Origin: Vulcaniibacterium tengchongense
GTDB lineage: Bacteria; Pseudomonadota; Gammaproteobacteria; Xanthomonadales; Xanthomonadaceae
Direction: 5' to 3'
NCBI RefSeq assembly: GCF_003814555.1
Contig: NZ_RKQN01000002.1
Coordinates: 744,001 to 808,000 of the forward strand
DNA: 64,000 nucleotides
Shown: piece by piece, positions 1 through 64,000 of the stretch
Layout: the number at the start of each line of letters is the position of its first letter
Position numbering within the stretch: the stretch's first letter is position 1
Position numbers and translations under genes: made by a program
The notes under the pieces: generated by a model
The model's input: the letters and a program-made list of their open reading frames with translations, nothing else
The model's database searches: none
What the model was told of the DNA's origin: nothing

Positions 1-885
1 GCCGGCCTCGCCGAGCGCGGCGAACACCCGGTTGAGGTCCATCGCCCGCGGCATTTCCAGGTCGAGGGTGTGGTCGTCCGCGGCGACCAGCGTCGCGCCC
101 GGGATCGCCGGCAGCGCCTGCGGCAGCCCGCCGTCGATGTCGAGCAGGAAGCCCTCGACGTCCAGCTTGGCCAGCAGCGCCTTCATCGGCCCCTGCTCGA
201 CGATGCGGCCGCGGTCGATGATGGCGAGGTTGCGACACAGGCTCTCGGCTTCCTCGAGGTAGTGCGTGGTCAGGATGATCGTGGTGCCGGCGGCGTTGAT
301 GTCCTTGAGCGTCTTCCACATGCCGCGGCGGATCTCGATGTCGACGCCGGCGGTGGGTTCGTCGAGGATCAGCAGCCGGGGCCGGGTCATCATCGCCCGC
401 GCGATCATCAGCCGCCGCTTCATGCCGCCGGACAGCGTGCGCGACATCTTCTCGGCCTTGTCCCACAGCTGCGCGCGCTTGAGCTCCTCCTCGGCGCGCT
501 GCAGCGCCTCGGCGCGCGGAATGCCGTAGAAGCCGGCGTAGTTGACCAGGATGTCGATCGGCTTCTCGAACATGTTGAAGTTCAGCTCCTGCGGCACCAG
601 GCCGATCAGGCGCATCGCCTCGTCGCGCCGGCGCTGCAGGTCGACGCCGAAGATCGAGACCGAACCGGAACTGAGGTTGACCAGCGAGCTGACGATGCCG
701 ATCAGCGTGGACTTGCCGGCGCCGTTGGGCCCGAGCAGGGCGAAGAAGTCGCCCGGCGCGACTTCGAGGGTCACGCCCTTGAGCGCCTCGACCCCGGTCT
801 TGTGGGCGCCGCCGTCGTAGGTCTTGCGCAGATCGCGCACCGACAGGGCGGGAACGGCGGCGGGCGCCGCGACGGTCTGGTTCAT
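1..885 (-). CDS. ABC transporter ATP-binding protein, 3' end outside window
   Basis: This is the nucleotide-binding subunit of an ABC-2 type (YadG/NodI-like) transporter; it hydrolyses ATP at the cytoplasmic face of a partner permease. Reading leftward from the ATG at 885, 295 codons stay open to the window edge, so the C-terminus is missing. Walker A GPNGAGKST is at about residues 52-60, the LSGGM signature at 151-155, and Walker B LLILDEP at 171-177 followed by the D-loop and an H-loop histidine (LTTHYLEEAE). A Q-loop (VPQE) is near residue 98. The permease gene is presumably the next one beyond position 1. It is divergent from the ferredoxin reductase gene, with a 103-base shared upstream region. 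The family is certain; the substrate is unknown. Confidence 0.93.
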   Translation of the reverse strand, partial: MNQTVAAPAAVPALSVRDLRKTYDGGAHKTGVEALKGVTLEVAPGDFFALLGPNGAGKSTLIGIVSSLVNLSSGSVSIFGVDLQRRRDEAMRLIGLVPQELNFNMFEKPIDILVNYAGFYGIPRAEALQRAEEELKRAQLWDKAEKMSRTLSGGMKRRLMIARAMMTRPRLLILDEPTAGVDIEIRRGMWKTLKDINAAGTTIILTTHYLEEAESLCRNLAIIDRGRIVEQGPMKALLAKLDVEGFLLDIDGGLPQALPAIPGATLVAADDHTLDLEMPRAMDLNRVFAALGEAG

Positions 886-988
886 GGGAAGTGAAGCCTG
901 CGCCGCGAGCCGCGCGGCGATCGGCGCTAGTATAGGCGCCCCCGTGGCGACGCTCCGGCCACGCACTGTTGCAGGTTCCGTCCGCTCC

Positions 989-1744
989 GTGGCCATCCAG
1001 CACTTTCCGCTCAAGCTCGTCTCGCGCCGCATGCTGGCCCCCTCGGTCGGGCACTACACCTTCGTCCGCGACGACGGCGAGCCGCTCGACTTCGTGCCGG
1101 GCCAGTTCATCCAGGTGCATTTCCGGTACGCCGACGGCACGCCGACCAAGCGCAGCTATTCGCTGGCCACGGTCCACGACCACGCGCTCGGCCCCGGCGA
1201 GGCGGTCGAGATCGCGGTCAGCTACGTGCCGGGCGGCGCCGCGACCGCGCTGTTCGAGGGCCTGGAACCCGGCGACCGGGTCGACGCCAGCGGCCCGTTC
1301 GGCCGCTTCTGCCTGATGCCGAACGACCGCAACCCGCGCTATCTGCTGATCGCCACCGGCACCGGGGTGACGCCGTACCGGTCGATGCTGCCGCAGCTGG
1401 AAGCGCTGATCCGCGAGCGCGACCTGCGCGTGGTGCTGCTGTTCGGCGCGCGCACGCCCGCCGAGCTGCTCTACGGCGAGGAGTTCTACGCCTTCGCCGC
1501 GCGCCATCCGCGCAACTTCCGCTTCGTGCCGTGCTTCTCGCGCGAGCTGCCGGCCGAACCGCACCCCGACGTGCGCCACGGCTACGTGCAGCAGTTCCTC
1601 GACGAGTTCGCGCCGAACCCGCAGGAGGACGTGGCCTACCTGTGCGGCAACCCGAACATGGTCGACGCCTGCTTCGAGGCGCTGAAGGGCCACGGCCTGC
1701 CGGTGGCGCAGATCCGGCGCGAGAAGTACGTCAGCAGCAAGTAG
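989..1744 (+). CDS. fpr: Ferredoxin--NADP(+) reductase
   Basis: A 251-residue flavoprotein that moves electrons between NADPH and ferredoxin or flavodoxin in the cytoplasm. The FAD-binding signature RSYS is at residues 55-58, the pyrophosphate/NADP loop GTGVTPY at 124-130, and the C-terminal CGNPNM nucleotide motif near residue 215. The protein ends YVSSK, without the terminal aromatic residue of plant-type enzymes, as is usual for bacterial subclass II Fprs. The GTG at 989 is chosen because the family homology starts with AIQHFPLKL directly after it; the open frame upstream is only GC-rich read-through. No strong ribosome-binding site is visible. Confidence 0.9.
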   Translation: MAIQHFPLKLVSRRMLAPSVGHYTFVRDDGEPLDFVPGQFIQVHFRYADGTPTKRSYSLATVHDHALGPGEAVEIAVSYVPGGAATALFEGLEPGDRVDASGPFGRFCLMPNDRNPRYLLIATGTGVTPYRSMLPQLEALIRERDLRVVLLFGARTPAELLYGEEFYAFAARHPRNFRFVPCFSRELPAEPHPDVRHGYVQQFLDEFAPNPQEDVAYLCGNPNMVDACFEALKGHGLPVAQIRREKYVSSK

Positions 1745-2147
1745 GCGCGCGGACCGCGCGCCCGGGTCGAGTCGCGGGCGACGGTTCCTCCGGCACCGTC
1801 GCCGCGAGGCGGTGGCGCGTTCGCCGCGGCAACGGGTTCAGCGCGGCGTTTCCCCGGCGACGAGGCCGCCTGCCAACAGTGTCCAGCTGCCTGTGCTCGG
1901 CTTCGCCGGCCGGGCCATGCCGGGCACGCTCTCGACGATCCCGTTCCCCGGCAAGACCGCATCTCGCAGCGAGGGCCGCTCGGGAGGCCGGCAGGATTCC
2001 GCGCGGCAGCCCGCGGCCGGTCGCGCATCGCGGGCGCGGCGCCGGCACGCACCGCGCGGACGGTGCCTTGCGCGCCCGGACGCGGTCACATCCGCCGCCG
2101 TCCGCCGTCTATGATGCCGACGACGGGACCCACGGGGGAGACGGACC
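1745..2147. other. Intergenic region, no gene seen
   Basis: About 400 bases of GC-rich sequence between fpr and the hydrolase operon. Reading frames through it lack recognisable protein motifs. I see no clear promoter, tRNA or strong terminator. The last 30 bases carry a purine-rich GGGGGAGACGG tract that probably supplies the ribosome-binding site for the ATG at 2148. Confidence 0.5.
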
Positions 2148-3650
2148 ATGCCCGATTTCCGATGGCGGCTCGCCGCGGTCGCCACGGCCCTGCTGCTGGC
2201 CGGCTGCGGCGGCGGTGCGAGGAACGCGGACGACACCGCCGGCGTACGCCGCTACGGCGCGCTCGCGTTCGCGCCGTGCACGCTCAGCGGCGGCGCCGGC
2301 GCCAGCATCGCCGCGCAATGCACCACCCTGTCCGTGCCGGAGAACCCGGCCGCGCCGCAGGGCCGCGCGATCGCCCTGCGCATCGCCTGGCTGCCCGCCA
2401 CCGACGCGGCCGGCGCCGCGCCGGACCCGGTGTTCTTCCTCACCGGCGGCCCCGGCCAGGCGGCGACCGAGTCCTGGCCCGCGGTCGACCCTGCCTTCGC
2501 CGAGGTGCGCAAGCGCCGGCACGTGATCCTGGTCGACCAGCGCGGCACCGGCGGCTCGCACCCGCTGATCTGTCGCGACGCGCAAGGCCGCAGCGCGGTG
2601 GCGGACGAAGGCGCGGCCGGCAGCGACGAGATCGCCGGCTTCGCCCGCCGCTGCGCCGGCGCGCTCGACGCCGACCCGCGGCACTACACCACCACCGACG
2701 CCGTCGCCGACCTCGAGCGGGTGCGCGCCGCGCTCGGCGCCGAAACCGTCGACCTGGTCGGCGCGTCCTACGGCACCCGCGTGGCGCAGCAGTACGCGAT
2801 GCGCCATCCGCGCCGGGTGCGGGCGATGGTGCTCGACGGCCTGGTGCCGAACGAGCTGGCGCTCGGCGCCGAGCACGCGCGCAATCTCGACGCCTCGCTG
2901 GCGCTGCAGTTCGCCAAGTGCCGCGAGCTGCCCGCCTGCGGCGACCGCTTCGGCGACACCCGCGCGCGCCTGCGCGCGCTGATGCGGCGCCTGCGCGAGG
3001 CGCCGGTCGAGGTGGCCTACCGCGATCCGGGCACCGGCGAGGAGCGCCGCGGCACGCTCGGCGCGGACACGGTCGCCGGCCTGACCCGGCTGTTCGCCTA
3101 CGCGCCCGAGGCCGCCTCGCTGCTGCCGCTGGTGCTGAGCGAGGCCGACCAGGGACGCTACGCGGCGCTGATGGCGCTGAGCCGGCTGGTGCAGGACCAG
3201 CTCGGCGAGCAGATCGCGCACGGCATGCAGCTGTCGGTGCTATGCGCCGAGGACGCGGACCTGCTGACGCCCGATCCGGCCGAAGCCGACACCGTGCTCG
3301 GCACCGCCCTGGTCGACCTGCTCCGCGCGCAATGCGCCGTGTGGCCGCGCGGCCGCCGTCCCGCCGACTTCCACCGGCCGCTGCGCTCGGACGCGCCGGC
3401 GCTGCTGCTGTCGGGCGAATTCGACCCGGTCACGCCGCCGCGCTACGGCGAGCAGGTGCTCGCGGGCCTGCCGAACGGCCGCCATCTCGTGCTGCGCGGC
3501 CGCGGCCACGGCAGCTTCGCGGTCGGCTGCGTGCCCAAGCTGCTCGGCCGCTTCCTCGAGACCGCCGACGCCAAGGCGCTCGACGCGAGCTGCCTCGACA
3601 GCGTCGGCTACGTGCCGCCGTTCACCGGCTTCAACGGTTGGGAGCCCTGA
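2148..3650 (+). CDS. Lipoprotein alpha/beta hydrolase (TAP-like peptidase family)
   Basis: A 500-residue alpha/beta-hydrolase of the tripeptidyl/prolyl aminopeptidase (peptidase S33, TAP-like) type. Residues 1-20 form a lipoprotein signal ending LLLAGC, so the enzyme is probably membrane-anchored and faces the periplasm. The fold shows an oxyanion segment FFLTGGPGQ, DQRGTGGS, the nucleophile elbow GASYG with Ser207, the acid in SGEFDP and the histidine in GRGHGSF. The C-terminal TAP-like segment with paired cysteines follows. The stop codon abuts the GTG of the ABC ATPase at 3651, so hydrolase, ATPase and permease look like one coupled operon. The natural substrate is not apparent; released small peptides are a guess. 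Confidence 0.85.
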   Translation: MPDFRWRLAAVATALLLAGCGGGARNADDTAGVRRYGALAFAPCTLSGGAGASIAAQCTTLSVPENPAAPQGRAIALRIAWLPATDAAGAAPDPVFFLTGGPGQAATESWPAVDPAFAEVRKRRHVILVDQRGTGGSHPLICRDAQGRSAVADEGAAGSDEIAGFARRCAGALDADPRHYTTTDAVADLERVRAALGAETVDLVGASYGTRVAQQYAMRHPRRVRAMVLDGLVPNELALGAEHARNLDASLALQFAKCRELPACGDRFGDTRARLRALMRRLREAPVEVAYRDPGTGEERRGTLGADTVAGLTRLFAYAPEAASLLPLVLSEADQGRYAALMALSRLVQDQLGEQIAHGMQLSVLCAEDADLLTPDPAEADTVLGTALVDLLRAQCAVWPRGRRPADFHRPLRSDAPALLLSGEFDPVTPPRYGEQVLAGLPNGRHLVLRGRGHGSFAVGCVPKLLGRFLETADAKALDASCLDSVGYVPPFTGFNGWEP

Positions 3651-4393
<743 letters not shown>

Positions 4394-4397
<4 letters not shown>

Positions 4398-5584
4398 CCA
4401 CGCCGAACGTGTTCTCCGCGGTGTGGACGGTGATGCGAAAGGAGCTGCGCGACATCGGGCGCGACCGGCGCACGCTCGCGCTCGCCCTGCTGCTGGGCCC
4501 GCTGCTGTATCCGGTGCTGATGATCGGCATCGGCGCGCTCGCCGAGGGCCGCGCCAGGACCCAGCTCGACAAGACCCTGGAACTGCCGGTGGCCGGGCGC
4601 GAGCACGCGCCGAACCTGGTCGCGTTCCTCGCCACCCAGGGCATCCGCGCGGTGGACGCGCCGGCGGACCTGGACGCCGCGGTCGCGCGCCAGGACGCCG
4701 ACGTCGGCCTGCGCATCGATCCGGGCTACGCCGAGGCCTGGCGCGCCGGCCGGCCGGCGCTGGTCGAGGTGGTCCACGACAGCACCCGCCGCAACGCCGA
4801 GATCCCGGTGCTGCGCGTGCGCAGGGCGCTGGAGGGCTACCGCGACCAGGTCGGCGCGCTGCGCCTGCTGGTGCGCGGGCTCGACCCGGGCCTGACCCGC
4901 GCGCTCGCGGTCGGCAGCCGCGACGTGGCCAGCGCCGACGCCAAGCGCGGCCTGCTGCTGTCGGGCATCCTGCCCTACCTGCTGATCCTGATGGCGTTCC
5001 TCGGCGGCGCGTACCTGATCATCGACGCCACCGCGGGCGAACGCGAGCGCCAGTCCCTGGAACCGCTGCTGGCCACGCCGGCGCCGCGCGGCGCCATCGT
5101 CAGCGGCAAGATCGCCGCCGCGTGCGCGCTCGGCCTGCTGTCGCTGCTGCTCACCCTGCTGGCGTTCAAGCTCGGCGCGCAGCTCGCCACCGGCGTGGCG
5201 CGCCTGCTCGATGTGCGCTGGAGCGCGATGGGCAAGATGCTGCTGGTCCTGCTGCCGATGCTGTTCGTCGGCACCACCCTGCTCACCTTCCTCGCCGCCG
5301 CGGCCAAGAGCGTCAAGGAAGCGCAGAGCCACATGACCTGGCTGATGCTGCTGCCGATGCTGCCGACCATCGCGCTGGCGGCGAATCCGATCAAGACCGC
5401 GCCGTGGCAGTACGCGGTGCCGTTCCTCGCGCAGAACCAGATGCTGCTGAAGGTGATCCGCGGCGAGGCGATCGAGCCGGCGACCTGGGCGATCTATCTC
5501 GGCGCGTCCTGCGGCCTGGCGGCACTGCTGTGGTGCGCGGCGGTATGGCGCTACCGGCAGGAGCGGCTGGCGATCTCGGGCTAG
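4394..5584 (+). CDS. NatB-like ABC transporter permease
   Basis: A 396-residue ABC-2 permease. One transmembrane segment lies at about residues 28-48, then a large extracytoplasmic domain (about 50-190), then at least five hydrophobic segments in the C-terminal half, the NatB/ABC-2 layout. The conserved GERERQSLEPLLATP coupling segment sits between the second and third membrane spans. The ATG overlaps the ATPase stop codon by four bases. Together with the upstream ATPase it should form a (2+2) exporter. The substrate is not determined; NatAB of Bacillus exports Na+, but other ABC-2 exporters look alike. Confidence 0.87.
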
Positions 5585-5644
5585 CGGCGCGCCCGGCGCG
5601 GCGCACCGCCACCGCCCTTGGCGCCTTTTCCTGCCCCCAACGAA

Positions 5645-5680
5645 CAGCCCTCTCCCGCCACGCGGGAGACGGCGAGGGCA
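5645..5680. repeat. Imperfect palindromic intergenic repeat, copy 1
   Basis: The sequence CCTCTCCCGCCACGCGGGAGAC forms an imperfect hairpin and closely resembles the perfect one about 165 bases downstream. Palindromes of the form CTCTCCCGC-GCGGGAGAG are a frequent class of intergenic repeat in high-GC proteobacteria. Lying between convergent genes, it may also help end transcription, but it lacks a T-run. Confidence 0.5.
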
Positions 5681-5805
5681 CTCCGGCAGCGCGTCCCCAC
5701 CCGGCCTGCGGGGCACCTTCTTCCGCGGGCGGAAAAGGGAAACAGCGAAGAGAGGCCGAACGGCGAACTCGCCGCGGCCAGGCCCCGCTCCGCCCTGACG
5801 AATAG

Positions 5806-5842
5806 CCCCTCTCCCGCATGCGGGAGAGGGGTTGGGGTGAGG
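5806..5842. repeat. Perfect palindromic intergenic repeat, copy 2
   Basis: The 20-base sequence CTCTCCCGCATGCGGGAGAG is a perfect palindrome, flanked by CCCC and GGGG that lengthen the stem, and followed by GTTGGGGTGAGG. It lies between the convergent permease and TonB-domain genes, so it could act as a bidirectional transcription block. The form is that of a dispersed REP-like element. Confidence 0.6.
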
Positions 5843-5850
5843 GGGCGGCG

Positions 5851-6036
5851 GCAGTGCCGCGTCGCGATGTGCCGCTTCGGATACGGCGTCGCCGCCCTCC
5901 ATGGCGCAACGGTGCGGGCTTCGGATCGCCCGGCCCCGCCTTCGCGCGCAGTGCCGCGTCGCGATGTGCCGCTTCGGATAGGGCGCCGCTGCCCTCCCTG
6001 GCGCAACGGTGCGGGCTTCGGATGGCCCGGTCCGGC
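5851..6036. repeat. Two direct repeats of about 90 bp, 97 bp apart
   Basis: Positions 5851-5940 and 5948-6036 are near-identical direct copies; both begin GCAGTGCCGCGTCGCGATGT and both contain GGCGCAACGGTGCGGGCTTCGGAT. They differ at a handful of bases. No protein-coding signal is visible in either. The remainder of the 5585-6091 gap holds only this pair and the two palindromes. Confidence 0.8.
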
Positions 6037-6091
6037 TTCCATGGCCGGGCGTTCGCTCCCGCGCGGGCCAATGGCCCGCAAGCGCGGGAGC

Positions 6092-7144
6092 TCACCCCTC
6101 CGGGTTGAAGCCGATGGTGCGGCGGGTGGTGACCGGGGCGCTGACCGGCTGGAAGCGCCACTTGCGCACCGCGTTGACCGCTTCGCGGTCGAACACGCGC
6201 GCCGGGTTGGAGCGGACCACGCGCGCGGCGGTCACCGAGCCGTCGGTGCCGACGGTGAATTCGACCTGCACCTCGCCCGAGGTGCCGGCGCGCAGCGCCT
6301 CGGGCGGATAGCGCGGCGCCGGGGTCGAGACCGGGCGCAGCGCCTCGGCGCCGCCGGCCGCGGGCGCGGCGGCGGTGCGGGCGGCGGCGGCGCGTTGCTC
6401 GGCCGCACGCTGTTCGGCGGCGCGCTGCTCGGCCGCGCGTTGTTCGGCGGCGCGCTGTTCCGCCGCGCGCTGCTCGGCGGCCTGGCGCTCCGCGGTCTGC
6501 TGCTGTTGCTGCTGTTGCTGGGCGAGCTGGCGCGCCGCTTCCTCCTGCTGCCGGCGCTGGTCCTCCTGGCGCTTCTTCTCGAGTTCGGCCTGGCGCTTGG
6601 CCTCTTCCTCGGCGCTCAGCTTCTGCTGCTCGGCGCGCTGGGCCACCAGCCCCTGCTGCTGGACGATGCTGTTCTTCAGCCGCGCTAGCGCGGGGTGTTG
6701 CGGGTCGGCCTTCTCCAGCAGCGCGGACAGGCGCTGCGCCTCGGCGAAGTCCTCGCGGTTGACGCTCTGCTCGATCGCGATCACCACCATCGGCAACAGG
6801 TCGGTCAGCGCGCTCGACACCGCGGCGTCGCCGGGGGCCTTGTCGCGCAGGGCCAGGTAGTACTCGACCGCGTTGTCCTCGGCCGGGGCGTACAGGCGGT
6901 TCTCGCCGTAGGCCTTGCGCGCGGCCTCGCGCAGCTGGTCCGCGCTGAGCGCGGCGACCTTGCTCGAGACGGCGTTCGCCGCGGTCACGGCCGGCGCCGC
7001 GGCGGCGGGCTTCGCGGTCGCCGCGTCGTCCTGGGCGGGCTGTTCCTTCTGGCACGCGGCCAGCGCGAAGGCCAGGGCCAGTGCGGCCGGTGGCAGGACG
7101 GACAAACGGCGCGCGCGCCGCTGCAGCGGTTGGACTTCGGTCAT
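6092..7144 (-). CDS. Lipoprotein with coiled coil and TonB C-terminal domain
   Basis: A 350-residue envelope protein. The N-terminus has a basic head, a hydrophobic stretch and the lipobox LAAC with Cys31, so it should be lipidated. Residues about 50-150 form an alpha-helical region of TPR character. Residues about 160-250 are a Gln/Glu/Arg-rich coiled coil with an eight-Gln run and six tandem AEQRA units. The last 80 residues are a TonB C-terminal domain (PRYPPEALRAGTSGEVQVEF, then AVRKWRFQP). Ordinary TonB is held by an N-terminal transmembrane helix; here lipid attachment would replace it. The gene is monocistronic and convergent with the NatAB operon. It could be an unusual energy transducer or a structural envelope protein that reuses the domain. 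Confidence 0.82.
   Translation of the reverse strand: MTEVQPLQRRARRLSVLPPAALALAFALAACQKEQPAQDDAATAKPAAAAPAVTAANAVSSKVAALSADQLREAARKAYGENRLYAPAEDNAVEYYLALRDKAPGDAAVSSALTDLLPMVVIAIEQSVNREDFAEAQRLSALLEKADPQHPALARLKNSIVQQQGLVAQRAEQQKLSAEEEAKRQAELEKKRQEDQRRQQEEAARQLAQQQQQQQQTAERQAAEQRAAEQRAAEQRAAEQRAAEQRAAEQRAAAARTAAAPAAGGAEALRPVSTPAPRYPPEALRAGTSGEVQVEFTVGTDGSVTAARVVRSNPARVFDREAVNAVRKWRFQPVSAPVTTRRTIGFNPEG
6391..6480. repeat. Six tandem 15-bp units inside the TonB-domain lipoprotein gene
   Basis: Six 15-base units of the form CGCGCTGCTCGGCGG (plus strand) lie head to tail and encode six AEQRA pentapeptides on the minus strand. They differ only at wobble-type positions. Copy number change would keep the reading frame and alter coiled-coil length. 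Confidence 0.85.
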
Positions 7145-7285
7145 TGGCGGACATCTCCCCTGTGGCGCCCCGGGCGCACGACACTACATCGCGTGACGCG
7201 GCGCCTTTGTCAAGCGTACGTTCATGTTGGAGCCTAACACCTCCGCGCCGGCGGCGTCCCGGCAGCGGTCGCGGTCCGCGGCACG

Positions 7286-8626
7286 CTACTTGCCGATGCA
7301 GAAGCTGGCGAAGATGTGCCCGAGCAGGTCGTCGGCGCGGACCCGGCCGGTGATCTCGCCGAGCCGGTCGTGGGCCAGGCGCAGGGATTCGGACGCCAGT
7401 TCCAGCGCTTCGAGGGCCAATTGCGCGCGGGCCTCGGCCAGGGCCTCGGCGGCGCGCTGCAGGGCCTCGACGTGGCGGGCGCGGGCGGTGAACGCGCCCT
7501 CGCCGGCCGCGCCGGCGCCGGCCAGCTCGCGCAATCGCGCGTGCAGCGCATCCAGGCCCTGGCCGGTCCGCGCCGAGACCGCCAGCGCGTCGGCCGGCAG
7601 GGCCGGCGGCGCCGGCAGCAGGTCGGCCTTGTTGTACAGCCACAGCCGGCGCGGCGCCGCGGCCACGGCGTCGGCGACCGCGGCGCGGCCCGCGTCCGGC
7701 GCGCGCGCGTCGAGCACGACCAGGGCCAGGTCGGCGCGCTCGAGCTCGGCGCGGGCGCGGCGCATGCCCTCGCGCTCGATCGCGTCGCCGCCCTCGCGCA
7801 GGCCGGCGGTGTCGACCAAGGTCAGCTCGACGCCGTCGCTGCGGATGGTTTCGTGCAGCAGGTCGCGGGTGGTGCCGGCGAGCTCGGTGACGATCGCGCG
7901 CTCGCTGCCGGCGAGGGCATTGAGCAGCGAGCTCTTGCCGGCGTTCGGCGGGCCGACGATCACCGCGTGCAGGCCGTCGCGCAGGCGCCGGCCGCGCTCG
8001 GCGGCGCGCAGCAGCGCGGCCAGCGCGTCGGCGGTCGCGTCCAGGCGCGCGCGCAGCGGGGCGCCGCCGAGGGTGTCGAGCGGTTCGTCGGCGAAGTCGA
8101 TCGCGGCCTCGACGTGCACCCGGATCGCCAGCAGGTCCTCGGCCAGCGCCTCCACCCGGCGCGAGAACTCGCCGTCGAGCGCGCGGCGCGCGGCGCGGGC
8201 GGCGTGCAGGTCGGCGGCGGCGATCAGGTCGGCCACCGCCTCGGCCTGGGCGAGGTCGAGCCGGCCTTCGAGGAAGGCGCGCTCGCTGAACTCGCCCGGG
8301 CGGGCGCGGCGCGCGCCCAGTTCGACGCAGCGGGCGACCAGCGCCTGCAGCACCGCCGGGCTGCCGTGCGCCTGCAGTTCGGCCACGTCCTCGCCGGTGT
8401 AGCTGGCCGGGGCGGCGAAGTACAAGGCGATGCCATCGTCGAGCACCGCGCCGGCGGCGTCGCGGAAGCGCGCGTAGTGGACCCGGCGCGGCGTCAGCGG
8501 CCGCGCGCAGATCGCCTCGGCGATGCGCCGCGCCTGCGGCCCGGACAGGCGCACGATGCCGACGCCGCCGGCGCCGGGAGCGGTGGCGATCGCGGCGATG
8601 GTGTCGCGGGCGGGGTCGGCGGGCAT
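7286..8626 (-). CDS. mnmE: tRNA modification GTPase MnmE (TrmE)
   Basis: A 446-residue GTPase that, with MnmG, installs the 5-carboxymethylaminomethyl group on wobble uridine 34 of certain tRNAs, using GTP and a tetrahydrofolate derivative. The N-terminal folate-binding domain spans about residues 6-125. The G domain has the P-loop GPPNAGKS (225-232), the GTTRD G2 loop (251-255), DTAG (272-275) and NKAD. The protein ends with the diagnostic CIGK, whose cysteine is catalytic. The ATG at 8626 is preferred because homology begins at [12 protein letters not shown]; the frame extends 59 codons further upstream without family resemblance. It is the last gene of the rpmH-rnpA-yidC-mnmE run, but a strong terminator separates it from yidC. 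Confidence 0.97.
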
Positions 8627-8801
8627 GGGCGTGGACGGTTCGATGGGGCTGCGAGGCCGGGCCGTAGCGCAGCCGCCGATGGGCAGGGATCGCAAGGATA
8701 CGTCGTCGTCGCGCCGCGGCCCGCGTGCGCGGCCGCGGCGCTTCGATGCGCGCCGCCGTTCCCTCCCAGCCGGCCGCGCCGCGGTCCGCCGCTCCTCGGG
8801 C

Positions 8802-8831
8802 AAAAAAAGACCCGCCGGCGGCGGGTCTTTT
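8802..8831 (-). terminator. Rho-independent terminator after yidC
   Basis: On the minus strand the sequence reads AAAAGACCCGCC-GCC-GGCGGGTCTTTTTTT: a GC-rich stem with A and T tracts on its two sides. It lies 16 bases past the yidC stop codon and should end the rpmH-rnpA-yidC transcript before mnmE. The matching A-tract means it may work in both directions. Confidence 0.9.
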
Positions 8832-8846
8832 CGTCGGGCGCGCCGC

Positions 8847-10538
8847 TCAGCCCTTGGCCGGCGCCTCGCTGTAGCGCTTGATCATCCACCACTGCTGCAG
8901 CAGGCCCAGCGCGCCGTTGGTCACCCAGTACAGCACCAGGCCGGCCGGGAAGAACGCGAACATCACGCCGAACACGATCGGCATCCACTGCATCATCTTG
9001 GCCTGCATCGGGTCCAGGCCGGTGGTGGGGTTGAGCTTCTGCGTGAACCACATGATCGCGACGTTGATCACCGGCAGCACGAAGTAGGGGTCGCGCGCGG
9101 TCAGGTCGGTGATCCAACCGATCCACGGCGCGTGGCGCAACTCGACCGACTCCGACAGCATCCAGTACAGCGCCAGGAACACCGGCATCTGCACCAGGAT
9201 CGGCAGGCAGCCGCCGACCGGGTTGATCTTCTCCTTCTTGTACAGCTCCATCATCGCCATCTGGAACTTCTGGCGGTCGTCGCCGTAGCGTTCCTTGAGC
9301 TGCTGGATGCGCGGCTGGAACTTGCGCATCTTCGCCATCGATTTGTACTGCGCCGCCGACAGCGGGTACATCACCAGCTTGATCAGCAGCACCAGGCCGA
9401 CGATGGCCCAGCCCCAGTTGCCGGTCAGCCGGTGGATCCAGGCCAGCACCGAGAACAGCCAGCCGGCGATCGCGGCCATGATGCTGAAGCTGCTGAAGTC
9501 CACCGCGCGGTCCAGGCCGGGCACGTTCTCCGCCTCGATCGCCTTGACCAGCTTCGGGCCGACCCACAGCCGCGCCTGCGTGCTCGCGGTCGCGCCGGGC
9601 GCGACGGTGACGCCGGGGCCGAGTTCGCGGATCAGGTACTGGGTGCCGCCCGCGCCCTGCGGCGTCGCCAGCGAGAAGGTGCTGTGATCGTTCGCGCCCG
9701 GGATCCACGCGGCGAAGAAGTGATGCTGCAGCATCGCGATCCAGCCGCCGGTGACCTGCTTGTTGAGCGGGCCGTCGTCGGCGAAGTCCTCGTACTTGCG
9801 CTTCTCGTACTTGTCGCCGCTGGAGTACCAGGCGGCGCCCTGGAAGCTGTACTGCTCGGCGCTGGTCGGGCCCTTGCGCACCAGCTCGCGCGGCACGCGG
9901 GTGAGCTGGCGGTAGACGTAGCCCTGCCACGGCGCCGCGCCGCGGTTGACCACCTCGTCGCGCACCTGCACCACGTAGTCGTTGCGGCGGAAGGTGTAGG
10001 TGCGGCGGATGGTGACGCCGTTGGGACCGGTCCAGACGAACGGCACCGTGATCTCGCGCGCGCCGTCGGCCAGCGCGTACTCGCGCTGCGCGGCTTCCGC
10101 ACGGAAGCTGCCCTGGTGGGTCGGCGCCGGGCCGCTGCCGCTGACCCAGCCGCTCTGGGCGACGAAGTAGTTGGCGGGATCCTGCGCGAACAGCCGCACC
10201 GGCGGGCTGTCCGGGTCGTGCGTGCGCGGGTACTTGAGCAGGTCGGCCTGGCGCAGCTCGCCGCCGTCGAGCACCACCCGCAACACGTCGGTGGTGACCA
10301 CGACCGGCGCGGCCGCCGCCGGAGCCGTGGGAGCCGCCGAGGCGGTGGCGGCGGGCGCGCCCGCCGCCGGGGCAGCCGGTACGGCGGGCACCGCCGCGGG
10401 CGCCGGCACGCTGGCGTCGACGGCCGCGGCCGCAGCGGCCGGCGCCGGCGGCGCGGCCTGCTCCTTGCCCCACTCCATCCACAGCAGCGTCGCCACCATC
10501 AGCCAGGCGAGGATCAGGAAAACGCGGGTCTGGTTCAT
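8847..10538 (-). CDS. yidC: Membrane protein insertase YidC
   Basis: A 563-residue inner-membrane insertase that inserts and folds membrane proteins, alone or with SecYEG. The N-terminal helix (residues 5-20, [17 protein letters not shown]) is followed by an Ala/Pro-rich linker and the large periplasmic P1 domain (about 80-345). The conserved five-helix core begins with [20 protein letters not shown], and the cytoplasmic hairpin [19 protein letters not shown] and [11 protein letters not shown] are clear. The ATG overlaps the rnpA stop codon (ATGA), implying coupling. No yidD lies between rnpA and yidC, unlike in E. coli. A strong terminator follows the stop codon. Confidence 0.97.
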
Positions 10539-10987
10539 CGGCGGGCGCTATTCGGCGGACAGGGGGGCTCGGCCGGCGCGGCGGCCGGCGCGGGGGCGGG
10601 TGGGGAAGCGGCCGGCATTGTGCCGGGCGCGGCCGGTGCGGGCAACGCGCCGGCGCGCCGCAGCAAGGCGCGCAACGCGGCGTCGAGCTCGGCGGCGCCG
10701 GCGGCCGCGGCCGGGGGCCGCGCCACCAGGACGTAGTCGCCCGGCGCCAGTTCGGCGCGCAGGCGGCGGAAGCTTTCGCGCAGGACGCGCTTGATCCGGT
10801 TGCGGCCGACCGCACGCGCGTCGACCTTGCGCGAGACCGCCAGGCCCAGCCGCGGCGGCTGGGCGCCAGCTTGCCAATGCAAAGCCAGCACGGGCAACGC
10901 CACGCGCCGGCCGTGCTGGAAGATGCGGTCGAAGTCGCTGCGCGCGCGTACCCGCGCGCTGCGCGGGAAGCGGGCCGGAACAGCCAT
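10535..10987 (-). CDS. rnpA: Ribonuclease P protein component
   Basis: A 150-residue protein cofactor of RNase P, which removes 5' leaders from tRNA precursors. The family motifs are clear: [16 protein letters not shown] near the start, then the RNR-type signature [12 protein letters not shown] at about residues 68-80 and the C-terminal helix. Most RnpA proteins are about 115-130 residues; this one has a low-complexity Ala/Pro tail of about 35 residues that runs into the yidC start. The ATG at 10987 is 56 bases after the rpmH stop codon and begins the family homology ([14 protein letters not shown]); the long upstream frame is antisense to the origin region. Confidence 0.93.
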
Positions 10988-11043
10988 GGCGGTCGCGGGG
11001 CGGCGCCGGCGCGGGGCCGGGCGGCCGCGCGCCGCAGCGGCGC

Positions 11044-11184
11044 TTAGGCCGACAGGCGCTTGCGGCCCTTGGCGCGGCGGCGGGCGAGGACCTTGCGGCC
11101 GTCGGCGGTCGCCATGCGCGCACGGAAGCCGTGGTCGCGCTTGCGCTTGAGGTTGCTGGGCTGGTAGGTGCGCTTGGTGGCCAT
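11044..11184 (-). CDS. rpmH: 50S ribosomal protein L34
   Basis: A 46-residue basic ribosomal protein of the large subunit. Translation begins [20 protein letters not shown] and ends GRKRLSA, matching the near-invariant L34 family; the Xanthomonadaceae form begins [10 protein letters not shown]. The TAA at 11044-11046 ends it. It heads the leftward rpmH-rnpA-yidC operon, and a good sigma-70 promoter lies just upstream. Confidence 0.98.
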
Positions 11185-11219
11185 GGTCGGCTCGGCGTAA
11201 ACGACGGAAAAGACTCGGG

Positions 11220-11248
11220 ATTCTAGGGCGAACCGGAACCGGGGTCAA
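11220..11248 (-). promoter_or_regulatory. Sigma-70 promoter of rpmH-rnpA-yidC
   Basis: Read on the minus strand, a -35 element TTGACC (11248-11243) and a -10 element TAGAAT (11225-11220) are separated by exactly 17 bases. Transcription would start near 11213, about 29 bases before the rpmH ATG. Both hexamers differ from consensus at one position each. Confidence 0.8.
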
Positions 11249-11256
11249 CTCGGCCG

Positions 11257-11298
11257 GGGGCTCTGGGGCTCTGGGGCTCTGGGGCTCTGGGGGCTCTG
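11257..11298. repeat. Octamer tandem repeat (GGGGCTCT)
   Basis: About five units of GGGGCTCT, with one extra G in the first and last, lie between the rpmH promoter and the dnaA-side origin sequences. It is a simple-sequence repeat that is likely to vary in copy number between strains. No function is evident. Confidence 0.8.
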
Positions 11299-11714
11299 CT
11301 CTGGCCTTTGCCTTGGCTCGGGCTCGCGCCGGCCGGCCTTGGCTCCGGCGCTCCGGCGTGGCGAGATCGCTCGGTGCGGCCATCCAGTGCCCGCCGATCG
11401 GAATCACGGTCCGGGACACACGTCCGGCGCCCTTGCGGATGCATGGCGGCACCCCGGAACGGGCGGCATGTGGATGCCGCGCGCCGGGCCGGCCCGCCCG
11501 TCCCGGCGGGCGGGGCCCCGGCCGCCGCCGGCCGGAAGGCGATTCGATCGCCGGGATGCGCCGCGCCACGCCGGCGGCACCCGCCGGCACGCCGGTCGCC
11601 GCGCGCCCGGCAGCGGGCGCCTTCAACCCGGTGGTCCGCCGGTTTCTGCGCGCCGTGGCCGGCGCTCGCGCTGCTGGCGGGCCCGTCCCGCAGGGCGCGG
11701 CCGACCTCACATCC

Positions 11715-11747
11715 TGTGGACTAACCTGTACACGCGCCTGTGGACAA
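11715..11747. promoter_or_regulatory. DnaA boxes upstream of dnaA
   Basis: TGTGGACAA at 11739-11747 is the complement of the DnaA box TTGTCCACA, one base from the strong box TTATCCACA. TGTGGACTA at 11715-11723 is a weaker copy in the same orientation, 24 bases upstream. They could contribute to origin activity and to dnaA autoregulation. Confidence 0.65.
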
Positions 11748-11880
11748 GTCCTGTTCCGCGACCGGGCGCGGTGATAGGCTGACCGACCCCCTCCCTCCGT
11801 TCGCCGCGATCGCCGATCGCGCCGACGGCGGCTTTTCGCCCGCGCGCGACGCCGCCCCAAGCCTCAGAAGTACCGATCCG

Positions 11881-13230
11881 ATGGATGCCTGGCCCCGCTG
11901 CCTCGAACGCCTAGAAGCCGAACTGCCGGCCGAAGATGTCCACACCTGGCTCAAGCCGCTGCAGGCCGCGCGCCGCGACGACGTCACCGTGCTGTACGCG
12001 CCCAACGCGTTCGTGGTCGAGCACGTGCGCGAGCGCTACCTGGCCCGGATCCGCGAGCTGCTGGCCCATTTCGCCGGCAGCGCCGAGGTGAGCCTGGAGA
12101 TCGGCTCGCTGCCGCGCGCCAGCGCCCCGGCGCCGGCGGCGATCGCCCCGCCCACGGGCCGCGGCATCGACGCGCCGGCGCGCCCGGCGCCCTCGGCCGA
12201 GCCGTTCCACAGCCATCTGGACAGCCACTACACCTTCGACAACTTCGTCGAGGGCCGCAGCAACCAGCTCGGCCGCGCCGCGGCCTGGCAGGCCGCGCAG
12301 AAGCCGGGCGACCGCGCCCACAACCCGTTGCTGCTGTATGGCGGCACCGGCCTGGGCAAGACCCACCTGATGTTCGCCGCCGGCAACGCGATGCGCGCGA
12401 ACAACCCGCAGATGCGGGTGCTGTACCTGCGCAGCGAGCAGTTCTTCAGCGCGATGATGAAGGCGCTGCAGGACAAGACCATGGACCAGTTCAAGCGCCA
12501 GTTCCAGCAGGTCGACGCGCTGCTGATCGACGACATCCAGTTCTTCGCCGGCAAGGACCGCACCCAGGAGGAGTTCTTCCACACCTTCAACGCGCTGTTC
12601 GACGGCAAGCAGCAGATCATCCTGACCTGCGACCGCTACCCGCGCGAGGTCGAAGGCCTGGAGCCGCGGCTGAAGTCGCGCCTGGCCTGGGGGCTGAGCG
12701 TGGCGATCGAGCCGCCGGACTTCGAGACCCGGGCGCAGATCGTGCTGAGCAAGGCGCGCGAGCGCGGCGCGGCGATCCCCGAGGAAGTCGCGTTCCTGCT
12801 GGCCAAGAAGATGCGCAGCAACGTGCGCGACCTCGAGGGCGCGCTCAACACCCTGGCCGCGCGCGCCAACTTCACCGGCCGCGCGATCACCGTCGAATTC
12901 GCCCAGGAGACCCTGCGCGACCTGCTGCGCGCGCAGCAGCAGGCGATCGGCATCCCCAACATCCAGAAGGTGGTGGCCGACTACTACGGCCTGCAGATCA
13001 AAGACCTGCTGAGCAAGCGGCGCACGCGCTCGCTGGCGCGGCCGCGGCAGATGGCGATGGCGCTGGCGAAGGAACTGACCGAGCACTCGCTGCCGGAGAT
13101 CGGCGACGCCTTCGCCGGCCGCGACCACACCACCGTGCTGCACGCCTGCCGGCAGATCCGCACGCTGATGGAAACCGACGGCAAGCTGCGCGAGGACTGG
13201 GACAAGCTGATCCGCAAGCTCAGCGAGTGA
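11881..13230 (+). CDS. dnaA: Chromosomal replication initiator protein DnaA
   Basis: A 449-residue AAA+ initiator that binds DnaA boxes and opens oriC. Domain I (residues 1-75, [21 protein letters not shown]) interacts with DnaB; an Ala/Pro linker (about 76-110) is domain II. Domain III has Walker A GGTGLGKT (154-161), Walker B LLIDDI (214-219) and the arginine-finger region. Domain IV has the DNA-binding signature [14 protein letters not shown] near the C-terminus. The ATG at 11881 is chosen because homology begins there; in-frame codons upstream cross the DnaA boxes. A rho-independent terminator follows the stop. Confidence 0.98.
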
Positions 13231-13258
13231 CGGTCGCGACCGCGCGCGGCTGCCCGCG

Positions 13259-13288
13259 AGTCCCGGCCCGGCGCCGGGACTTTTCGTT
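13259..13288 (+). terminator. Rho-independent terminator after dnaA
   Basis: Arms AGTCCCGGC and GCCGGGACT enclose a five-base loop and are followed by TTTCGTTT. It lies 29 bases past the dnaA stop and separates dnaA from the origin and dnaN. Confidence 0.8.
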
Positions 13289-13333
13289 TCCGCCCGGCCG
13301 CGGATTTCGCATCTCGGCCCGGCGCGGACATAC

Positions 13334-13437
13334 TTATCCGCAGTTCCGGTCGGGCAAGCCGTGCATGCGGCGGGCACAAGCTGTGGACAATTCGCGCGCC
13401 GTCCGCATGCGCTAGAGTTGTCCACAGTTTGTCCGCT
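13334..13437. promoter_or_regulatory. oriC: DnaA-box cluster between dnaA and dnaN
   Basis: Four DnaA-box-like nonamers lie within 104 bases: TTATCCGCA (13334-13342), TGTGGACAA (13382-13390, inverted TTGTCCACA), TTGTCCACA (13418-13426) and TTGTCCGCT (13429-13437). Just downstream (13471-13570) the base composition becomes unusually AT-rich for this genome (TATAAAATCC, TTTTGATTTATTCC, CCTTTTGTATT), as expected for a duplex-unwinding element. This is the best oriC candidate, possibly together with the boxes upstream of dnaA. Confidence 0.78.
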
Positions 13438-13452
13438 GTTTGCGCGGCCGCT

Positions 13453-13480
13453 TTTACCGGAGTTTCACGCGCTATAAAAT
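13453..13480 (+). promoter_or_regulatory. Putative dnaN promoter
   Basis: A -35-like TTTACC (13453-13458) and a -10-like TAAAAT (13475-13480) are 16 bases apart, in the AT-rich part of the dnaA-dnaN gap. Because dnaA has its own terminator, dnaN needs a promoter here. It overlaps the likely unwinding region. Confidence 0.5.
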
Positions 13481-13591
13481 CCTTGTAGATCAATGGCTTG
13501 AGTGGTGTTTCCCCGGTTTCGGCCGGCTCCACCGCCACCACGCTTTTGATTTATTCCACACCTTTTGTATTGGCACGGGGACGGGGTCCGC

Positions 13592-14689
13592 ATGCGTTTC
13601 AGCCTCCAACGCGAAGTGTTTCTCAAGCCGCTCGCTCAAGTCGTCAACGTGGTCGAGCGCCGTCAGACCTTGCCGGTGCTGGCCAACCTGCTGGTGCAGG
13701 TGCAGGACGGGCAGCTCTCGCTGACCGGCACCGACCTCGAGGTCGAGATGGTCTCGCGCATCCAGGTCGACGAGGCGCAGGACGGCGAGACCACGATTCC
13801 CGCGCGCAAGCTGTTCGAGATCGTTCGCGCCCTGCCCGACGGCAGCAAGGTCACCGTCTCGCAGAGCGGCGACAAGATCGCGGTGCAGGCCGGCCGTTCC
13901 CGCTTCAGCCTGTCGAGCCTGCCGGCGAACGACTTCCCGTCGATCGACGAGGTCGAGGCCACCGAGCGGGTCAAGGTGCCGGAAGCGGCGCTGAAGGAGC
14001 TGATCGAACGCACTGCGTTCGCGATGGCCCAGCAGGACGTACGCTATTACCTCAACGGCCTGCTGTTCGACCTGCGCGAGGCCAGCCTGCGCTGCGTGGC
14101 CACCGACGGCCACCGCCTGGCCCTGTGCGAGGCGACGCTGGAGCACAACGGCGCCAAGCGCCAGCTGATCGTGCCGCGCAAGGGCGTGCAGGAATTGCAG
14201 CGCCTGCTCGAAGGCGGCGAGCGCGAGCTCGAACTGGAGATGGGGCGCAGCCACCTGCGGGTCAAGCGCGACGACGTCACCTTCACCAGCAAGCTGATCG
14301 ACGGTCGCTTCCCGGACTACGAGGCGGTGATCCCGATCGGCGCGGACCGCGAGGTGCGGATCGAGCGCGAGGCACTGCGCGCGGCGCTGCAGCGCGCGGC
14401 CATCCTGTCGAACGAGAAGTACCGCGGCGTGCGCCTGGAAGTCTCGCCCGGGTTGCTCAAGATCAGCGCGCACAATCCGGAGCAGGAGGAAGCGCAGGAA
14501 GAGGTCGAGGCCGATACCCGCGTCGACGACCTCGCGATCGGTTTCAACGTCAACTACCTGCTCGACGCCCTGACCGCGCTGCGCGACGAGCACGTGGTGC
14601 TGGCGCTGCGCGACGCCAATTCCTCGGCGCTGGTGCGCGAGGCGGCGAACGAGCGCTGCCGCCACGTGGTGATGCCGCTGCGGCTGTAG
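13592..14689 (+). CDS. dnaN: DNA polymerase III subunit beta (sliding clamp)
   Basis: A 365-residue protein whose head-to-tail dimer encircles DNA and tethers polymerase III and other enzymes. Three repeated clamp domains span roughly residues 1-122, 128-245 and 246-365. Family segments include RQTLPVLANLLVQV, ATDGHRLALCE and the C-terminal CRHVVMPLRL, which forms part of the clamp-binding pocket. The ATG at 13592 gives MRFSLQREVFLKPL, the standard start; an ATG 27 bases upstream is less likely. A strong terminator follows 32 bases after the stop codon, so recF is probably transcribed separately. Confidence 0.98.
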   Translation: MRFSLQREVFLKPLAQVVNVVERRQTLPVLANLLVQVQDGQLSLTGTDLEVEMVSRIQVDEAQDGETTIPARKLFEIVRALPDGSKVTVSQSGDKIAVQAGRSRFSLSSLPANDFPSIDEVEATERVKVPEAALKELIERTAFAMAQQDVRYYLNGLLFDLREASLRCVATDGHRLALCEATLEHNGAKRQLIVPRKGVQELQRLLEGGERELELEMGRSHLRVKRDDVTFTSKLIDGRFPDYEAVIPIGADREVRIEREALRAALQRAAILSNEKYRGVRLEVSPGLLKISAHNPEQEEAQEEVEADTRVDDLAIGFNVNYLLDALTALRDEHVVLALRDANSSALVREAANERCRHVVMPLRL

Positions 14690-14721
14690 CGCCATCGCCG
14701 GCGAAGGCGGCAAGCCAAGCC

Positions 14722-14751
14722 AGGCCGGGCCCCAAAGGCCCGGCCTTTTTG
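14722..14751 (+). terminator. Rho-independent terminator after dnaN
   Basis: A GGCCGGGCC/GGCCCGGCC stem with a loop of about five bases is followed by TTTTTG. It is placed just past the dnaN stop. Confidence 0.88.
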
Positions 14752-14908
14752 TTGCCCGCCGCCGGCATCCAAAGCGAGCAGCTTCGCCGCCGTGCCGTCG
14801 CCGCGGGCCGCGGGCCGCTTGCCCTTGGTACGCTCTCACATCGCAACCGCGGAATGCAGATCCTCGGCCGCGTCGCCGGTGCCAGCCGCGCGGCTGTTCC
14901 GCCTGCGG

Positions 14909-14924
14909 TGTTCCACGTGAAACC
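14909..14924. promoter_or_regulatory. parS-like ParB-binding site 1
   Basis: TGTTCCACGTGAAACC matches the widely conserved bacterial parS consensus TGTTNCACGTGNAACA at all but the last base, and the B. subtilis form TGTTCCACGTGAAACA at 15 of 16 positions. It lies in the dnaN-recF gap, 58 bases before recF and about 1.5 kb from the oriC boxes. ParB loads at such sites for chromosome segregation. Confidence 0.88.
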
Positions 14925-14981
14925 CGACGAGCAATGGCCGGTTCCAGGTTGTGCCGTCCCCTCGGCTAGACTGGCGCCTCC

Positions 14982-16100
14982 ATGCACGTCACCCGCCTCG
15001 AACTGCGCGGCCTGCGTCGCTTCGCCGCGCTCCGCCTCGCCCCCGCTCCCGGCCTGAACCTGATCACTGGCGATAACGGCGCCGGCAAGACCAGCGTGCT
15101 CGAAGCGCTGCACCTGATGGCCTACGGCCGGAGCTTCCGCGGCCGGGTCCGCGACGGGCTGATCCGCAGCGGCGATCCGGCGCTGGAGGTGTTCGTCGAA
15201 TGGCGGGAGCGGGCGGCGGCCGCGGCCGTCCCGGAAATCGCCGACGCCGATGGGTCCCCTCTGCGGACGCGTCGCGCCGGCCTGCGCCATACCGGGCAGG
15301 CCTGGACCGGGCGGCTGGACGGCAGCGACGTCGCCAGCCTGGGGGAGCTGTGCGCCGCGTTGGCGGTGATCACTTTCGAGCCCGGCAGCCACGCCTTGAT
15401 CACCGGCGGGGGCGAGGCCCGCCGGCGCTACCTGGATTGGGGCCTGTTCCACGTGGAACACGGTTTCCTGCCGCTGTGGCGCCGCTATGTCCGGGCGCTG
15501 AAGCAACGCAACGCCCTGCTCAAGGCCCGGGCCCGCGACGCGCAGCTGGACGCCTGGGATCGAGAGCTCGCCGAGGCGGGCGAGCCGCTCAGCCGCTGGC
15601 GCGAACGCTATCTGGACGAGTTGCAACCCCGCTTCGCCGCGGTGTTGGCGCAGCTGGCCCCCGCCTTGGGCGCAGCCGAGCTGGAGTACCTGCCCGGCTG
15701 GCGCCGCGACGAATGGCCGCTGGGCGACGCGCTGCTGCTGGCGCGCGAGCGCGACCTGGCCGCCGGCTACACCAGCGTCGGTCCGCACCGGGCCGATTGG
15801 AGGATCCGCTTCGCCGCGTTGCCCGGTCGCGAAGCCCTGTCGCGCGGCCAGGCCAAGCTGACCGCGCTGGCCGCATTGCTGACCCAGGCCGAACACCACG
15901 CTGCGGTGCGGGGCGAATGGCCGGTGGTGGCGTTGGATGATCTGGCCTCGGAACTGGACCGTCATCACCAAGGCCGGGTGCTGCAGCGGTTGCGTGGCTG
16001 CCAAGCGCAGGTGTTCATCACGGGCACCGAGGCGCCGGCGGCCTTGGCCGACGCGGAAGTCGCGCGGTTCCACGTGGAACATGGCTCGGTGATCGGCTGA
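14982..16100 (+). CDS. recF: DNA replication and repair protein RecF
   Basis: A 372-residue SMC-like ATPase that, with RecO and RecR, loads RecA onto gapped DNA during repair of stalled forks. Walker A GDNGAGKT is at residues 30-37, the signature-type segment ALSRGQAKLTALAAL is near 290-304, and Walker B WPVVALDDLASELD lies near 315-328. Length is typical (about 360-375). Two parS-like ParB sites lie within the coding sequence and encode FHVEH at residues 156-160 and 363-367. The gene follows the dnaN terminator and precedes gyrB by 326 bases. Confidence 0.96.
   Translation: MHVTRLELRGLRRFAALRLAPAPGLNLITGDNGAGKTSVLEALHLMAYGRSFRGRVRDGLIRSGDPALEVFVEWRERAAAAAVPEIADADGSPLRTRRAGLRHTGQAWTGRLDGSDVASLGELCAALAVITFEPGSHALITGGGEARRRYLDWGLFHVEHGFLPLWRRYVRALKQRNALLKARARDAQLDAWDRELAEAGEPLSRWRERYLDELQPRFAAVLAQLAPALGAAELEYLPGWRRDEWPLGDALLLARERDLAAGYTSVGPHRADWRIRFAALPGREALSRGQAKLTALAALLTQAEHHAAVRGEWPVVALDDLASELDRHHQGRVLQRLRGCQAQVFITGTEAPAALADAEVARFHVEHGSVIG
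15445..15460. promoter_or_regulatory. parS-like ParB-binding site 2, inside recF
   Basis: TGTTCCACGTGGAACA is a perfect 16-base palindrome and a full match to the parS consensus. It lies within the recF frame and encodes parts of residues 155-160 (LFHVEH). Confidence 0.9.
16066..16081. promoter_or_regulatory. parS-like ParB-binding site 3, inside recF 3' end
   Basis: GGTTCCACGTGGAACA keeps the full 14-base palindromic core of parS and differs from site 2 only at the first base. It ends 19 bases before the end of recF and encodes RFHVEH at residues 362-367. Confidence 0.85.
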
Positions 16101-18886
<2,786 letters not shown>

Positions 18887-19110
18887 GGCGTGTGGCTGGC
18901 GCATGCGCAGGCCTGCGCCGCGCTCGCCTCGACGCCGTCGCGCAGGCGATCGCGCCCGGCGCGCGGCGGCCGACCGGCCGCCGCGTCCCGGCCGCGTCCG
19001 AACGGTCGCCTCGCCGCTCGCCCGGTTGCCCTCAAGAACCGCATTGACGAACCGTTAATCCGAGTCCCGCTACAACCCGGCCACCGATTCACGTTGGGGA
19101 TCCGCGCGCG

Positions 19111-19944
19111 ATGAAACTGGATTCGAGGACGCTGCCGCGCTCCGCGCCGGCCTGGGCCGCAGTGGCGGTCGCGGCCGTGGTCGCCGCCTGCGCCACCACC
19201 ACCTCGCCGACCGGCCGCCGCCAGTACGTCGGCGCGGTCTCGCAGGCGCAGCTCGACCAGCTCGGCGCGCAGGCCTTCGCCGAGGCCAAGGCCAAGCAGA
19301 AGCTGAGCACGGACGCGCGCCAGAACGCCTACGTGCGCTGCGTCGCGGACGCGATCACCCGGCAACTGCCGGCCGGGTGGCAGCGCACCTGGGAGGTCGC
19401 GGTGTTCGCCGACCCCTCGGCCAACGCCTTCGCCCTGCCCGGCGGCAAGATCGGCGTGAACACCGGCATCTTCACCGTCGCCAAGACCCAGGACCAGCTC
19501 GCGGCGGTGATCGCGCACGAGGTCGGCCACGTCGTCTCCCGTCACCACGACGAACGCATCACCCGCCAGCAGGGCGCCTCGACCCTGCTCGGCCTCGGCA
19601 GCGCCCTGCTCGGCAGCGCCTACGGCTCCACCGCTGGCGACGCCGCCGGCCAGCTCGGCGGCGTCGCCGCGCAGACCCTGTTCCTGCTGCCCAACTCGCG
19701 CCAGCAGGAAAGCGAGGCCGACGTGGTCGGCCAGCAGCTCGCCGCGCAGGCCGGCTTCGACCCGCGCCAGGCGGTCAACCTGTGGCAGAACATGATCGCC
19801 GCCGGCGGCAGCCGGCCGCCGCAGTGGCTGTCCACGCACCCCGATCCGCAGGCGCGCCTGCAGGAGCTCGGCGCGCGCGCCGGCTCGCTGATGCCGACCT
19901 ACGAGCAGGCCCGCGCCGCCGGCCGTACGCCCAAGTGCGGATGA
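19111..19944 (+). CDS. M48-family metalloprotease lipoprotein
   Basis: A 277-residue zinc peptidase of family M48, resembling the lipoprotein protease LoiP/YggG. The signal sequence ends VVAAC (Cys27), followed by the family segment TTSPTGRRQYV. The zinc site is HEVGH (136-140), with the third ligand in the SEADVVG segment (Glu202). It probably degrades misfolded envelope proteins at the outer membrane. A GGGGA motif precedes the ATG. The 224-base gap after gyrB shows nothing recognisable, and the gene appears monocistronic. Confidence 0.9.
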   Translation: MKLDSRTLPRSAPAWAAVAVAAVVAACATTTSPTGRRQYVGAVSQAQLDQLGAQAFAEAKAKQKLSTDARQNAYVRCVADAITRQLPAGWQRTWEVAVFADPSANAFALPGGKIGVNTGIFTVAKTQDQLAAVIAHEVGHVVSRHHDERITRQQGASTLLGLGSALLGSAYGSTAGDAAGQLGGVAAQTLFLLPNSRQQESEADVVGQQLAAQAGFDPRQAVNLWQNMIAAGGSRPPQWLSTHPDPQARLQELGARAGSLMPTYEQARAAGRTPKCG

Positions 19945-20063
19945 GCGCGGAGAAAAACGCATCGACCCCGTATCCCACAGCCCCGCGTTTCTGGTAGCGT
20001 GTCGGCCCCCCGGCCCCGCGCCGTCATCGCCGGCCCGCGGCAGCGAATTCGAGGTGCATATCC

Positions 20064-21281
20064 ATGAGCAAGCTCTCCGTCCGTAACCGCACCGTGCTGG
20101 CGGCGGCCATCGGCGCCGTACTCGCGTTCGGCGCGATCAGCCAGGTCAGCGCGCAGTCCGCGCAGGAGCGCGCCGAGCAGCGCCGCGCCCGCCAGGCGGA
20201 GCGCGCCGGCAAGCAGGAGAAGCCGGCCGACGAATACCCGCAGGCCACGCGCAAGTCGCCCGACATCAAGGCCTCGTCCAAGGCCGGGTCGAAGCTGCAG
20301 AAGCTGGTCAAGCTCTACGAGGACGAGAAGCCGGCCGAGGCGCGCGCGCTCGCCGACGAGATCATCGGCAACGCCTCGTTCAACGCCTACGACCGCTCCT
20401 TCGCCGCGCAGATCGGCGCCCAGGCCGCCTACGACGCCGACGACACCGCCGCGGCGATGGACTACCTCAAGAAGGCGATCGAGTTCAACGGCCTGGACAA
20501 CAACGCCCACTTCGGCGCGATGTTCATGCTCGCCCAGCTGCAGCTGCAGGAAGACCAGTACGAGCAGTCGCTGCAGACGCTCGACCGCTTCTTCGCCGAG
20601 TCCAAGAGCACCAAGCCCGAGCACTTGGTGATCAAGGGCAACGCCCTGTACCGCCTGGAGCGCTATCCCGAGGCCGCCGCCGTGCTCAAGCAGGCCATCG
20701 ACGCCTCGCCGGAGCCGCGCAACGACTGGCAGCAGCTGCTGATGGCGGCCTACAACGAAGGCGGCCAGAGCGCCGAGGCGGTCAAGATCGCCGAGAACCT
20801 CGCGGCCAAGAACCCGAACGACAAGCGCGCCCAGCTCAACCTCGCCGTGGTCTACCAGCAGGCCGACATGCTGGACAAGGCCGCCGGCGTGCTCGAGAAG
20901 CTGCGCGCCAGCGGCCAGCTGACCGACGACAAGGAATACCGCCAGCTCTACGCCACCTACCTCAACATGGACGGCAAGGAGAAGGAGGCGGTCGCGGCGA
21001 TCAACGACGGCCTGCAGAAGGGCGTGCTCAAGCCCGACTACCAAGTCTACGTCGCGCTCGCGCAGGCATACTATTTCTCCGACCAGTTCGGCCCCGCCAT
21101 CGACGCCTACCGCAAGGCGGCGCCGCTGGCGCCCGACGGCGAGACCTATCTCAATCTCGCCCGTCTCCTGTGGCAGGAAGACCGCATTCCGGAGGCCAAG
21201 GAAGCGGCCCAGCAGGCGATCGCCAAGGGCGTGAAAAAGCCCGAGGACGCCAAGAAGATCCTCGCTTTGCCTGCCAAGTAA
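20064..21281 (+). CDS. Periplasmic TPR-repeat protein of the TonB cluster
   Basis: A 405-residue secreted protein: residues 1-30 are a Sec signal peptide (AAIGAVLAFGAISQVSAQ), then a charged stretch (about 31-75) and helical TPR-type repeats for the rest (for example YLKKAIEFNGLDNNAHFGAM, PEHLVIKGNALYRLERYPEA and YQVYVALAQAYYFSDQFGPA). A GAGGTG ribosome-binding motif precedes the ATG. It sits 148 bases upstream of tonB. TPR proteins in Ton loci of other gammaproteobacteria (TtpC systems) assist the energy transducer, so a periplasmic scaffold role is the likely inference; direct function is unknown. Confidence 0.82.
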   Translation: MSKLSVRNRTVLAAAIGAVLAFGAISQVSAQSAQERAEQRRARQAERAGKQEKPADEYPQATRKSPDIKASSKAGSKLQKLVKLYEDEKPAEARALADEIIGNASFNAYDRSFAAQIGAQAAYDADDTAAAMDYLKKAIEFNGLDNNAHFGAMFMLAQLQLQEDQYEQSLQTLDRFFAESKSTKPEHLVIKGNALYRLERYPEAAAVLKQAIDASPEPRNDWQQLLMAAYNEGGQSAEAVKIAENLAAKNPNDKRAQLNLAVVYQQADMLDKAAGVLEKLRASGQLTDDKEYRQLYATYLNMDGKEKEAVAAINDGLQKGVLKPDYQVYVALAQAYYFSDQFGPAIDAYRKAAPLAPDGETYLNLARLLWQEDRIPEAKEAAQQAIAKGVKKPEDAKKILALPAK

Positions 21282-21307
21282 GGCAAAGCGAAACTTCCCG
21301 GTCGGGC

Positions 21308-21338
21308 TTGGTAGCGCTGGTCCGATTTGGTATATGCT
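21308..21338 (+). promoter_or_regulatory. Possible promoter of the tonB operon
   Basis: A -35-like TTGGTA (21308-21313) and a -10-like TATGCT (21333-21338) are 19 bases apart. An ACCGGT-A-ACCGGT doublet lies just downstream (21352-21364). I see no convincing Fur box, so iron control is not supported by the sequence. Confidence 0.4.
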
Positions 21339-21429
21339 AGGAAGTTCCCGTGACCGGTAACCGGTTTCTGGGAGCATGTTGACGGCCCGCGGCGCCCTGG
21401 CGTCCGGTAACACCTCCGAGCTACGGCGC

Positions 21430-22104
21430 ATGACGCAAGACTTCGAAATCCACCCTCATACCGATGAAGAACGCGAAGGTCTGAACTGGGCGCGCATCGC
21501 CGGTATCACCATGGCGATCGCGGTGCATGCCGCCGCGCTGCTGTTGCTGCTCGCGCCGATGGCGCCGCCGGCCCAGCAGGAGCGCAAGGAAGAGGTCACC
21601 TTCGTCAACATCATCAAACCGCCCCCGCCGCCCCCGCCCCCGCCGCCGCCGCCGCCGGAGCCGCCGAAAGAGCTGAAGCCGCCGCCGAAGATCGCGCCGC
21701 CGCAGCCGACGCAGCTCCCGCCGCCGCCGGAAGAGCCGCCGATCGTGGTCGAGGATCCGAGCCCGGTCGACGTCGAGGCACCGCCGCCGGCGCCGCCGGC
21801 GCCGCCCGCGCCGGCCACGACGATCGAGTCGAGCGTGGATCCGTCCTCGCGGCGCCTGAACCCGCCGAAGTACCCGCCGACCGAGGCCCGCCAGGGCATC
21901 GGTGGCACCGTGGTGCTGATCATCAGCATCGACGGCCAAGGCAATGTGCTTGATGTCTCGGTCGAGAAGTCGAGCCGCAACCGCAACCTCGACCGTGCCG
22001 CCATGGACGCAGCCCGGAAGTGGAAGTTCAACCCGGAGATGCGCAACGGCGTCGGCGTTCCCAGCCGCGTCCGCGTCCCCGTCGACTTCGTCCCGCCGAC
22101 CTGA
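21430..22104 (+). CDS. tonB: TonB energy transducer
   Basis: A 224-residue inner-membrane protein that links the proton-motive force, via ExbB/ExbD, to outer-membrane TonB-dependent receptors. It has an N-terminal transmembrane helix (about residues 19-42, IAGITMAIAVHAAALLLLLA), a rigid Pro-rich periplasmic spacer with 13 prolines in a row followed by many PP pairs, and a C-terminal TonB domain (KYPPTEARQGIGGTVVLIIS, then AARKWKFNP). The ATG at 21430 gives the usual short cytoplasmic tail; an in-frame ATG at 21376 would add 18 residues, but its GGGAG lies only one base from the start codon. The order TPR-tonB-exbB-exbD-exbD is conserved in Xanthomonadaceae. Confidence 0.94.
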   Translation: MTQDFEIHPHTDEEREGLNWARIAGITMAIAVHAAALLLLLAPMAPPAQQERKEEVTFVNIIKPPPPPPPPPPPPPEPPKELKPPPKIAPPQPTQLPPPPEEPPIVVEDPSPVDVEAPPPAPPAPPAPATTIESSVDPSSRRLNPPKYPPTEARQGIGGTVVLIISIDGQGNVLDVSVEKSSRNRNLDRAAMDAARKWKFNPEMRNGVGVPSRVRVPVDFVPPT

Positions 22105-22177
22105 CCGGTCGGCCGGGGCCTCTTCCCGCAACACGTAACAACTTCTTCCCATTCCACGACACTCAAAGGTAAGCGTC

Positions 22178-22933
22178 ATGCTGCAGGAAACCACCACCGC
22201 CGCTGCGACCGGAGCCGGGGGCAACGCCCAGGCGCTTCAGCAGATGAGCTTCGCCCATCTGCTGCAGAACTTCGATCTGGTCGGCTGGATCGTCTTCCTT
22301 ACCCTCGCCCTGATGTCGGTGATGTCGATCTACTGGATCGTCGTCAACTTCATCAAGAACATGCGCCTGCGCGCCACGTCGGACCGCGTCATCAGCACGT
22401 TCTGGGAAACCCCGAACGCGCAGGACGCCATCCGCTACATGGAAGAGCAGCCGCGCTTCGAGCCGTTCTCGAAGATCGCCCTCGACGCCGCCCAGGCCGC
22501 GGCGCACCACCAGCGCCACGAAGGTTCGCGCCTGGTCGAGTCGCTGAACCGCTCCGAGTTCGTCGACCGCGCCCTGCGCCAGGGCGTGACCCGCGAGAGC
22601 TCCAAGCTCGAGGCCGGCCTGACCGTGCTCGCCACCGTCGGTTCGACCGCGCCGTTCGTCGGCCTGCTCGGCACCGTGTGGGGCATCTACCACGCCCTGA
22701 TCCGCATCGGCGCCACCGGCCAGGCGTCGATCGACGCCGTCGCCGGCCCGGTGGGCGAGGCGCTGATCATGACCGCGATCGGTCTGTTCGTCGCGATTCC
22801 GGCGGTGCTGGCGTACAACTTCTTCACCCGCATGAATCGCGTCACTAACAACAAGTTCGATACCTTCGCGCACGATCTGCACGACTTCTTCGCCACCGGC
22901 GCTCGCGTCGGCGAAGCGGCCGTCAAGCGCTGA
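22178..22933 (+). CDS. exbB: ExbB/TolQ family proton-channel protein
   Basis: A 251-residue polytopic membrane protein; ExbB pentamers surround an ExbD dimer and form the proton-driven motor for TonB. Three membrane segments are visible: about residues 35-57 (VGWIVFLTLALMSVMSIYWIVV), 151-175 (ATVGSTAPFVGLLGTVWGIY) and 192-215. The conserved channel segment TVGSTAPFVGLLGTVWGI and EALIMTAIGLFVAIPAVLAYN are clear. AAGGTAA lies upstream at good spacing. It follows tonB by 73 bases and is presumably in one operon with tonB and both exbD genes. Confidence 0.95.
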   Translation: MLQETTTAAATGAGGNAQALQQMSFAHLLQNFDLVGWIVFLTLALMSVMSIYWIVVNFIKNMRLRATSDRVISTFWETPNAQDAIRYMEEQPRFEPFSKIALDAAQAAAHHQRHEGSRLVESLNRSEFVDRALRQGVTRESSKLEAGLTVLATVGSTAPFVGLLGTVWGIYHALIRIGATGQASIDAVAGPVGEALIMTAIGLFVAIPAVLAYNFFTRMNRVTNNKFDTFAHDLHDFFATGARVGEAAVKR

Positions 22934-22980
22934 TGCGGTCGTAACACCGACGCCCTTTCGAAGCAGGTTGGAGTTCGGAC

Positions 22981-23400
22981 ATGGCCTTTAGTGCAGGCAA
23001 CGACAGCGGCGGCCCGATGGCCGAAATCAACGTCACGCCGCTGGTCGACGTGATGCTGGTGCTGCTGATCATCTTCATGATCACCGCACCGTTGATGTCG
23101 CATAAGGTCAAGGTCGACCTTCCCGAAGCGAACCTCGACAAGCGCGAGGAACTCGCTCCCCCCGTACCGCCGATCACCCTGGCGGTACGCGAGGACGGCT
23201 CGCTGTTCTGGAACGACGAGCCGATCAACAAGGACCTGCTCGAAAGCCGGCTGTCGGTGGAAGCGCAGAAGACCCCGCAACCGCAGATCAACGTCCGCGG
23301 CGACAAGACGACCAAGTACCGCATCGTCAGCGAAGTGGTGCAGATCGCGCAGGCCCAGGGCATGCGCAAGGTCGGCTTCGTGGCGACCAAGGAACGCTGA
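22981..23400 (+). CDS. exbD: ExbD/TolR family protein 1
   Basis: A 139-residue single-pass membrane protein of the Ton motor. The N-terminal segment [21 protein letters not shown] (about residues 15-35) contains the essential membrane aspartate in LVDVML. The periplasmic domain follows. It shares the [18 protein letters not shown] block with the next gene almost base for base. A GGAG motif precedes the ATG. Two ExbD paralogues are standard in Xanthomonas-type Ton systems, where the second has been linked to specialised roles. Confidence 0.94.
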   Translation: MAFSAGNDSGGPMAEINVTPLVDVMLVLLIIFMITAPLMSHKVKVDLPEANLDKREELAPPVPPITLAVREDGSLFWNDEPINKDLLESRLSVEAQKTPQPQINVRGDKTTKYRIVSEVVQIAQAQGMRKVGFVATKER

Positions 23401-23421
23401 GCGCAACCGGAGACTCACGTT

Positions 23422-23841
<420 letters not shown>

Positions 23842-23875
23842 CGAAGACCGAACGGGTTTGACGCTTACCGTCGTG

Positions 23876-23902
23876 AACGCCGCCTCCGGGCGGCGTTTTT
23901 TT
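23876..23902 (+). terminator. Rho-independent terminator of the tonB-exbBDD operon
   Basis: The arms ACGCCGCC and GGGCGGCGT enclose a short loop and are followed by seven T bases. It lies 34 bases beyond the exbD2 stop codon. Confidence 0.92.
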
Positions 23903-24025
23903 GCGCGCTTGCCGGGGCGGGGCGGCGGGCGTGGCGTGGAGGCGGCATGGGGTCCGAAGGAGCCAAGGTCAGGGCCGTCTCCGCCTGCCTCCGCAACGAC
24001 CGCGCGCGGCCGGCGAAGCCGCCGC

Positions 24026-24365
24026 GATCAACGTCACCCCGCGGGTCGACGTGTGCCGGTGCCGCTGGTGATCTTCATGGTCGCCGCGGCGGTGGCCGTG
24101 CGGCGACCTGCGCCGGCCGCGGCCGGGCTCAGCGGGACGATGCCGCCGCCGCCGTCGGTGCCGGGGATCGACCCGCCGGCGGTTTCGCCTGGACGGCGTC
24201 GCGCGGGATGCCGACGCGCTGGCGGCGGTGCCGACCGACCTGGCGCGAGGCGCGCCCGGAACGGTGCCGCGGATCGAGGCCGCGGCCTAGCCGACTACCC
24301 GGATTCGCCGGCGCGCTGGCGCAGGCGCGACGGCGGGGGCGGTATCGCCCTGCCCGAGCCGTGCC
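24026..24365 (+). pseudogene. Decayed third exbD copy
   Basis: From 24026 the DNA reads ATCAACGTCACCCCG, as in both intact exbD genes. Translating with one missing base at the codon of the methionine gives INVTPRVDV-(x)-PVPLVIFMVAAA, aligned with [21 protein letters not shown]. After a Pro-rich stretch and another frame change, FRLDGVARDADALAAVPTDL and PRIEAAA align with the linker and mid-domain of ExbD2, and GFAGALAQARRRG with [13 protein letters not shown]. At least two frameshifts and stops (for example TAG near 24288) break it. It lies after the operon terminator and is not expected to yield protein. Confidence 0.72.
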
Positions 24366-24725
24366 TCGGACCGTGCACGCGATCAACCGCGATCGAAGAG
24401 TTCGAGGCGTGCGACGCGCGCACTGCGCGGCGGTGGCCCGTTTACGAAAGCGGAAGCAGGGACTGCGAGCGCCTTGTCGAAACAGAGGGTGGGCTGGCCG
24501 TGCGCGGACGTTGCGACGGTAGCGCTCGAATGCCGAAGCCGACGGCGCGCGGCATCGGCGGCGCTTCCGCCGAAGTGAGAACAGATGCGGTCAGGCCGAC
24601 TCCGGTCGCGACCGAACCACGCGCGACGGATCGCCGCGGCTGTGTCGAAATGGGCGCCGTGCCGCGTACCGGGCTTGCGGGGCTGCGATGCGGTTGCCTA
24701 GGCGCCGGCTCGCGACGCGGCCCTG

Positions 24726-24845
24726 CCAGCCGGGGATGCCGGCGAGGATCCGCAGGCGGTTGCTTACCGTCATGGCGAGGCCGTCGTAGCACCTCGCCGA
24801 TCAGCGCATGGCCGATCGAGACTCCAGCACCCCGGCACCGCGGTG
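24726..24845 (-). pseudogene. pdxJ 3'-end fragment, copy A
   Basis: On the minus strand this repeats the C-terminal codons of pdxJ as [14 protein letters not shown], compared with [13 protein letters not shown]-stop in the intact gene; the stop codon has become TGG. Small deletions break the frame upstream. No start or upstream pdxJ sequence is present. Confidence 0.8.
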
Positions 24846-24970
24846 GGAACGGAGCGAGAACGGATCGCCGCGGCTGTGTCGAAACGGGCGCCGTGCCGCT
24901 TGCCGGGGCTTGCGAGGCTGCGATGCGGCGGCCAGGCGCCGGTTCCGCGCCGGCTCGCGACGCGGCCCTG

Positions 24971-25093
24971 CCAGCCGGGGATGCCGGCGAGGATCCGCAG
25001 GCGGTTGCGTACCGTCACGGCGAGGCCGTCGTACAGCGCCTCGCCGATCAGCGCATGGCCGATCGAGACTCCAGCACTCCGGCACCGCGGTGG
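24971..25093 (-). pseudogene. pdxJ 3'-end fragment, copy B
   Basis: A second 3' fragment, reading [14 protein letters not shown] with the stop codon also changed to TGG. It is closer to the functional end than copy A. Both fragments share Arg where intact pdxJ has Tyr (RNRLR versus RNYLR), so A and B may descend from one duplicated copy. Confidence 0.82.
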
Positions 25094-25217
25094 GAACGGA
25101 GCGAGAACGGATCGCCGCGGCTGTGTCGAAACGGGCGCCGTGCCGCGTGCCGGGGCTTGCGGGGCTGCGATGCGGCGGCCAGGCGCCGGTTCCGCGCCGG
25201 GTCGCGAAGCGGCCCTG

Positions 25218-25988
25218 TCAGCCGGGGATGCCGGCGAGGATCCGCAGGTAATTGCGTACCGTCACGGCGAGGCCGTCGTACAGCGCCTCGCCGATCAGCG
25301 CATGGCCGATCGAGACTTCCAGCACGCCCGGCACCGCGGCGAGGAACGGACCGAGATTGGCCTGGCTGAGGTCGTGGCCGGCGTTGACGCCGAGGCCGGC
25401 GCCCTGGGCGCGGCGCGCGGCCTCGGCGAAGTGCGCGGCCATCGCCGCGCCGGTGCCGGCTGCGTGCGCCTCGGCGTAGGGGCCGGTGTACAGCTCGACC
25501 CGGTCGGCGCCGCTCGCCGCGGCCGCGCCGATGCTGTCGCGCGCGGCCGCGGTATGCGCGTCGGCGAACAGGCTGACCCGGCAGCCCAGCGCCTTCAGCG
25601 CGGCCACGTGCGGGCGTAGCCGGTCGAGATCGTGGCGGAAGTCGAAACCGTGGTCGGACGTGAGCTGGCCGTCGGCGTCCGGCACCAGCGTCGCCTGCGC
25701 CGGCCGCGCCTGCTCGCACAGGGCGAGCAGGCCCGGATAGCCGGGCCGCGGCGGCGCGAACGGATTGCCCTCGATGTTGAACTCGGCGCGGTAGGCGCGG
25801 GTCAGCTCGGCCAGGGCGAGCACGTCGTCGGCGCGGACGTGGCGCGCGTCCGGGCGCGGGTGCACGGTGATGCCGTGGGCGCCGGCCTCGAGGCAGGCCT
25901 GCGCGGCGCGGACCACGTCCGGCTCGCGGCCGCCGCGCGAATTGCGCAGCACGGCGATCTTGTTGACGTTGACGCTGAGCAAGGTCAT
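25218..25988 (-). CDS. pdxJ: Pyridoxine 5'-phosphate synthase
   Basis: A 256-residue TIM-barrel enzyme that condenses 1-deoxy-D-xylulose 5-phosphate with 1-amino-acetone 3-phosphate (3-phosphohydroxy-1-aminoacetone) to make pyridoxine 5'-phosphate, the last ring-forming step of vitamin B6 synthesis. The start [20 protein letters not shown], the active-site segment [20 protein letters not shown], the QATLVPD block and [15 protein letters not shown] are all clear. Its end is part of a tandem repeat array extending downstream. It is convergent with the exbD operon. The start at 25988 fits the family's N-terminus. Confidence 0.96.
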
Positions 25989-26080
25989 CGCGGCGCGAGC
26001 ATAGCAGTTCGCGCCGGCGCGGCCCGTGGCGCGGCGACGCCGGCCCACCCACGCGCACGCGGGCGGCGTGCAAGCGCGGG

Positions 26081-26338
26081 TCAGACGGCGGGCGGGCTCG
26101 GCGGTTGCCCTGCGCGGCGCGCTTCGGCCTGCTCGCGCAGGCGGCGCAGTTCGGCCGGGTCGAGGATCAGCGCCGCGTCGCGACTGTGGCTGCCCACGCG
26201 TTGCGCCAGCAACGCCATCACCCAGGCCAGCCCCAACGCCAGCGCGGCCAGCAGGCAGACCAGCAGGATCGCGACCGAGGAGGTCTTGAACGCGATCGCG
26301 AGCGCGACCAGCGCCAGCAGCAGGTAGAGCCAGTGCAT
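26081..26338 (-). CDS. Small membrane protein, unknown function
   Basis: An 85-residue protein with two hydrophobic segments (about residues 2-20, [16 protein letters not shown], and 22-43, [21 protein letters not shown]), then a charged Arg/Glu-rich tail ending GQPPSPPAV. The ATG at 26338 is chosen because the membrane segment starts there. It lies 92 bases upstream of pdxJ in the same direction. I do not recognise the family with certainty; similar small proteins in Xanthomonadaceae are annotated only as hypothetical. Confidence 0.68.
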
Positions 26339-26782
26339 CGCGACGATGCTCCATGGGGGCGACGGGTGCCGGCAGTGTAGCCCGCCGCTTCGCGCCGGCC
26401 GCGGCCGGCCGCCCGGCCGCGGCGACCGTCGGTCGCCCCGGCGACGGCGCCCGCCGCGGCCGCGGTCGCCCTTGGCGGTATCGCCGTCGGGCCGACCGCC
26501 CGAGGCCGGACTCGCGGAACCGAAGCGCCGCATGCAAGTGCGTGGCAAAGCGCGGAGGCGGGGCAACGCACCGCCGGCGTCCGCCGCGTGCCGGGGCCAC
26601 GGCGAAGCGGGCCCTCCTGCCGCCCCTCCCCGGACCCGCAGCGGCCGCCGGTGATGCCCGCAAGAACGCGCGCCGCGCCGCCGGACGGGGCGGGCGCGAA
26701 CGGCGTGCGGTGCGAAGGCCTGCCGGCGAACCCCGGCTCGCGTCCATGTTCCCGCCCTCGCCCGCGCGCCGTCCGCCGCGGG
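26339..26782. other. Intergenic region, no gene seen
   Basis: About 440 bases of extremely GC-rich DNA between cls (upstream) and the small membrane protein gene. Open frames here have arginine/alanine-rich translations without motifs. No terminator with a T-run was found after cls. Confidence 0.5.
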
Positions 26783-28219
26783 TCAAAGAAGCGGCGACAC
26801 CAGGCGCGCCAGCGCCTCGGGCAAGCGGCTGCGCCACAGCGGCTGCGCGCGATCGGGCCGCACCCGCGGCGCCATCGAGCACTCGTGCTGGATCAACTGC
26901 GCCAGCTGCGCGGCCACCCCGGCGTCGCGGAACAGCACCGACACCTCGAAGTTGAGGCGGAAGCTGCGGTGGTCGAAGTTGGCGCTGCCGAGGATGGCGA
27001 GGTCGTCGTCGCACAGCAGCGCCTTGCTGTGCAGCATGCGCGGGCCGTACTCGTGGATCTTGACCCCGGCCTGGAGCAGTTCGTCGAAGTAGGAACGCGC
27101 CGCGTAGGTGACCACGCGGCTGTCGCAGCGCCTGGGCACCAGCAGGCGCACATCGAGCCCGCCGAGCGCGGCCGAGGTCAGCGCCATGCGCGCGGCCTCG
27201 CCGGGCACGAAGTACGGCGTGACCAGCCACACCCGGCGCCGCGCGGCGTGGATCGCGCCGACCTGCAGGCGGTGGATCGCCTCCCAGGACGAATCCGGGC
27301 CGGACACCAGCACCTGCGCGGCGATCGGCCCGGGCTGCGGCGCCGGGCGGTGCAGGCGCAGCGGCGGCTCGCCGGTGGCGTAGGCCCAGTCCTCCAGGAA
27401 CACCAGCTCCAGCTCGCGCACCACGTCGCCCTCCAGGCGCAGGTGCAGGTCGCGGAACGCGTCCTCGCGCAGGCGCTCGTCCTGGTCGTCGGTGACGTTG
27501 ATGCCGCCGGTGAAGCCGATGCGGCCGTCGATCACCACGATCTTCCGGTGCGTGCGCAGGTTCAGCCACGGCCGCCGCCAGAACCAGCGCAGCTTCATCG
27601 GATGGAACCAGGCGACCTCGGCGCCGGCGTCGCGCAGCGGGCGCAGGAAGCGCTCGCGGGTGCGCCCGGAACCGACCGCGTCGAGCAGCAGCCGCACCTG
27701 CACCCCGGCGCGGGCGCGCTCGATCAGGGCGTCGCGCAGCGCGGTGCCGGTGCGGTCGGGCAGGAAGATGTAGTACTCCAGGTGCACGTGCTCGCGCGCC
27801 TGCGCGATCGCCTCCAGCAGCGCCCGGTACTTGGCGGCGCCGTCGACCAGCAGGCGCACGTCGGTGGCGGTGCTCGGCGGCAGGCCGGTGGTGGCCTGGG
27901 CCAGGCGCGCCAGTTCGATCGCGTCGGGGCTCGGGTCCAGGCCTTCCGGCGGCGGCGGCAGCGCGGCGCGGGCGCGGGTCCGGCGCAGGCGTTGGCGGGT
28001 GATCCGCTGCGGGCCGAAGAAGTAGTAGATCAGGAAGCCCAGATAGGGCAGCGCGGCCAGGCTGATCAGCCAGCTCAGCGTCGCCACCGGCTCGCGTTTC
28101 TGCAGCACGATCCACAGGCCCAGGCCGACCAGATAGCCGAGCCAGCCCAGGGTCAGGTAGAAGCCCAGGTCCGGGATCGAGGCGAACGCCTCCCGGGCGC
28201 TGCGCAAGGCGTCGAGCAT
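26783..28219 (-). CDS. cls: Cardiolipin synthase (phospholipase D family)
   Basis: A 478-residue inner-membrane enzyme that makes cardiolipin from phosphatidylglycerol. Two N-terminal membrane segments lie at about residues 18-39 and 47-68. Two HKD catalytic motifs follow: His224-x-Lys226 with Asp231 ([20 protein letters not shown]) and His397-x-Lys399 with Asp404 ([21 protein letters not shown]). Length and layout fit bacterial Cls (about 480). The ATG at 28219 opens the family homology ([12 protein letters not shown]); the longer frame upstream overlaps the start of the divergent radical SAM gene. Confidence 0.94.
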
Positions 28220-28473
28220 GCGGGTCTCGCTGAACCGTTCAGAGGCGTGTCGTCGCAAGGGCTGCGACGGCCGGGACCTAGGATAGCCAGGAAGCCCCCT
28301 TTCCCGCCTTTCGCCGCGGCAGGGCATCCGGAGCCCCTCTCCAGAGTATCGCCGACGCCCACTCTGGCCCTTGCCCTGTCCGTTAGAAGGACAGCGGCGC
28401 GGTGGCCGGCGGGGAGGTCGCTCCGGGTGGCACCGGGGGCGGAGGGTCCCGTGAGTTGGTTTGGAGGCCGGTT

Positions 28474-29559
28474 GTGGACGCGCGCAAACCCCAGGCACCG
28501 ATCAAGGGCCGCGGCGCCGCCTCGTACGTGGACGGGCGCTATGCCAAGACCGTGGCCCGCGGCGAGGACGACGGCTGGGGCTCGGTGTACGAGGACCTGC
28601 TCGAGCCGCCGCACCCGGACACGCGCGTGACCGAGGAGCGCGCGCGCAGCGTCGTCAGCCGCAACGACTCGCCCGACGTCGGCTTCAGCCAGTCGGTGAA
28701 CCCGTACCGCGGCTGCGAGCACGGCTGCGTGTACTGCTTCGCCCGGCCCTCGCACGCTTATCTCGACCTGTCCCCGGGCCTGGACTTCGAGACCCGGCTC
28801 TACGCCAAGACCAACGCCGCCGAGCGCCTGCAGGCCGAGCTGGCCAGGCCCGGCTACCGCTGCTCGCCGATCGCGCTGGGCATCAACACCGACAGCTACC
28901 AGCCGATCGAGCGCCGCTACCGCATCACCCGTTCGCTGATCGAGGTGCTGTCGGCCTGCTCGCACCCGTTCAGCCTGATCACCAAGAACGCCGCGGTGGT
29001 GCGCGACCTGGACCTGATCGCGCCGATGGCCAGGCGCGGCCTGGTCACCGTGTATTTCTCGGTGACCTCGCTCGACAACAAGCTCTCGGCGCGGATGGAG
29101 CCGCGCGCCTCGGCCCCGCACGCGCGGCTCAAGGCGATCCGCGCGCTGAGCGAAGCCGGCGTGCCGGTCGGGGTGATGGTCGCGCCGACCATCCCGATGA
29201 TCAACGACCGCGAGCTCGAGCACATCCTCGAAGCCGCGCGCGAGCACGGCGCCGGCGCCGCGGGTTACGTGCTGCTGCGCCTGCCGCACGAACTCAAGCA
29301 GATCTGGCGCGAGTGGCTGGAGCTGCATTACCCGGACCGCGCCGCGCACGTGATGAGCCTGATCCGGCAGATGCGCGGCGGCAAGGACTACGACAGCACG
29401 TTCGGCGCGCGCATGCGCGGCGAAGGCCCGTTCGCGCAGCTGATCGCGCAGCGCTTCGCCAAGGCGCACAAGCGCCTGGGCTTCGGCCGGCTGCCGCCGC
29501 TGGATACCGGCCAGTTCGTGCCGCCGCGCAAGCCTTCGCCGCAGGGCGAACTGTTTTGA
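28474..29559 (+). CDS. PA0069-type radical SAM protein
   Basis: A 361-residue radical SAM enzyme of the PA0069/Rv2578c group. The cluster motif CEHGCVYC (C-x3-C-x2-C) binds the 4Fe-4S centre that cleaves S-adenosylmethionine; the segment NPYRGCEHGCVYCFARPSHAY is diagnostic. SPIALGINTDSYQPIER and ITKNAAVVRDLDL are other conserved blocks. I choose the GTG at 28474 because GGAGG lies six bases before it and family homology starts right after; an ATG at 28402 would add 24 low-complexity residues. The chemical reaction is not known for the family; spore photoproduct lyase-like DNA repair has been suggested from sequence only. Confidence 0.88.
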   Translation: MDARKPQAPIKGRGAASYVDGRYAKTVARGEDDGWGSVYEDLLEPPHPDTRVTEERARSVVSRNDSPDVGFSQSVNPYRGCEHGCVYCFARPSHAYLDLSPGLDFETRLYAKTNAAERLQAELARPGYRCSPIALGINTDSYQPIERRYRITRSLIEVLSACSHPFSLITKNAAVVRDLDLIAPMARRGLVTVYFSVTSLDNKLSARMEPRASAPHARLKAIRALSEAGVPVGVMVAPTIPMINDRELEHILEAAREHGAGAAGYVLLRLPHELKQIWREWLELHYPDRAAHVMSLIRQMRGGKDYDSTFGARMRGEGPFAQLIAQRFAKAHKRLGFGRLPPLDTGQFVPPRKPSPQGELF

Positions 29560-29654
29560 GGCCGGGGTGACAACACGGGGGCGGGAAGCGACAGGCCGGC
29601 GCCGGCGCGCACGTTCCTCCACTTCCCCCTCTCGCTACCCCTTCCATCTCCGCT

Positions 29655-31454
29655 TCAAGGCCACAAGGGCCCGCCCAGCCACAGCCAGCGCGCCATCCAG
29701 GCGCTGGCCAGGCCGAGCAGCGCGGTCAGCGGCAGGCCGATGCGCAGGAAGTCGGCGAAGCGGTACTGGCCGGGGCCGAGGATCAGCAGGTTGCCGTGGT
29801 GGCCGATCGGGGTGAGGAACGCGACCACCGCGCCGAGCGCGGTGCAGACCACGAACGGCGTCGCCGGCAGCTGCAGCGATTGCGCCACCTCGACCGCGAT
29901 CGGCCCGAGCAGCACCGTGGTGGCCGCGTCCGACAGGATCTGGGTCAGCAGCGCGGCGACGCCGAACATCACCACCAGCACCGCCAGCGCCGGCCAGTGT
30001 GCGATCAGGTGCAGCAGGCCGCCGGCGAGCAGCTGCGCGGTGCCGGTGCGTTCCATGGCGATGCCGAGCGGGATCACCCCGGCGATCATCACGAAGATGC
30101 GCACGTCGATCTCGCGGTAGGCCTGGTCGACGTCGACGCAGCGCGTCACCACCATCGCCACCGCGCCGAGCAGGAACGCCAGCGGCGCCGGCAGCCATTC
30201 GGTCGCCGCGGCGAGCACCGTCGCGGCCAGAATCGCCAACGCGATCGGCGCGCGCACCCGCCGCCGCGCCTCGCCGGCGAACGGCACCAGCATCAGGAAG
30301 CCGTGGTGCGCCGCGAGCTCGGCGAAGCGCGAGGGCTTGCCCCACAGCACCAGCAGGTCGCCCTCGCGCAACGGCGCGTCGGAGGCCCGCAGCGGCAGGC
30401 TGCCGTCGCGCCGCCACAGCCCGGCGATCACCGCGCGAAAACGGCCGGCGAAATTCAGCTCGCGGACGCTGCGGCCGATGAACTCCGAGCCCGGCGCGAG
30501 CACCGCCTGCACCAGCTGCGCCGGGCCGTCGCCGTCGACGCGGTCGCCGTAGCGGGCGATCGCGTGCAGTTCCAGCCCCGGGTCGTCGTGCAGCGAGGCC
30601 AAGGCATCGGCCGAGGCTTCGACCAGCAGCAGGTCGCCGGCGATCAGCGGGCTGGCGTCGGTGAGGTCCTCGCGCAGGCGGCGGTCGCGGACCCAGCCGA
30701 GCAGGCGGAACTTGTCGCCCAGTTCCTTGCGCAGTTCGGCCAGCGGCCGCGTGCTCCAGCGCGAGCCCTCGACCACCAGCAGCTCGGTGCGGTAGCGGTC
30801 CAGGCGCAGGTAGTCCTCGTCGGCGAGCGCGCCGAAACGCCTGGGCAGCAGCCAGCGCGCCGCCAGCATGTACAGCACGCCGAGCGCGACCAGCAGCAGG
30901 CCGATCGGCGTGATCGAGAAGATACCCAGGCCCGGCGCGCCGGCGCGCTCGATCAGGTCGTCGGCGAGCAGGAAGGCCGGTGCGCTGACCAGGGTCAGGG
31001 TGGTGCCGAGCGAGGCCGCGAACGACATCGGCATCAGCAGCCGCGACACCGACAGGCCGCGGGCGCGGGCGAAGCGCGACAGGATCGGCAGCATCATCGC
31101 CGTCACCATCACGTGATGGGTGAACGACGAAAGCATCGCCACCGCCGGCATGGTCACCGCGATCGCGCGCGTCTCGCTGCGCCCGGCGGCGCGGCCGATC
31201 GCCTGGCCGATGCGCTCGGTCAGGCCGGTGGCGGCGAGCGCGCCGGAGATCACGAACACCGCGGCGACGATGATCGCCGCCTCGCTGGCGAAGCCGGACA
31301 GCGCCTGGCGCGGCTCGAGCAGGCCGGTCAGGACCAGGGCGAGCAGGGTCAGCATCGCGGTGACGTCGACGCGCAGGCGCTCGCTGACGAACAGATACAG
31401 GCTTCCGGCCAGGATCAGCAGGAACAGCAGGGGTTGCGCGTCCATGCCCGGCAT
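29655..31454 (-). CDS. SLC13-family permease with two RCK-C (TrkA-C) domains
   Basis: A 599-residue inner-membrane transporter of the divalent anion/Na+ symporter (DASS, SLC13) type. About five hydrophobic segments occur in residues 8-195, then a cytoplasmic insert (about 200-385) with two TrkA-C-like domains (DRYRTELLVVEGSRWSTRPL and PGSEFIGRSVRELNFAGRFR), then about six more segments. Motifs such as SFTHHVMVTAMMLPI, LGTTLTLVSAP and TPIGHHGNLLILGPGQYRF fit the two helical-hairpin substrate sites. Substrate may be sulfate or a dicarboxylate. The start could be Met1 or Met4 (31445). Confidence 0.87.
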   Translation of the reverse strand: MPGMDAQPLLFLLILAGSLYLFVSERLRVDVTAMLTLLALVLTGLLEPRQALSGFASEAAIIVAAVFVISGALAATGLTERIGQAIGRAAGRSETRAIAVTMPAVAMLSSFTHHVMVTAMMLPILSRFARARGLSVSRLLMPMSFAASLGTTLTLVSAPAFLLADDLIERAGAPGLGIFSITPIGLLLVALGVLYMLAARWLLPRRFGALADEDYLRLDRYRTELLVVEGSRWSTRPLAELRKELGDKFRLLGWVRDRRLREDLTDASPLIAGDLLLVEASADALASLHDDPGLELHAIARYGDRVDGDGPAQLVQAVLAPGSEFIGRSVRELNFAGRFRAVIAGLWRRDGSLPLRASDAPLREGDLLVLWGKPSRFAELAAHHGFLMLVPFAGEARRRVRAPIALAILAATVLAAATEWLPAPLAFLLGAVAMVVTRCVDVDQAYREIDVRIFVMIAGVIPLGIAMERTGTAQLLAGGLLHLIAHWPALAVLVVMFGVAALLTQILSDAATTVLLGPIAVEVAQSLQLPATPFVVCTALGAVVAFLTPIGHHGNLLILGPGQYRFADFLRIGLPLTALLGLASAWMARWLWLGGPLWP

Positions 31455-31556
31455 TTTGCGGCAAAATCCCGGCCGCGTTCGGACGCCGCGTCCTGCACCG
31501 GTCCGTCACGGCCGCCGCCGCTACACTGCACCGTCCCCGCGCCCGCGCCCACGACG

Positions 31557-32705
31557 ATGCCCTCCGTCACGAGCGAAACGCCAGTCCAGGATCGCGGAGA
31601 CGACCGTCTCCGCGCGGCCATGGCCGTGTCCGGAATCGGCATGGCGATCCTCGATCTGCAGGGGCGCTGGGTCGAGGTCAACCCGGCCTTCGAGCGCATG
31701 TTCGGCTACGGCGCCGGCGAACTGGTCGGGCAGTCGGCGCTGTCGTTCGTGCATCCCGAGGACGTGGCGCTGTCGCGGCGCTATCTGCAGGACCTGATCG
31801 ACGGCACGTTGCCGATGCTCGACGAGCAGCGCCGCTACCTGCACCGCAACGGCGAGGTGGTGTGGACCCACACCAACGTCGCGGTGATGCGCGACGGCGA
31901 CGGCAAGCCGGTCTACCTGCTGCTGCAGCTGCGCGACATCGGCGCGCAGCGCCGCGCCGAGGCGCAGCTGAAGTCCCAGGCCGAAGCCGAACACGCCGCC
32001 TACGACCTGGCCATGCGCCAGTTGCAGCTGTTCGCCGATGCGGTCGCCCACGACCTGCGCGCGCCGCTGCGCTCGATCGAGAGCTTCTCGGCGCTGCTGG
32101 CCGAGCGCGCCGGCGAGCGCCTGGACGCGAGCGAGCGCGACTACCTGGACCGGATCCGCGCCGCGGCCGCGCGCATGGGCGGCCTGCTCAGCGCGCTCGG
32201 CGACCTGTCGCACGTGACCCGCGCCGAGCTGCACCCGCGGCCGGTGGACCTGAGCCTGCTGGCCGAATGGGTCGGCGCCGAACTGCAGGACGCCGAACCG
32301 CAGCGCCGCGCCGAGATCCGGGTCCAGCCCGGCCTCGACGCCCACGGCGACGAGCGCCTGCTCAAGCTGCTGCTGAGCCAGCTGATGGGCAACGCCTGGA
32401 AGTTCTCCCGCGGCCGCGACCCGATCCGGATCGAGGTCACCGGGGAACACGTCGACGGCCGGCTGCGGCTCGAGGTCCGCGACCAGGGCGTCGGTTTCGA
32501 CATGCGCTATGCTCATAAGCTGTTCGAACCCTTCCAGCGCCTGCACGGGCCGGATCAGGGCGGGGGGCACGGCCTCGGCCTGGCGATCGCCAAGCGCATC
32601 GTCGAGCGCCATCGGGGCCGCCTGCATGCGCATTCGCAACCGGACGCCGGCAGCGTGTTCACGGTGGAACTGCCCGCCGTCGCGCCGACGGAGGAACGCA
32701 GTTGA
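31557..32705 (+). CDS. PAS-domain sensor histidine kinase
   Basis: A 382-residue cytoplasmic-looking kinase with no obvious membrane segment. A PAS fold spans about residues 18-130 (GMAILDLQGRWVEVNPAFERMFGY and the PAC block YLLLQLRDIGAQRRAE). The HisKA segment has His165 in DAVAHDLRAPLRSIESF, the bacteriophytochrome-like H-box. The ATPase domain has the N-box GNAWKFSRGRDP and the G-box GQGVGFDMRYAHKLFEPFQRLH...HGLGLAIAKRI. The stop overlaps the start of a single-domain response regulator (TGATG), matching the known pairing of such kinases with Rcp1-like regulators. The signal sensed is unknown. Confidence 0.9.
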   Translation: MPSVTSETPVQDRGDDRLRAAMAVSGIGMAILDLQGRWVEVNPAFERMFGYGAGELVGQSALSFVHPEDVALSRRYLQDLIDGTLPMLDEQRRYLHRNGEVVWTHTNVAVMRDGDGKPVYLLLQLRDIGAQRRAEAQLKSQAEAEHAAYDLAMRQLQLFADAVAHDLRAPLRSIESFSALLAERAGERLDASERDYLDRIRAAAARMGGLLSALGDLSHVTRAELHPRPVDLSLLAEWVGAELQDAEPQRRAEIRVQPGLDAHGDERLLKLLLSQLMGNAWKFSRGRDPIRIEVTGEHVDGRLRLEVRDQGVGFDMRYAHKLFEPFQRLHGPDQGGGHGLGLAIAKRIVERHRGRLHAHSQPDAGSVFTVELPAVAPTEERS

Positions 32706-33133
32706 TGCACAAAGAGATCCTGCTGGTCGAGGACAATCCCGACGACGTCGAACTGACCCGGATCGCGTTCGACGAAGCCAAGATCGCCAACCGCCTGGCG
32801 GTGGTCGGCGACGGCGCGGAGGCGCTCGACTACCTGTTCGCGCGCGGCCGCTACAGCGACCGCGACCCCGAGGACCTGCCCTCGATCGTGCTGCTCGACC
32901 TCAACTTGCCGAAGGTCGACGGCCGCGAGGTGCTGCAGGCGATCCGCGCCAACGAGGCCACCCGCACCCTGCCGGTGGTGGTGCTGACCACCAGCGCCGA
33001 GCCGTTCGACGTCGAGGCCAGCTATGCGCTCGGGGTCAACAGCTACATCCAGAAGCCGGTGGACTTCGAGCAGTTCGTCTGGGCGGTCAAGCAGGTCGGG
33101 CTGTACTGGCTGGTGCTGAACCACCCGCGCTGA
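32705..33133 (+). CDS. Single-domain response regulator (Rcp1-like)
   Basis: A 142-residue CheY-like receiver without an output domain. The acidic pocket (LLVEDNPDD), phospho-acceptor Asp65 in IVLLDLNLPKVDG, the switch threonine (VVLTTSAEP) and the conserved lysine (IQKPVDF) are present. The YLFARG insertion between alpha2 and beta3 is typical of the Rcp1 subgroup. The ATG overlaps the kinase stop codon; a TTG three bases earlier is an alternative, with GGAGG at better spacing. It should receive phosphate from the upstream kinase and act through protein contacts. Confidence 0.91.
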   Translation: MHKEILLVEDNPDDVELTRIAFDEAKIANRLAVVGDGAEALDYLFARGRYSDRDPEDLPSIVLLDLNLPKVDGREVLQAIRANEATRTLPVVVLTTSAEPFDVEASYALGVNSYIQKPVDFEQFVWAVKQVGLYWLVLNHPR

Positions 33134-33432
33134 GCGCGCCCCGCGGCGCCTGGCCGCGGGGCGGAACGAGCGTGCGGCCCTCGGCCGGGCCGCCGGTGCC
33201 GTCCGCGACCGGCCGGCCGTTGCCGCGCCACCCCGCCGTTCCCTTTCCGCGACCCGCCGCCGGCATTTCCCGGGCCCCGCGGCACCGTTCCGCCAGAACA
33301 GAACGCCATGGCATTGGGCGTCCGCAGGGGCCGGTGCACGCCGCGCCCGGGCTCCCGCCGTCGCGGAATGACGGCCCCGAGGCGCAGCGGAGTCGCGGCG
33401 GGCGACCGGCCCGCGCCCGCGGCGGCGCGGCC

Positions 33433-34188
33433 TCAGCCGCCACCGAACAGCTGCTCGGCGCGCTGGAACAGGATCCAGCTGGTCGCGATCACCTTGTCCC
33501 CGCCCTGCGGGCGGTTGCCGCGGTGGGTGTGGGTGAACGCCGCCGGCGCGATCAGCAGGCTGCCGGCGCGCGGCGCGATCTTGCGCCGCTGGTACAGGAA
33601 CTCGGTCTCGCCGGCGGCGAAGCCGTCGTTGAGGTACAGCGTCCACAGCAGGTGCCGGTGCAACGTCTCCGCGCGCGCGTCGCGCGGGTACAGCTCGCAG
33701 TGCCAGTACGGGTAGCCGCCGCGGTCGGCGGCGTAGCGCTGCAGGTTGATCGAGCCGGGGCGCAGCACGGTGGCGACGATCGGCGCCAGCGTCTCGTCGT
33801 CCATGTCCGCCAGGCGCTCGGCGGTCAGGCGCCGGCGCCGGCCCTCGGCGTCCGGGGTTTCCAGCATCAGCGGCGCGATCAGCGCGTGCGGATAGCGGCG
33901 CAGGTAGGCCAGCACGCCGCGGAACACCGCACGGTTGAGCAGGGCCTCGTCCTCGCGCCAGTCCGGGCGGCCGCTGATGGTCAGGTCGCGGCTGTCCTTG
34001 AGCTCCGGCAGCACGCCGCCGCCGACCCGGCCGGGCACGGTGTCGGCGCTCGCCTCGAGGCGCGCGACCAGGCGCGCGCACTCGTCGCGCCCGAGCATGT
34101 CGGGATAGACCTCGATGAAGTCGAGGCCGGCTGCGGGCTGGAGGGCGGCGTCTGCGGGCATGGCGGGTTCCCGGGGAGGGGCGTCCAT
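33433..34188 (-). CDS. 2OG-Fe(II) oxygenase family protein
   Basis: A 251-residue protein resembling 2-oxoglutarate- and iron-dependent dioxygenases of the prolyl-4-hydroxylase type. The jelly-roll core shows a YWHCELYP segment (first iron-ligand region), GETEFLYQRRKIAPRAGSLLIAPAAFTHTHRGNRP with the distal histidine and basic residue that binds 2-oxoglutarate, and a C-terminal YIATSW-like strand (KVIATSWILF). A second possible start, nine codons in (34161), has a better-placed GGGAA. The target (protein or small molecule) is unknown. It lies 18 bases upstream of the fbp stop codon's far side, reading the same way, but is not obviously coupled. Confidence 0.75.
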   Translation of the reverse strand: MDAPPREPAMPADAALQPAAGLDFIEVYPDMLGRDECARLVARLEASADTVPGRVGGGVLPELKDSRDLTISGRPDWREDEALLNRAVFRGVLAYLRRYPHALIAPLMLETPDAEGRRRRLTAERLADMDDETLAPIVATVLRPGSINLQRYAADRGGYPYWHCELYPRDARAETLHRHLLWTLYLNDGFAAGETEFLYQRRKIAPRAGSLLIAPAAFTHTHRGNRPQGGDKVIATSWILFQRAEQLFGGG

Positions 34189-34206
34189 CCTCGCACGCCG
34201 CCCGGC

Positions 34207-35238
34207 TCAGCCGCGCGCGTCGTGCTCGCGGTGGTAGCGCACCGCGGCCTCGACCTCCTGCCGGGAGCCGAGGAACACCGGCACGCGCTGGTGCAGGCCG
34301 GTCGGCTGCACCTCGAGCATGCGCTGGCGGCCGGTGCTGGCGGCGCCGCCGGCCTGTTCGACCAGGAACGCCATCGGGTTGGCCTCGTACATCAGCCGCA
34401 GCTTGCCGCCCTTGGCCGCGCACTTGCTGTCCAGCGGATAGCTGAAGATGCCGCCGCGGGTGAGGATGCGGTGCACGTCGGCGACCATCGAGGCGACCCA
34501 GCGCATGTTGAAGTCCTTGCCGCGGGGGCCGTCCTTGCCGGCCAGCAGGTCGCCGACGTAGGCCTGCATCGGCGGCTCCCAGAAGCGCTGGTTGGACATG
34601 TTGACCGCGAACTCGCGGGTTTCCTCGGGAATGCGCATGCCACGCGCGGTCAGCACGAAGCTGCCGATCTCGCGGTCGAGGGTGAAGGCGTGGGTGCCGT
34701 TGCCGACGGTCAGCACCAGCATCGTGCTCGGCCCGTACACGCAGTAGCCGGCGGCCACCTGGGCGGTGCCGGGTTGGAGGAAGTGCTCGTCGCGCGGCTC
34801 GCTCACGCCCTCCGGGCAGCGCAGCACCGAGAAGATCGTGCCGACCGAGACGTTGACGTCGATGTTGGAGCTGCCGTCGAGCGGATCGAATAGCAGCAGG
34901 TAGTTGCCGCGCGGGTAGTCGTCGGAGATCGGCAGCGAGACGTCCATTTCCTCCGAGGCCAACGCGGCGAGGTGCCCGCCCCAGGCGTTGGCCTCGAGCA
35001 GGATTTCGTTGCTGAGCACGTCGAGCTTCTTCTGCGCCTCGCCCTGGATGTTGATCGAGGCCCGGCCGCCGCTGCCGGCGTCGCCGAGCACGCCGCCCAG
35101 CGCGCCCTTGCCGACCGCGATCGAGATGCTCTTGCAGGCGCGGGCGACGACTTCGATCAGCAGGCGCAGGTCGGCGTTGATGCGGCCGGCGCGTTGTTCT
35201 TCGATCAGGTAGCGGGTGAGCGAGACCGGTGGCGTCAT
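34207..35238 (-). CDS. fbp: Fructose-1,6-bisphosphatase class I
   Basis: A 343-residue gluconeogenic enzyme that hydrolyses fructose 1,6-bisphosphate to fructose 6-phosphate. Metal-binding and catalytic motifs are clear: ALASEEMD, then [23 protein letters not shown], and the C-terminal [11 protein letters not shown] and [19 protein letters not shown] segments. The ATG at 35238 starts [20 protein letters not shown], matching the family N-terminus; the longer upstream frame has no homology. Length is typical (about 335-345). It is followed by the 2OG-Fe(II) oxygenase gene. Confidence 0.96.
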
Positions 35239-35293
35239 GGCGGGGACCGCGGCGAAGAAGGGCCGCCATTGTCGCCGATGCGCGCCGGCGCGG

Positions 35294-35725
35294 TCAGCCG
35301 GCTTCGCGGCGCGGCGGCTCCTCGTACGCGGCGTCGTGCCAGCGCAGGGCCGTGCAGCCGAGCCGCGCGGCCATCGCCCGCACCTGCCCGCGCAGCGCCG
35401 CCTCGATCGCCGGCGCGTGCGGGCCCGGGCGCGCGTACAGCGCGTCGACGCGGAAGCAGTAGCCGCCGCGCGGCAGCGCCAGCCCGGGGGTGGCGCAGGC
35501 ATAGCCCACCGCGGCCGCGTCGAGCCGGGCCAGCCAGGCCCAGGCGCGCCGCGGCGGGTCGAGCAGTGCTTCGCGCAACGCCAGCGCCGCGTCCTCGTGC
35601 GGCAGCGCGCCGCCGCGCAGCGCGTGCTCGCGGCACAGCGCCAGCAGCGTCGCCAGTTCCGCCGCGCCGACGGCGGCGACGGCGATCGCGGGAGCGCGAG
35701 CGAACGGATGCGGCGCGGCGCTCAT
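35294..35725 (-). CDS. Putative GNAT-type N-acetyltransferase
   Basis: A 143-residue protein with a layout like a small GNAT acetyltransferase: an N-terminal helix region, strands [20 protein letters not shown] and [15 protein letters not shown] (core beta-4/beta-5), and a helix followed by [19 protein letters not shown]. The canonical acetyl-CoA loop (R/Q-x-x-G-x-A) is replaced by [11 protein letters not shown], so binding may be weakened. Its ATG overlaps the stop of the upstream lipoprotein gene, so the two are probably co-translated. Function is unknown. Confidence 0.68.
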
Positions 35726-36099
35726 CGTGCGGGCTCCGCGGCGCCCGGATCGCCGGCGACGGAAGCGCCGCCGCCGGGGGCGGGCGCCACCAGCGGCGGC
35801 GCGCAGCCCAACTCCCGGTGGCGGCGCTCGACCGTGGCCAGGCGCTCGTCGGCCTCGCCGAGCGCCGAGCGCGCCGCGGCGTGCCGAATGCCGACCACCG
35901 CCGGCAGCACCGCCTTCCATGCGCCGCGCCGCGCCCGCGGCGCGGCCTCGCGGCGGCGCAGGGCCGCGGCGCGCTCGTCGGCCAGGCGCGGGCAGTCCAG
36001 CGCGTCCAGCTGCGCCAGCGGCGTCGGGCTGCGCGGGATGCCCGCGCAGGCGGCGGGAAAGCAGGCTAGGATCGCGGCGGAAGCGACGCGGGGGCGCAT
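35722..36099 (-). CDS. Putative lipoprotein, unknown function
   Basis: A 125-residue protein starting with a signal-like segment (ASAAILACFPAACAG); Cys18 in PAAC could be lipidated. The body is Arg/Ala-rich with a helical segment (LAQLDALDCPRLADERAAALRRREA) and a hydrophobic stretch AVLPAVVGI. No family was recognised. It overlaps the acetyltransferase gene by four bases. It is divergent from the response regulator gene starting at 36217. Confidence 0.6.
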   Translation of the reverse strand: MRPRVASAAILACFPAACAGIPRSPTPLAQLDALDCPRLADERAAALRRREAAPRARRGAWKAVLPAVVGIRHAAARSALGEADERLATVERRHRELGCAPPLVAPAPGGGASVAGDPGAAEPAR

Positions 36100-36216
36100 G
36101 GCGGTCTCCGTGGGGCGGGTCCGATGCGCGCAGCCTGCGCGCCCGGTTTTAAGAACGCTTTAATCGCGCCGGGGCACCGTGGCGGCGTGGACGAAGACGG
36201 GAACGAGCCCTCGCCG

Positions 36217-36882
36217 ATGAACCTGCTGCTGGTCGAGGACGATGCGATGCTGGCCGAGGCGGTGCGTGCGGGGCTGGAGCAGCAGGGCTTCCGCGTCGAC
36301 TGGGCCGGCGACGCCGCGCACGCGAAGACCGCGCTGGTCGAGCACGACTACGCCGCGGTGCTGCTCGACCTCGGCCTGCCCGGGCGCTCCGGGCTGAGCG
36401 TGCTGGCGGCGATGCGCGCCCGCTACGACGTCACCCCGGTGCTGATCGTCACCGCCCGCGACAAGCTCAGCGACCGCATCGCCGGGCTCGATGCCGGCGC
36501 CGACGACTACATCGTCAAGCCGTTCCAGCTCGACGAGCTGTACGCGCGGCTGCGCGCGGTGGTGCGGCGCAGCCAGGGCCGGGTGGCGCCGGTGCTCAGC
36601 TGCAACGGCGTGGCGCTGGACCCGGCGCGGCGCGAGGTGACCCGCGACGGGGTCGCGGTGGCGCTGAGCACGCACGAATTCCGTACCCTGCAACTGCTGC
36701 TCGAGCGGCAGGGCCGCATCGTCACCCGCGAGCAGCTGGAGGAGGCGGTGTACGGCAGTTCCGGCACGATCGAGAGCAACACCATCGCGGTCTACATCCA
36801 CCAGCTGCGGCGCAAGCTCGGCGACGGCCTGATCCAGACCGTGCACGGCTACGGCTACCGCGTCGGCGGGAGCGCGGCGTGA
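36217..36882 (+). CDS. OmpR-family response regulator (QseB-like)
   Basis: A 221-residue DNA-binding response regulator. The receiver domain (1-115) has the acidic pair in LLVEDDAM, phospho-acceptor Asp51 (VLLDLGLPGRSG), the TARD switch and the Lys in DYIVKPF. The winged-helix output (about 130-220) ends with the recognition segment SNTIAVYIHQLRRKLG...IQTVHGYGYRV. The ATG at 36217 starts the family homology (MNLLLVEDD). It is coupled to the following kinase (GTGA overlap). The sequence is closest in style to QseB/PmrA/TctD regulators. Confidence 0.94.
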   Translation: MNLLLVEDDAMLAEAVRAGLEQQGFRVDWAGDAAHAKTALVEHDYAAVLLDLGLPGRSGLSVLAAMRARYDVTPVLIVTARDKLSDRIAGLDAGADDYIVKPFQLDELYARLRAVVRRSQGRVAPVLSCNGVALDPARREVTRDGVAVALSTHEFRTLQLLLERQGRIVTREQLEEAVYGSSGTIESNTIAVYIHQLRRKLGDGLIQTVHGYGYRVGGSAA

Positions 36883-38312
36883 GCGCGCACTCGCTGCGCG
36901 GCCGCCTCACCTGCGCGCTGCTGTGGTGCATCGTGCTGACCTGGGCCGGCTGGAGCGTGTGCCAGTTCGAGCAGATCAAGCGCGAGCGCACCGGCCTGTG
37001 GGACGCTTCGCTGCGCGAGATCGGCGAGCAGATCCTGCGTTCGATGCCCGACAGCGTGGCGCTGCTGCCGCAGGTGCCGCCGGCGCCCGCCGCGGCCGGC
37101 CCGGCCGACCGCAAGATGAGCTTCCAGGTGTGGGCGCGCGGCCGGCTGGTGGTGCATTCGCCGGCGGCGCCGCGCGCGCCGCTCAAGCCCGACTTCCGCG
37201 ACGGCTTCGACCTGCGCGGGATCGGCGGCGAGCACTGGCGCGTGTACAGCCTGACCGACGCGCGCCGCGGCTTGACCGTGCAGGTCGGCCGCTCGCGGGC
37301 GATGCTGGCGCGCGAGGTGCACGGCTGGGTGCGGCTGAGCCTGCTGGCCGCGCTCGGCCTGTTCGTGGTGTTCGCGCTGGCGGTGTGGTGGGTGATCGGC
37401 CGCTCGCTGCGGCCGCTGACCGGGCTGCGCGACGCGATGCTGGCGCGGCGGCCGCTGGACCTGACCCCGCTGCCGGACGCGGCGCTGCCGTGCGAGGTGC
37501 GGCCGCTGGTGCAGGCGTTCAACGCCCAGCTGCAGCGCGTCGACCAGGCCCTGCAGCACGAGCGCCGCTTCATCGCCGACGCCGCGCACGAGCTGCGCAC
37601 GCCGCTGGCGGTGCTCGGCGCGCATGCGGACCTGGCCCTGCGCGCCGGCGACGGGGCCGAGCGCGAGGCGGCGTTGCGCCGGCTCAGCGCCGGGGTGCGC
37701 CGCAGCGCGCGCCTGTCCGAGCAGCTGCTCGACCTCGCCCGCCTCGACGCCGCCACCGCGGCGGCGCCGCGGGTGCCGGTGGAACTGGCCGAACTGGTGG
37801 TGATCGTGGTGCGCGACTTCGAGATGCTGGCGCGCGAGCGCGGCCAGCGGATCAGCCTGCGCACCGAGCCCGGCGCGATCCGCGGCGACGTCGACCAGCT
37901 CGGCATCCTGCTGCGCAACCTGGTCGACAACGCGCTGCGCTACGCCGGCGCGCTCGGCCAGATCGCGGTCGAATGCCGGCGCGCGCGGCGCGACGGCGTG
38001 GAAGGCCTGTGCCTGAGCGTCGCCGACGACGGCCCCGGCGTGCCCGCCGAGGACCGCGCGCGGATCTTCGACCGCTTCTACCGCGCCGCCGGCAGCGCCG
38101 AGCGCGGCTGCGGCATCGGCCTGTCGCTGGTGGCGCGGATCGCCGACACCCACGGCGCGCGGATCGAGGTCGGCGATGGCCTGCACGGCCGCGGCCTCAC
38201 CGTGGCGGTGTTCTTCGCCCTGGCCGACGCGGAGGCGGCGCCGCGCGCGCCCCGCGCCGAGGAGGCGGGCGCCGCGCTGCCGCTCCTGCAGGAGCGGCCC
38301 GGCGAAGGGTGA
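36879..38312 (+). CDS. Membrane sensor histidine kinase (QseC-like)
   Basis: A 477-residue kinase that should phosphorylate the preceding regulator. Membrane helices are at about residues 10-28 and 152-173, enclosing a periplasmic sensor of about 120 residues. A HAMP-like linker follows. His237 lies in RFIADAAHELRTPLAVL; the N-box is LLRNLVDNALRYAGA, and the G-boxes are VADDGPGVPAEDRARIFDRFYR and GCGIGLSLVARI. The GTG start overlaps the regulator stop codon. The C-terminus has an unusual Pro/Ala/Glu tail of about 25 residues. The signal is unknown. Confidence 0.93.
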   Translation: MSAHSLRGRLTCALLWCIVLTWAGWSVCQFEQIKRERTGLWDASLREIGEQILRSMPDSVALLPQVPPAPAAAGPADRKMSFQVWARGRLVVHSPAAPRAPLKPDFRDGFDLRGIGGEHWRVYSLTDARRGLTVQVGRSRAMLAREVHGWVRLSLLAALGLFVVFALAVWWVIGRSLRPLTGLRDAMLARRPLDLTPLPDAALPCEVRPLVQAFNAQLQRVDQALQHERRFIADAAHELRTPLAVLGAHADLALRAGDGAEREAALRRLSAGVRRSARLSEQLLDLARLDAATAAAPRVPVELAELVVIVVRDFEMLARERGQRISLRTEPGAIRGDVDQLGILLRNLVDNALRYAGALGQIAVECRRARRDGVEGLCLSVADDGPGVPAEDRARIFDRFYRAAGSAERGCGIGLSLVARIADTHGARIEVGDGLHGRGLTVAVFFALADAEAAPRAPRAEEAGAALPLLQERPGEG

Positions 38313-38505
38313 CGCGCCCCGCGCGCGGCGGGGCGCGGCCCCTTCGCTGCGCGGGCCGCGTGCTGACAGCACCCTGGCAGCAGCCCCCGCGCATCCTGCC
38401 ACGGTGCGGACGGCCCGCGTCTGCGAGGCACCGCCGCCGCCGCGCCGGTCGCCCGGCGCGCAGGCGCCGCACGCCCGTCCCTCCGCCCGCAGGAGCCGAT
38501 GCCGC

Positions 38506-39742
38506 ATGAGCCCCGCCCCCGCGCGCGACGGCCGCCACGACTTCGACTTCCTCCACGGCCGTTGGCGCGTCCGCAACGAGCGCCTGCGCGAACGCCCCGC
38601 CGGCGGCGGCGGCTGGGAGGTGTTCGCCGCCGACCAGGAGTGCCGGCCGCTGCCCGGGGGCCTCGGCAACATCGACGACTTCGTCGGCGAAGGGGTCCGC
38701 CCCCGCCGCCGCCAACGCGTCCTCGGCCTGGCGCTGCGCCGGTACCCGCCGCGACTGCGGCGGTGGGGCCTCTACCGGGCCGGCAACCACGACGGCGCGC
38801 TCGACGCGCCGAGGGCGGGCGGCTTCGACCAGGACGGCGTCGGCACCTTCCCTGGCCGGCTCGCCCACGCCGGCCGGCCGGTGCCGGCGCGCTGCGTCTG
38901 GCAGCGGCTCGGCGCGCACGCGGCGCACTGGCGGCAGGCGTTCTCGGCCGACGAAGGCCGCCCCCGGGAGACCTACTGGCGCATGTGGCTGCGCCGCATC
39001 GACGCCGCCGGGCGCCTGCGCCACGAGGACGGCGTGATCGAACTGCGCCGCGACGCGCTGCGCCCGGGCCGGCGCGAGGCGCTGGTCCACCTCTTCCAGC
39101 GCGGGTTGGTCGAGCCGCAGGAGGCGGTCGGCATGCACGGGATCGGCCCGTTCCGCGATCTCGACGATCCCGACCGCTTCGTCTGGCTGCGCGGCTTTCC
39201 CGACATGGCCGCGCGCGATCTCGCTGGGCGGCTCCTGCGCCGGACCGGCCTGGCGCGCGCACCGCGACGCGGCCAACGCGACCGTGGCCGACAGCGACAA
39301 CGTGCTGCTGCGCCCGGCGCGGCCGGGCGCGGGCCTGGCGCCGCAACCGCCGCGGGCGCGGCCGGGGGAGCGGGCATAGGCCGCGGGCCTGATCGAAGCC
39401 GGCATCTGCCTGCTCGACGCGCCCGCCGAGCAGGGCTTCCTGGCACGCTTCGAGCGCGAGCTGGCGCCGCGGCTGCGCGCCGCCGGCGCCGAGCTGCTGG
39501 CGACCTACGTCAGCGAGACGGGCGAGAACGGCTTCCCGCGCCTGCCGGTGCGCGAGAACGAACCGGCGCTGGTGTGGCTGACGCGGTTCGCCGACGTCGC
39601 CGCGCACCATCGCTACGAAGCCGCGCTGGTCGCCGACGCGGCCTGGCGCGACACGGTGGCCGACGCGCTGCGGCACGGGTTGCGGCAGCCGCCGCAACGG
39701 CTGCGGCTGGCGCCGACCGCGCGCTCCGAGTCGCGCGGATGA
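38506..39742 (+). pseudogene. Broken DUF1579-like/NIPSNAP-family gene
   Basis: The first frame (from the ATG at 38506) encodes DFDFLHGRWRVRNERL, then GGFDQDGVGTF and WQRLGAHAAHWRQAFS, resembling a DUF1579-like domain, and continues into a NIPSNAP segment (GIGPFRDLDDPDRFVWLRGF). Near 39215-39240 homology moves to the next frame (AGPAWRAHRDAANATVADSD), so a frameshift is present. That frame is cut by a TAG at 39377-39379 and then resumes as AGLIEAGICLLDAP and on to the TGA at 39740. Restored, the protein would have about 410 residues. One frameshift plus one nonsense codon make it a pseudogene unless these are assembly errors. Confidence 0.8.
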
Positions 39743-39803
39743 GCCCGTCGCCGCGGCGCAAGCGGCGGATTGAGCGGTGCCGGCGCGCGGGCGATCATGG
39801 CGC

Positions 39804-40481
39804 ATGCGCCGCGCCGACCGCCTGTTCCTGCTGATCCATGCCCTGCGTGGCCGCCGTTCCGCGATCACCGCGCACAGCCTGGCGCAGACGCTGGGGGTGT
39901 CGTTGCGCACCGTGTACCGCGACGTCGCCGACCTGCAGCGTTCGGGCGTGCCGATCGAGGGCGAGGCCGGGGTCGGCTACCTGCTGCGCAAGGGCTCGGA
40001 CATCCCGCCGCTGATGTTCACGCCCGACGAGCTCGAAGCCCTGGTGGTCGGCACGCGCTTCGTGCGCGCGTTCGGCGGGGTGCGGCTCGGGCGCGAGGCG
40101 GCCGCGGCGCTGCTCAAGATCGAGGCGGTGCTGCCGCCGGAGCTGCGCGAGCGCAGCCAGCGCACGCGGATCTTCGCGCCGGAGGTGCGGCGGCTGGAGA
40201 ACAGCGGGCTGATCGACGACCTGCACGCGGCGATCAACCACCGCACGGTGCTGCGCCTGCGCTACCGCGACAACGACGCGCGTTCGAGCGAGCGCGAGAT
40301 CGAGCCGCTGTGCCTGGCGTTCTGGGGCGGGGTATGGACGCTCGGCGCCTGGTGCCGGCTGCGCGCGGACTTCCGCAACTTCCGCCCCGACCGCATCCTC
40401 GAGTACCTGCCCACCGGCGAGGTCTTCGCCGAAAGCCGCGAGCGCGGCCTGGAGGCCTACCTGCGCGCCTGCGCCGAGTAG
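39804..40481 (+). CDS. YafY-like HTH transcriptional regulator (WYL family)
   Basis: A 225-residue regulator. The N-terminal HTH_11-type helix-turn-helix (about residues 1-60) shows RRADRLFLLIHALRGRR and QTLGVSLRTVYRDVADLQRSGVPIEGEAGVGY. The C-terminal half is a WYL-type ligand-binding domain (HRTVLRLRYRDND, then CLAFWGGVWTLGAWCRLRADFRNFRPDRI). The ATG at 39804 fits the family start MRRADRLF. It lies 62 bases after the broken NIPSNAP gene; such regulators often sit beside NIPSNAP genes, so it may have controlled that gene. Confidence 0.88.
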   Translation: MRRADRLFLLIHALRGRRSAITAHSLAQTLGVSLRTVYRDVADLQRSGVPIEGEAGVGYLLRKGSDIPPLMFTPDELEALVVGTRFVRAFGGVRLGREAAAALLKIEAVLPPELRERSQRTRIFAPEVRRLENSGLIDDLHAAINHRTVLRLRYRDNDARSSEREIEPLCLAFWGGVWTLGAWCRLRADFRNFRPDRILEYLPTGEVFAESRERGLEAYLRACAE

Positions 40482-40554
40482 CGCCGGCCTGCGCCAGGCC
40501 CGGCGCAGGGCGCGCCGGCGGCGGGACGGCGCTTTGGCCGCTGACTCGCGCGGC

Positions 40555-40600
40555 GCACGACCGCCATCCCCGCGGAAGCGGGAACCCGGGCCGCGAAGGG
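40555..40600. repeat. REP-like imperfect palindrome
   Basis: The sequence CCATCCCCGCGGAAGCGGGAAC contains the CCCGC-GAA-GCGGG core of the short palindromic repeats common between genes in Xanthomonadaceae. A related degenerate version lies near 33340-33375. No coding signal is seen in the surrounding 250-base gap. Confidence 0.4.
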
Positions 40601-40732
40601 CCGGCAAGGGCGGCGGCTCGGATCCTTCCCCGGATTGCGGCGGCGACGGCGAGCGGCGCGCGTGCAAGGCAGCGCGCGCGTTCGCGCGCTCCGCGGCCGG
40701 GAACGAACCCCGGCCGCGGAGCGGCGCCACGC

Positions 40733-41368
40733 TCAGATCACCCGCAGCGTGATCGCCTTCAGCACCGCGCGGGTGCGGTCGCGGGTGTCGAGCTTGTCGA
40801 GGATGGTGGAGACGTAGTTCTTCACCGTGCCCTCGGCGAGGAACATCGCCCGCGCGATCTCCTTGTTGGAGTAGCCGCCGGCGAGCAGGCGCAGGATCGC
40901 GACCTCGCGCTCGCTGAAGCGTTCGCGCGGGGCGTCGGCGGCGTGGTAGCGGTAGCGCGCGCGCACCGGCTCGGTGCTGACCGGCTGCAGCAGGGTCTCG
41001 CCGGCGGCGAGGCGCGCGATCGCTTCGCGCAGGTCCTCCGGCGCGGCGTCCTTGAGCAGGAACCCCTGCGCGCCGGCCTCGGCCGCCTGCAGCGGCAGCT
41101 CGCTCTCGTCGAAGGTGGTCAGCAGCAGCACCGGCGTCGCGTCGCCGCGCTCGCGCAGCGCGCGCAGCGCGGCCAGGCCGTCCATGCCGGGCATGCGCAC
41201 GTCGCTGAGGATCACCTGCACCGGGGTCTGCGCCAGCCGCGCGAGCAGCTGCGCGCCGTCCTCGGCCTCGAACGCGATCCCGATGCCGCCGCGTTCCAGC
41301 AGCGCGCGCAGCCCGGCGCGGACCAGGGCCTGGTCGTCGGCCAGGGCGATGCGGATCGGCGCGCTCAT
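40733..41368 (-). CDS. NarL/FixJ-family response regulator
   Basis: A 211-residue regulator: receiver domain with ALADDQALVRAGL, phospho-acceptor Asp56 (VILSDVRMPGMDG), TT switch and LLKDAAPEDL, followed by a LuxR-type HTH (about 148-205; FSEREVAILRLLAGGYSNKEI, GTVKNYVSTILDKLDTRDR). Its ATG overlaps the stop of the upstream kinase gene (ATGA). The pair resembles DesK/DesR and other NarL-type systems. Targets are unknown. Confidence 0.94.
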   Translation of the reverse strand: MSAPIRIALADDQALVRAGLRALLERGGIGIAFEAEDGAQLLARLAQTPVQVILSDVRMPGMDGLAALRALRERGDATPVLLLTTFDESELPLQAAEAGAQGFLLKDAAPEDLREAIARLAAGETLLQPVSTEPVRARYRYHAADAPRERFSEREVAILRLLAGGYSNKEIARAMFLAEGTVKNYVSTILDKLDTRDRTRAVLKAITLRVI

Positions 41369-42465
41369 GCCGGCAGACTCGCTTCGATCCGCAGCGCGCC
41401 GGCCGGCGAGCGTTCCAGCCGCAGTTCGCCGCCGTGCGCGGCGATGCGCTCGCGCATCCCGGCCAGGCCGTTACCCTCGCGCAGCGCGGCCGGGCAGCGG
41501 CCGTCGTCCTCGACGCGGATGCGCAGCGCCGCGCCTTCGCGCGCGACCGTCACCCACAGCTGCGCGGCGCCGGCATGGCGGGCGCTGTTGGTCAGCGCTT
41601 CCTGCACCAGCCGCAGGAGGGTCTCGGCGGTGTCCGGATCGGCCACGCGGACGTCCTCGGCGATCCGCAGCCGCAGCGCCGGCCGCGGCAGCGGCGCGGC
41701 GAGGGCGCGCAGCGCGGTGCCCAGGTCGAGGCCGCGCTCGTCGCGCAGCGCCTGCACCACGCCGCGGAGATCGCCGAGCAGTTCGCCGGCCAGGCGCTCG
41801 GCGACGTCGAGCTCGGCGTGCCCGGCCAGCCGCGGGTCGGCGGCGAGCGCGCGCAGGTTCAGGGTCAGCGCGGTCAGCTTGTGCCCGGCGACGTCGTGCA
41901 GCTCGCGCGCCATCCGCAGGCGCTCGCTGTCGCGCGCGCTGTCGGCCAGCAGCGCGCGGGTGGCGAGCAGGTCGGCGTTGACCCGGGCCAAGCGGTCGCG
42001 CGCCTGCTCGGCGCTGCGCGCGTAGTAGGTCGTCAGCGCGGCGAAGGCCTGGAAGCCCAGGTACAGCATCAGTTGCAGCTCCGGCCGCGCGTGCCCGCTG
42101 AGCGCCAGCACCAGGTAGACCCCGGCATCCATCAGCGCCGCCAGCAGCAGCACGGTGCGCGGCCGGTAGTCCATCGCCAGCTCGGCGATCAGCACCACCG
42201 TCAGGATCGGCGCGATGCCGGTGCGCGCGGCCATCGCGATCAGCACGAACGCGCAGCCCGCCTGCAGCAGGTACAGCGCGGCGCGGGCGAGCGGGCGGTG
42301 CGGCACCAGGTCGAGCGCGAGCAGCGCGGCGAGGAACACGCCCAGCAGCGTCCACGCCGGCGCCATCGACCCCGCCAGGTCGTAGCGCAGGCCCAGGCCG
42401 ACCGCGGCGACGGTGATCGCGGCGGCCAGGTTCATCGGTTTCAGCAGTTCGCGCAGCCGGCCCAT
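41365..42465 (-). CDS. DesK-type sensor histidine kinase
   Basis: A 366-residue kinase of the HisKA_3 group. Residues about 13-150 contain five or six membrane segments and serve as the sensor. The phospho-acceptor His190 is in MARELHDVAGHKLTAL, typical of NarL-partner kinases. The ATPase domain has LLRLVQEALTNSARHAGA and VEDDGRCPAALREGNGLAGMRERI. The ATG at 42465 is preferred, since the upstream frame is antisense to other genes. It is coupled to the following regulator. The membrane-embedded sensor suggests a membrane or lipid cue, as for DesK, but this is inference. Confidence 0.92.
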   Translation of the reverse strand: MGRLRELLKPMNLAAAITVAAVGLGLRYDLAGSMAPAWTLLGVFLAALLALDLVPHRPLARAALYLLQAGCAFVLIAMAARTGIAPILTVVLIAELAMDYRPRTVLLLAALMDAGVYLVLALSGHARPELQLMLYLGFQAFAALTTYYARSAEQARDRLARVNADLLATRALLADSARDSERLRMARELHDVAGHKLTALTLNLRALAADPRLAGHAELDVAERLAGELLGDLRGVVQALRDERGLDLGTALRALAAPLPRPALRLRIAEDVRVADPDTAETLLRLVQEALTNSARHAGAAQLWVTVAREGAALRIRVEDDGRCPAALREGNGLAGMRERIAAHGGELRLERSPAGALRIEASLPA

Positions 42466-42612
42466 GGCGCCATGCTGCGCCGCGGGGCCGGAGCCGGGCA
42501 ATGCCGTCCATGCCGAAAGTGACTTCCGGCACCGCCAGGCGATGACCGCCGGCTCCTGCGGCGCGCGGCGCCCCGGCGGAGACTGCAGGCGCACCCGACC
42601 GGGAGATCTGCC

Positions 42613-43032
42613 ATGAACCGCCTCGCCGCCCTCGCCTCCGTCCTGCTCGCCGCCGCGGCCGCCGACGCCGCCGCGGCCGACCTCACCGTGCACCTGCGCG
42701 GCGTCCGCCGGCCCGCGGGCACGGTGCGCCTGCTGCTGGTGGACAGCCCGGCCGGCTGGGCCAACGCCGCCGCGCCGGTCGCCGCGCGCGCGGTACCCGC
42801 CGACGGCGAACCGGTGACGGTCGTCTTCACCGGCCTGAAGCCGGGCGCCTACGCGCTGATGGCGATGCACGACGAGGACGACGACGGCCGGCTCGACACC
42901 AACCTGGCCGGCCTGCCCACCGAGGGCTACGGCTTCAGCAACGACCCGCCGAGCCAGGGCAAGCCGGCGTTCGAGCAGGCCCGCTTCGAGCTGGGCGAGG
43001 CCGGCGCCGGAATCGACATCTCCCTGCGCTGA
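42613..43032 (+). CDS. Secreted DUF2141-family protein
   Basis: A 139-residue protein with a signal peptide (residues 1-21, LAALASVLLAAAAADAAAAD) and a beta-rich DUF2141 domain: LTVHLRGVRRPAGTVRLLLV, TVVFTGLKPGAYALMAMHDEDDDGRLDTN and LPTEGYGFSNDP. The acidic DEDDDGRLD segment resembles a calcium-binding loop. GGGAGA precedes the ATG at good spacing. It lies 11 bases before the carotenoid-oxygenase gene and is almost certainly co-transcribed with it. No precise function is known for the family. Confidence 0.87.
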   Translation: MNRLAALASVLLAAAAADAAAADLTVHLRGVRRPAGTVRLLLVDSPAGWANAAAPVAARAVPADGEPVTVVFTGLKPGAYALMAMHDEDDDGRLDTNLAGLPTEGYGFSNDPPSQGKPAFEQARFELGEAGAGIDISLR

Positions 43033-43043
43033 GGGCCGCCGCC

Positions 43044-44561
43044 ATGACCGCTGCCTCGAATTCCCGTTCGCGCCGCCGCTTCCTGCAGGGCCTGCTGGCC
43101 GGTGCGGCCGCCGCGGCGCTGGCGCCCGCGCGCCGGGCGTTCGCCGGCGATCCGGCCGAGTTCGCCGCCGGCCTGGCCGAGCGCCCGTGGCTGGCCGGCT
43201 GGAAGAGCGTCGCCGCCGAGGCGTTGGGCCCCGCCGCCGCCGAGCGGCGCGGCCGCCTGCCCGAAGGCCTGGCCGGCACGCTGTACCGCAACGGCCCGGC
43301 CTGGACCGAGCGTGCCGGCTTCCGCTACGAGCACTGGTTCGACGGCGACGGCATGGTCCACGCCTGGCGCCTCGGCCAGGGCCAGGTGCGCCATCGCGCG
43401 CGCATGGTGGCGACGCCGAAGTTCCGCCGCGAGCAGGCGGCCGGCCGCTTCCTGCTGCCGGCCGCCGGCACCACGGTGCCGGGCGCGCGGCCGGGCCGCA
43501 ACAACGACGACGGCAACACCGCGAACACGGCGGTGACGACGATCGGCGGCCGCCTGTTCGCGCTGTGGGAAGGCGGCTCGGCGTTCGAGCTCGATCCGGA
43601 CTCGCTGGATACGCTCGGCCCGGTGACCTGGCGCCCGGACCTGGCCGCGCTGCCGTTCTCCGCGCATCCGCTGCGCGAGCGCGACGGCACGCTGTGGAAC
43701 TTCGGCGCGACCATGCTGATGGGCGGCGGCGGCCTGCTGCTGTGGCGGATCGGCGCCGACGGCGCGCTGCGCGGGGCGCACGTGCTGGACGTGCCCGAGC
43801 CCGGCTACCTGCACAGCTTCGCGATGACCGAGCGGCACCTGGTGTTCGTGCTGATGCCGTTCCGCTTCGAGGGCGCGGGCGCGTTCTTCCAGCGGCTGCG
43901 CTTCGCGCCCGATCGTCCCTGCCGCGTGGCCGTGGTGGCCAAGGCCGAGCCGGAGCGCGCGCGCTGGTTCGAGGCCGACTTCGCCGCGGTCTACCACTTC
44001 GGCGACGCCTGCGAGCGTGGCGGCGAGATCGTGGTGCGCGCGGTCCAGCATCCCGATCCCGAGGAGGCGCGCTCGCCGATGCGCGAGGCGATGCGCGGCC
44101 ACGCGCCCGCCGCGAACACCGGTTCGCGCCTGGCCGACCTGCACCTGGACCTGCGCGGGGGCCGCGCGCGCTGGCGGCCGCACGACGCGCCCGACCTGGA
44201 GTTCCCGCTGTTCGACCCGCGCACGCCCGGCGACCGCGGCGCGCGCCTGTACGCGCCGGTCCGCATGGACGCGCGGGCGCCGTACTTCGACGCGGTGGCG
44301 ATGCTCGACCCCGCCCGCGGCCGGCGGCAGGTGCACCGCTACGGCGCCGGCGTGCTGGCCGAGGAGCACGTGTTCGTGCCGCGCCCGGGCAGCACGCGCG
44401 CGGACGACGGCTGGCTGGTCGGCACCTTGCTCGATGCGAGGCGCGGCCGCAGCGGCCTGGCCGTGCTCGATGCGCGGCGGGTCGACGCCGGCCCGCTGCT
44501 GGAAGCCTGGCTGCCGTACGCGTTCCCGCTCGGCTTCCACGGCCATTTCGCCGCGGCCTGA
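43044..44561 (+). CDS. Carotenoid oxygenase family protein with Tat signal
   Basis: A 505-residue homologue of non-haem iron carotenoid/lignostilbene cleavage oxygenases. The twin-arginine motif SRRRFLQG (about 9-16) and hydrophobic region to residue 35 suggest folded export to the periplasm. The family start block EGLAGTLYRNGPAW and the HWFDGDGMVHAW segment are clear. The four iron-ligand histidines appear to be His208 (SAHPL), His257 (YLHSF), His318 (VYHFGD) and His499 (GFHGHF). Substrate may be a carotenoid or an aromatic stilbene; periplasmic location is unusual for the family. It follows a DUF2141 gene at 11 bases. Confidence 0.88.
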   Translation: MTAASNSRSRRRFLQGLLAGAAAAALAPARRAFAGDPAEFAAGLAERPWLAGWKSVAAEALGPAAAERRGRLPEGLAGTLYRNGPAWTERAGFRYEHWFDGDGMVHAWRLGQGQVRHRARMVATPKFRREQAAGRFLLPAAGTTVPGARPGRNNDDGNTANTAVTTIGGRLFALWEGGSAFELDPDSLDTLGPVTWRPDLAALPFSAHPLRERDGTLWNFGATMLMGGGGLLLWRIGADGALRGAHVLDVPEPGYLHSFAMTERHLVFVLMPFRFEGAGAFFQRLRFAPDRPCRVAVVAKAEPERARWFEADFAAVYHFGDACERGGEIVVRAVQHPDPEEARSPMREAMRGHAPAANTGSRLADLHLDLRGGRARWRPHDAPDLEFPLFDPRTPGDRGARLYAPVRMDARAPYFDAVAMLDPARGRRQVHRYGAGVLAEEHVFVPRPGSTRADDGWLVGTLLDARRGRSGLAVLDARRVDAGPLLEAWLPYAFPLGFHGHFAAA

Positions 44562-44634
44562 CCGCGGCCGGCCGCGGTCGCCCGCGCGCGCGCAAGCCCG
44601 GCCGCTTGCGCCGCGGCCCGGGCCCGCCCCGCGC

Positions 44635-46215
44635 TCACTGCAGCAACGTCACCCGGGCGCTGCGTTGCGCCGCCGCGCCTTCGCGCGCGCCCAGCGCCCG
44701 CGCGCTCGCCGCGTCCGCGCCGGCCGCTTCCGCCACGGCGACGCCGCGCTCGCGCAGCCAGGCGGCGACCGCCTCGGCGCGCTCGCGCGCGAGGCGGGCG
44801 TCGCTGCCGGCATAGCCCTCGACCCGGACCGGGCCCGCGTCCCAGCGCGCCAGCGCCCAGGCGATGTCCTGCAGGCGCGCCTGCGCGGCCTCGTCGAGCT
44901 CGGCGCTGCCGTCGCCGAACGCGACCGCGGGCAAGCCCTGCAGCGCCGGCACCACCGCCACGCGCGGGCCGTCGCCGTCCTGGCGCAGCGCGGCTTCCAG
45001 GCGCCGGGCCGCGGCCACGTCGAGGCCGGCATCGCCGCGCAAGCGCCACAGCGCCTGCTGGCCGTCGTCGAGCACGTCGAAGCTGCCGAACGCGGCGACC
45101 GCGCGCTCGCGCAGCGCCGCCAGCGCCTCGTCGCGCGCGCTGCGCGCCAGCGCGTTCTGCCGCGCCTCGTTCTGCAGCCGCAGCACGCTGTCGCGCAGCT
45201 GCGCCAGGGTGTCCTGCTCGCGCGCCAGCGCATCGTCGTCGGCGGTCACCACTTCGCGCAGGTCGATCGACACCGGCCGGCCGAGCGCGTCCTCCAGCCT
45301 GCGTTCCAGCTGCTGCGCCAGGCCCGGGCGATGCCTGGGCGTGAGCAGCATGGCGTCGACGTGCAGGCGCTCGCCGCCGCGCTCCACGCGCAGCGAGCCG
45401 ACCCGCCCGCCGTCGCGGCCGGCGGCTTCGTCCAGGGTCGTGCGCACGGTGCGCTCCTCCTTGCTGCGCTCGGTGATGTCGCGCAGCGCCAGGCCCAGCG
45501 GGATCGACAGCACCAGGAAACTGCCGACGATCAGCGCGGCCTGCCACGCGGTCTGCTTCGGCGAGTCCCGGTGGCCGAAGCCGTACCACAACGCCATCAC
45601 CGTCACCGACAGCGAGATCGTCAGCAGGTTGGTCATGAACAGGAACGCGGCGCCGCCGGCGATGCCCGGGCTGCCGGTGGCGATGCCGTAGCCGACCACC
45701 GCCAGCGGCGGCATCAGCGCGGTGGCGATGGCCACGCCGACGATGGTCTCGCCCTTCCGGGTGATGGTGGCGTAGGCGCCGGCCAAGCCGGAGAACAGCG
45801 CCACCAGCAGGTCGAACAGGTTCGGCTGGGTACGGGCCAGGATCTCCGGCGTGGCTTCGCGCAGCGGCGAGGCGGCGACGATCAGGATCGAGGTCGCCAG
45901 CGCCAGGCCGATGCCGACCGCGATCGTGGTCAGCGCGCTGCGCAGCGCGCGGAAGTCGAAGGTCGCCAGGGCCATGCCCATCTCGACGATCGGGCCCATC
46001 AGCGGCGAGATCAGCATCGCGCCGATGATCACCGCCGCCGAGTTCTGCAGCAGCCCCAGCAGGGCGATGCCGCAGGCCATCACGCACATGAAGGCGTAGC
46101 GCGGCGCCAGCGCGCCGGACTCCCGCACGTGCCCGAGCACGGCGGCGCGGTCCAGTTCCAGGTTCTTGCGCCGCCATTGTTGCAGCCAGCGCCAGGCGAC
46201 GGCCGGGGTGAGCAT
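44635..46215 (-). CDS. DUF389 membrane protein with C-terminal OmpA-like domain
   Basis: A 526-residue inner-membrane protein. Residues about 35-265 contain six or so membrane segments with the DUF389 motifs FMCVMACGIALLGLLQNSAAVIIGAMLISPLMGPI and ATALMPPLAVVGYGIATG. A long soluble region with a coiled-coil-like stretch (about 355-400) follows, then an OmpA-like domain (FGDGSAELDEAAQARLQDIA, VRVEGYAGSDARLARERAEAVAAWL) at about 435-510. AGGAG lies six bases before the ATG at 46215. The combination suggests a membrane protein that touches peptidoglycan; transport or stress function is unproven. Confidence 0.85.
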   Translation of the reverse strand: MLTPAVAWRWLQQWRRKNLELDRAAVLGHVRESGALAPRYAFMCVMACGIALLGLLQNSAAVIIGAMLISPLMGPIVEMGMALATFDFRALRSALTTIAVGIGLALATSILIVAASPLREATPEILARTQPNLFDLLVALFSGLAGAYATITRKGETIVGVAIATALMPPLAVVGYGIATGSPGIAGGAAFLFMTNLLTISLSVTVMALWYGFGHRDSPKQTAWQAALIVGSFLVLSIPLGLALRDITERSKEERTVRTTLDEAAGRDGGRVGSLRVERGGERLHVDAMLLTPRHRPGLAQQLERRLEDALGRPVSIDLREVVTADDDALAREQDTLAQLRDSVLRLQNEARQNALARSARDEALAALRERAVAAFGSFDVLDDGQQALWRLRGDAGLDVAAARRLEAALRQDGDGPRVAVVPALQGLPAVAFGDGSAELDEAAQARLQDIAWALARWDAGPVRVEGYAGSDARLARERAEAVAAWLRERGVAVAEAAGADAASARALGAREGAAAQRSARVTLLQ

Positions 46216-46379
46216 GGGTGACTCCTTTCGCGGGGCATCCCGGGGCGGGACGAAATGGCGATCCGTTATAGCGGACTTCCGAATCGTTCCAATAGGAGAA
46301 CTACGAAATAACCCGGCCTTTACCCGCCGCCGCCGCCGCCGCGCCAAGGTGCGCGCGACGGCAGAGCGGAGGAGGCGTC

Positions 46380-47780
46380 ATGCGCATCGCGATCATCGGC
46401 GCCGGTTTCAGCGGCAGCGTGCTGGCCATCGAGCTGGCGCGCTCGGCGGGACCGGGGGTGGACATCCTGCTGGTCGGCGAGGCCGACAGCTACGGCCGCG
46501 GCCTCGCCTACGGCCAGGCCCGGCCCGAGCACCTGCTCAACGTGCGCGCGCGCGACCTCGGCGCCACCGCCGACCACCCGGGCGAGTTCGCCGACTGGCT
46601 CAACCTGACCGAGCGCGCGCGCGCCAGCTTCCTGCCGCGGCTGGTCTACGGCGAATACCTGTACTCGCGCCTGCAGGCCGCGGCGCAGCTGAGCCTGGCG
46701 GCGCTGCAGCGGATCGAGCAGGAGGCGGTGGCGCTGGAGCGCGAAGGCCCCGGCTTCCGCATGCACCTGGCCGACGGCCGCGGCTTCGCCTGCGACGCGG
46801 CGGTGCTCGCGGTGGGCGCGCTGCCGCCGCAGCGGCTGGCCGGGATCGGCCCGCGCCTGGCGGTGCATCCGAGCTACCTGGGCTGGCCGTGGCACGAGGG
46901 CGCGATCGACCGCGTGCATCCCGACGCACGGGTGCTGGTCGTCGGCACCGGGCTGACCATGGTCGACGTGGTCGCCACCCTGCAGCGCCGCGGCCACCGC
47001 GGCGGGGTGGTCGCGCTGTCGCGCCACGGCCTGCTGCCGCAGGCGCACCGCGAACTGCCGAGCGCGCCGGTGGCGCTGCCGCCGCACGTGCTGCAGGCGC
47101 TGCAGCGGCACGACCTGCGCGGCCTGGTGCGCGCGCTGCGCACGCTGGCGCCGGTGGTGCCGGACTGGCGCAGCCTGGTCGACGCGCTGCGCCCGCACAC
47201 CCAGGCGTTCTGGCGCGGCCTGCCGCCGGCCGCGCGCGCGCGCTTCCTGCGCCACCTGCGGCCGTACTGGGAGGTGCTGCGGCACCGCCTGGCGCCGGCG
47301 GCGGCGGCGCAGCTGGAGGACTGGTGCGCGCGCGGCCGGTTGCAGGTGCGCGCCGGTCGCCTGGTGCGCGCGCGCCGAGGCGAGGACGGCATCGAGGCGC
47401 TGATCCGCGGGCGCGGCGATGCCCATCTGCGCAGCGAGCGCTACGACGTGCTGATCCGCGCCACCGGCTTCGACACCGACATCGAGCGCACCACCCATCC
47501 GTTGATCGCGCACCTGCGCGACGCCGGCCTGCTGCGCGCCGACCCGCTCGGCCTGGGCGTGCAGGCGACGTCGGAATTCGAGGCGCTGGACCGCCGCGGC
47601 GCGCCGGTGCGCGGGCTGTACTGCCTGGGCCCGCTGCTGCGCGCGCAGCTGTGGGAGATCACCGCGGTGCCGGAACTGCGCGTGGCCGCGCGGCGGCTGG
47701 CGCAGCGCCTGCTGGCGGGCGAGGCGCGCCTGCGGGGCGCGCCCGCGGCCGCGCCGCCGCGGCACGCGAACTTGCCCTAG
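46380..47780 (+). CDS. FAD/NAD(P)-binding protein
   Basis: A 466-residue flavoprotein-like protein. The Rossmann dinucleotide motif GAGFSG is at residues 7-12, followed by the FAD/NAD_binding_9 blocks SYGRGLAYG, HLLNVRARDLGA and ADWLNL. A second Rossmann-type segment VLVVGTGLTMVDVVATLQRRGH lies near 181-202. The ending ELRVAARRLAQRLL is typical of the hydroxyacylglutathione hydrolase-associated/FAD-NAD(P) family found in proteobacteria. GGAGG precedes the ATG. The electron donor and substrate are not known. It is monocistronic. Confidence 0.84.
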   Translation: MRIAIIGAGFSGSVLAIELARSAGPGVDILLVGEADSYGRGLAYGQARPEHLLNVRARDLGATADHPGEFADWLNLTERARASFLPRLVYGEYLYSRLQAAAQLSLAALQRIEQEAVALEREGPGFRMHLADGRGFACDAAVLAVGALPPQRLAGIGPRLAVHPSYLGWPWHEGAIDRVHPDARVLVVGTGLTMVDVVATLQRRGHRGGVVALSRHGLLPQAHRELPSAPVALPPHVLQALQRHDLRGLVRALRTLAPVVPDWRSLVDALRPHTQAFWRGLPPAARARFLRHLRPYWEVLRHRLAPAAAAQLEDWCARGRLQVRAGRLVRARRGEDGIEALIRGRGDAHLRSERYDVLIRATGFDTDIERTTHPLIAHLRDAGLLRADPLGLGVQATSEFEALDRRGAPVRGLYCLGPLLRAQLWEITAVPELRVAARRLAQRLLAGEARLRGAPAAAPPRHANLP

Positions 47781-48068
47781 CCGCGGGAGGTCCCGCGGGG
47801 CCGCGGTCGCCCCTCGCCCCGGGCGCCGCGGGGCCGCTGTTCTTCGGCTGCGGATCCAAGGCACGGATGGAGCGGCTTGTCCGGCATGTCGCCCGGGGCA
47901 CAGCGCACCTTGGGCGATGCCCAATGCCGCAGTCGCGATGGCACGGTGCTGTCCGCGCCGGCAGTCCGTGGAAGGCGATGCCTTGTCCGTTCCCGTCCGC
48001 GTCGATCCGCGCGGTTTCTTTGCGCCTGCGCCGAGCCTCACGGCGAGGCGTGGAGCGGGGCCTCGGCC

Positions 48069-48962
48069 TCAGACGTCGCCGTCCTCCAGCCAGCCCTCGC
48101 CGCTGCCGCGCTGGTAGACCGTGTCGGTGTCGAGCACCGCGCCGGCCGGGATCGAGTCCTGCCGCGCCAGCCTGGCGTAGATCGGCGCGAAGTCCGGCGC
48201 GGTCGCCTCGATCAGCTGCTCGTAGCTGTCGATCACGAAGTAGGTCTTCTGATAGGTGTCGATGCGGTAGCGCGTGCGCATGATCCGCTCGAGATCGAAG
48301 CCGATCCGGTTCGGCGCGGCCGATTCCAGGCAGTGGATCGATTCGCTCTTCGACGAGACGATGCCGCTGCCGTAGATGCGCAGGCCGCCGTTCTCGCGGA
48401 TCAGGCCGAACTCGACCGTGTACCAGTACAGCCGGGTGAGGTTCACCAGCGCGGCGGGGCCGATGCCGTGCGCCTTCACCCCACCCAGGCCGTAGTGCTG
48501 CATGTAGTCGGCGAACACCGGGTTCATCAGCAGCGGCACGTGGCCGAACAGGTCGTGGAACAGGTCCGGCTCGCTCAGGTAGTCGAGCTGCTCCGGCCGG
48601 CGGATCCACCAGGTCACCGGGAAGCGCCGGTGCGCCAGGTGGTCGAAGAAGGTCAGCTCCGGCAGCAGGCCCTCGACGCCGACCAGCTCCCAGCCGGTGG
48701 CGCGGCGCAGCTGCCGGTTCAGGTCGTCGAAGCGGGGAATGCGGTCGGGCGTCATGCCCATCGCCGCCTGGGTGCGCAGGAACTCCTCGCTGGCGCGGCC
48801 GACCAGCACCTCGCGCTGGCGCGCGAACAGCGTCGCCCAGACCTCGTGGTCGGTCGGCGTGTAGCGGGCCCAGGGCTGCTCGACCACGGCGGTCGTATAC
48901 ACCGGCACGTAGCCCTTGTCGGTGAGCTGGTGTTCGACGCGGCGGGGCGTGGCGGCGTTCAT
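48069..48962 (-). CDS. phhA: Phenylalanine 4-monooxygenase
   Basis: A 297-residue tetrahydropterin-dependent non-haem iron enzyme that hydroxylates phenylalanine to tyrosine, the first step of phenylalanine breakdown. Iron ligands His136, His141 and Glu184 lie in FHDLFGHVPLL and YWYTVEFGL; the pterin-binding VEGLLPELTFFDHLAHRRFPV block precedes them. Length matches bacterial PhhA (about 260-300). GAGGAG lies eight bases before the ATG. It is divergent from an Lrp-type regulator with 123 bases between the starts, so control by that regulator is likely. Confidence 0.97.
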   Translation of the reverse strand: MNAATPRRVEHQLTDKGYVPVYTTAVVEQPWARYTPTDHEVWATLFARQREVLVGRASEEFLRTQAAMGMTPDRIPRFDDLNRQLRRATGWELVGVEGLLPELTFFDHLAHRRFPVTWWIRRPEQLDYLSEPDLFHDLFGHVPLLMNPVFADYMQHYGLGGVKAHGIGPAALVNLTRLYWYTVEFGLIRENGGLRIYGSGIVSSKSESIHCLESAAPNRIGFDLERIMRTRYRIDTYQKTYFVIDSYEQLIEATAPDFAPIYARLARQDSIPAGAVLDTDTVYQRGSGEGWLEDGDV

Positions 48963-49005
48963 GCGGGGGCTCCTCGGCTACGCCCCGACTCTAGCCCCGC
49001 CCCCG

Positions 49006-49060
49006 CGCAATGGGATTGCGTTGTTGCGCTGACAAGCGGTTGCGGCGCAATATCCTTGCG
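49006..49060. promoter_or_regulatory. Array of TTGCG/CGCAA half-sites between phhA and the Lrp-type gene
   Basis: Six copies of TTGCG or its complement lie within 55 bases: 49006-49010, 49016-49020, 49024-49028, 49040-49044, 49046-49050 and 49056-49060. They form dyads, including CGCAAT-GGG-ATTGCG, TTGCG-G-CGCAA and CGCAA-TATCC-TTGCG. The 15-base dyads match the size of Lrp/AsnC sites, and the array lies exactly between the divergent starts. Confidence 0.62.
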
Positions 49061-49085
49061 TCGAACGGACGAGGAAAGCACGAAC

Positions 49086-49562
49086 ATGGCCGCCGTCGAG
49101 CTCGACCGCACCGACCTGCTGCTGCTTGCCGAGCTGCAGCGCCACGGCCGCCAGACCAATGCCGAACTGGCCGAGCGCGTGCACCTGTCGCCCTCGGCCT
49201 GCCTGCGCCGGGTGCAGCGGCTGGAGCGCGAGGGCGTGATCGCCGGCTACCGCGCCGAGGTCGACCCCGAGCGCCTCGGCCTGGGCCTGCAGGCGTTCGT
49301 CCGCGTGCAGCTGGGCCGGCACGACGCCGAGGCCATCGCCGCCTTCGCCGAATTCGTCAACGCCTGGGACGAGGTCGTCGCCTGCCACGCCCTGACCGGC
49401 GACATGGACTACCTGCTGCAGATCGTGGTGCAGGACCTGGAGCACTTCTCCCGCTTCCTGCTCGACCGCCTGCTCAACCAGGCCGGCGTCGCCGACGTCA
49501 ATTCCAGCTTCGTGCTGCGCACGGTCAAGGCGTTCGGCGGGATGCCGCTGCCGGGGCGGTGA
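49086..49562 (+). CDS. Lrp/AsnC-family transcriptional regulator
   Basis: A 158-residue regulator: N-terminal AsnC-type helix-turn-helix (LDRTDLLLLAELQRHGRQTNAELAERVHLSPSACLRRVQRLE, shortened here as residues 5-46) and a C-terminal RAM/ACT-like effector domain (about 70-150; VACHALTGDMDYLLQIVVQD). GAGGAAA precedes the ATG at 49086. It is divergent from phhA and probably senses an amino acid such as phenylalanine and controls phhA and itself. The long frame upstream of 49086 is antisense to phhA. Confidence 0.94.
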   Translation: MAAVELDRTDLLLLAELQRHGRQTNAELAERVHLSPSACLRRVQRLEREGVIAGYRAEVDPERLGLGLQAFVRVQLGRHDAEAIAAFAEFVNAWDEVVACHALTGDMDYLLQIVVQDLEHFSRFLLDRLLNQAGVADVNSSFVLRTVKAFGGMPLPGR

Positions 49563-49565
49563 GCT

Positions 49566-49802
49566 TCAGTCGAGGCCGCGCAGCCCGGGCGCGAACAGGC
49601 CGAGCACGAACCAGCCGGCATGCAGCAGCCAGATCAGGCCGACGTAGAGCTTGATCTGCTCGGCGTTCCACAGCGACGCGCGCAGGTCGATCAGCAGGCC
49701 GGCCGGCCAGCCCTCCAGCCACTCCGCGCCGCCGCGGCGCAGCACCCACCAGCACAGCAGGCTGCTGGCCGCGAACAACAGGCACCACCAGAACAGGCTC
49801 AT
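49566..49802 (-). CDS. Small two-helix membrane protein, unknown function
   Basis: A 78-residue protein with a hydrophobic N-terminal segment (residues 2-21, SLFWWCLLFAASSLLCWWVL) and a second one near 52-72 (KLYVGLIWLLHAGWFVLGLF). It is rich in tryptophan. The stop lies three bases past the convergent Lrp-type gene's stop codon. No family was recognised. Start and length are plausible, but coding status rests on hydrophobic pattern and lack of alternatives. Confidence 0.62.
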   Translation of the reverse strand: MSLFWWCLLFAASSLLCWWVLRRGGAEWLEGWPAGLLIDLRASLWNAEQIKLYVGLIWLLHAGWFVLGLFAPGLRGLD

Positions 49803-49883
49803 GGCGATCGGGTCTCCGGGCGAAGGCGCAGGCGGGGCATGGGCGGGTGTGCGAAAGCGGATCGTCGGCGGTCCGGGAGCGGC

Positions 49884-50918
49884 CTACCGGCGCTGCGCCA
49901 GGAACGCCGCCGACCGCTCCAGCGCCAGCCGCCCGGCGGCCGTGTCCAGATCGAACTGGTACTCGTGCGGCAGAGCGGGTACATGGTGGCCCGGAAAGAA
50001 CAGCGCGTCGACCGCCACGCCTTGGCGGCGCAGCGCCGCGGCGAAGGCGCGCGACTGCGGCGCGAGCGGGTCGGCGTTGCCGGCCGAGACGAACGCCGGC
50101 GGGAAATCCGGCGTGACGTAGCGGATCACCGCCGCCGCCGCGATGCCCGGGTCGCGCAGGAAATCCTTCCGGCCGCTGTAGGACCACAGCAAGGTCTCGA
50201 GCAGGCCGGCGTAGGGGCCGTCGGAATTCGCCATCGTGACGTCGTAGGCGCCGCAGTAGAGGAGCACGCCGCGCAGCTGCGCGCGCGCGAGCGGCGCGCC
50301 GATGCCGACCCGCGCGGCGTATGCCGGGGAAGCGACGATGTTCGCCATCTGCGCGACGATCTGCGCCCCGGCGGAGTCGCCGGCAAGGAACAGCCGGGTG
50401 CGGTCGATGCGCAGCCGCGGCGCTTCGCGGTCGAGATAGCGCAGCGCCGCGGCGAGCTGCCGCAGCGGGGTCGGGTAGGTCGCGCCCGGCGCGATCGAGT
50501 AGTTCACCGCCACCACCGCGTAGCCGCGCGCGGCCAGGATCCGCGCGTAGTTCGCCACGTCGTTCTTGTTGCCCGACACCCAACCGCCGCCGTGCACCCA
50601 CACCACCGCGGGCAGCGCCCGCCCGGCGGCGAGCGGCGCGGGACGGTAGACGTCGAGGCGTGCGTCGCGGTCGCCCGGTGCGTACGGCAGATCGCGCTGC
50701 GCGGCCACCCCGGGCGGCACGTGCTTGGCGAGCGCGGCCGACATCCGCGCCGATTCCTGGTCGAAGGCATGGCGGACCAGCAGCGCGGCGGGCCAGGGGC
50801 TGAGCCGGAACGCGGCGTAGCCGGCGAGCGCCAGGCCCAGGCCGAAGCCCCACGCCAGGAGCCTTTTCGCGCGCGCCGCGAACCCTTGCCGCCGCATCCC
50901 TCGCATCCTCGCGTCCAT
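49884..50918 (-). CDS. Alpha/beta hydrolase (HSL/esterase family)
   Basis: A 344-residue hydrolase with an N-terminal membrane anchor or signal segment (about residues 20-38, LLAWGFGLGLALAGYAAFRL). The oxyanion-hole motif HGGGW is at 109-113, the nucleophile motif GDSAG (Ser182) at 180-184, the acid in SAGNADPLAPQ and the histidine in FFPGHHVPALPHEYQF. These are the hormone-sensitive-lipase family hallmarks, so it likely cleaves small esters. The start may instead be Met5 or Met8. It is one of a run of leftward genes. Confidence 0.88.
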   Translation of the reverse strand: MDARMRGMRRQGFAARAKRLLAWGFGLGLALAGYAAFRLSPWPAALLVRHAFDQESARMSAALAKHVPPGVAAQRDLPYAPGDRDARLDVYRPAPLAAGRALPAVVWVHGGGWVSGNKNDVANYARILAARGYAVVAVNYSIAPGATYPTPLRQLAAALRYLDREAPRLRIDRTRLFLAGDSAGAQIVAQMANIVASPAYAARVGIGAPLARAQLRGVLLYCGAYDVTMANSDGPYAGLLETLLWSYSGRKDFLRDPGIAAAAVIRYVTPDFPPAFVSAGNADPLAPQSRAFAAALRRQGVAVDALFFPGHHVPALPHEYQFDLDTAAGRLALERSAAFLAQRR

Positions 50919-50970
50919 CGCTCCCCGCCCCGCCGGGCCTCGCCCGAAGGCGGCCGCCCGCAGGGTAGCG

Positions 50971-51468
50971 CTAAGCGGCGCCGGTAGCGAGCGCGGCCAT
51001 CGCCTCCGGCGTCCAGGTGCACACGCCCTTTTCGCGCACGCCGGCGCCGAGCCCGCGGTAGAAGCCGATCGCGCGCGCGTTGCCGGTCTCCACCGTCCAG
51101 CGCGCGAAGGCGTAGCCGCGCGCCAGGCACTCGCGCGCGACCGCCGCCATCAGGCGCTTGCCGACCCCGGCGCCGCGCGCCGCCGCCGCGACGAAGACGT
51201 CGTCGACGTGCAGGTACTCCCGGCCGTACCAGATCGAGTACTGGACCGTGTAGGACACGAAGCCGACCGGCGCGCCGTCGAGCTCGGCGATGAACGCGGC
51301 GAACGCCGGCCGCTCGCCGAAGCCGTGGCGTCGCAGCGTGTCCTCGTCGGTGCGGACGTAGGACGAGAAGCCCTCGTGCGCGGCCAGCGCGCGGATCAGC
51401 CCGAGCAGCGCCGCGGCGTCGTGGCGTCCGGCTTTCCTGACGATCGGGCCGGGTGCAGTCGCGATCAT
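50971..51468 (-). CDS. GNAT-family N-acetyltransferase
   Basis: A 165-residue acetyltransferase close to the spermidine/diamine N-acetyltransferase type: IVRKAGRHDAAALLGLIRALAAHE at the start, FAAFIAELDGAPVGFVSYTVQYSIWYG, the acetyl-CoA loop HVDDVFVAAAARGAGVGKRLM, and ETGNARAIGFYRGLGA. The substrate is not certain, but the YGREYLHVDD pattern is shared with SSAT-like proteins. Its ATG overlaps the stop codon of the upstream lipoprotein gene (ATGA). Confidence 0.9.
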   Translation of the reverse strand: MIATAPGPIVRKAGRHDAAALLGLIRALAAHEGFSSYVRTDEDTLRRHGFGERPAFAAFIAELDGAPVGFVSYTVQYSIWYGREYLHVDDVFVAAAARGAGVGKRLMAAVARECLARGYAFARWTVETGNARAIGFYRGLGAGVREKGVCTWTPEAMAALATGAA

Positions 51469-51821
51469 GCGCCGGACGACCCAACGCCGCCGTCCCCGGC
51501 GATCGGGCGCGGCGTGCCGGGCAAGGCGTAGCTGATCACGGCCTGCCGCGGCTTCCGCTTGAAGCGCGTGGCGATCGCCGCGCGCGACAAGGCGCCGATC
51601 TCTTCGGTGCCGCGGCCGTGGGGAATGCCGTCGAAGGCGACGGTCACGTCGCTCGGCGCGCCGTTGCGCCAGTTGAAGCCGACGCTCGGCTTGGCGCCGA
51701 CCGCGCGCCCCCGGGCCTTCGCGACCTGCTGCGAATGCTCGAATCCTTCGCCCAGCGTCTCGGCCATGCCGCATCCGGCCAGCGCGTCGGCCAGGCGCAG
51801 CGACGGCAGCAAGCGTTTCAT
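51465..51821 (-). CDS. Putative lipoprotein, unknown function
   Basis: A 118-residue protein with a short signal (MKRLLPSLRLADALAGC) and lipobox LAGC at Cys17. The mature part contains VGAKPSVGFNWRNGAPSDVT and GTEEIGALSRAAIATRFKRK. A purine-rich GGGGGAGG tract directly precedes the ATG. It overlaps the acetyltransferase gene by four bases. No known family was recognised. Confidence 0.66.
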   Translation of the reverse strand: MKRLLPSLRLADALAGCGMAETLGEGFEHSQQVAKARGRAVGAKPSVGFNWRNGAPSDVTVAFDGIPHGRGTEEIGALSRAAIATRFKRKPRQAVISYALPGTPRPIAGDGGVGSSGA

Positions 51822-51886
51822 CCTCCCCCTCCCCTCGATGTTGTCCCCGAGCACCGGCGGCCGCGCGCGCCTGCGCGCGCGGCCGC

Positions 51887-52285
51887 TCATCCCTGGCCCG
51901 GCGCCGGCGCGAGCAGGTTGGCGTCGCGCGCCAGCAGCCAGCGGCCGTTTTCCTTGCGCAGGACCGACAAGGTGTGCCCCGCGCGGGTGATCGGCGCGCC
52001 GCCGGGCGGCGTGGCGACCACGGTGAGCCGGGCCCACAGGAAGGCCCAGTCGCCGAGCACGCGGATCTCTTGGATCTCGCTGGCGCCGTCGAACCGCGGC
52101 GCGTCCGTCCCGGCCTGGGCCGCGGCCGCCGCGGCGAAGTCCGCCTTGCGCATCGGCCGCTGCCCGGGCACGAGGAACACCGCATCGTCCGCGATCAGCG
52201 ACAGCACCGTCCCGGCATCGCCGGCCTTCGTCGCCGCCATCCAGGTGGAGACGAGCTCGCGGATCGCATCTTCGTCGCTGCGCAT
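51887..52285 (-). CDS. SnoaL/SgcJ-like small protein (nuclear transport factor 2 fold)
   Basis: A 132-residue protein with the NTF2-like pattern: EDAIRELVSTWMAATKAGDAGTVLSLIADDAVFLVPGQRPM, then a strand-rich second half (VLGDWAFLWARLTVVATPPG and GHTLSVLRKENGRWLLARDANLL). This is the SgcJ/EcaC or DUF4440-type family. A second start four codons upstream (52297) is possible. No catalytic residues can be assigned. It runs with the leftward genes and is 65 bases upstream of the lipoprotein gene. Confidence 0.84.
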   Translation of the reverse strand: MRSDEDAIRELVSTWMAATKAGDAGTVLSLIADDAVFLVPGQRPMRKADFAAAAAAQAGTDAPRFDGASEIQEIRVLGDWAFLWARLTVVATPPGGAPITRAGHTLSVLRKENGRWLLARDANLLAPAPGQG

Positions 52286-52371
52286 GCGGCCTCCCATCGC
52301 GCGCCGGGGCGGCGCGGTCGCGGTGCGATGCTGTGCCCGCGCCGCGGGCCTGTCAACGCGGAGCGCCGGCC

Positions 52372-53412
52372 TCACTTGGCCGCGGCGCGCGCGCCGCCGG
52401 CGTCGCAATCCTTGCCGCGGCCGAGCAGCCGGCCCAGGCCGAAGCGGCCGGGCGCGCAGGCCTTGAGCGGCGCCGCGGCCGGCGCGGGCCTGGGCGTCTG
52501 CGCGGCGACGCGCGCGCGCCGCAGCTGCTCCAGCTTGGCCTTGATCTGCGGCATCGCCGCCAGCGCAGCGCGCTCGCCCTCGAGGATGGCGCGGTTCTTC
52601 TGCTCGAACGCGGCGGCGCCGATGTCCAGCACCGCCGGGCGGATCACCACGTCGGCGCGCGCCAGTTCCTGCGCGCCGAGGCGCTGGCCCATGATCGTGA
52701 TCGACTGGTTGACGGTGCCGAGCAGGCCGTCGGGCTTGCGGCCGTCGGCCTTGCTGGAGATGTCCACCGCGATCACGAAGTCGGCGCCGAGCTGGCGCGC
52801 GGCGTCCACCGGCACCGGGCTGACCACGCCGCCATCGACGTAATGCGCCTTGCCGATCGGCACCGGCTCGAACACGCCGGGGATGCTGCTGGACGCGCGC
52901 ACCGCCTGGCCGGTGTTGCCGCGCACGAACACGGTGCGCTTGCCGGTCTCCAGTTCGGTCGCGACCGCCGCGAACGGCTTGGGCAGCTTCTCGATCGGGC
53001 GCTTGCCGACCAGCTCGTTGACGTAGTCCTGCAGCTTCTGGCCCTTCACCACGCCGCCGGAGAACAGGCTGACGTCGCGGATCTTCGCCTCGTCCAGGGC
53101 GAAGGCGTGCTCCTGCATCCGGAACGCGTCCATGCCGCTGGCGTAGAGCGCGCCGACCACGCTGCCGGCGCTGGTGCCGGCGACGATCTCCGGCTGCAGG
53201 CCGTTGGCCTCGAGCATCTTGATCACGCCGATGTGGGCGAAGCCCTTGGCGGCGCCGCCGCCGAGCGCCAGGCCGATGCGGATCTTCGGCGGCGGGGGCG
53301 GCGGCGCGACCGCCGCCGGCGGCGGGACCGGCTTGACGTTCCCGCCGCAGGCGCCGAGCAGCAAGGCGAGCAGGCACGATGGCAGGAAGCGCGAGCGGCG
53401 GAACGGATTCAT
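52372..53412 (-). CDS. Patatin-like phospholipase lipoprotein (RssA-like)
   Basis: A 346-residue patatin-family hydrolase. Residues 1-22 are a lipoprotein signal (LALLLGAC, Cys22), then a Pro-rich linker. The oxyanion segment GGGAAKG is at 51-57, the nucleophile motif GTSAG (Ser81) at 79-83, and the catalytic Asp193 in DGG completes the dyad. It probably hydrolyses phospholipids or acyl esters in the envelope. The ATG at 53412 gives a clean signal peptide; upstream in-frame ATGs at 53424 and 53448 are possible. The C-terminus is an Ala/Pro-rich low-complexity tail. Confidence 0.91.
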   Translation of the reverse strand: MNPFRRSRFLPSCLLALLLGACGGNVKPVPPPAAVAPPPPPPKIRIGLALGGGAAKGFAHIGVIKMLEANGLQPEIVAGTSAGSVVGALYASGMDAFRMQEHAFALDEAKIRDVSLFSGGVVKGQKLQDYVNELVGKRPIEKLPKPFAAVATELETGKRTVFVRGNTGQAVRASSSIPGVFEPVPIGKAHYVDGGVVSPVPVDAARQLGADFVIAVDISSKADGRKPDGLLGTVNQSITIMGQRLGAQELARADVVIRPAVLDIGAAAFEQKNRAILEGERAALAAMPQIKAKLEQLRRARVAAQTPRPAPAAAPLKACAPGRFGLGRLLGRGKDCDAGGARAAAK

Positions 53413-53491
53413 CGCAGTGGCCATGGGGGAGCGCGGCCGGCGGAGCATACACGCCGCCGGCCGGGTGCGGACGGGCGCGACGCGGCCTTGC

Positions 53492-54511
53492 TCAGAAGCC
53501 GTTGTCGCCGTCGAGGATGCGGCCCAGCCCGCCCAGCACCGAGCCTTCGCCGCGGGCCTGGCCGCCGCCCTGCGGCGCCGCGGCGAACATGCGCGCGGCC
53601 ATGCGCGAGAACGGCAGCGACTGCAGCCAGACCTTGCCCGGCCCGGTCAGGGTGGCCAGGAACAGGCCCTCGCCGCCGAAGAACATGGTCTTGACCCCGC
53701 CGACCATCCGCACGTCCATGCTGACGGTGTCGTGGTAGGCGACCACGCAGCCGGTGTCGACGTCGAGGCGTTCGCCGGCGCGCAGCTCGCGCTCGACCAC
53801 GGTGCCGCCGGCGTGCACGAACACCCAGCCGTCGCCTTCCAGCTTCTGCATGACGAAGCCCTCGCCGCCGAACAGGCCGGTGAGGATGCGGCGCTGCAGG
53901 GCGATGCCGACCGACACCCCGCGCGCGCCGGCGAGGAAGCTGTCCTTCTGGCAGATCAGCCGGCCGCCGTGCTCGTCCAGCTTCATCGCCAGCACCGTGC
54001 CCGGGTAGGGCGCGGCGAAGGCGACGTGCGCCTTGCCCTGGCCGGTGTGGGTGAACATCGTGGTGAACAGGCTTTCGCCGGTCAGCACGCGCTTGCCGGC
54101 CGAGAACAGCTTGTCCATGAAGCCGCCGCCCTGGCCGCTGTGGCGGCCGTCGCCGAACACGGTGTCCATCTGCACCGAGGCGTCCTTGTACATCAGCGCG
54201 CCGGCTTCGGCGATCGCGCTCTCGCCCGGGTCGAGTTCGATCTCGACGAACGGCATGTCGTTGCCGACGATGCGGAAGTCGATGTCGTCGCTGCGCCGGC
54301 TGGCCATCGACGGCAGCGGCGGCAGCTGCGGCGGCGCGGCCTCCAGCGCCTCGGCGAACTCCGGCATCGCGCGCACCTTCTGCCAGCCGGACAGGCCCTC
54401 GCGCCAGCACAGGTCGTCGGGATGGGCGCGCGCGTGCGCGGCGGCGGCGTCGGCGTCGAGCGGGCCGATGCGCTGCTGGCTGCCGGGGGAGACGAAGTAC
54501 CAATGGCTCAT
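53492..54511 (-). CDS. AIM24/TIGR00266-family protein with N-terminal GYF_2 domain
   Basis: A 339-residue soluble protein. Residues 1-52 (WYFVSPGSQQRIGPLDADAA, LCWREGLSGWQKV) form a GYF_2 domain. A linker is followed by an AIM24-like beta-prism domain (about 78-300) with the repeated blocks GGFMDKLFSAGKRVLTGESLF, GVSVGIALQRRILTGLFGGEGFVMQKLEG and VGGVKTMFFGGEGLFLATLTGPG. Function is unknown. Homologues may bind membranes or proteins, and the GYF_2 module probably mediates peptide or membrane recruitment. Confidence 0.9.
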   Translation of the reverse strand: MSHWYFVSPGSQQRIGPLDADAAAAHARAHPDDLCWREGLSGWQKVRAMPEFAEALEAAPPQLPPLPSMASRRSDDIDFRIVGNDMPFVEIELDPGESAIAEAGALMYKDASVQMDTVFGDGRHSGQGGGFMDKLFSAGKRVLTGESLFTTMFTHTGQGKAHVAFAAPYPGTVLAMKLDEHGGRLICQKDSFLAGARGVSVGIALQRRILTGLFGGEGFVMQKLEGDGWVFVHAGGTVVERELRAGERLDVDTGCVVAYHDTVSMDVRMVGGVKTMFFGGEGLFLATLTGPGKVWLQSLPFSRMAARMFAAAPQGGGQARGEGSVLGGLGRILDGDNGF

Positions 54512-54611
54512 GGCGGCGTTGTTCCGGGGAGTCGAAAGCCGCGAGTGTAGCCGCGCGCGATGGCGCGGCACCGGTCGAAGGTCACCGGCGCGGCGCGCGG
54601 CCGCGGCACGT

Positions 54612-55267
54612 TCAGTTCTCGGCCAGCGCGCCCGCGCGGCGTGGCGGGCGTGCAGCGCGGCGGTGTCGAACAGCGGCCCCTCGGCGTCGCCCTCGCCTAC
54701 CAGCAGGCCGGCCCCGGTGCAGCCCGGGATCACGCCCTGCGCGCCGCGCGCGACCGGGCCGGCGACCACCCGGCGGTATCGCGCGCGCGAGGGTTCGCGG
54801 ACCACGCCGCGGCCCAGCTCGTCGTAGACGGCCCGGTGCACGAGCGTGCGCTGCCCGGCGTCGGGCACCGGCACCTCCAGGCCATGCCGCTCGGCCTGGC
54901 GCTCGCGGCAGAAGGGCTCCTCCATGGTGAAGCGGGTGCCGGGCAGGCCGACCCGGCCGCGGGCGCGGATCGCCTGGGCGGTGGGGTCGGCGATGTGCAG
55001 CAAGGACAACCCGCCCGCGGCTTCGACCGCGCGGCGACCCGGTGCATGGTCGGTGCAGAGCACCCGCAACTGCGCGCCGCCGGCGCGCAGCGCCCGCGCG
55101 GCGCCGTCCCGCGTCGCAGGCGCTCGATCGGGGCGGGTCGACGCTGTACAGCAGCGGGCGCGCCGAACGCAGCCCGCCGCATCGCTCGCGCACCGTCTCG
55201 TTGATCGGCCGGCAGTACGGCAGGGTCGATCCCGGCTCATCCCGCCGAGCAGGCCGAGCGTCTTCAT
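54612..55267 (-). pseudogene. Decayed aspartate/glutamate racemase-family gene
   Basis: From the ATG at 55267 the frame reads KTLGLLGGMS, the family start. Homology then jumps frames: INETVRERCGGLRSARPLLYSVD in another frame, then SLLHIADPTAQAIRARGRVGLPGTRFTMEEPF, VIPGCTGAGLLVGEGDAEGPLFDT back in the first, and finally a third shift giving ALAEN-stop at 54612. At least three indels break the gene. The catalytic cysteine contexts (LCTDHAP-like and GCTGAG) are altered from LCTNT and GCTEI. The start overlaps the stop of the M28 peptidase gene, so it was once the downstream partner. Confidence 0.8.
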
Positions 55268-56940
55268 CGCCCGCCCGGGACCGCGGCCGCGGGCTTGCCG
55301 AAGCGCTCGCCGAAGAAGTCGCCGGCGTTCCAGGCGGGCCGCTGCGGCGCGTCGGCGACCAACTCGCCGATGCGCGCGTTGAGCCGCGCCAGGCGCGCGG
55401 CGTCGGCGTACTGGATCGGCTGGTCGGCGTCGTCGCTGGGGCGGTGGTAATGCTCGCGCAGGAAGCCGTGCAGCGCGGCCTTGGCGTCGCCGTCGCGGCC
55501 CTGGACGCCGCCGATCAGGTACACCGCCGGGACGCCGGCGCGGATGAACGGATACTGGTCGCTGCGCACGAACACCGCTTCCTCCGGGAACGGATCGGGC
55601 GAGAGCTCCACCCCGACGTCGCGCGCGGCGCGATGCAGCACCGCCTGCAGGCTGGAGTGCTCGACGCCGATCGGCACCGCGTCGCGGGTCGGGGTCAGCA
55701 GCACCGGCATGTCCATGTTGACGTTGGCGACCAGCGCGCCGCGCGGCACCGCCGGATGGCGCGCGAACCACTCCGCGCCGAGCAGGCCCTTCTCCTCCGC
55801 GGTCAGGGCGACGAACAGGATCGAGCGCTTCGGCGCGCGCGGCGCCTGCGCCAGGCGGTGCGCCGCCTCCAGCATCACCGCCACGCCGAGCGCGTTGTCG
55901 AGCGCGCCGTTGTAGATCGCATCGCCGTTCACCGGCGCGCCGATGCCGACGTGGTCCAGGTGGGCGGTGAACACCACGTGCTCGCCGGCCAGCGCCGGGT
56001 CGGCGCCGGGCAGGCGCGCGACCACGTTGCGCGACTCCGCCGGCTCGATCTTCGTGCGCGCGGACAGCGCCAGCGTGCCCGGCAGGTCGAAGCCGCGCAG
56101 GCGGCCTTGGTCCAGCGCGCGGAACAGTTCCGCGGCGCGGCGGCCGCTGCCGGCGAACAGCGCCTCCGCCGCGGCGTGGGCGACGCTGGCGACCACGCGC
56201 AATCGCGGGAAGGTGTCGATGCCGCGGCCGTCCCCGGCGCGCAGACGCATCGCCGGCTTGTCCCAGTTGGCCGCGCCGCGCGCCCACGGCGAGCGCTTCT
56301 CGTCCTCGGGCCCGGCGACGAACACCGCGCCGACCGCGCCGCGCTCGCTCAGCGCCGCCAGCTTCTCGCGGTAGGAGGAATGGAACGCACGGCGGTCGTC
56401 GTCGAAGCGCTTCGGCGCGCCGTTGAACAGCACCGCGATCTTGCCGCGCACGTCGATGCCGGCGAAGTCGTCGTGGCCCAGCTCCGGCGCGTGCACGCCC
56501 TGGCCGACGAACACCGCCGGCGCCTCGACCTGGGCCTGTGCGGCGTCGAAGTTCACCGCCGGCAGGAACTGCTCGCGCCAGCGCAGCTCGGTGCGGCGGC
56601 CGCCGCGGACGACCGCCAGGCGGTTGCCCTGCGCCTCGCGGGTGCCGCGCAGCAGCGGCACCCGCTGGAAGTAGCTGCCGTCGTCGCCGGCCGGGGCCAG
56701 GCCGAGCGCGCGGTAGCGCTGCGCCACGTACGCCGCGGCCAGGTCGTAGCCGCGGGTGCCGGCCTCGCGGCCTTCGAGCAGGTCGTCGGCGAGGAAGCGC
56801 ACGTCCGCCTCGATCCGGCGCGCGTCGGCGCCTTCGGCCTCGCCGCCCGGCGCCGGCCCGGCCGCGGGCGGCGCGCCGCGCTGGCAGGCGCAGAGCAGGG
56901 CGGCGGCGGCGAACAGCGCAAGCGGACGCGCGAGGCGCAT
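55264..56940 (-). CDS. M28-family peptidase lipoprotein
   Basis: A 558-residue zinc aminopeptidase-like protein. The signal ends LLCAC with Cys19 as probable lipidation site. A PA (protease-associated) insert spans about residues 140-270, and the M28 catalytic domain shows zinc-ligand segments TAHLDHVG (His327, Asp329), GALDNALG (Asp348), TAEEKGLLGAEWFA (Glu382/383) and a later histidine in GFLREHYHRPSDD. It likely trims peptides in the periplasm. The ATG at 56940 is followed by a proper signal peptide. The stop overlaps the start of the broken racemase gene. Confidence 0.92.
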   Translation of the reverse strand: MRLARPLALFAAAALLCACQRGAPPAAGPAPGGEAEGADARRIEADVRFLADDLLEGREAGTRGYDLAAAYVAQRYRALGLAPAGDDGSYFQRVPLLRGTREAQGNRLAVVRGGRRTELRWREQFLPAVNFDAAQAQVEAPAVFVGQGVHAPELGHDDFAGIDVRGKIAVLFNGAPKRFDDDRRAFHSSYREKLAALSERGAVGAVFVAGPEDEKRSPWARGAANWDKPAMRLRAGDGRGIDTFPRLRVVASVAHAAAEALFAGSGRRAAELFRALDQGRLRGFDLPGTLALSARTKIEPAESRNVVARLPGADPALAGEHVVFTAHLDHVGIGAPVNGDAIYNGALDNALGVAVMLEAAHRLAQAPRAPKRSILFVALTAEEKGLLGAEWFARHPAVPRGALVANVNMDMPVLLTPTRDAVPIGVEHSSLQAVLHRAARDVGVELSPDPFPEEAVFVRSDQYPFIRAGVPAVYLIGGVQGRDGDAKAALHGFLREHYHRPSDDADQPIQYADAARLARLNARIGELVADAPQRPAWNAGDFFGERFGKPAAAVPGGR

Positions 56941-57116
56941 GGGCGGGCTCCGGGGAACGAGACCGCCGAAGCTAGCATCGACCGGTGCGCCCGGCGACAG
57001 TGGCGAGCGTGGATCGCTCCGCCCGTCGCCAGGCGGCCGGTCCGGTGCGCGCGACCGCGAGGGAAAACCGCGGGCGCAGGCGCCCGCCGCCCTGCGCGCT
57101 TCGGTCGTGGCCCGCC

Positions 57117-57881
57117 CTACTCCCCGCGCGGCGGGAAGCGCAGCACCACGCCGCGGTCCGGTTCGGGGCGGTTCCACAACACCGGCACCTCGCGCGGGCG
57201 GGGCGGTTCGAGTTCCCCGTCCAGCGGCGCGCGCGCGGCGTCGTCCTCGTCTTCCCAGTCGTAGCGCTTGCGCGGCGGCAGCGGGTCGGCGCGGCGCCAC
57301 AGCAGCGCGGCGATGACGCCGCCGAGCGCGCCGCCCAGGTGCGCCTGCCAGGACACGCCCGGCTCGCGCGGCAGCACCGTCAGCAGCATGCCGCCGTAGA
57401 ACAGGAAGGCGAGCATCGCCGCCGCCACCGAGGCGCGGTCGCGGCGCAGCAGGCCCAGCGCGAACACCAGGAACATCAGGCCGTGGCTCAGCCCGCTGGC
57501 GCCGAGATGGTGCGAGCCGGGCGCCCCCAGCAGCCAGGCGCCCAACCCGGCGCCGAGCCAGATCAGCGGCAGCGCGCGCCCGGTCGCGCGCGGGTACAGG
57601 CCGCCGGCGAGCGTGCCCAGCATCAGCAGCGCGATCGCGTTCGCCGCCACGTGCTCGAACGAGCCGTGCAGCAGCGGCGCGGTCAGCACCCCGAGCAGGC
57701 CTTCCGGCGCGAGCGGCCGCACCGTCCAGGCGGCGACGTCGAAGTGCGGCTGCGCGGTATGGATCGCGACCAGCGCCAGGACGAAGCCGAGGCTGAGGTT
57801 GAGCGCGCGCCGCCAGCGCCGGCGGTCGGCGCGGCGCTGCTCGGGCGTGTCGGGGACCGGTTCGGGCAGGGGCAGGTGCAT
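57117..57881 (-). CDS. Rhomboid-family intramembrane serine protease
   Basis: A 254-residue polytopic protein with six membrane segments. The catalytic dyad is Ser129 in GASG (127-130) and His181 in WQAHLGG. The conserved HxxxN motif (His77, Asn81) lies in GSFEHVAANAIALLMLG. It should cleave membrane proteins within the bilayer. The ATG at 57881 starts MHLPLPEPVPDT; upstream frame lacks homology. The C-terminal 55 residues are charged and cytoplasmic (RKRYDWEDEDDAARAPLDGE). Its targets are unknown. Confidence 0.92.
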   Translation of the reverse strand: MHLPLPEPVPDTPEQRRADRRRWRRALNLSLGFVLALVAIHTAQPHFDVAAWTVRPLAPEGLLGVLTAPLLHGSFEHVAANAIALLMLGTLAGGLYPRATGRALPLIWLGAGLGAWLLGAPGSHHLGASGLSHGLMFLVFALGLLRRDRASVAAAMLAFLFYGGMLLTVLPREPGVSWQAHLGGALGGVIAALLWRRADPLPPRKRYDWEDEDDAARAPLDGELEPPRPREVPVLWNRPEPDRGVVLRFPPRGE

Positions 57882-58055
57882 GCCACCGCAGTGGCGGCGC
57901 GCCGGCGCGATTGCAAGGGCCAGGAGAGCAACGAGGGAGAGGAACCGGAAACGGGAGGGCCGCGGCTCCGCTCGCCCGGCGATTGGTTCCCGCCCCGCGG
58001 ACCCCGGGTGCGCTGCGCTTGCCCGGGCCACGGGACCGCCCACGAGCAGCCGGCA

Positions 58056-58098
58056 CGGCCGAAGGCCGCACCCGGCAACCCGGATGCGCCTTCGGCCG
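58056..58098. repeat. Long hairpin downstream of the TerC-family gene
   Basis: CGGCCGAAGG (58056-58065) and CCTTCGGCCG (58089-58098) form a perfect ten-base stem with a 23-base loop, just past the terC-family stop codon. No T-run follows on the minus strand, so it is not a classic terminator; it could block RNA decay or be a REP-like element. Confidence 0.4.
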
Positions 58099-58104
58099 CG
58101 GGGG

Positions 58105-59061
58105 TCAGGCCGCGCCGGCGCGCGGCGGCCGCATCACGCTCAGCACCATGGTCGCGGCCAGGGTGGCGGCGACCACCGCCAGCGACCAGGCCACCGGGAT
58201 CTTGTACACGTCGACCAGCAGCATCTTGGCGCCGATGAACATCAGCACCAGCGCCAGGCCGTAGGGCAGCAGGTGGAAGCGGTCGGCGACCCCGGCGAGC
58301 AGGAAGAACATCGCGCGCAGGCCGAGCACCGCGAACACGTTCGAGGTCAGCACGATGAACGGGTCCTCGGTGATCGCGAAGATCGCCGGGATCGAGTCGA
58401 CCGCGAAGATCAGGTCGGTCACCGCGATCAGCACCATCACCACGAACAGCGGGGTGTACCAGCGCTTGCCGTCGATCCGCACCGCCAGCGCATGCCCGTG
58501 GTAGCCGGGCGTCAGCGGCAGGTGGTTGCGCATCCAGCGCAGCACCGGGTTCTTCTCCAGGTCGGGCGTCTTGCCCGCCGCCAGCAGCATCTTCACGCCG
58601 GTCAGCAGCAGGAACACGCCGAACACGTACAGCACCCAGTGGAACTTGGCCAGCAGCATGGCGCCGGCGAAGATCATCACCGCGCGCAGCACGATCGCGC
58701 CGAGCACGCCGATGATCAGCACCTTCTGGCGTTCGATCTCCGGCACCGCGAAGTAGCTGAACAGCAGCAGGAACACGAAGATGTTGTCGACCGCGAGCGA
58801 CTTCTCGACCAGGTAGCCGGTCAGGAACTCCAGGGCGATGCGCTGGCCTTCCTCCGCGCCGGAGTGCCCGGTCACCCACCACCACAGCCAGGCGTTGAAC
58901 GCCAGCGCCAGCGCGACCCAGCCGACGCTCCAGAACAGCGCCTCGCGAAACCGCACCTTGTGCGGTCCGCCGTGGCGCATCAGCAGCAGGTCGACGAGCA
59001 GCGCGGCGACCACCAGCACGCCGAACACGCTCCACAACAAAGGATTGGCGATGGTTTGCAT
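58105..59061 (-). CDS. TerC/Alx-family membrane protein
   Basis: A 318-residue polytopic protein of the TerC family, close to E. coli Alx. About nine membrane segments carry conserved acidic residues in EKSLAVDNIFVFLLLF and VTDLIFAVDSIPAIFAITEDPFIVLTSNVFA. Alx/MntP-type proteins have been linked to manganese export. A yybP-ykoY manganese riboswitch precedes the gene, so Mn2+ efflux is the best inference. GGGAG lies before the ATG at good spacing. Confidence 0.92.
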   Translation of the reverse strand: MQTIANPLLWSVFGVLVVAALLVDLLLMRHGGPHKVRFREALFWSVGWVALALAFNAWLWWWVTGHSGAEEGQRIALEFLTGYLVEKSLAVDNIFVFLLLFSYFAVPEIERQKVLIIGVLGAIVLRAVMIFAGAMLLAKFHWVLYVFGVFLLLTGVKMLLAAGKTPDLEKNPVLRWMRNHLPLTPGYHGHALAVRIDGKRWYTPLFVVMVLIAVTDLIFAVDSIPAIFAITEDPFIVLTSNVFAVLGLRAMFFLLAGVADRFHLLPYGLALVLMFIGAKMLLVDVYKIPVAWSLAVVAATLAATMVLSVMRPPRAGAA

Positions 59062-59113
59062 GAAAGCTCCCGGAATCGTGGCGTGGACCGCGGCCGGGCG
59101 CCGGAGAATGCGC

Positions 59114-59236
59114 GCACCTTCACCGCGGAAACGGTGAAGGTCTCGCTCGCAGGCCGATGGGCCTGCCGCGGCACCGGAGCCTGGGCTCGTAATGACGGCG
59201 TCCGCGAACGGGAGCTACTCCCCTTCGCCGCGAAGC
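59114..59236 (-). ncRNA. Manganese riboswitch (yybP-ykoY) upstream of the TerC/Alx gene
   Basis: Read on the minus strand from about 59230: GCGAAGGGGAGTAGC, then CCGTCATTACGAG, and finally GCGAGCGAGACCTTCACC. These are the hallmark blocks of the yybP-ykoY aptamer (GGGGAGUAG, GUCA-UACG and GAGACC) in the correct order, within about 100 bases. GAAGG and CCTTC can pair as the closing stem. ACCTTCACC can instead pair with GGTGAAGGT (59116-59141), a mutually exclusive hairpin. The element lies about 50 bases before the start codon of a TerC/Alx gene, the classic partner of this RNA. Confidence 0.85.
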
Positions 59237-59239
59237 ATA
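59234..59239 (-). promoter_or_regulatory. Putative -10 element of the TerC/Alx transcript
   Basis: On the minus strand TATGCT lies seven to eight bases before the start of the riboswitch aptamer, so transcription would begin near 59227, directly before the first aptamer stem. The -35 region is poor. Confidence 0.4.
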
Positions 59240-59272
59240 CCCGATCCGCGGCGGGCGCCGCGCGGGCGCCGG

Positions 59273-59278
59273 TACAAT
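59273..59278 (+). promoter_or_regulatory. Putative -10 element just upstream of the RlmI-like gene
   Basis: TACAAT (59273-59278) lies six bases before the ATG at 59285, so transcription would start at or within two bases of the start codon. No Shine-Dalgarno sequence precedes the ATG, consistent with a leaderless mRNA. No good -35 hexamer was found. Confidence 0.4.
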
Positions 59279-59284
59279 GCGTGG

Positions 59285-60454
59285 ATGACGCCCGAGTATC
59301 CCGCCGTACGCCTCAAGAACGCCTGGAAGTCCGCGCACCCGTGGATCTTCCAGCGCCTGGTCGACAAGCCCGCGCAGCGGCCGAAACCCGGCAGCGTGGT
59401 CGACGTGTACGGGGTCGACGGCGACTGGATCGGCCGCGGTTTCTACAACGGCCATTCGCGCATCGCCGTGCGCATCCTCGAGACCGACCCGGCGGTGCCG
59501 GTGGACGCGGCCTGGTTCGCGCGCAGGATCGCCGAGGCGGTGCGCCTGCGCCGCGAGATCCTCGGCCTGGACGAGGTCAGCGACGCCTGGCGCGTGGTGC
59601 ACAGCGAGGGCGACGGCCTCTCCGGCCTGGTCGTGGACCGCTACGGCGAGCTGCTGGTGGTGGAGTTCTTCAGCGCCGGCATGTTCCGCCACCGCGAATG
59701 GATCTACGACGCGCTGCGCGCGCAGTTCCCCGGCTGCCGCTTCTACAGCTTCGCCGACGAGCACGTGCAGAAGCAGGAGAGCTTCGACTTCCGCGCGCCC
59801 GAGCCGGTGCCGCCGGCGGTGATCACCGAGCACGGCATCAAGTTCCGCGCCGACCCGGCCGGCGCGCACAAGACCGGCTTCTTCGCCGACCAGCGCGAGA
59901 ACCGGCAATGGCTGAGCCGGTTCTGCGCGGGCAAGCGCGTGCTCGACTTGTGCTGCAACACCGGCGGTTTCGCCGTCTATGCCGCGGTGCGCGGCGCCAG
60001 CGAGGTGGTCGGCATCGACATCGACGCCGACGTGATCGAGATCGCCAAGGCCAACGCGCGGCTCAACCACGTGCGCCCGCGCTTCGTCCAGGCCGACATC
60101 TTCCCGTGGCTGCGCGACGCCGCGGCCAACGGCGAGCGCTTCGACGTGGTGATCCTCGACCCGGCCAAGATGACCCGCGACCGCGAGCAGGTGATCCCGG
60201 CCCTGAAGAAGTACCTCGACATGAACAAGCTGGCGCTCGCCACGGTGGCGCCGGGCGGGCTGTTCGCGACCTTCTCCTGCACCGGCCTGGTCAGCGAGGA
60301 GCAGTTCCTCGACATGCTGCGCCGGGCCGCGTTCTACGCCGGGCGCACGGTGCAGGTCCTCAAGGTCGGCGGCGCCGGCCCCGACCATCCGTGGCTGGCG
60401 CAGGTGCCCGAGAGCCGCTATCTGAAGGCGGTGTTCTGCCGGGTGCTCGACTGA
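59285..60454 (+). CDS. RlmI-like 23S rRNA (cytosine-5) methyltransferase
   Basis: A 389-residue methyltransferase. Residues 1-75 form a PUA RNA-binding domain (YPAVRLKNAWKSAHPWIFQ, GSVVDVYGVDGDWIGRGFYN). The Rossmann domain shows motif I VLDLCCNTGGFAVYAA, GIDIDADVIEIAKANARLN and the motif IV DPAK segment VVILDPAKMTRDRE, then FATFSCTGLVSEEQF with the catalytic-type cysteine. It is close to RlmI/YccW, which methylates C1962 of 23S rRNA, but RlmI-type enzymes are numerous, so the target is unproven. The ATG at 59285 is chosen because homology starts there. Confidence 0.9.
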   Translation: MTPEYPAVRLKNAWKSAHPWIFQRLVDKPAQRPKPGSVVDVYGVDGDWIGRGFYNGHSRIAVRILETDPAVPVDAAWFARRIAEAVRLRREILGLDEVSDAWRVVHSEGDGLSGLVVDRYGELLVVEFFSAGMFRHREWIYDALRAQFPGCRFYSFADEHVQKQESFDFRAPEPVPPAVITEHGIKFRADPAGAHKTGFFADQRENRQWLSRFCAGKRVLDLCCNTGGFAVYAAVRGASEVVGIDIDADVIEIAKANARLNHVRPRFVQADIFPWLRDAAANGERFDVVILDPAKMTRDREQVIPALKKYLDMNKLALATVAPGGLFATFSCTGLVSEEQFLDMLRRAAFYAGRTVQVLKVGGAGPDHPWLAQVPESRYLKAVFCRVLD

Positions 60455-60555
60455 GCGCAGCGGCGCCACAGCGGCGAGTGGCGGGGACGGGCGACGGGCC
60501 GAGGCCCCGCCCGTGTCCCGGTCCTGTCACCGGTTCCCGCCTCCGGGAGCGGCGA

Positions 60556-61476
60556 TCAGCGCGCCGCGGCCGCCGCCGGCATGGTCGCCGCCGGGGCCGC
60601 GGCCGGGGCGCGATTGGTCAGCACGATGCCGGCGAACACCAGCGCCAGCGCGGGCCAGAACAGCGCGCCCAGCGCTTCGCCGAACAGCAGCGCGGACGCG
60701 GCCACGCCGGTCAGCGCGATCACGTAGCCGATCTGGCTGTAGGCGGCGGCGCCGGCCCGCTTCTGCAGGTAGGCGCCGGCCAGCTGCGAGGCGATCGTCA
60801 CCGCCACCAGCCCGGCCAGCAGCGGCCACAGCGGCAGCAGCGCCGCACCGCCGGCGCCGCGCAGGCCCGCCAGGAACAGCGGCGCCAGCAGCGCCGCCTG
60901 CAGCGCCAGGGTGCCGGCCGACGCCGCCGGCGCCGCCAGCCCGGCCGGCCAGCGCCGCGAGCGGTAGACGTTGCCGGCGGCCAGCAGCATCGGCACCCCG
61001 ACCGCGACCGCCAGCGCCAGGCCCTGTTCGGCGTCGACCGCCTGCGCCCGCGGCACCAGCACCAGCAGCACCCCGGCCAGGCCCAGGCCGGTGCCGGCCA
61101 GGGTCTGCGCCGGCGGCCAGCGGCGGTCGAGCGCGGCGTTGAACAGCGCGGTGAACATCGGCGACAGCGTCACCAGCACGGTGAACACCCCGGCCGGGAT
61201 CCGCGCCAGCACCCAGTTGCCGAGCAGCGGCCCCGCGGCGATGCCGATCAGCGCCGAGGCCAGGAAATAGCGCAGATGGACCCCGTCGCGCGGCGGCAGG
61301 CGCCGCCCCAGGCCCAGCGCCAGCAGCATCAGCGCGGCCGCGCCGGCCAGCTGGACGAAGGCGATGGCGGCCTGGCTGGCGCCCGCGTTGAGCAACAATT
61401 TGGCCAGCACGAAGCCGGCGCCGACCAGGCTGCCGGTGGCGAGGGTCAGGGCGAGGCGGGTGGCCAGGGCGTTCAT
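60556..61476 (-). CDS. EamA/DMT-family transporter
   Basis: A 306-residue inner-membrane protein with ten membrane segments arranged as two five-helix EamA repeats (about residues 5-138 and 150-295). Typical segments are GSLVGAGFVLAKLLLNAGASQAAIAFVQLAGA and AYLQKRAGAAAYSQIGYVIALTGVAASALLFGEALG. Such proteins export amino acids or metabolites. The ATG at 61476 is supported by the family start. It is divergent from a LysR regulator gene 89 bases away, which probably controls it. An Ala-rich tail ends the protein. Confidence 0.92.
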   Translation of the reverse strand: MNALATRLALTLATGSLVGAGFVLAKLLLNAGASQAAIAFVQLAGAAALMLLALGLGRRLPPRDGVHLRYFLASALIGIAAGPLLGNWVLARIPAGVFTVLVTLSPMFTALFNAALDRRWPPAQTLAGTGLGLAGVLLVLVPRAQAVDAEQGLALAVAVGVPMLLAAGNVYRSRRWPAGLAAPAASAGTLALQAALLAPLFLAGLRGAGGAALLPLWPLLAGLVAVTIASQLAGAYLQKRAGAAAYSQIGYVIALTGVAASALLFGEALGALFWPALALVFAGIVLTNRAPAAAPAATMPAAAAAR

Positions 61477-61565
61477 GGCGGCGGCTTGGCGCGGCAGGGA
61501 TGCGGCGAGGTTAGGGGTTCCGGCCGTGCGGATAATCGGCCCCGGCGTCGCTAGACTGTTTCCCC

Positions 61566-62531
61566 ATGTCGACAATCCCGTCCGCGCGGGCGCCGGGCGC
61601 ACCGCTCGACCTGGCCGGCCTGCTCGCCTTCGTCCGGGTCGCCGAGCTCGGCAGCTTCGTCCGCGCCGCCGAGAACCTGGGGCTGTCCAAGGCCGCGGTC
61701 AGCAAGCAGGTGGCGGCGCTGGAACGGCGCCTGGGCGCGCGCCTGCTGCACCGGACCACCCGCCGCCTGAGCCTGACCGAGGCCGGGCAGGCCTACCTGC
61801 TGCACGCGCAGGCGGCCCTGGCCGAGGCGCGCGCGGCCGAGAACGCGGTCGCCGACACCCAGACCGTGCCGCAGGGCCGGCTGCGCGTGACCGTGCCGAT
61901 GAGCTTCGGCCTGCTGCACGTGGCGCCGTGGGTGAGCGCGTTCCTGCGCGAGTACCCGGCGATCGACCTCGACCTGCAGCTCGACGACCGCGCCCGCGAC
62001 CTGGTGCTGGAGGGCTACGACCTGGCGATCCGCTTCGGCAGCCAGCTGCGCGACTCCAGCCTGGTCGCGCGGCGGCTGTGCGACGTGCGCGTGCTGCTGT
62101 GCGCGGCGCCGGACTATCTCGAACGGCACGGCCGCCCCGGCCACCCGGACCAGCTCAACGGCTACGATTGCCTGCACTACTCCTACAACCCGACCGGCCG
62201 CGCCTGGCAGTTCCGCCGCGGCGAGGAGACCGTGCGGGTGGCGCTGGCGACGCGGATGGAGGCCAACTCCAGCCTGGCGCTGCGCGCGGCGATGCTGGCC
62301 GGCGGCGGCCTGGCGCGGGTGCCGGAGTTCGTGGTCGCCGACGACGTCGCCGCCGGGCGGCTGGAAATCGTGTTGCCGGACTGGCAACTGCCGGCGCTGA
62401 GCCTGCACGCGGTGATGCCCGAGCGCCGCTACGTGCCCGCGAAGGTGCGCGCGTTCGTCGATTTCCTCGCTGCGCGCTGGGCGGCGCAGCCGGGCTGGCG
62501 CCGCGCCGCGGACGGTGCCGATCCGCGGTGA
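61566..62531 (+). CDS. LysR-family transcriptional regulator
   Basis: A 321-residue regulator. The winged helix-turn-helix (about residues 14-75) reads LLAFVRVAELGSFVRAAENLGLSKAAVSKQVAALERRLG and RLLHRTTRRLSLTEAG. The C-terminal ligand-binding domain (about 100-305) is of the CrgA/YafC subgroup. It is divergent from the EamA exporter gene, a standard arrangement for LysR control of the neighbour. An inducer cannot be deduced. Confidence 0.95.
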   Translation: MSTIPSARAPGAPLDLAGLLAFVRVAELGSFVRAAENLGLSKAAVSKQVAALERRLGARLLHRTTRRLSLTEAGQAYLLHAQAALAEARAAENAVADTQTVPQGRLRVTVPMSFGLLHVAPWVSAFLREYPAIDLDLQLDDRARDLVLEGYDLAIRFGSQLRDSSLVARRLCDVRVLLCAAPDYLERHGRPGHPDQLNGYDCLHYSYNPTGRAWQFRRGEETVRVALATRMEANSSLALRAAMLAGGGLARVPEFVVADDVAAGRLEIVLPDWQLPALSLHAVMPERRYVPAKVRAFVDFLAARWAAQPGWRRAADGADPR

Positions 62532-62712
62532 CGCCGTGATCCCGGCGGTGTCGCCGCGGCGGACGCGGCCGCCCGGCCTGGACTGCGCGGCGCACCGCCC
62601 GCCGCGTCTCGCGCGGGACGGCGCGTTCCGGTGCGCGGTCCGCGCGCCCGCGCAAATCCGTGGCGCAGGGCCGGCCCGGCGCGCGCCGGCACGCCAGCGG
62701 AAGGCGCCGGCC

Positions 62713-63060
62713 TCAGAGCGCGCGGCCGTCGAACTGCCGCACCGGGATCGCCGCCAGGTCGATGTCTTCCAGGCAGCGCAGGTTGACCGCCGCCATCGCC
62801 TGGCCGTCGGGGCCGACGCCTTCGCCGTACGGATGCATGCCGCAGGTGCGGCAGAAGCGATGGCGGACCACGTGCCGGTTGAAGGTGTAGCTGGCCAGCG
62901 CGTCCTCGCCGCGCACCTGCAGGCGTGCGCGCGGCACGAACCACAGCAGCGCGCCCTTGCGCCGGCAAATCGAGCAATTGCAGGACAGCGCGCCGTCGAT
63001 CTCGCCGTCCACTTCGAACTTCACCGCCCCGCAGTGGCAGCTGCCTTGGTAATACGCCAT
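62713..63060 (-). CDS. GFA-family protein (glutathione-dependent formaldehyde-activating enzyme-like)
   Basis: A 115-residue zinc-binding protein. Cysteine pairs are in GSCHCGAVKF (CxC), SCNCSICRRKGALLWF (CxCxxC) and HRFCRTCGMHPYG (CxxC), the GFA (CENP-V/GFA) pattern. Length is typical for the family. Prototype GFA was proposed to bind S-hydroxymethylglutathione; most relatives have unknown roles. It is divergent from rmuC, with 96 bases between starts. Confidence 0.92.
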   Translation of the reverse strand: MAYYQGSCHCGAVKFEVDGEIDGALSCNCSICRRKGALLWFVPRARLQVRGEDALASYTFNRHVVRHRFCRTCGMHPYGEGVGPDGQAMAAVNLRCLEDIDLAAIPVRQFDGRAL

Positions 63061-63156
63061 CGTCGCTCTCCGTCCGGACGCCGCCGGCATCGGCGGCCGG
63101 CGCATTATGCCGCCGCCGGTCGCAGCCGCTGCGAACGCGGCGCTTACACTAGGCCC

Positions 63157-64000
63157 ATGCCCGACGTTTCCCTGCTCCTGTTGCTGCTGCTGATCGCGGT
63201 CGTGGTCGCGGTGGTCCTGCTCGTCGTCCTGCTGTTGCGCCGCCCGGGCAACGGCCACGTCGAACTGCTCGCGCGGCTGGAGCAGGCCCTGCGCGAGGAG
63301 CAGCGCGCCGGCCGCGGCGAGCTGCGCCAGCTGCTGGACAGCCTGTCGGCGCAGCAGGAACAGCGCATCGAAGGCTTCGGCGCGCGCCTGACCGACCTGA
63401 CCGTGCGCACCGACCAGCGCCTGGACGTGCTGCGCGAGGCGCTGACCGAGGACGCGCGCAAGGCCCGCGCCGAGAACGCGCAGTCGCTGCGCGACTTCGC
63501 CGCCGCGCTCGACCTGCGCATCGCCGAACTCGGCCGCGGCAACGAACTGCGCCTGGGCGAGATGCGCGCCACGCTGGAGCAGAGGCTGCGCGAGCTGCAG
63601 GCCGACAACGCCGCCAAGCTCGAGCAGATGCGCGCCACCGTCGACGAGAAGCTGCACGCCACGCTGGAGACGCGCCTGTCGGAAAGCTTCGGCCACGTCG
63701 CGCAGATGCTGGCGCAGGTGCACCAGGGCCTCGGCGACATGAGCAAGCTCGCCGCCGACGTCGGCGGCCTGCAGCGGGTGCTGACCAACGTGAAGTCGCG
63801 CGGCATCTTCGGCGAGGTGCAGCTGGCCGGGCTGCTCGAGCAGGTGTTCGCGCCGGAGCAGTACGCCGCCAACGTCGCGACCGTGCCGGGCAGCAACGAG
63901 CGGGTCGAATACGCGGTGCGCTTCCCCGGCTCCAGCGGCGAGGCGCCGGTGTGGCTGCCGATCGACGCCAAGTTCCCGCGCGAGGACTACGAACGCCTGC
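63157..64000 (+). CDS. rmuC: DNA recombination protein RmuC, 5' part
   Basis: The first 281 residues of RmuC, a protein thought to limit DNA rearrangements, perhaps as a nuclease. An N-terminal membrane segment (about 5-27, LLLLLLLIAVVVAVVLLVVLLL) is followed by a long coiled coil (about 35-190) and the start of the RmuC domain (KSRGIFGEVQLAGLLEQVF, YAVRFPG and VWLPIDAKFPREDYERL). The stop is beyond the window. The ATG at 63157 gives the expected membrane-anchored N-terminus. Confidence 0.94.
   Translation, partial: MPDVSLLLLLLLIAVVVAVVLLVVLLLRRPGNGHVELLARLEQALREEQRAGRGELRQLLDSLSAQQEQRIEGFGARLTDLTVRTDQRLDVLREALTEDARKARAENAQSLRDFAAALDLRIAELGRGNELRLGEMRATLEQRLRELQADNAAKLEQMRATVDEKLHATLETRLSESFGHVAQMLAQVHQGLGDMSKLAADVGGLQRVLTNVKSRGIFGEVQLAGLLEQVFAPEQYAANVATVPGSNERVEYAVRFPGSSGEAPVWLPIDAKFPREDYERL

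Follow-up and report, generated by a model that had tools for sequence, protein, structure and literature searches.

The alx locus and its leader

The window analysed here, a stretch of 64,000 nucleotides from a contig of Vulcaniibacterium tengchongense (NZ_RKQN01000002.1), contains on its minus strand an alx/terC gene preceded by a structured leader (Table 1). The gene product is an Alx-type TerC protein, scoring 400.1 bits with TIGR03718 against a cut-off of 246.4, and 171.2 bits with PF03741 against a cut-off of 27.8, which bears out the TerC/Alx gene that an earlier note on this DNA had placed downstream of the leader. On the opposite side of the leader lies an rRNA-methyltransferase-like open reading frame on the plus strand (59192-60454), whose product has a best NCBIfam match of 269.4 bits, below that model's cut-off of 712; the position of its PUA-like domain, judged by eye, suggests that this gene starts near 59285. 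Because of this gene on the plus strand, the alx promoter and leader fall within a divergent intergenic stretch.

Orthologous loci were retrieved by a contig scan with the Alx protein and are titled almost exclusively as Lysobacteraceae; the best 80 of 238 orthologs together with the window constitute the 81 leaders discussed below. One locus (L060) lies on a contig titled Bacillus subtilis (JAHREJ010000062.1) while displaying a Stenotrophomonas-like alx locus, a label that probably reflects contamination or mislabelling. When the region from -22 to -10 was searched, the best -10 match began between -13 and -17 in all 81 leaders; the TATGCT of the window begins at -13, and the possible -10 element of the earlier note accordingly sits at the promoter position of the whole set. 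Of the 81 leaders, 68 have a TTGAC at a distance of 36-41 nt upstream of P1; the window has none. Transcription would be expected to start near 59227.

Table 1. Features of the alx gene and its leader in the window
Feature	Position	Strand	Basis or remark
alx/terC gene	58105..59061	-	318 aa; PF03741 171.2 bits, TIGR03718 400.1 bits
Probable Shine-Dalgarno GGGAG of alx	59067..59071	-	Position only
Switch hairpin CCTTCACC/GGTGAAGG, 8 bp, without T-run	59117..59140	-	59140-59133 pairs with 59124-59117
P1.1 3' strand CCTTC	59136..59140	-	Common to P1.1 and the competing hairpin
Very probable alx-type Mn2+ (yybP-ykoY) aptamer, three-way junction without P2	59136..59229	-	R1 92.3 bits; covariation
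GAGCGAGACC	59148-59139	-	Read in sequence
L1 3' side GAGA	59141..59144	-	Last three bases invariant in A1
P1.2 3' strand GAGC	59145..59148	-	Pairing and compensatory types
P4 hairpin	59149..59166	-	5/7 pairs changed on both sides
P3 with L3 and P3.2	59167..59206	-	P3 5/10, P3.2 2/4 pairs changed on both sides
GTCATTACG	59196-59188	-	Read in sequence
Predicted metal-sensing loop L3, TCATTAC	59189..59195	-	Invariant A at 59193; role of the A from accessible text of PMC6754395
P1.2 5' strand GCTC	59212..59215	-	Pairs with GAGC 59148-59145
GGGGAGTAG	59223-59215	-	Read in sequence
L1 5' side GGAGTA	59216..59221	-	Invariant in A1
P1.1 5' strand GAAGG	59222..59226	-	Pairs with 59140-59136; invariant in 35 sequences
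Probable -10 element TATGCT	59239-59234	-	Matches conserved promoter position of 81 leaders

Structure and conservation of the predicted aptamer

The three minus-strand motifs that the earlier note had recognized in the order of a yybP-ykoY aptamer were all located, spanning 59223-59139, and the window carries both the L1 GGGGAGUAG and the 3' GAGNNAGACC by which the Mn2+ (yybP-ykoY) riboswitch is recognized. The corresponding 5' motif GAAGGGGAGTA[GA]CTCC and 3' motif AGACCTTC[GA][CT]C each occur exactly once in all 81 leaders. Between them, L3 forms a 7-nt one-sided internal loop separating P3 from P3.2. Its sequence in the window is UCAUUAC, and 22 of the 81 leaders have UCAAUUC. All 81 match TCANNNC, and since the search pattern demanded only the TC and left the third base free, the A at this position (81/81 leaders, and 133 of 137 distinct members in a wider set) was not imposed; the other four of the 137 read TCGTCAT, where the pattern had slipped by three bases. 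In the published structures L3 is ACAUACU in Xanthomonas oryzae and UCAAUUC in Lactococcus lactis, its third residue being the invariant A that contacts Mn2+ (accessible text of PMC6754395).

Thinning the 81 leaders at 90% identity left an alignment of 35 sequences (A1), in which 94.1% of cells in the aptamer helices are paired. Shuffled alignments reach 86.1%, and versions of the structure slid along the alignment no more than 43.6%, the slid controls being at a disadvantage because the tested structure was drawn from the window. Both sides have changed in 13 of the 30 pairs (shuffles: 8.9), with a covariation score of 0.309 versus 0.169; the number of further pair types, a weak measure among the five, is 34 versus 30.4, with 28 of 500 shuffles as high. 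The two-sided changes are distributed over P1.2, P3, P3.2 and P4 (Table 1). P1.2 is fully paired in 132 of the 137 distinct members, in types that include GCTC/GAGC, ACTC/GAGT, GCCC/GGGC, ACTT/AAGT, GCTT/AAGC, GTCC/GGAC and ATCC/GGAT. P1.1 is uninformative with respect to covariation because it is invariant across A1. Unaided RNAalifold prediction on A1 recovered P1.2, P3, P3.2, P4 and the competing hairpin described below, P1.1 being the helix that it did not predict, and bare folding of the window aptamer yielded another structure.

The L1 region of the window (59204-59228, minus strand) can also form a long local hairpin, GCGAA-G-GGGAG/CUCCC-G-UUCGC, which in folding models would sequester L1 and P1.1 ahead of aptamer folding. 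The GGGAG/CTCCC portion was considered as a conserved structure and rejected, as it loses a pair in 6 of the 137 members. In these six, whose P1.2 strands are GCCC, GTCC or ATCC, P1.2 remains paired and is thus the better-supported constraint.

The distance from L1 to L3 is 24-29 nt in 134 of the 137 distinct members, leaving no room for P2; inspection by eye showed that two of the three outliers (L094, L095) have an insert and that the third (L092) is a slip of the pattern. Neither a P2 helix nor a four-way junction was found in the window. We do not take P2 as a defining feature, because the Escherichia coli alx leader is likewise devoid of it.

An alx-type subgroup of the yybP-ykoY family

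The riboswitch of the E. coli alx leader is also known as PRE, and the founding studies of the family reportedly comprise one on alx and one on the L. lactis structure. At the gathering level, an Rfam scan detected nothing in the window; relaxing the settings brings up an RF00080 alignment over 59235-59149, at 15.1 bits where 45 are required, so that, formally, the Rfam search which the earlier note had proposed as its check goes against the assignment. Twenty loci scanned at the gathering level gave nothing either: 18 came from the 80 orthologous alx loci (themselves the best 80 of 238) and two, L001 and L003, from the window's own genome. The miss is uninformative as a refutation, because the alx and mntP leaders of E. 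coli K-12, both reported to respond to Mn, also fall below the RF00080 cut-off, and Rfam was for this reason dropped as the sole judge.

We instead built a covariance model, R1, from 34 orthologous leaders with both the window and E. coli left out. The window element scores 92.3 bits with R1 (E 1.1e-21) and that of the E. coli alx leader 54.6 bits (E 8.3e-12), the E-values of models of this type being rough; R1 finds no match in the E. coli mntP leader. With a model that excluded the window returning such a value, the element is far above chance, and since neither the window nor the E. coli alx leader contributed to the model, the two are shown to be homologous, which upholds the yybP-ykoY identity claimed by the earlier note. 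The minus-strand segment 59229-59136 is hence very probably an aptamer of the alx-type yybP-ykoY (Mn2+) class, as judged from sequence and alignment. A second, weak R1 match in the window (51159-51228, minus strand; 17.3 bits, E 0.051) has no 3' AGACC motif and is probably due to chance.

The window and the E. coli alx leader share L1, the L3 sequence UCAUUAC, P1.1, P1.2, P3, P4, the absence of P2, the alx gene, and a competing hairpin directly past the aptamer. The E. coli version is distinguished by a long P4 and, unlike the window, by an intrinsic-terminator-like hairpin and a 22-codon open reading frame after the hairpin arm. In that leader (L085, 2374-2590) an ATG follows the arm GGCGAGG, and the 22-codon frame runs through the terminator-like hairpin until its stop codon overlaps the alx start; no mention of this frame was found in the accessible text of PMC9603457. 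With the RF00080 type the window shares the L1 GGGGAGUAG, the 7-nt one-sided L3 with its invariant A, the order of P1, P3 and P4, and a metal-export gene downstream, and differs in the absence of P2 and in falling short of the cut-off. The crystal structures described in the accessible portion of PMC11087558 are four-way junctions with P2. The X. oryzae yebN riboswitch, of which there is a crystal structure, shares its bacterial family and ligand class with the window element, yet has a four-way junction, the L3 sequence ACAUACU and a different gene, the L3 of the window being closer to the L. lactis type (PMC6754395, as far as its text was accessible).

Distribution and partner genes

R1 matched 8 of 369 genomes in a sample of the class and 95 of 149 Lysobacteraceae genomes, at 100 places, in a sample of the family, both scans being run with stricter filters under which weak matches can be lost. 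Over the same 149 genomes RF00080 matched 121, 37 of them above its cut-off, at 127 places counted at E 0.01 or better. The two sets of places overlap in only four instances, none of which lies above the RF00080 cut-off, and both kinds are present together in 81 of the 149 genomes. Partner genes were classed from roughly 1.5 kb of sequence following each place: alx is present at 82 of the 100 R1 places and another TerC gene at 14, two more have a zinc-ribbon gene (PF13453) together with TerC, and at the last two a zinc-ribbon gene was seen but no TerC. Four R1 places outside the family are followed by alx (one) or TerC (one, and two more that the script left unclassed and that were assigned by eye). 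Among the 127 RF00080 places, the ten with the highest scores have GDT1 (six) or mntP (four) as partner, with no TerC match near any of these ten. As the partner genes differ in this manner, the two subtypes appear, on that sample, to split the Mn-export genes between them.

The genome of V. tengchongense itself has a second Mn2+ riboswitch, of the RF00080 subtype (L001, 1459-1582, minus strand; RF00080 40 bits), with an L3 read by eye as ACACACU, which precedes a gene of the GDT1/TMEM165 family (PF01169, 148 bits); R1 gives it a non-significant 12.8 bits (E 0.76).

At four loci (L091, L166, L134 and L157) an alx-type riboswitch stands before a small zinc-ribbon (PF13453) gene; a TerC gene follows the zinc-ribbon gene in L091 and L166 only. 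Relatives of the zinc-ribbon protein also occur in viral contigs (10 loci, L202-L211).

The switch hairpin

The switch hairpin adjoins the aptamer, its 5' arm using the 3' strand of P1.1 and its 3' arm repeating the P1.1 5' strand GAAGG. P1.1 and this 8-bp hairpin thereby account for the two mutually exclusive stems with a common CCTTC described in the earlier note, and at the sequence level the P1 3' strand has a second pairing partner. The competing hairpin was recognized by pattern in 79 of the 81 leaders (the best 80 of 238 orthologs and the window), and by direct reading in the other two (L011, L032); in the wider set, the pattern recognized no arm in 10 of 183 leaders. In A1, 97.5% of its cells are paired as compared to 97.1% in shuffles, and the sole double change is the window's own A-U in place of G-C. 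As P1.1 is invariant and the competing hairpin hardly varies, the switch itself receives almost no covariation support.

For the segment 59139-59113 the folding energy is -13.7 kcal/mol (z -4.12), and in forced folding the ensemble with the hairpin reaches -102.6 kcal/mol versus -89.7 kcal/mol with P1.1. Bare folding thus favours the hairpin by a wide margin, for which reason the choice between the two is probably kinetic. The exchange of P1.1 for the 8-bp hairpin appears to be the best-supported switching mechanism that the leader sequences suggest.

Proposed mechanism and output of the switch

We regard it as highly probable that the alx leader is a cis-acting Mn2+ ON riboswitch homologous to that of E. 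coli alx, with an output that is probably translational and possibly includes a Rho component; that the window RNA binds Mn2+, and at which level it exerts control, we infer. Under this proposal, Mn2+ would bind between L1 and L3 via A59193 and lock the aptamer, whereupon P1.1 (GAAGG/CCTTC) would hold, the hairpin would be blocked and Alx produced. When Mn2+ is lacking, GAAGG would be displaced by the GGTGAAGG arm as it emerges, the hairpin would form and expression would stay low. The choice between hairpin and P1.1 would probably be made kinetically and be locked by Mn2+ binding. The output is the least certain step: for this gene the switch would probably act on translation, perhaps with Rho-dependent termination in the leader when it is not translated, and not through an intrinsic terminator.

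In the window some 55 nt separate the hairpin arm from the alx ATG, and the hairpin therefore does not directly cover the start. Folding into forced ON and OFF states gave no clear answer as a readout of output: the accessibility of the Shine-Dalgarno sequence hardly differs in the window (0.27 vs 0.24), the method is equally blind for E. coli alx (0.38 vs 0.42), and among 82 leaders, comprising the best 80 of 238 orthologs, the Shine-Dalgarno is more open by >0.1 in the ON state in 16 and in the OFF state in two. In a few leaders examined by eye, base pairs between the hairpin arm and the region of the start codon were not conserved. At four loci (L155, L164, L184 and L196, the last with a weaker stem than the others) the GAAGG arm of the hairpin is itself situated 7-9 nt before the ATG of a TerC-family gene, in the Shine-Dalgarno position, which points to translational ON control there. 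For the window, too, translation with a possible Rho component is the output that we favour.

Start codons beyond the arm were scanned in 186 sequences, repeats included, of which 183 were matched (E. coli mntP, L018 and L191 being the others). Within 2-11 nt past the arm, an ATG is present in eight of these 183 leaders, a GTG or TTG in 13 and none in 152, the arm being unrecognized in the remaining 10. The window has no ATG, GTG or TTG in this interval, and a leader open reading frame was accordingly rejected for it. Behind the hairpin arm of the L092 riboswitch, at about 1500, an 8-codon open reading frame enters the 5' arm of a structure resembling an intrinsic terminator.

A possible, if less probable, alternative for the same aptamer is that Rho- or pause-dependent termination in a C-rich spacer constitutes the main output, translation being secondary. 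The E. coli mntP riboswitch combines translational control with Rho-dependent termination (accessible text of PMC11647493), and the spacer from arm to ATG has a median C/G ratio of 1.51; in 54 of 81 leaders (best 80 of 238) the ratio is higher than the 90th percentile for random windows drawn from those loci. The spacer of the window itself is only mildly C-rich (C/G 1.27, 80th percentile) and, at 56 nt, short, and a rut site is not provable by sequence alone.

That alkaline pH should be the physiological signal as much as Mn2+ seems to us unlikely. In E. coli, both Mn and alkaline pH activate the alx reporter, and the alx and mntP reporters alike answer the two signals, most strongly together (PMC9603457, in its accessible part); the conserved metal loop nevertheless speaks for Mn2+ having remained a ligand.

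On a more speculative note, and with little confidence, we consider that the alx-type switch might be a ribosome-landing switch, in which the GAAGG that invades P1.1 mimics a Shine-Dalgarno sequence with roles varying from member to member. If this were true, the arm would be the gene's own ribosome site in L155, L164, L184 and perhaps L196, would serve a short leader open reading frame leading into the terminator region in E. coli alx and L092, and may be a stand-by site in the window. Mn2+ would then expose a ribosome site in the leader, and translational, terminator and Rho outputs would follow from occupancy of the leader.

Intrinsic transcription termination as the output of the same aptamer is very improbable. 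E. coli alx and several leaders of the Lysobacter family do have a T-run hairpin between aptamer and gene, and a loose criterion of hairpin plus T-run is passed by 35 of 82 leaders (the window, E. coli and the best 80 of 238 orthologs); the window is not among these 35, no intrinsic terminator being found in it by this criterion, and no T-run follows its switch hairpin, in agreement with the doubt that the earlier note had raised on this point. The Rho, pH and intrinsic-termination alternatives concern output or signal alone and are compatible with the identity of the aptamer.

Least probable of all, to the point of being nearly negligible, is the reading that the repeat serves some regulator as its DNA operator or that the RNA is a decayed remnant. 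CCTTCACC-N8-GGTGAAGG is a perfect inverted repeat, but helices outside the repeat covary, the unpaired L1 and L3 are conserved, the leader is homologous to that of E. coli alx, and the window's hairpin bears a compensatory A-U pair.

Implications for manganese regulation in Lysobacteraceae

The mechanistic class and the partnership with alx are already known from E. coli (accessible text of PMC9603457). What appears to be new, and is modest, is a P2-less alx subtype that is widespread in Lysobacteraceae and overlooked by the current Rfam model; no paper on it was found in the open-access literature. A Stenotrophomonas study on Mn names a yybP-ykoY riboswitch at mntP, 'alx' and 'TerC' being absent from its main text as accessible (PMC13217887), and a Vibrio paper used RegPrecise for predicting such riboswitches (accessible text of PMC13274385), a resource that may list some Lysobacteraceae members.

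A group of Mn2+ riboswitches present in 95 of the 149 sampled Lysobacteraceae genomes escapes the current Rfam model, and because the model overlooks this group, the Mn regulons of Lysobacteraceae (Xanthomonas, Stenotrophomonas, Lysobacter) are likely to be under-annotated. The Lysobacteraceae members also represent natural variants for comparing modes of output.
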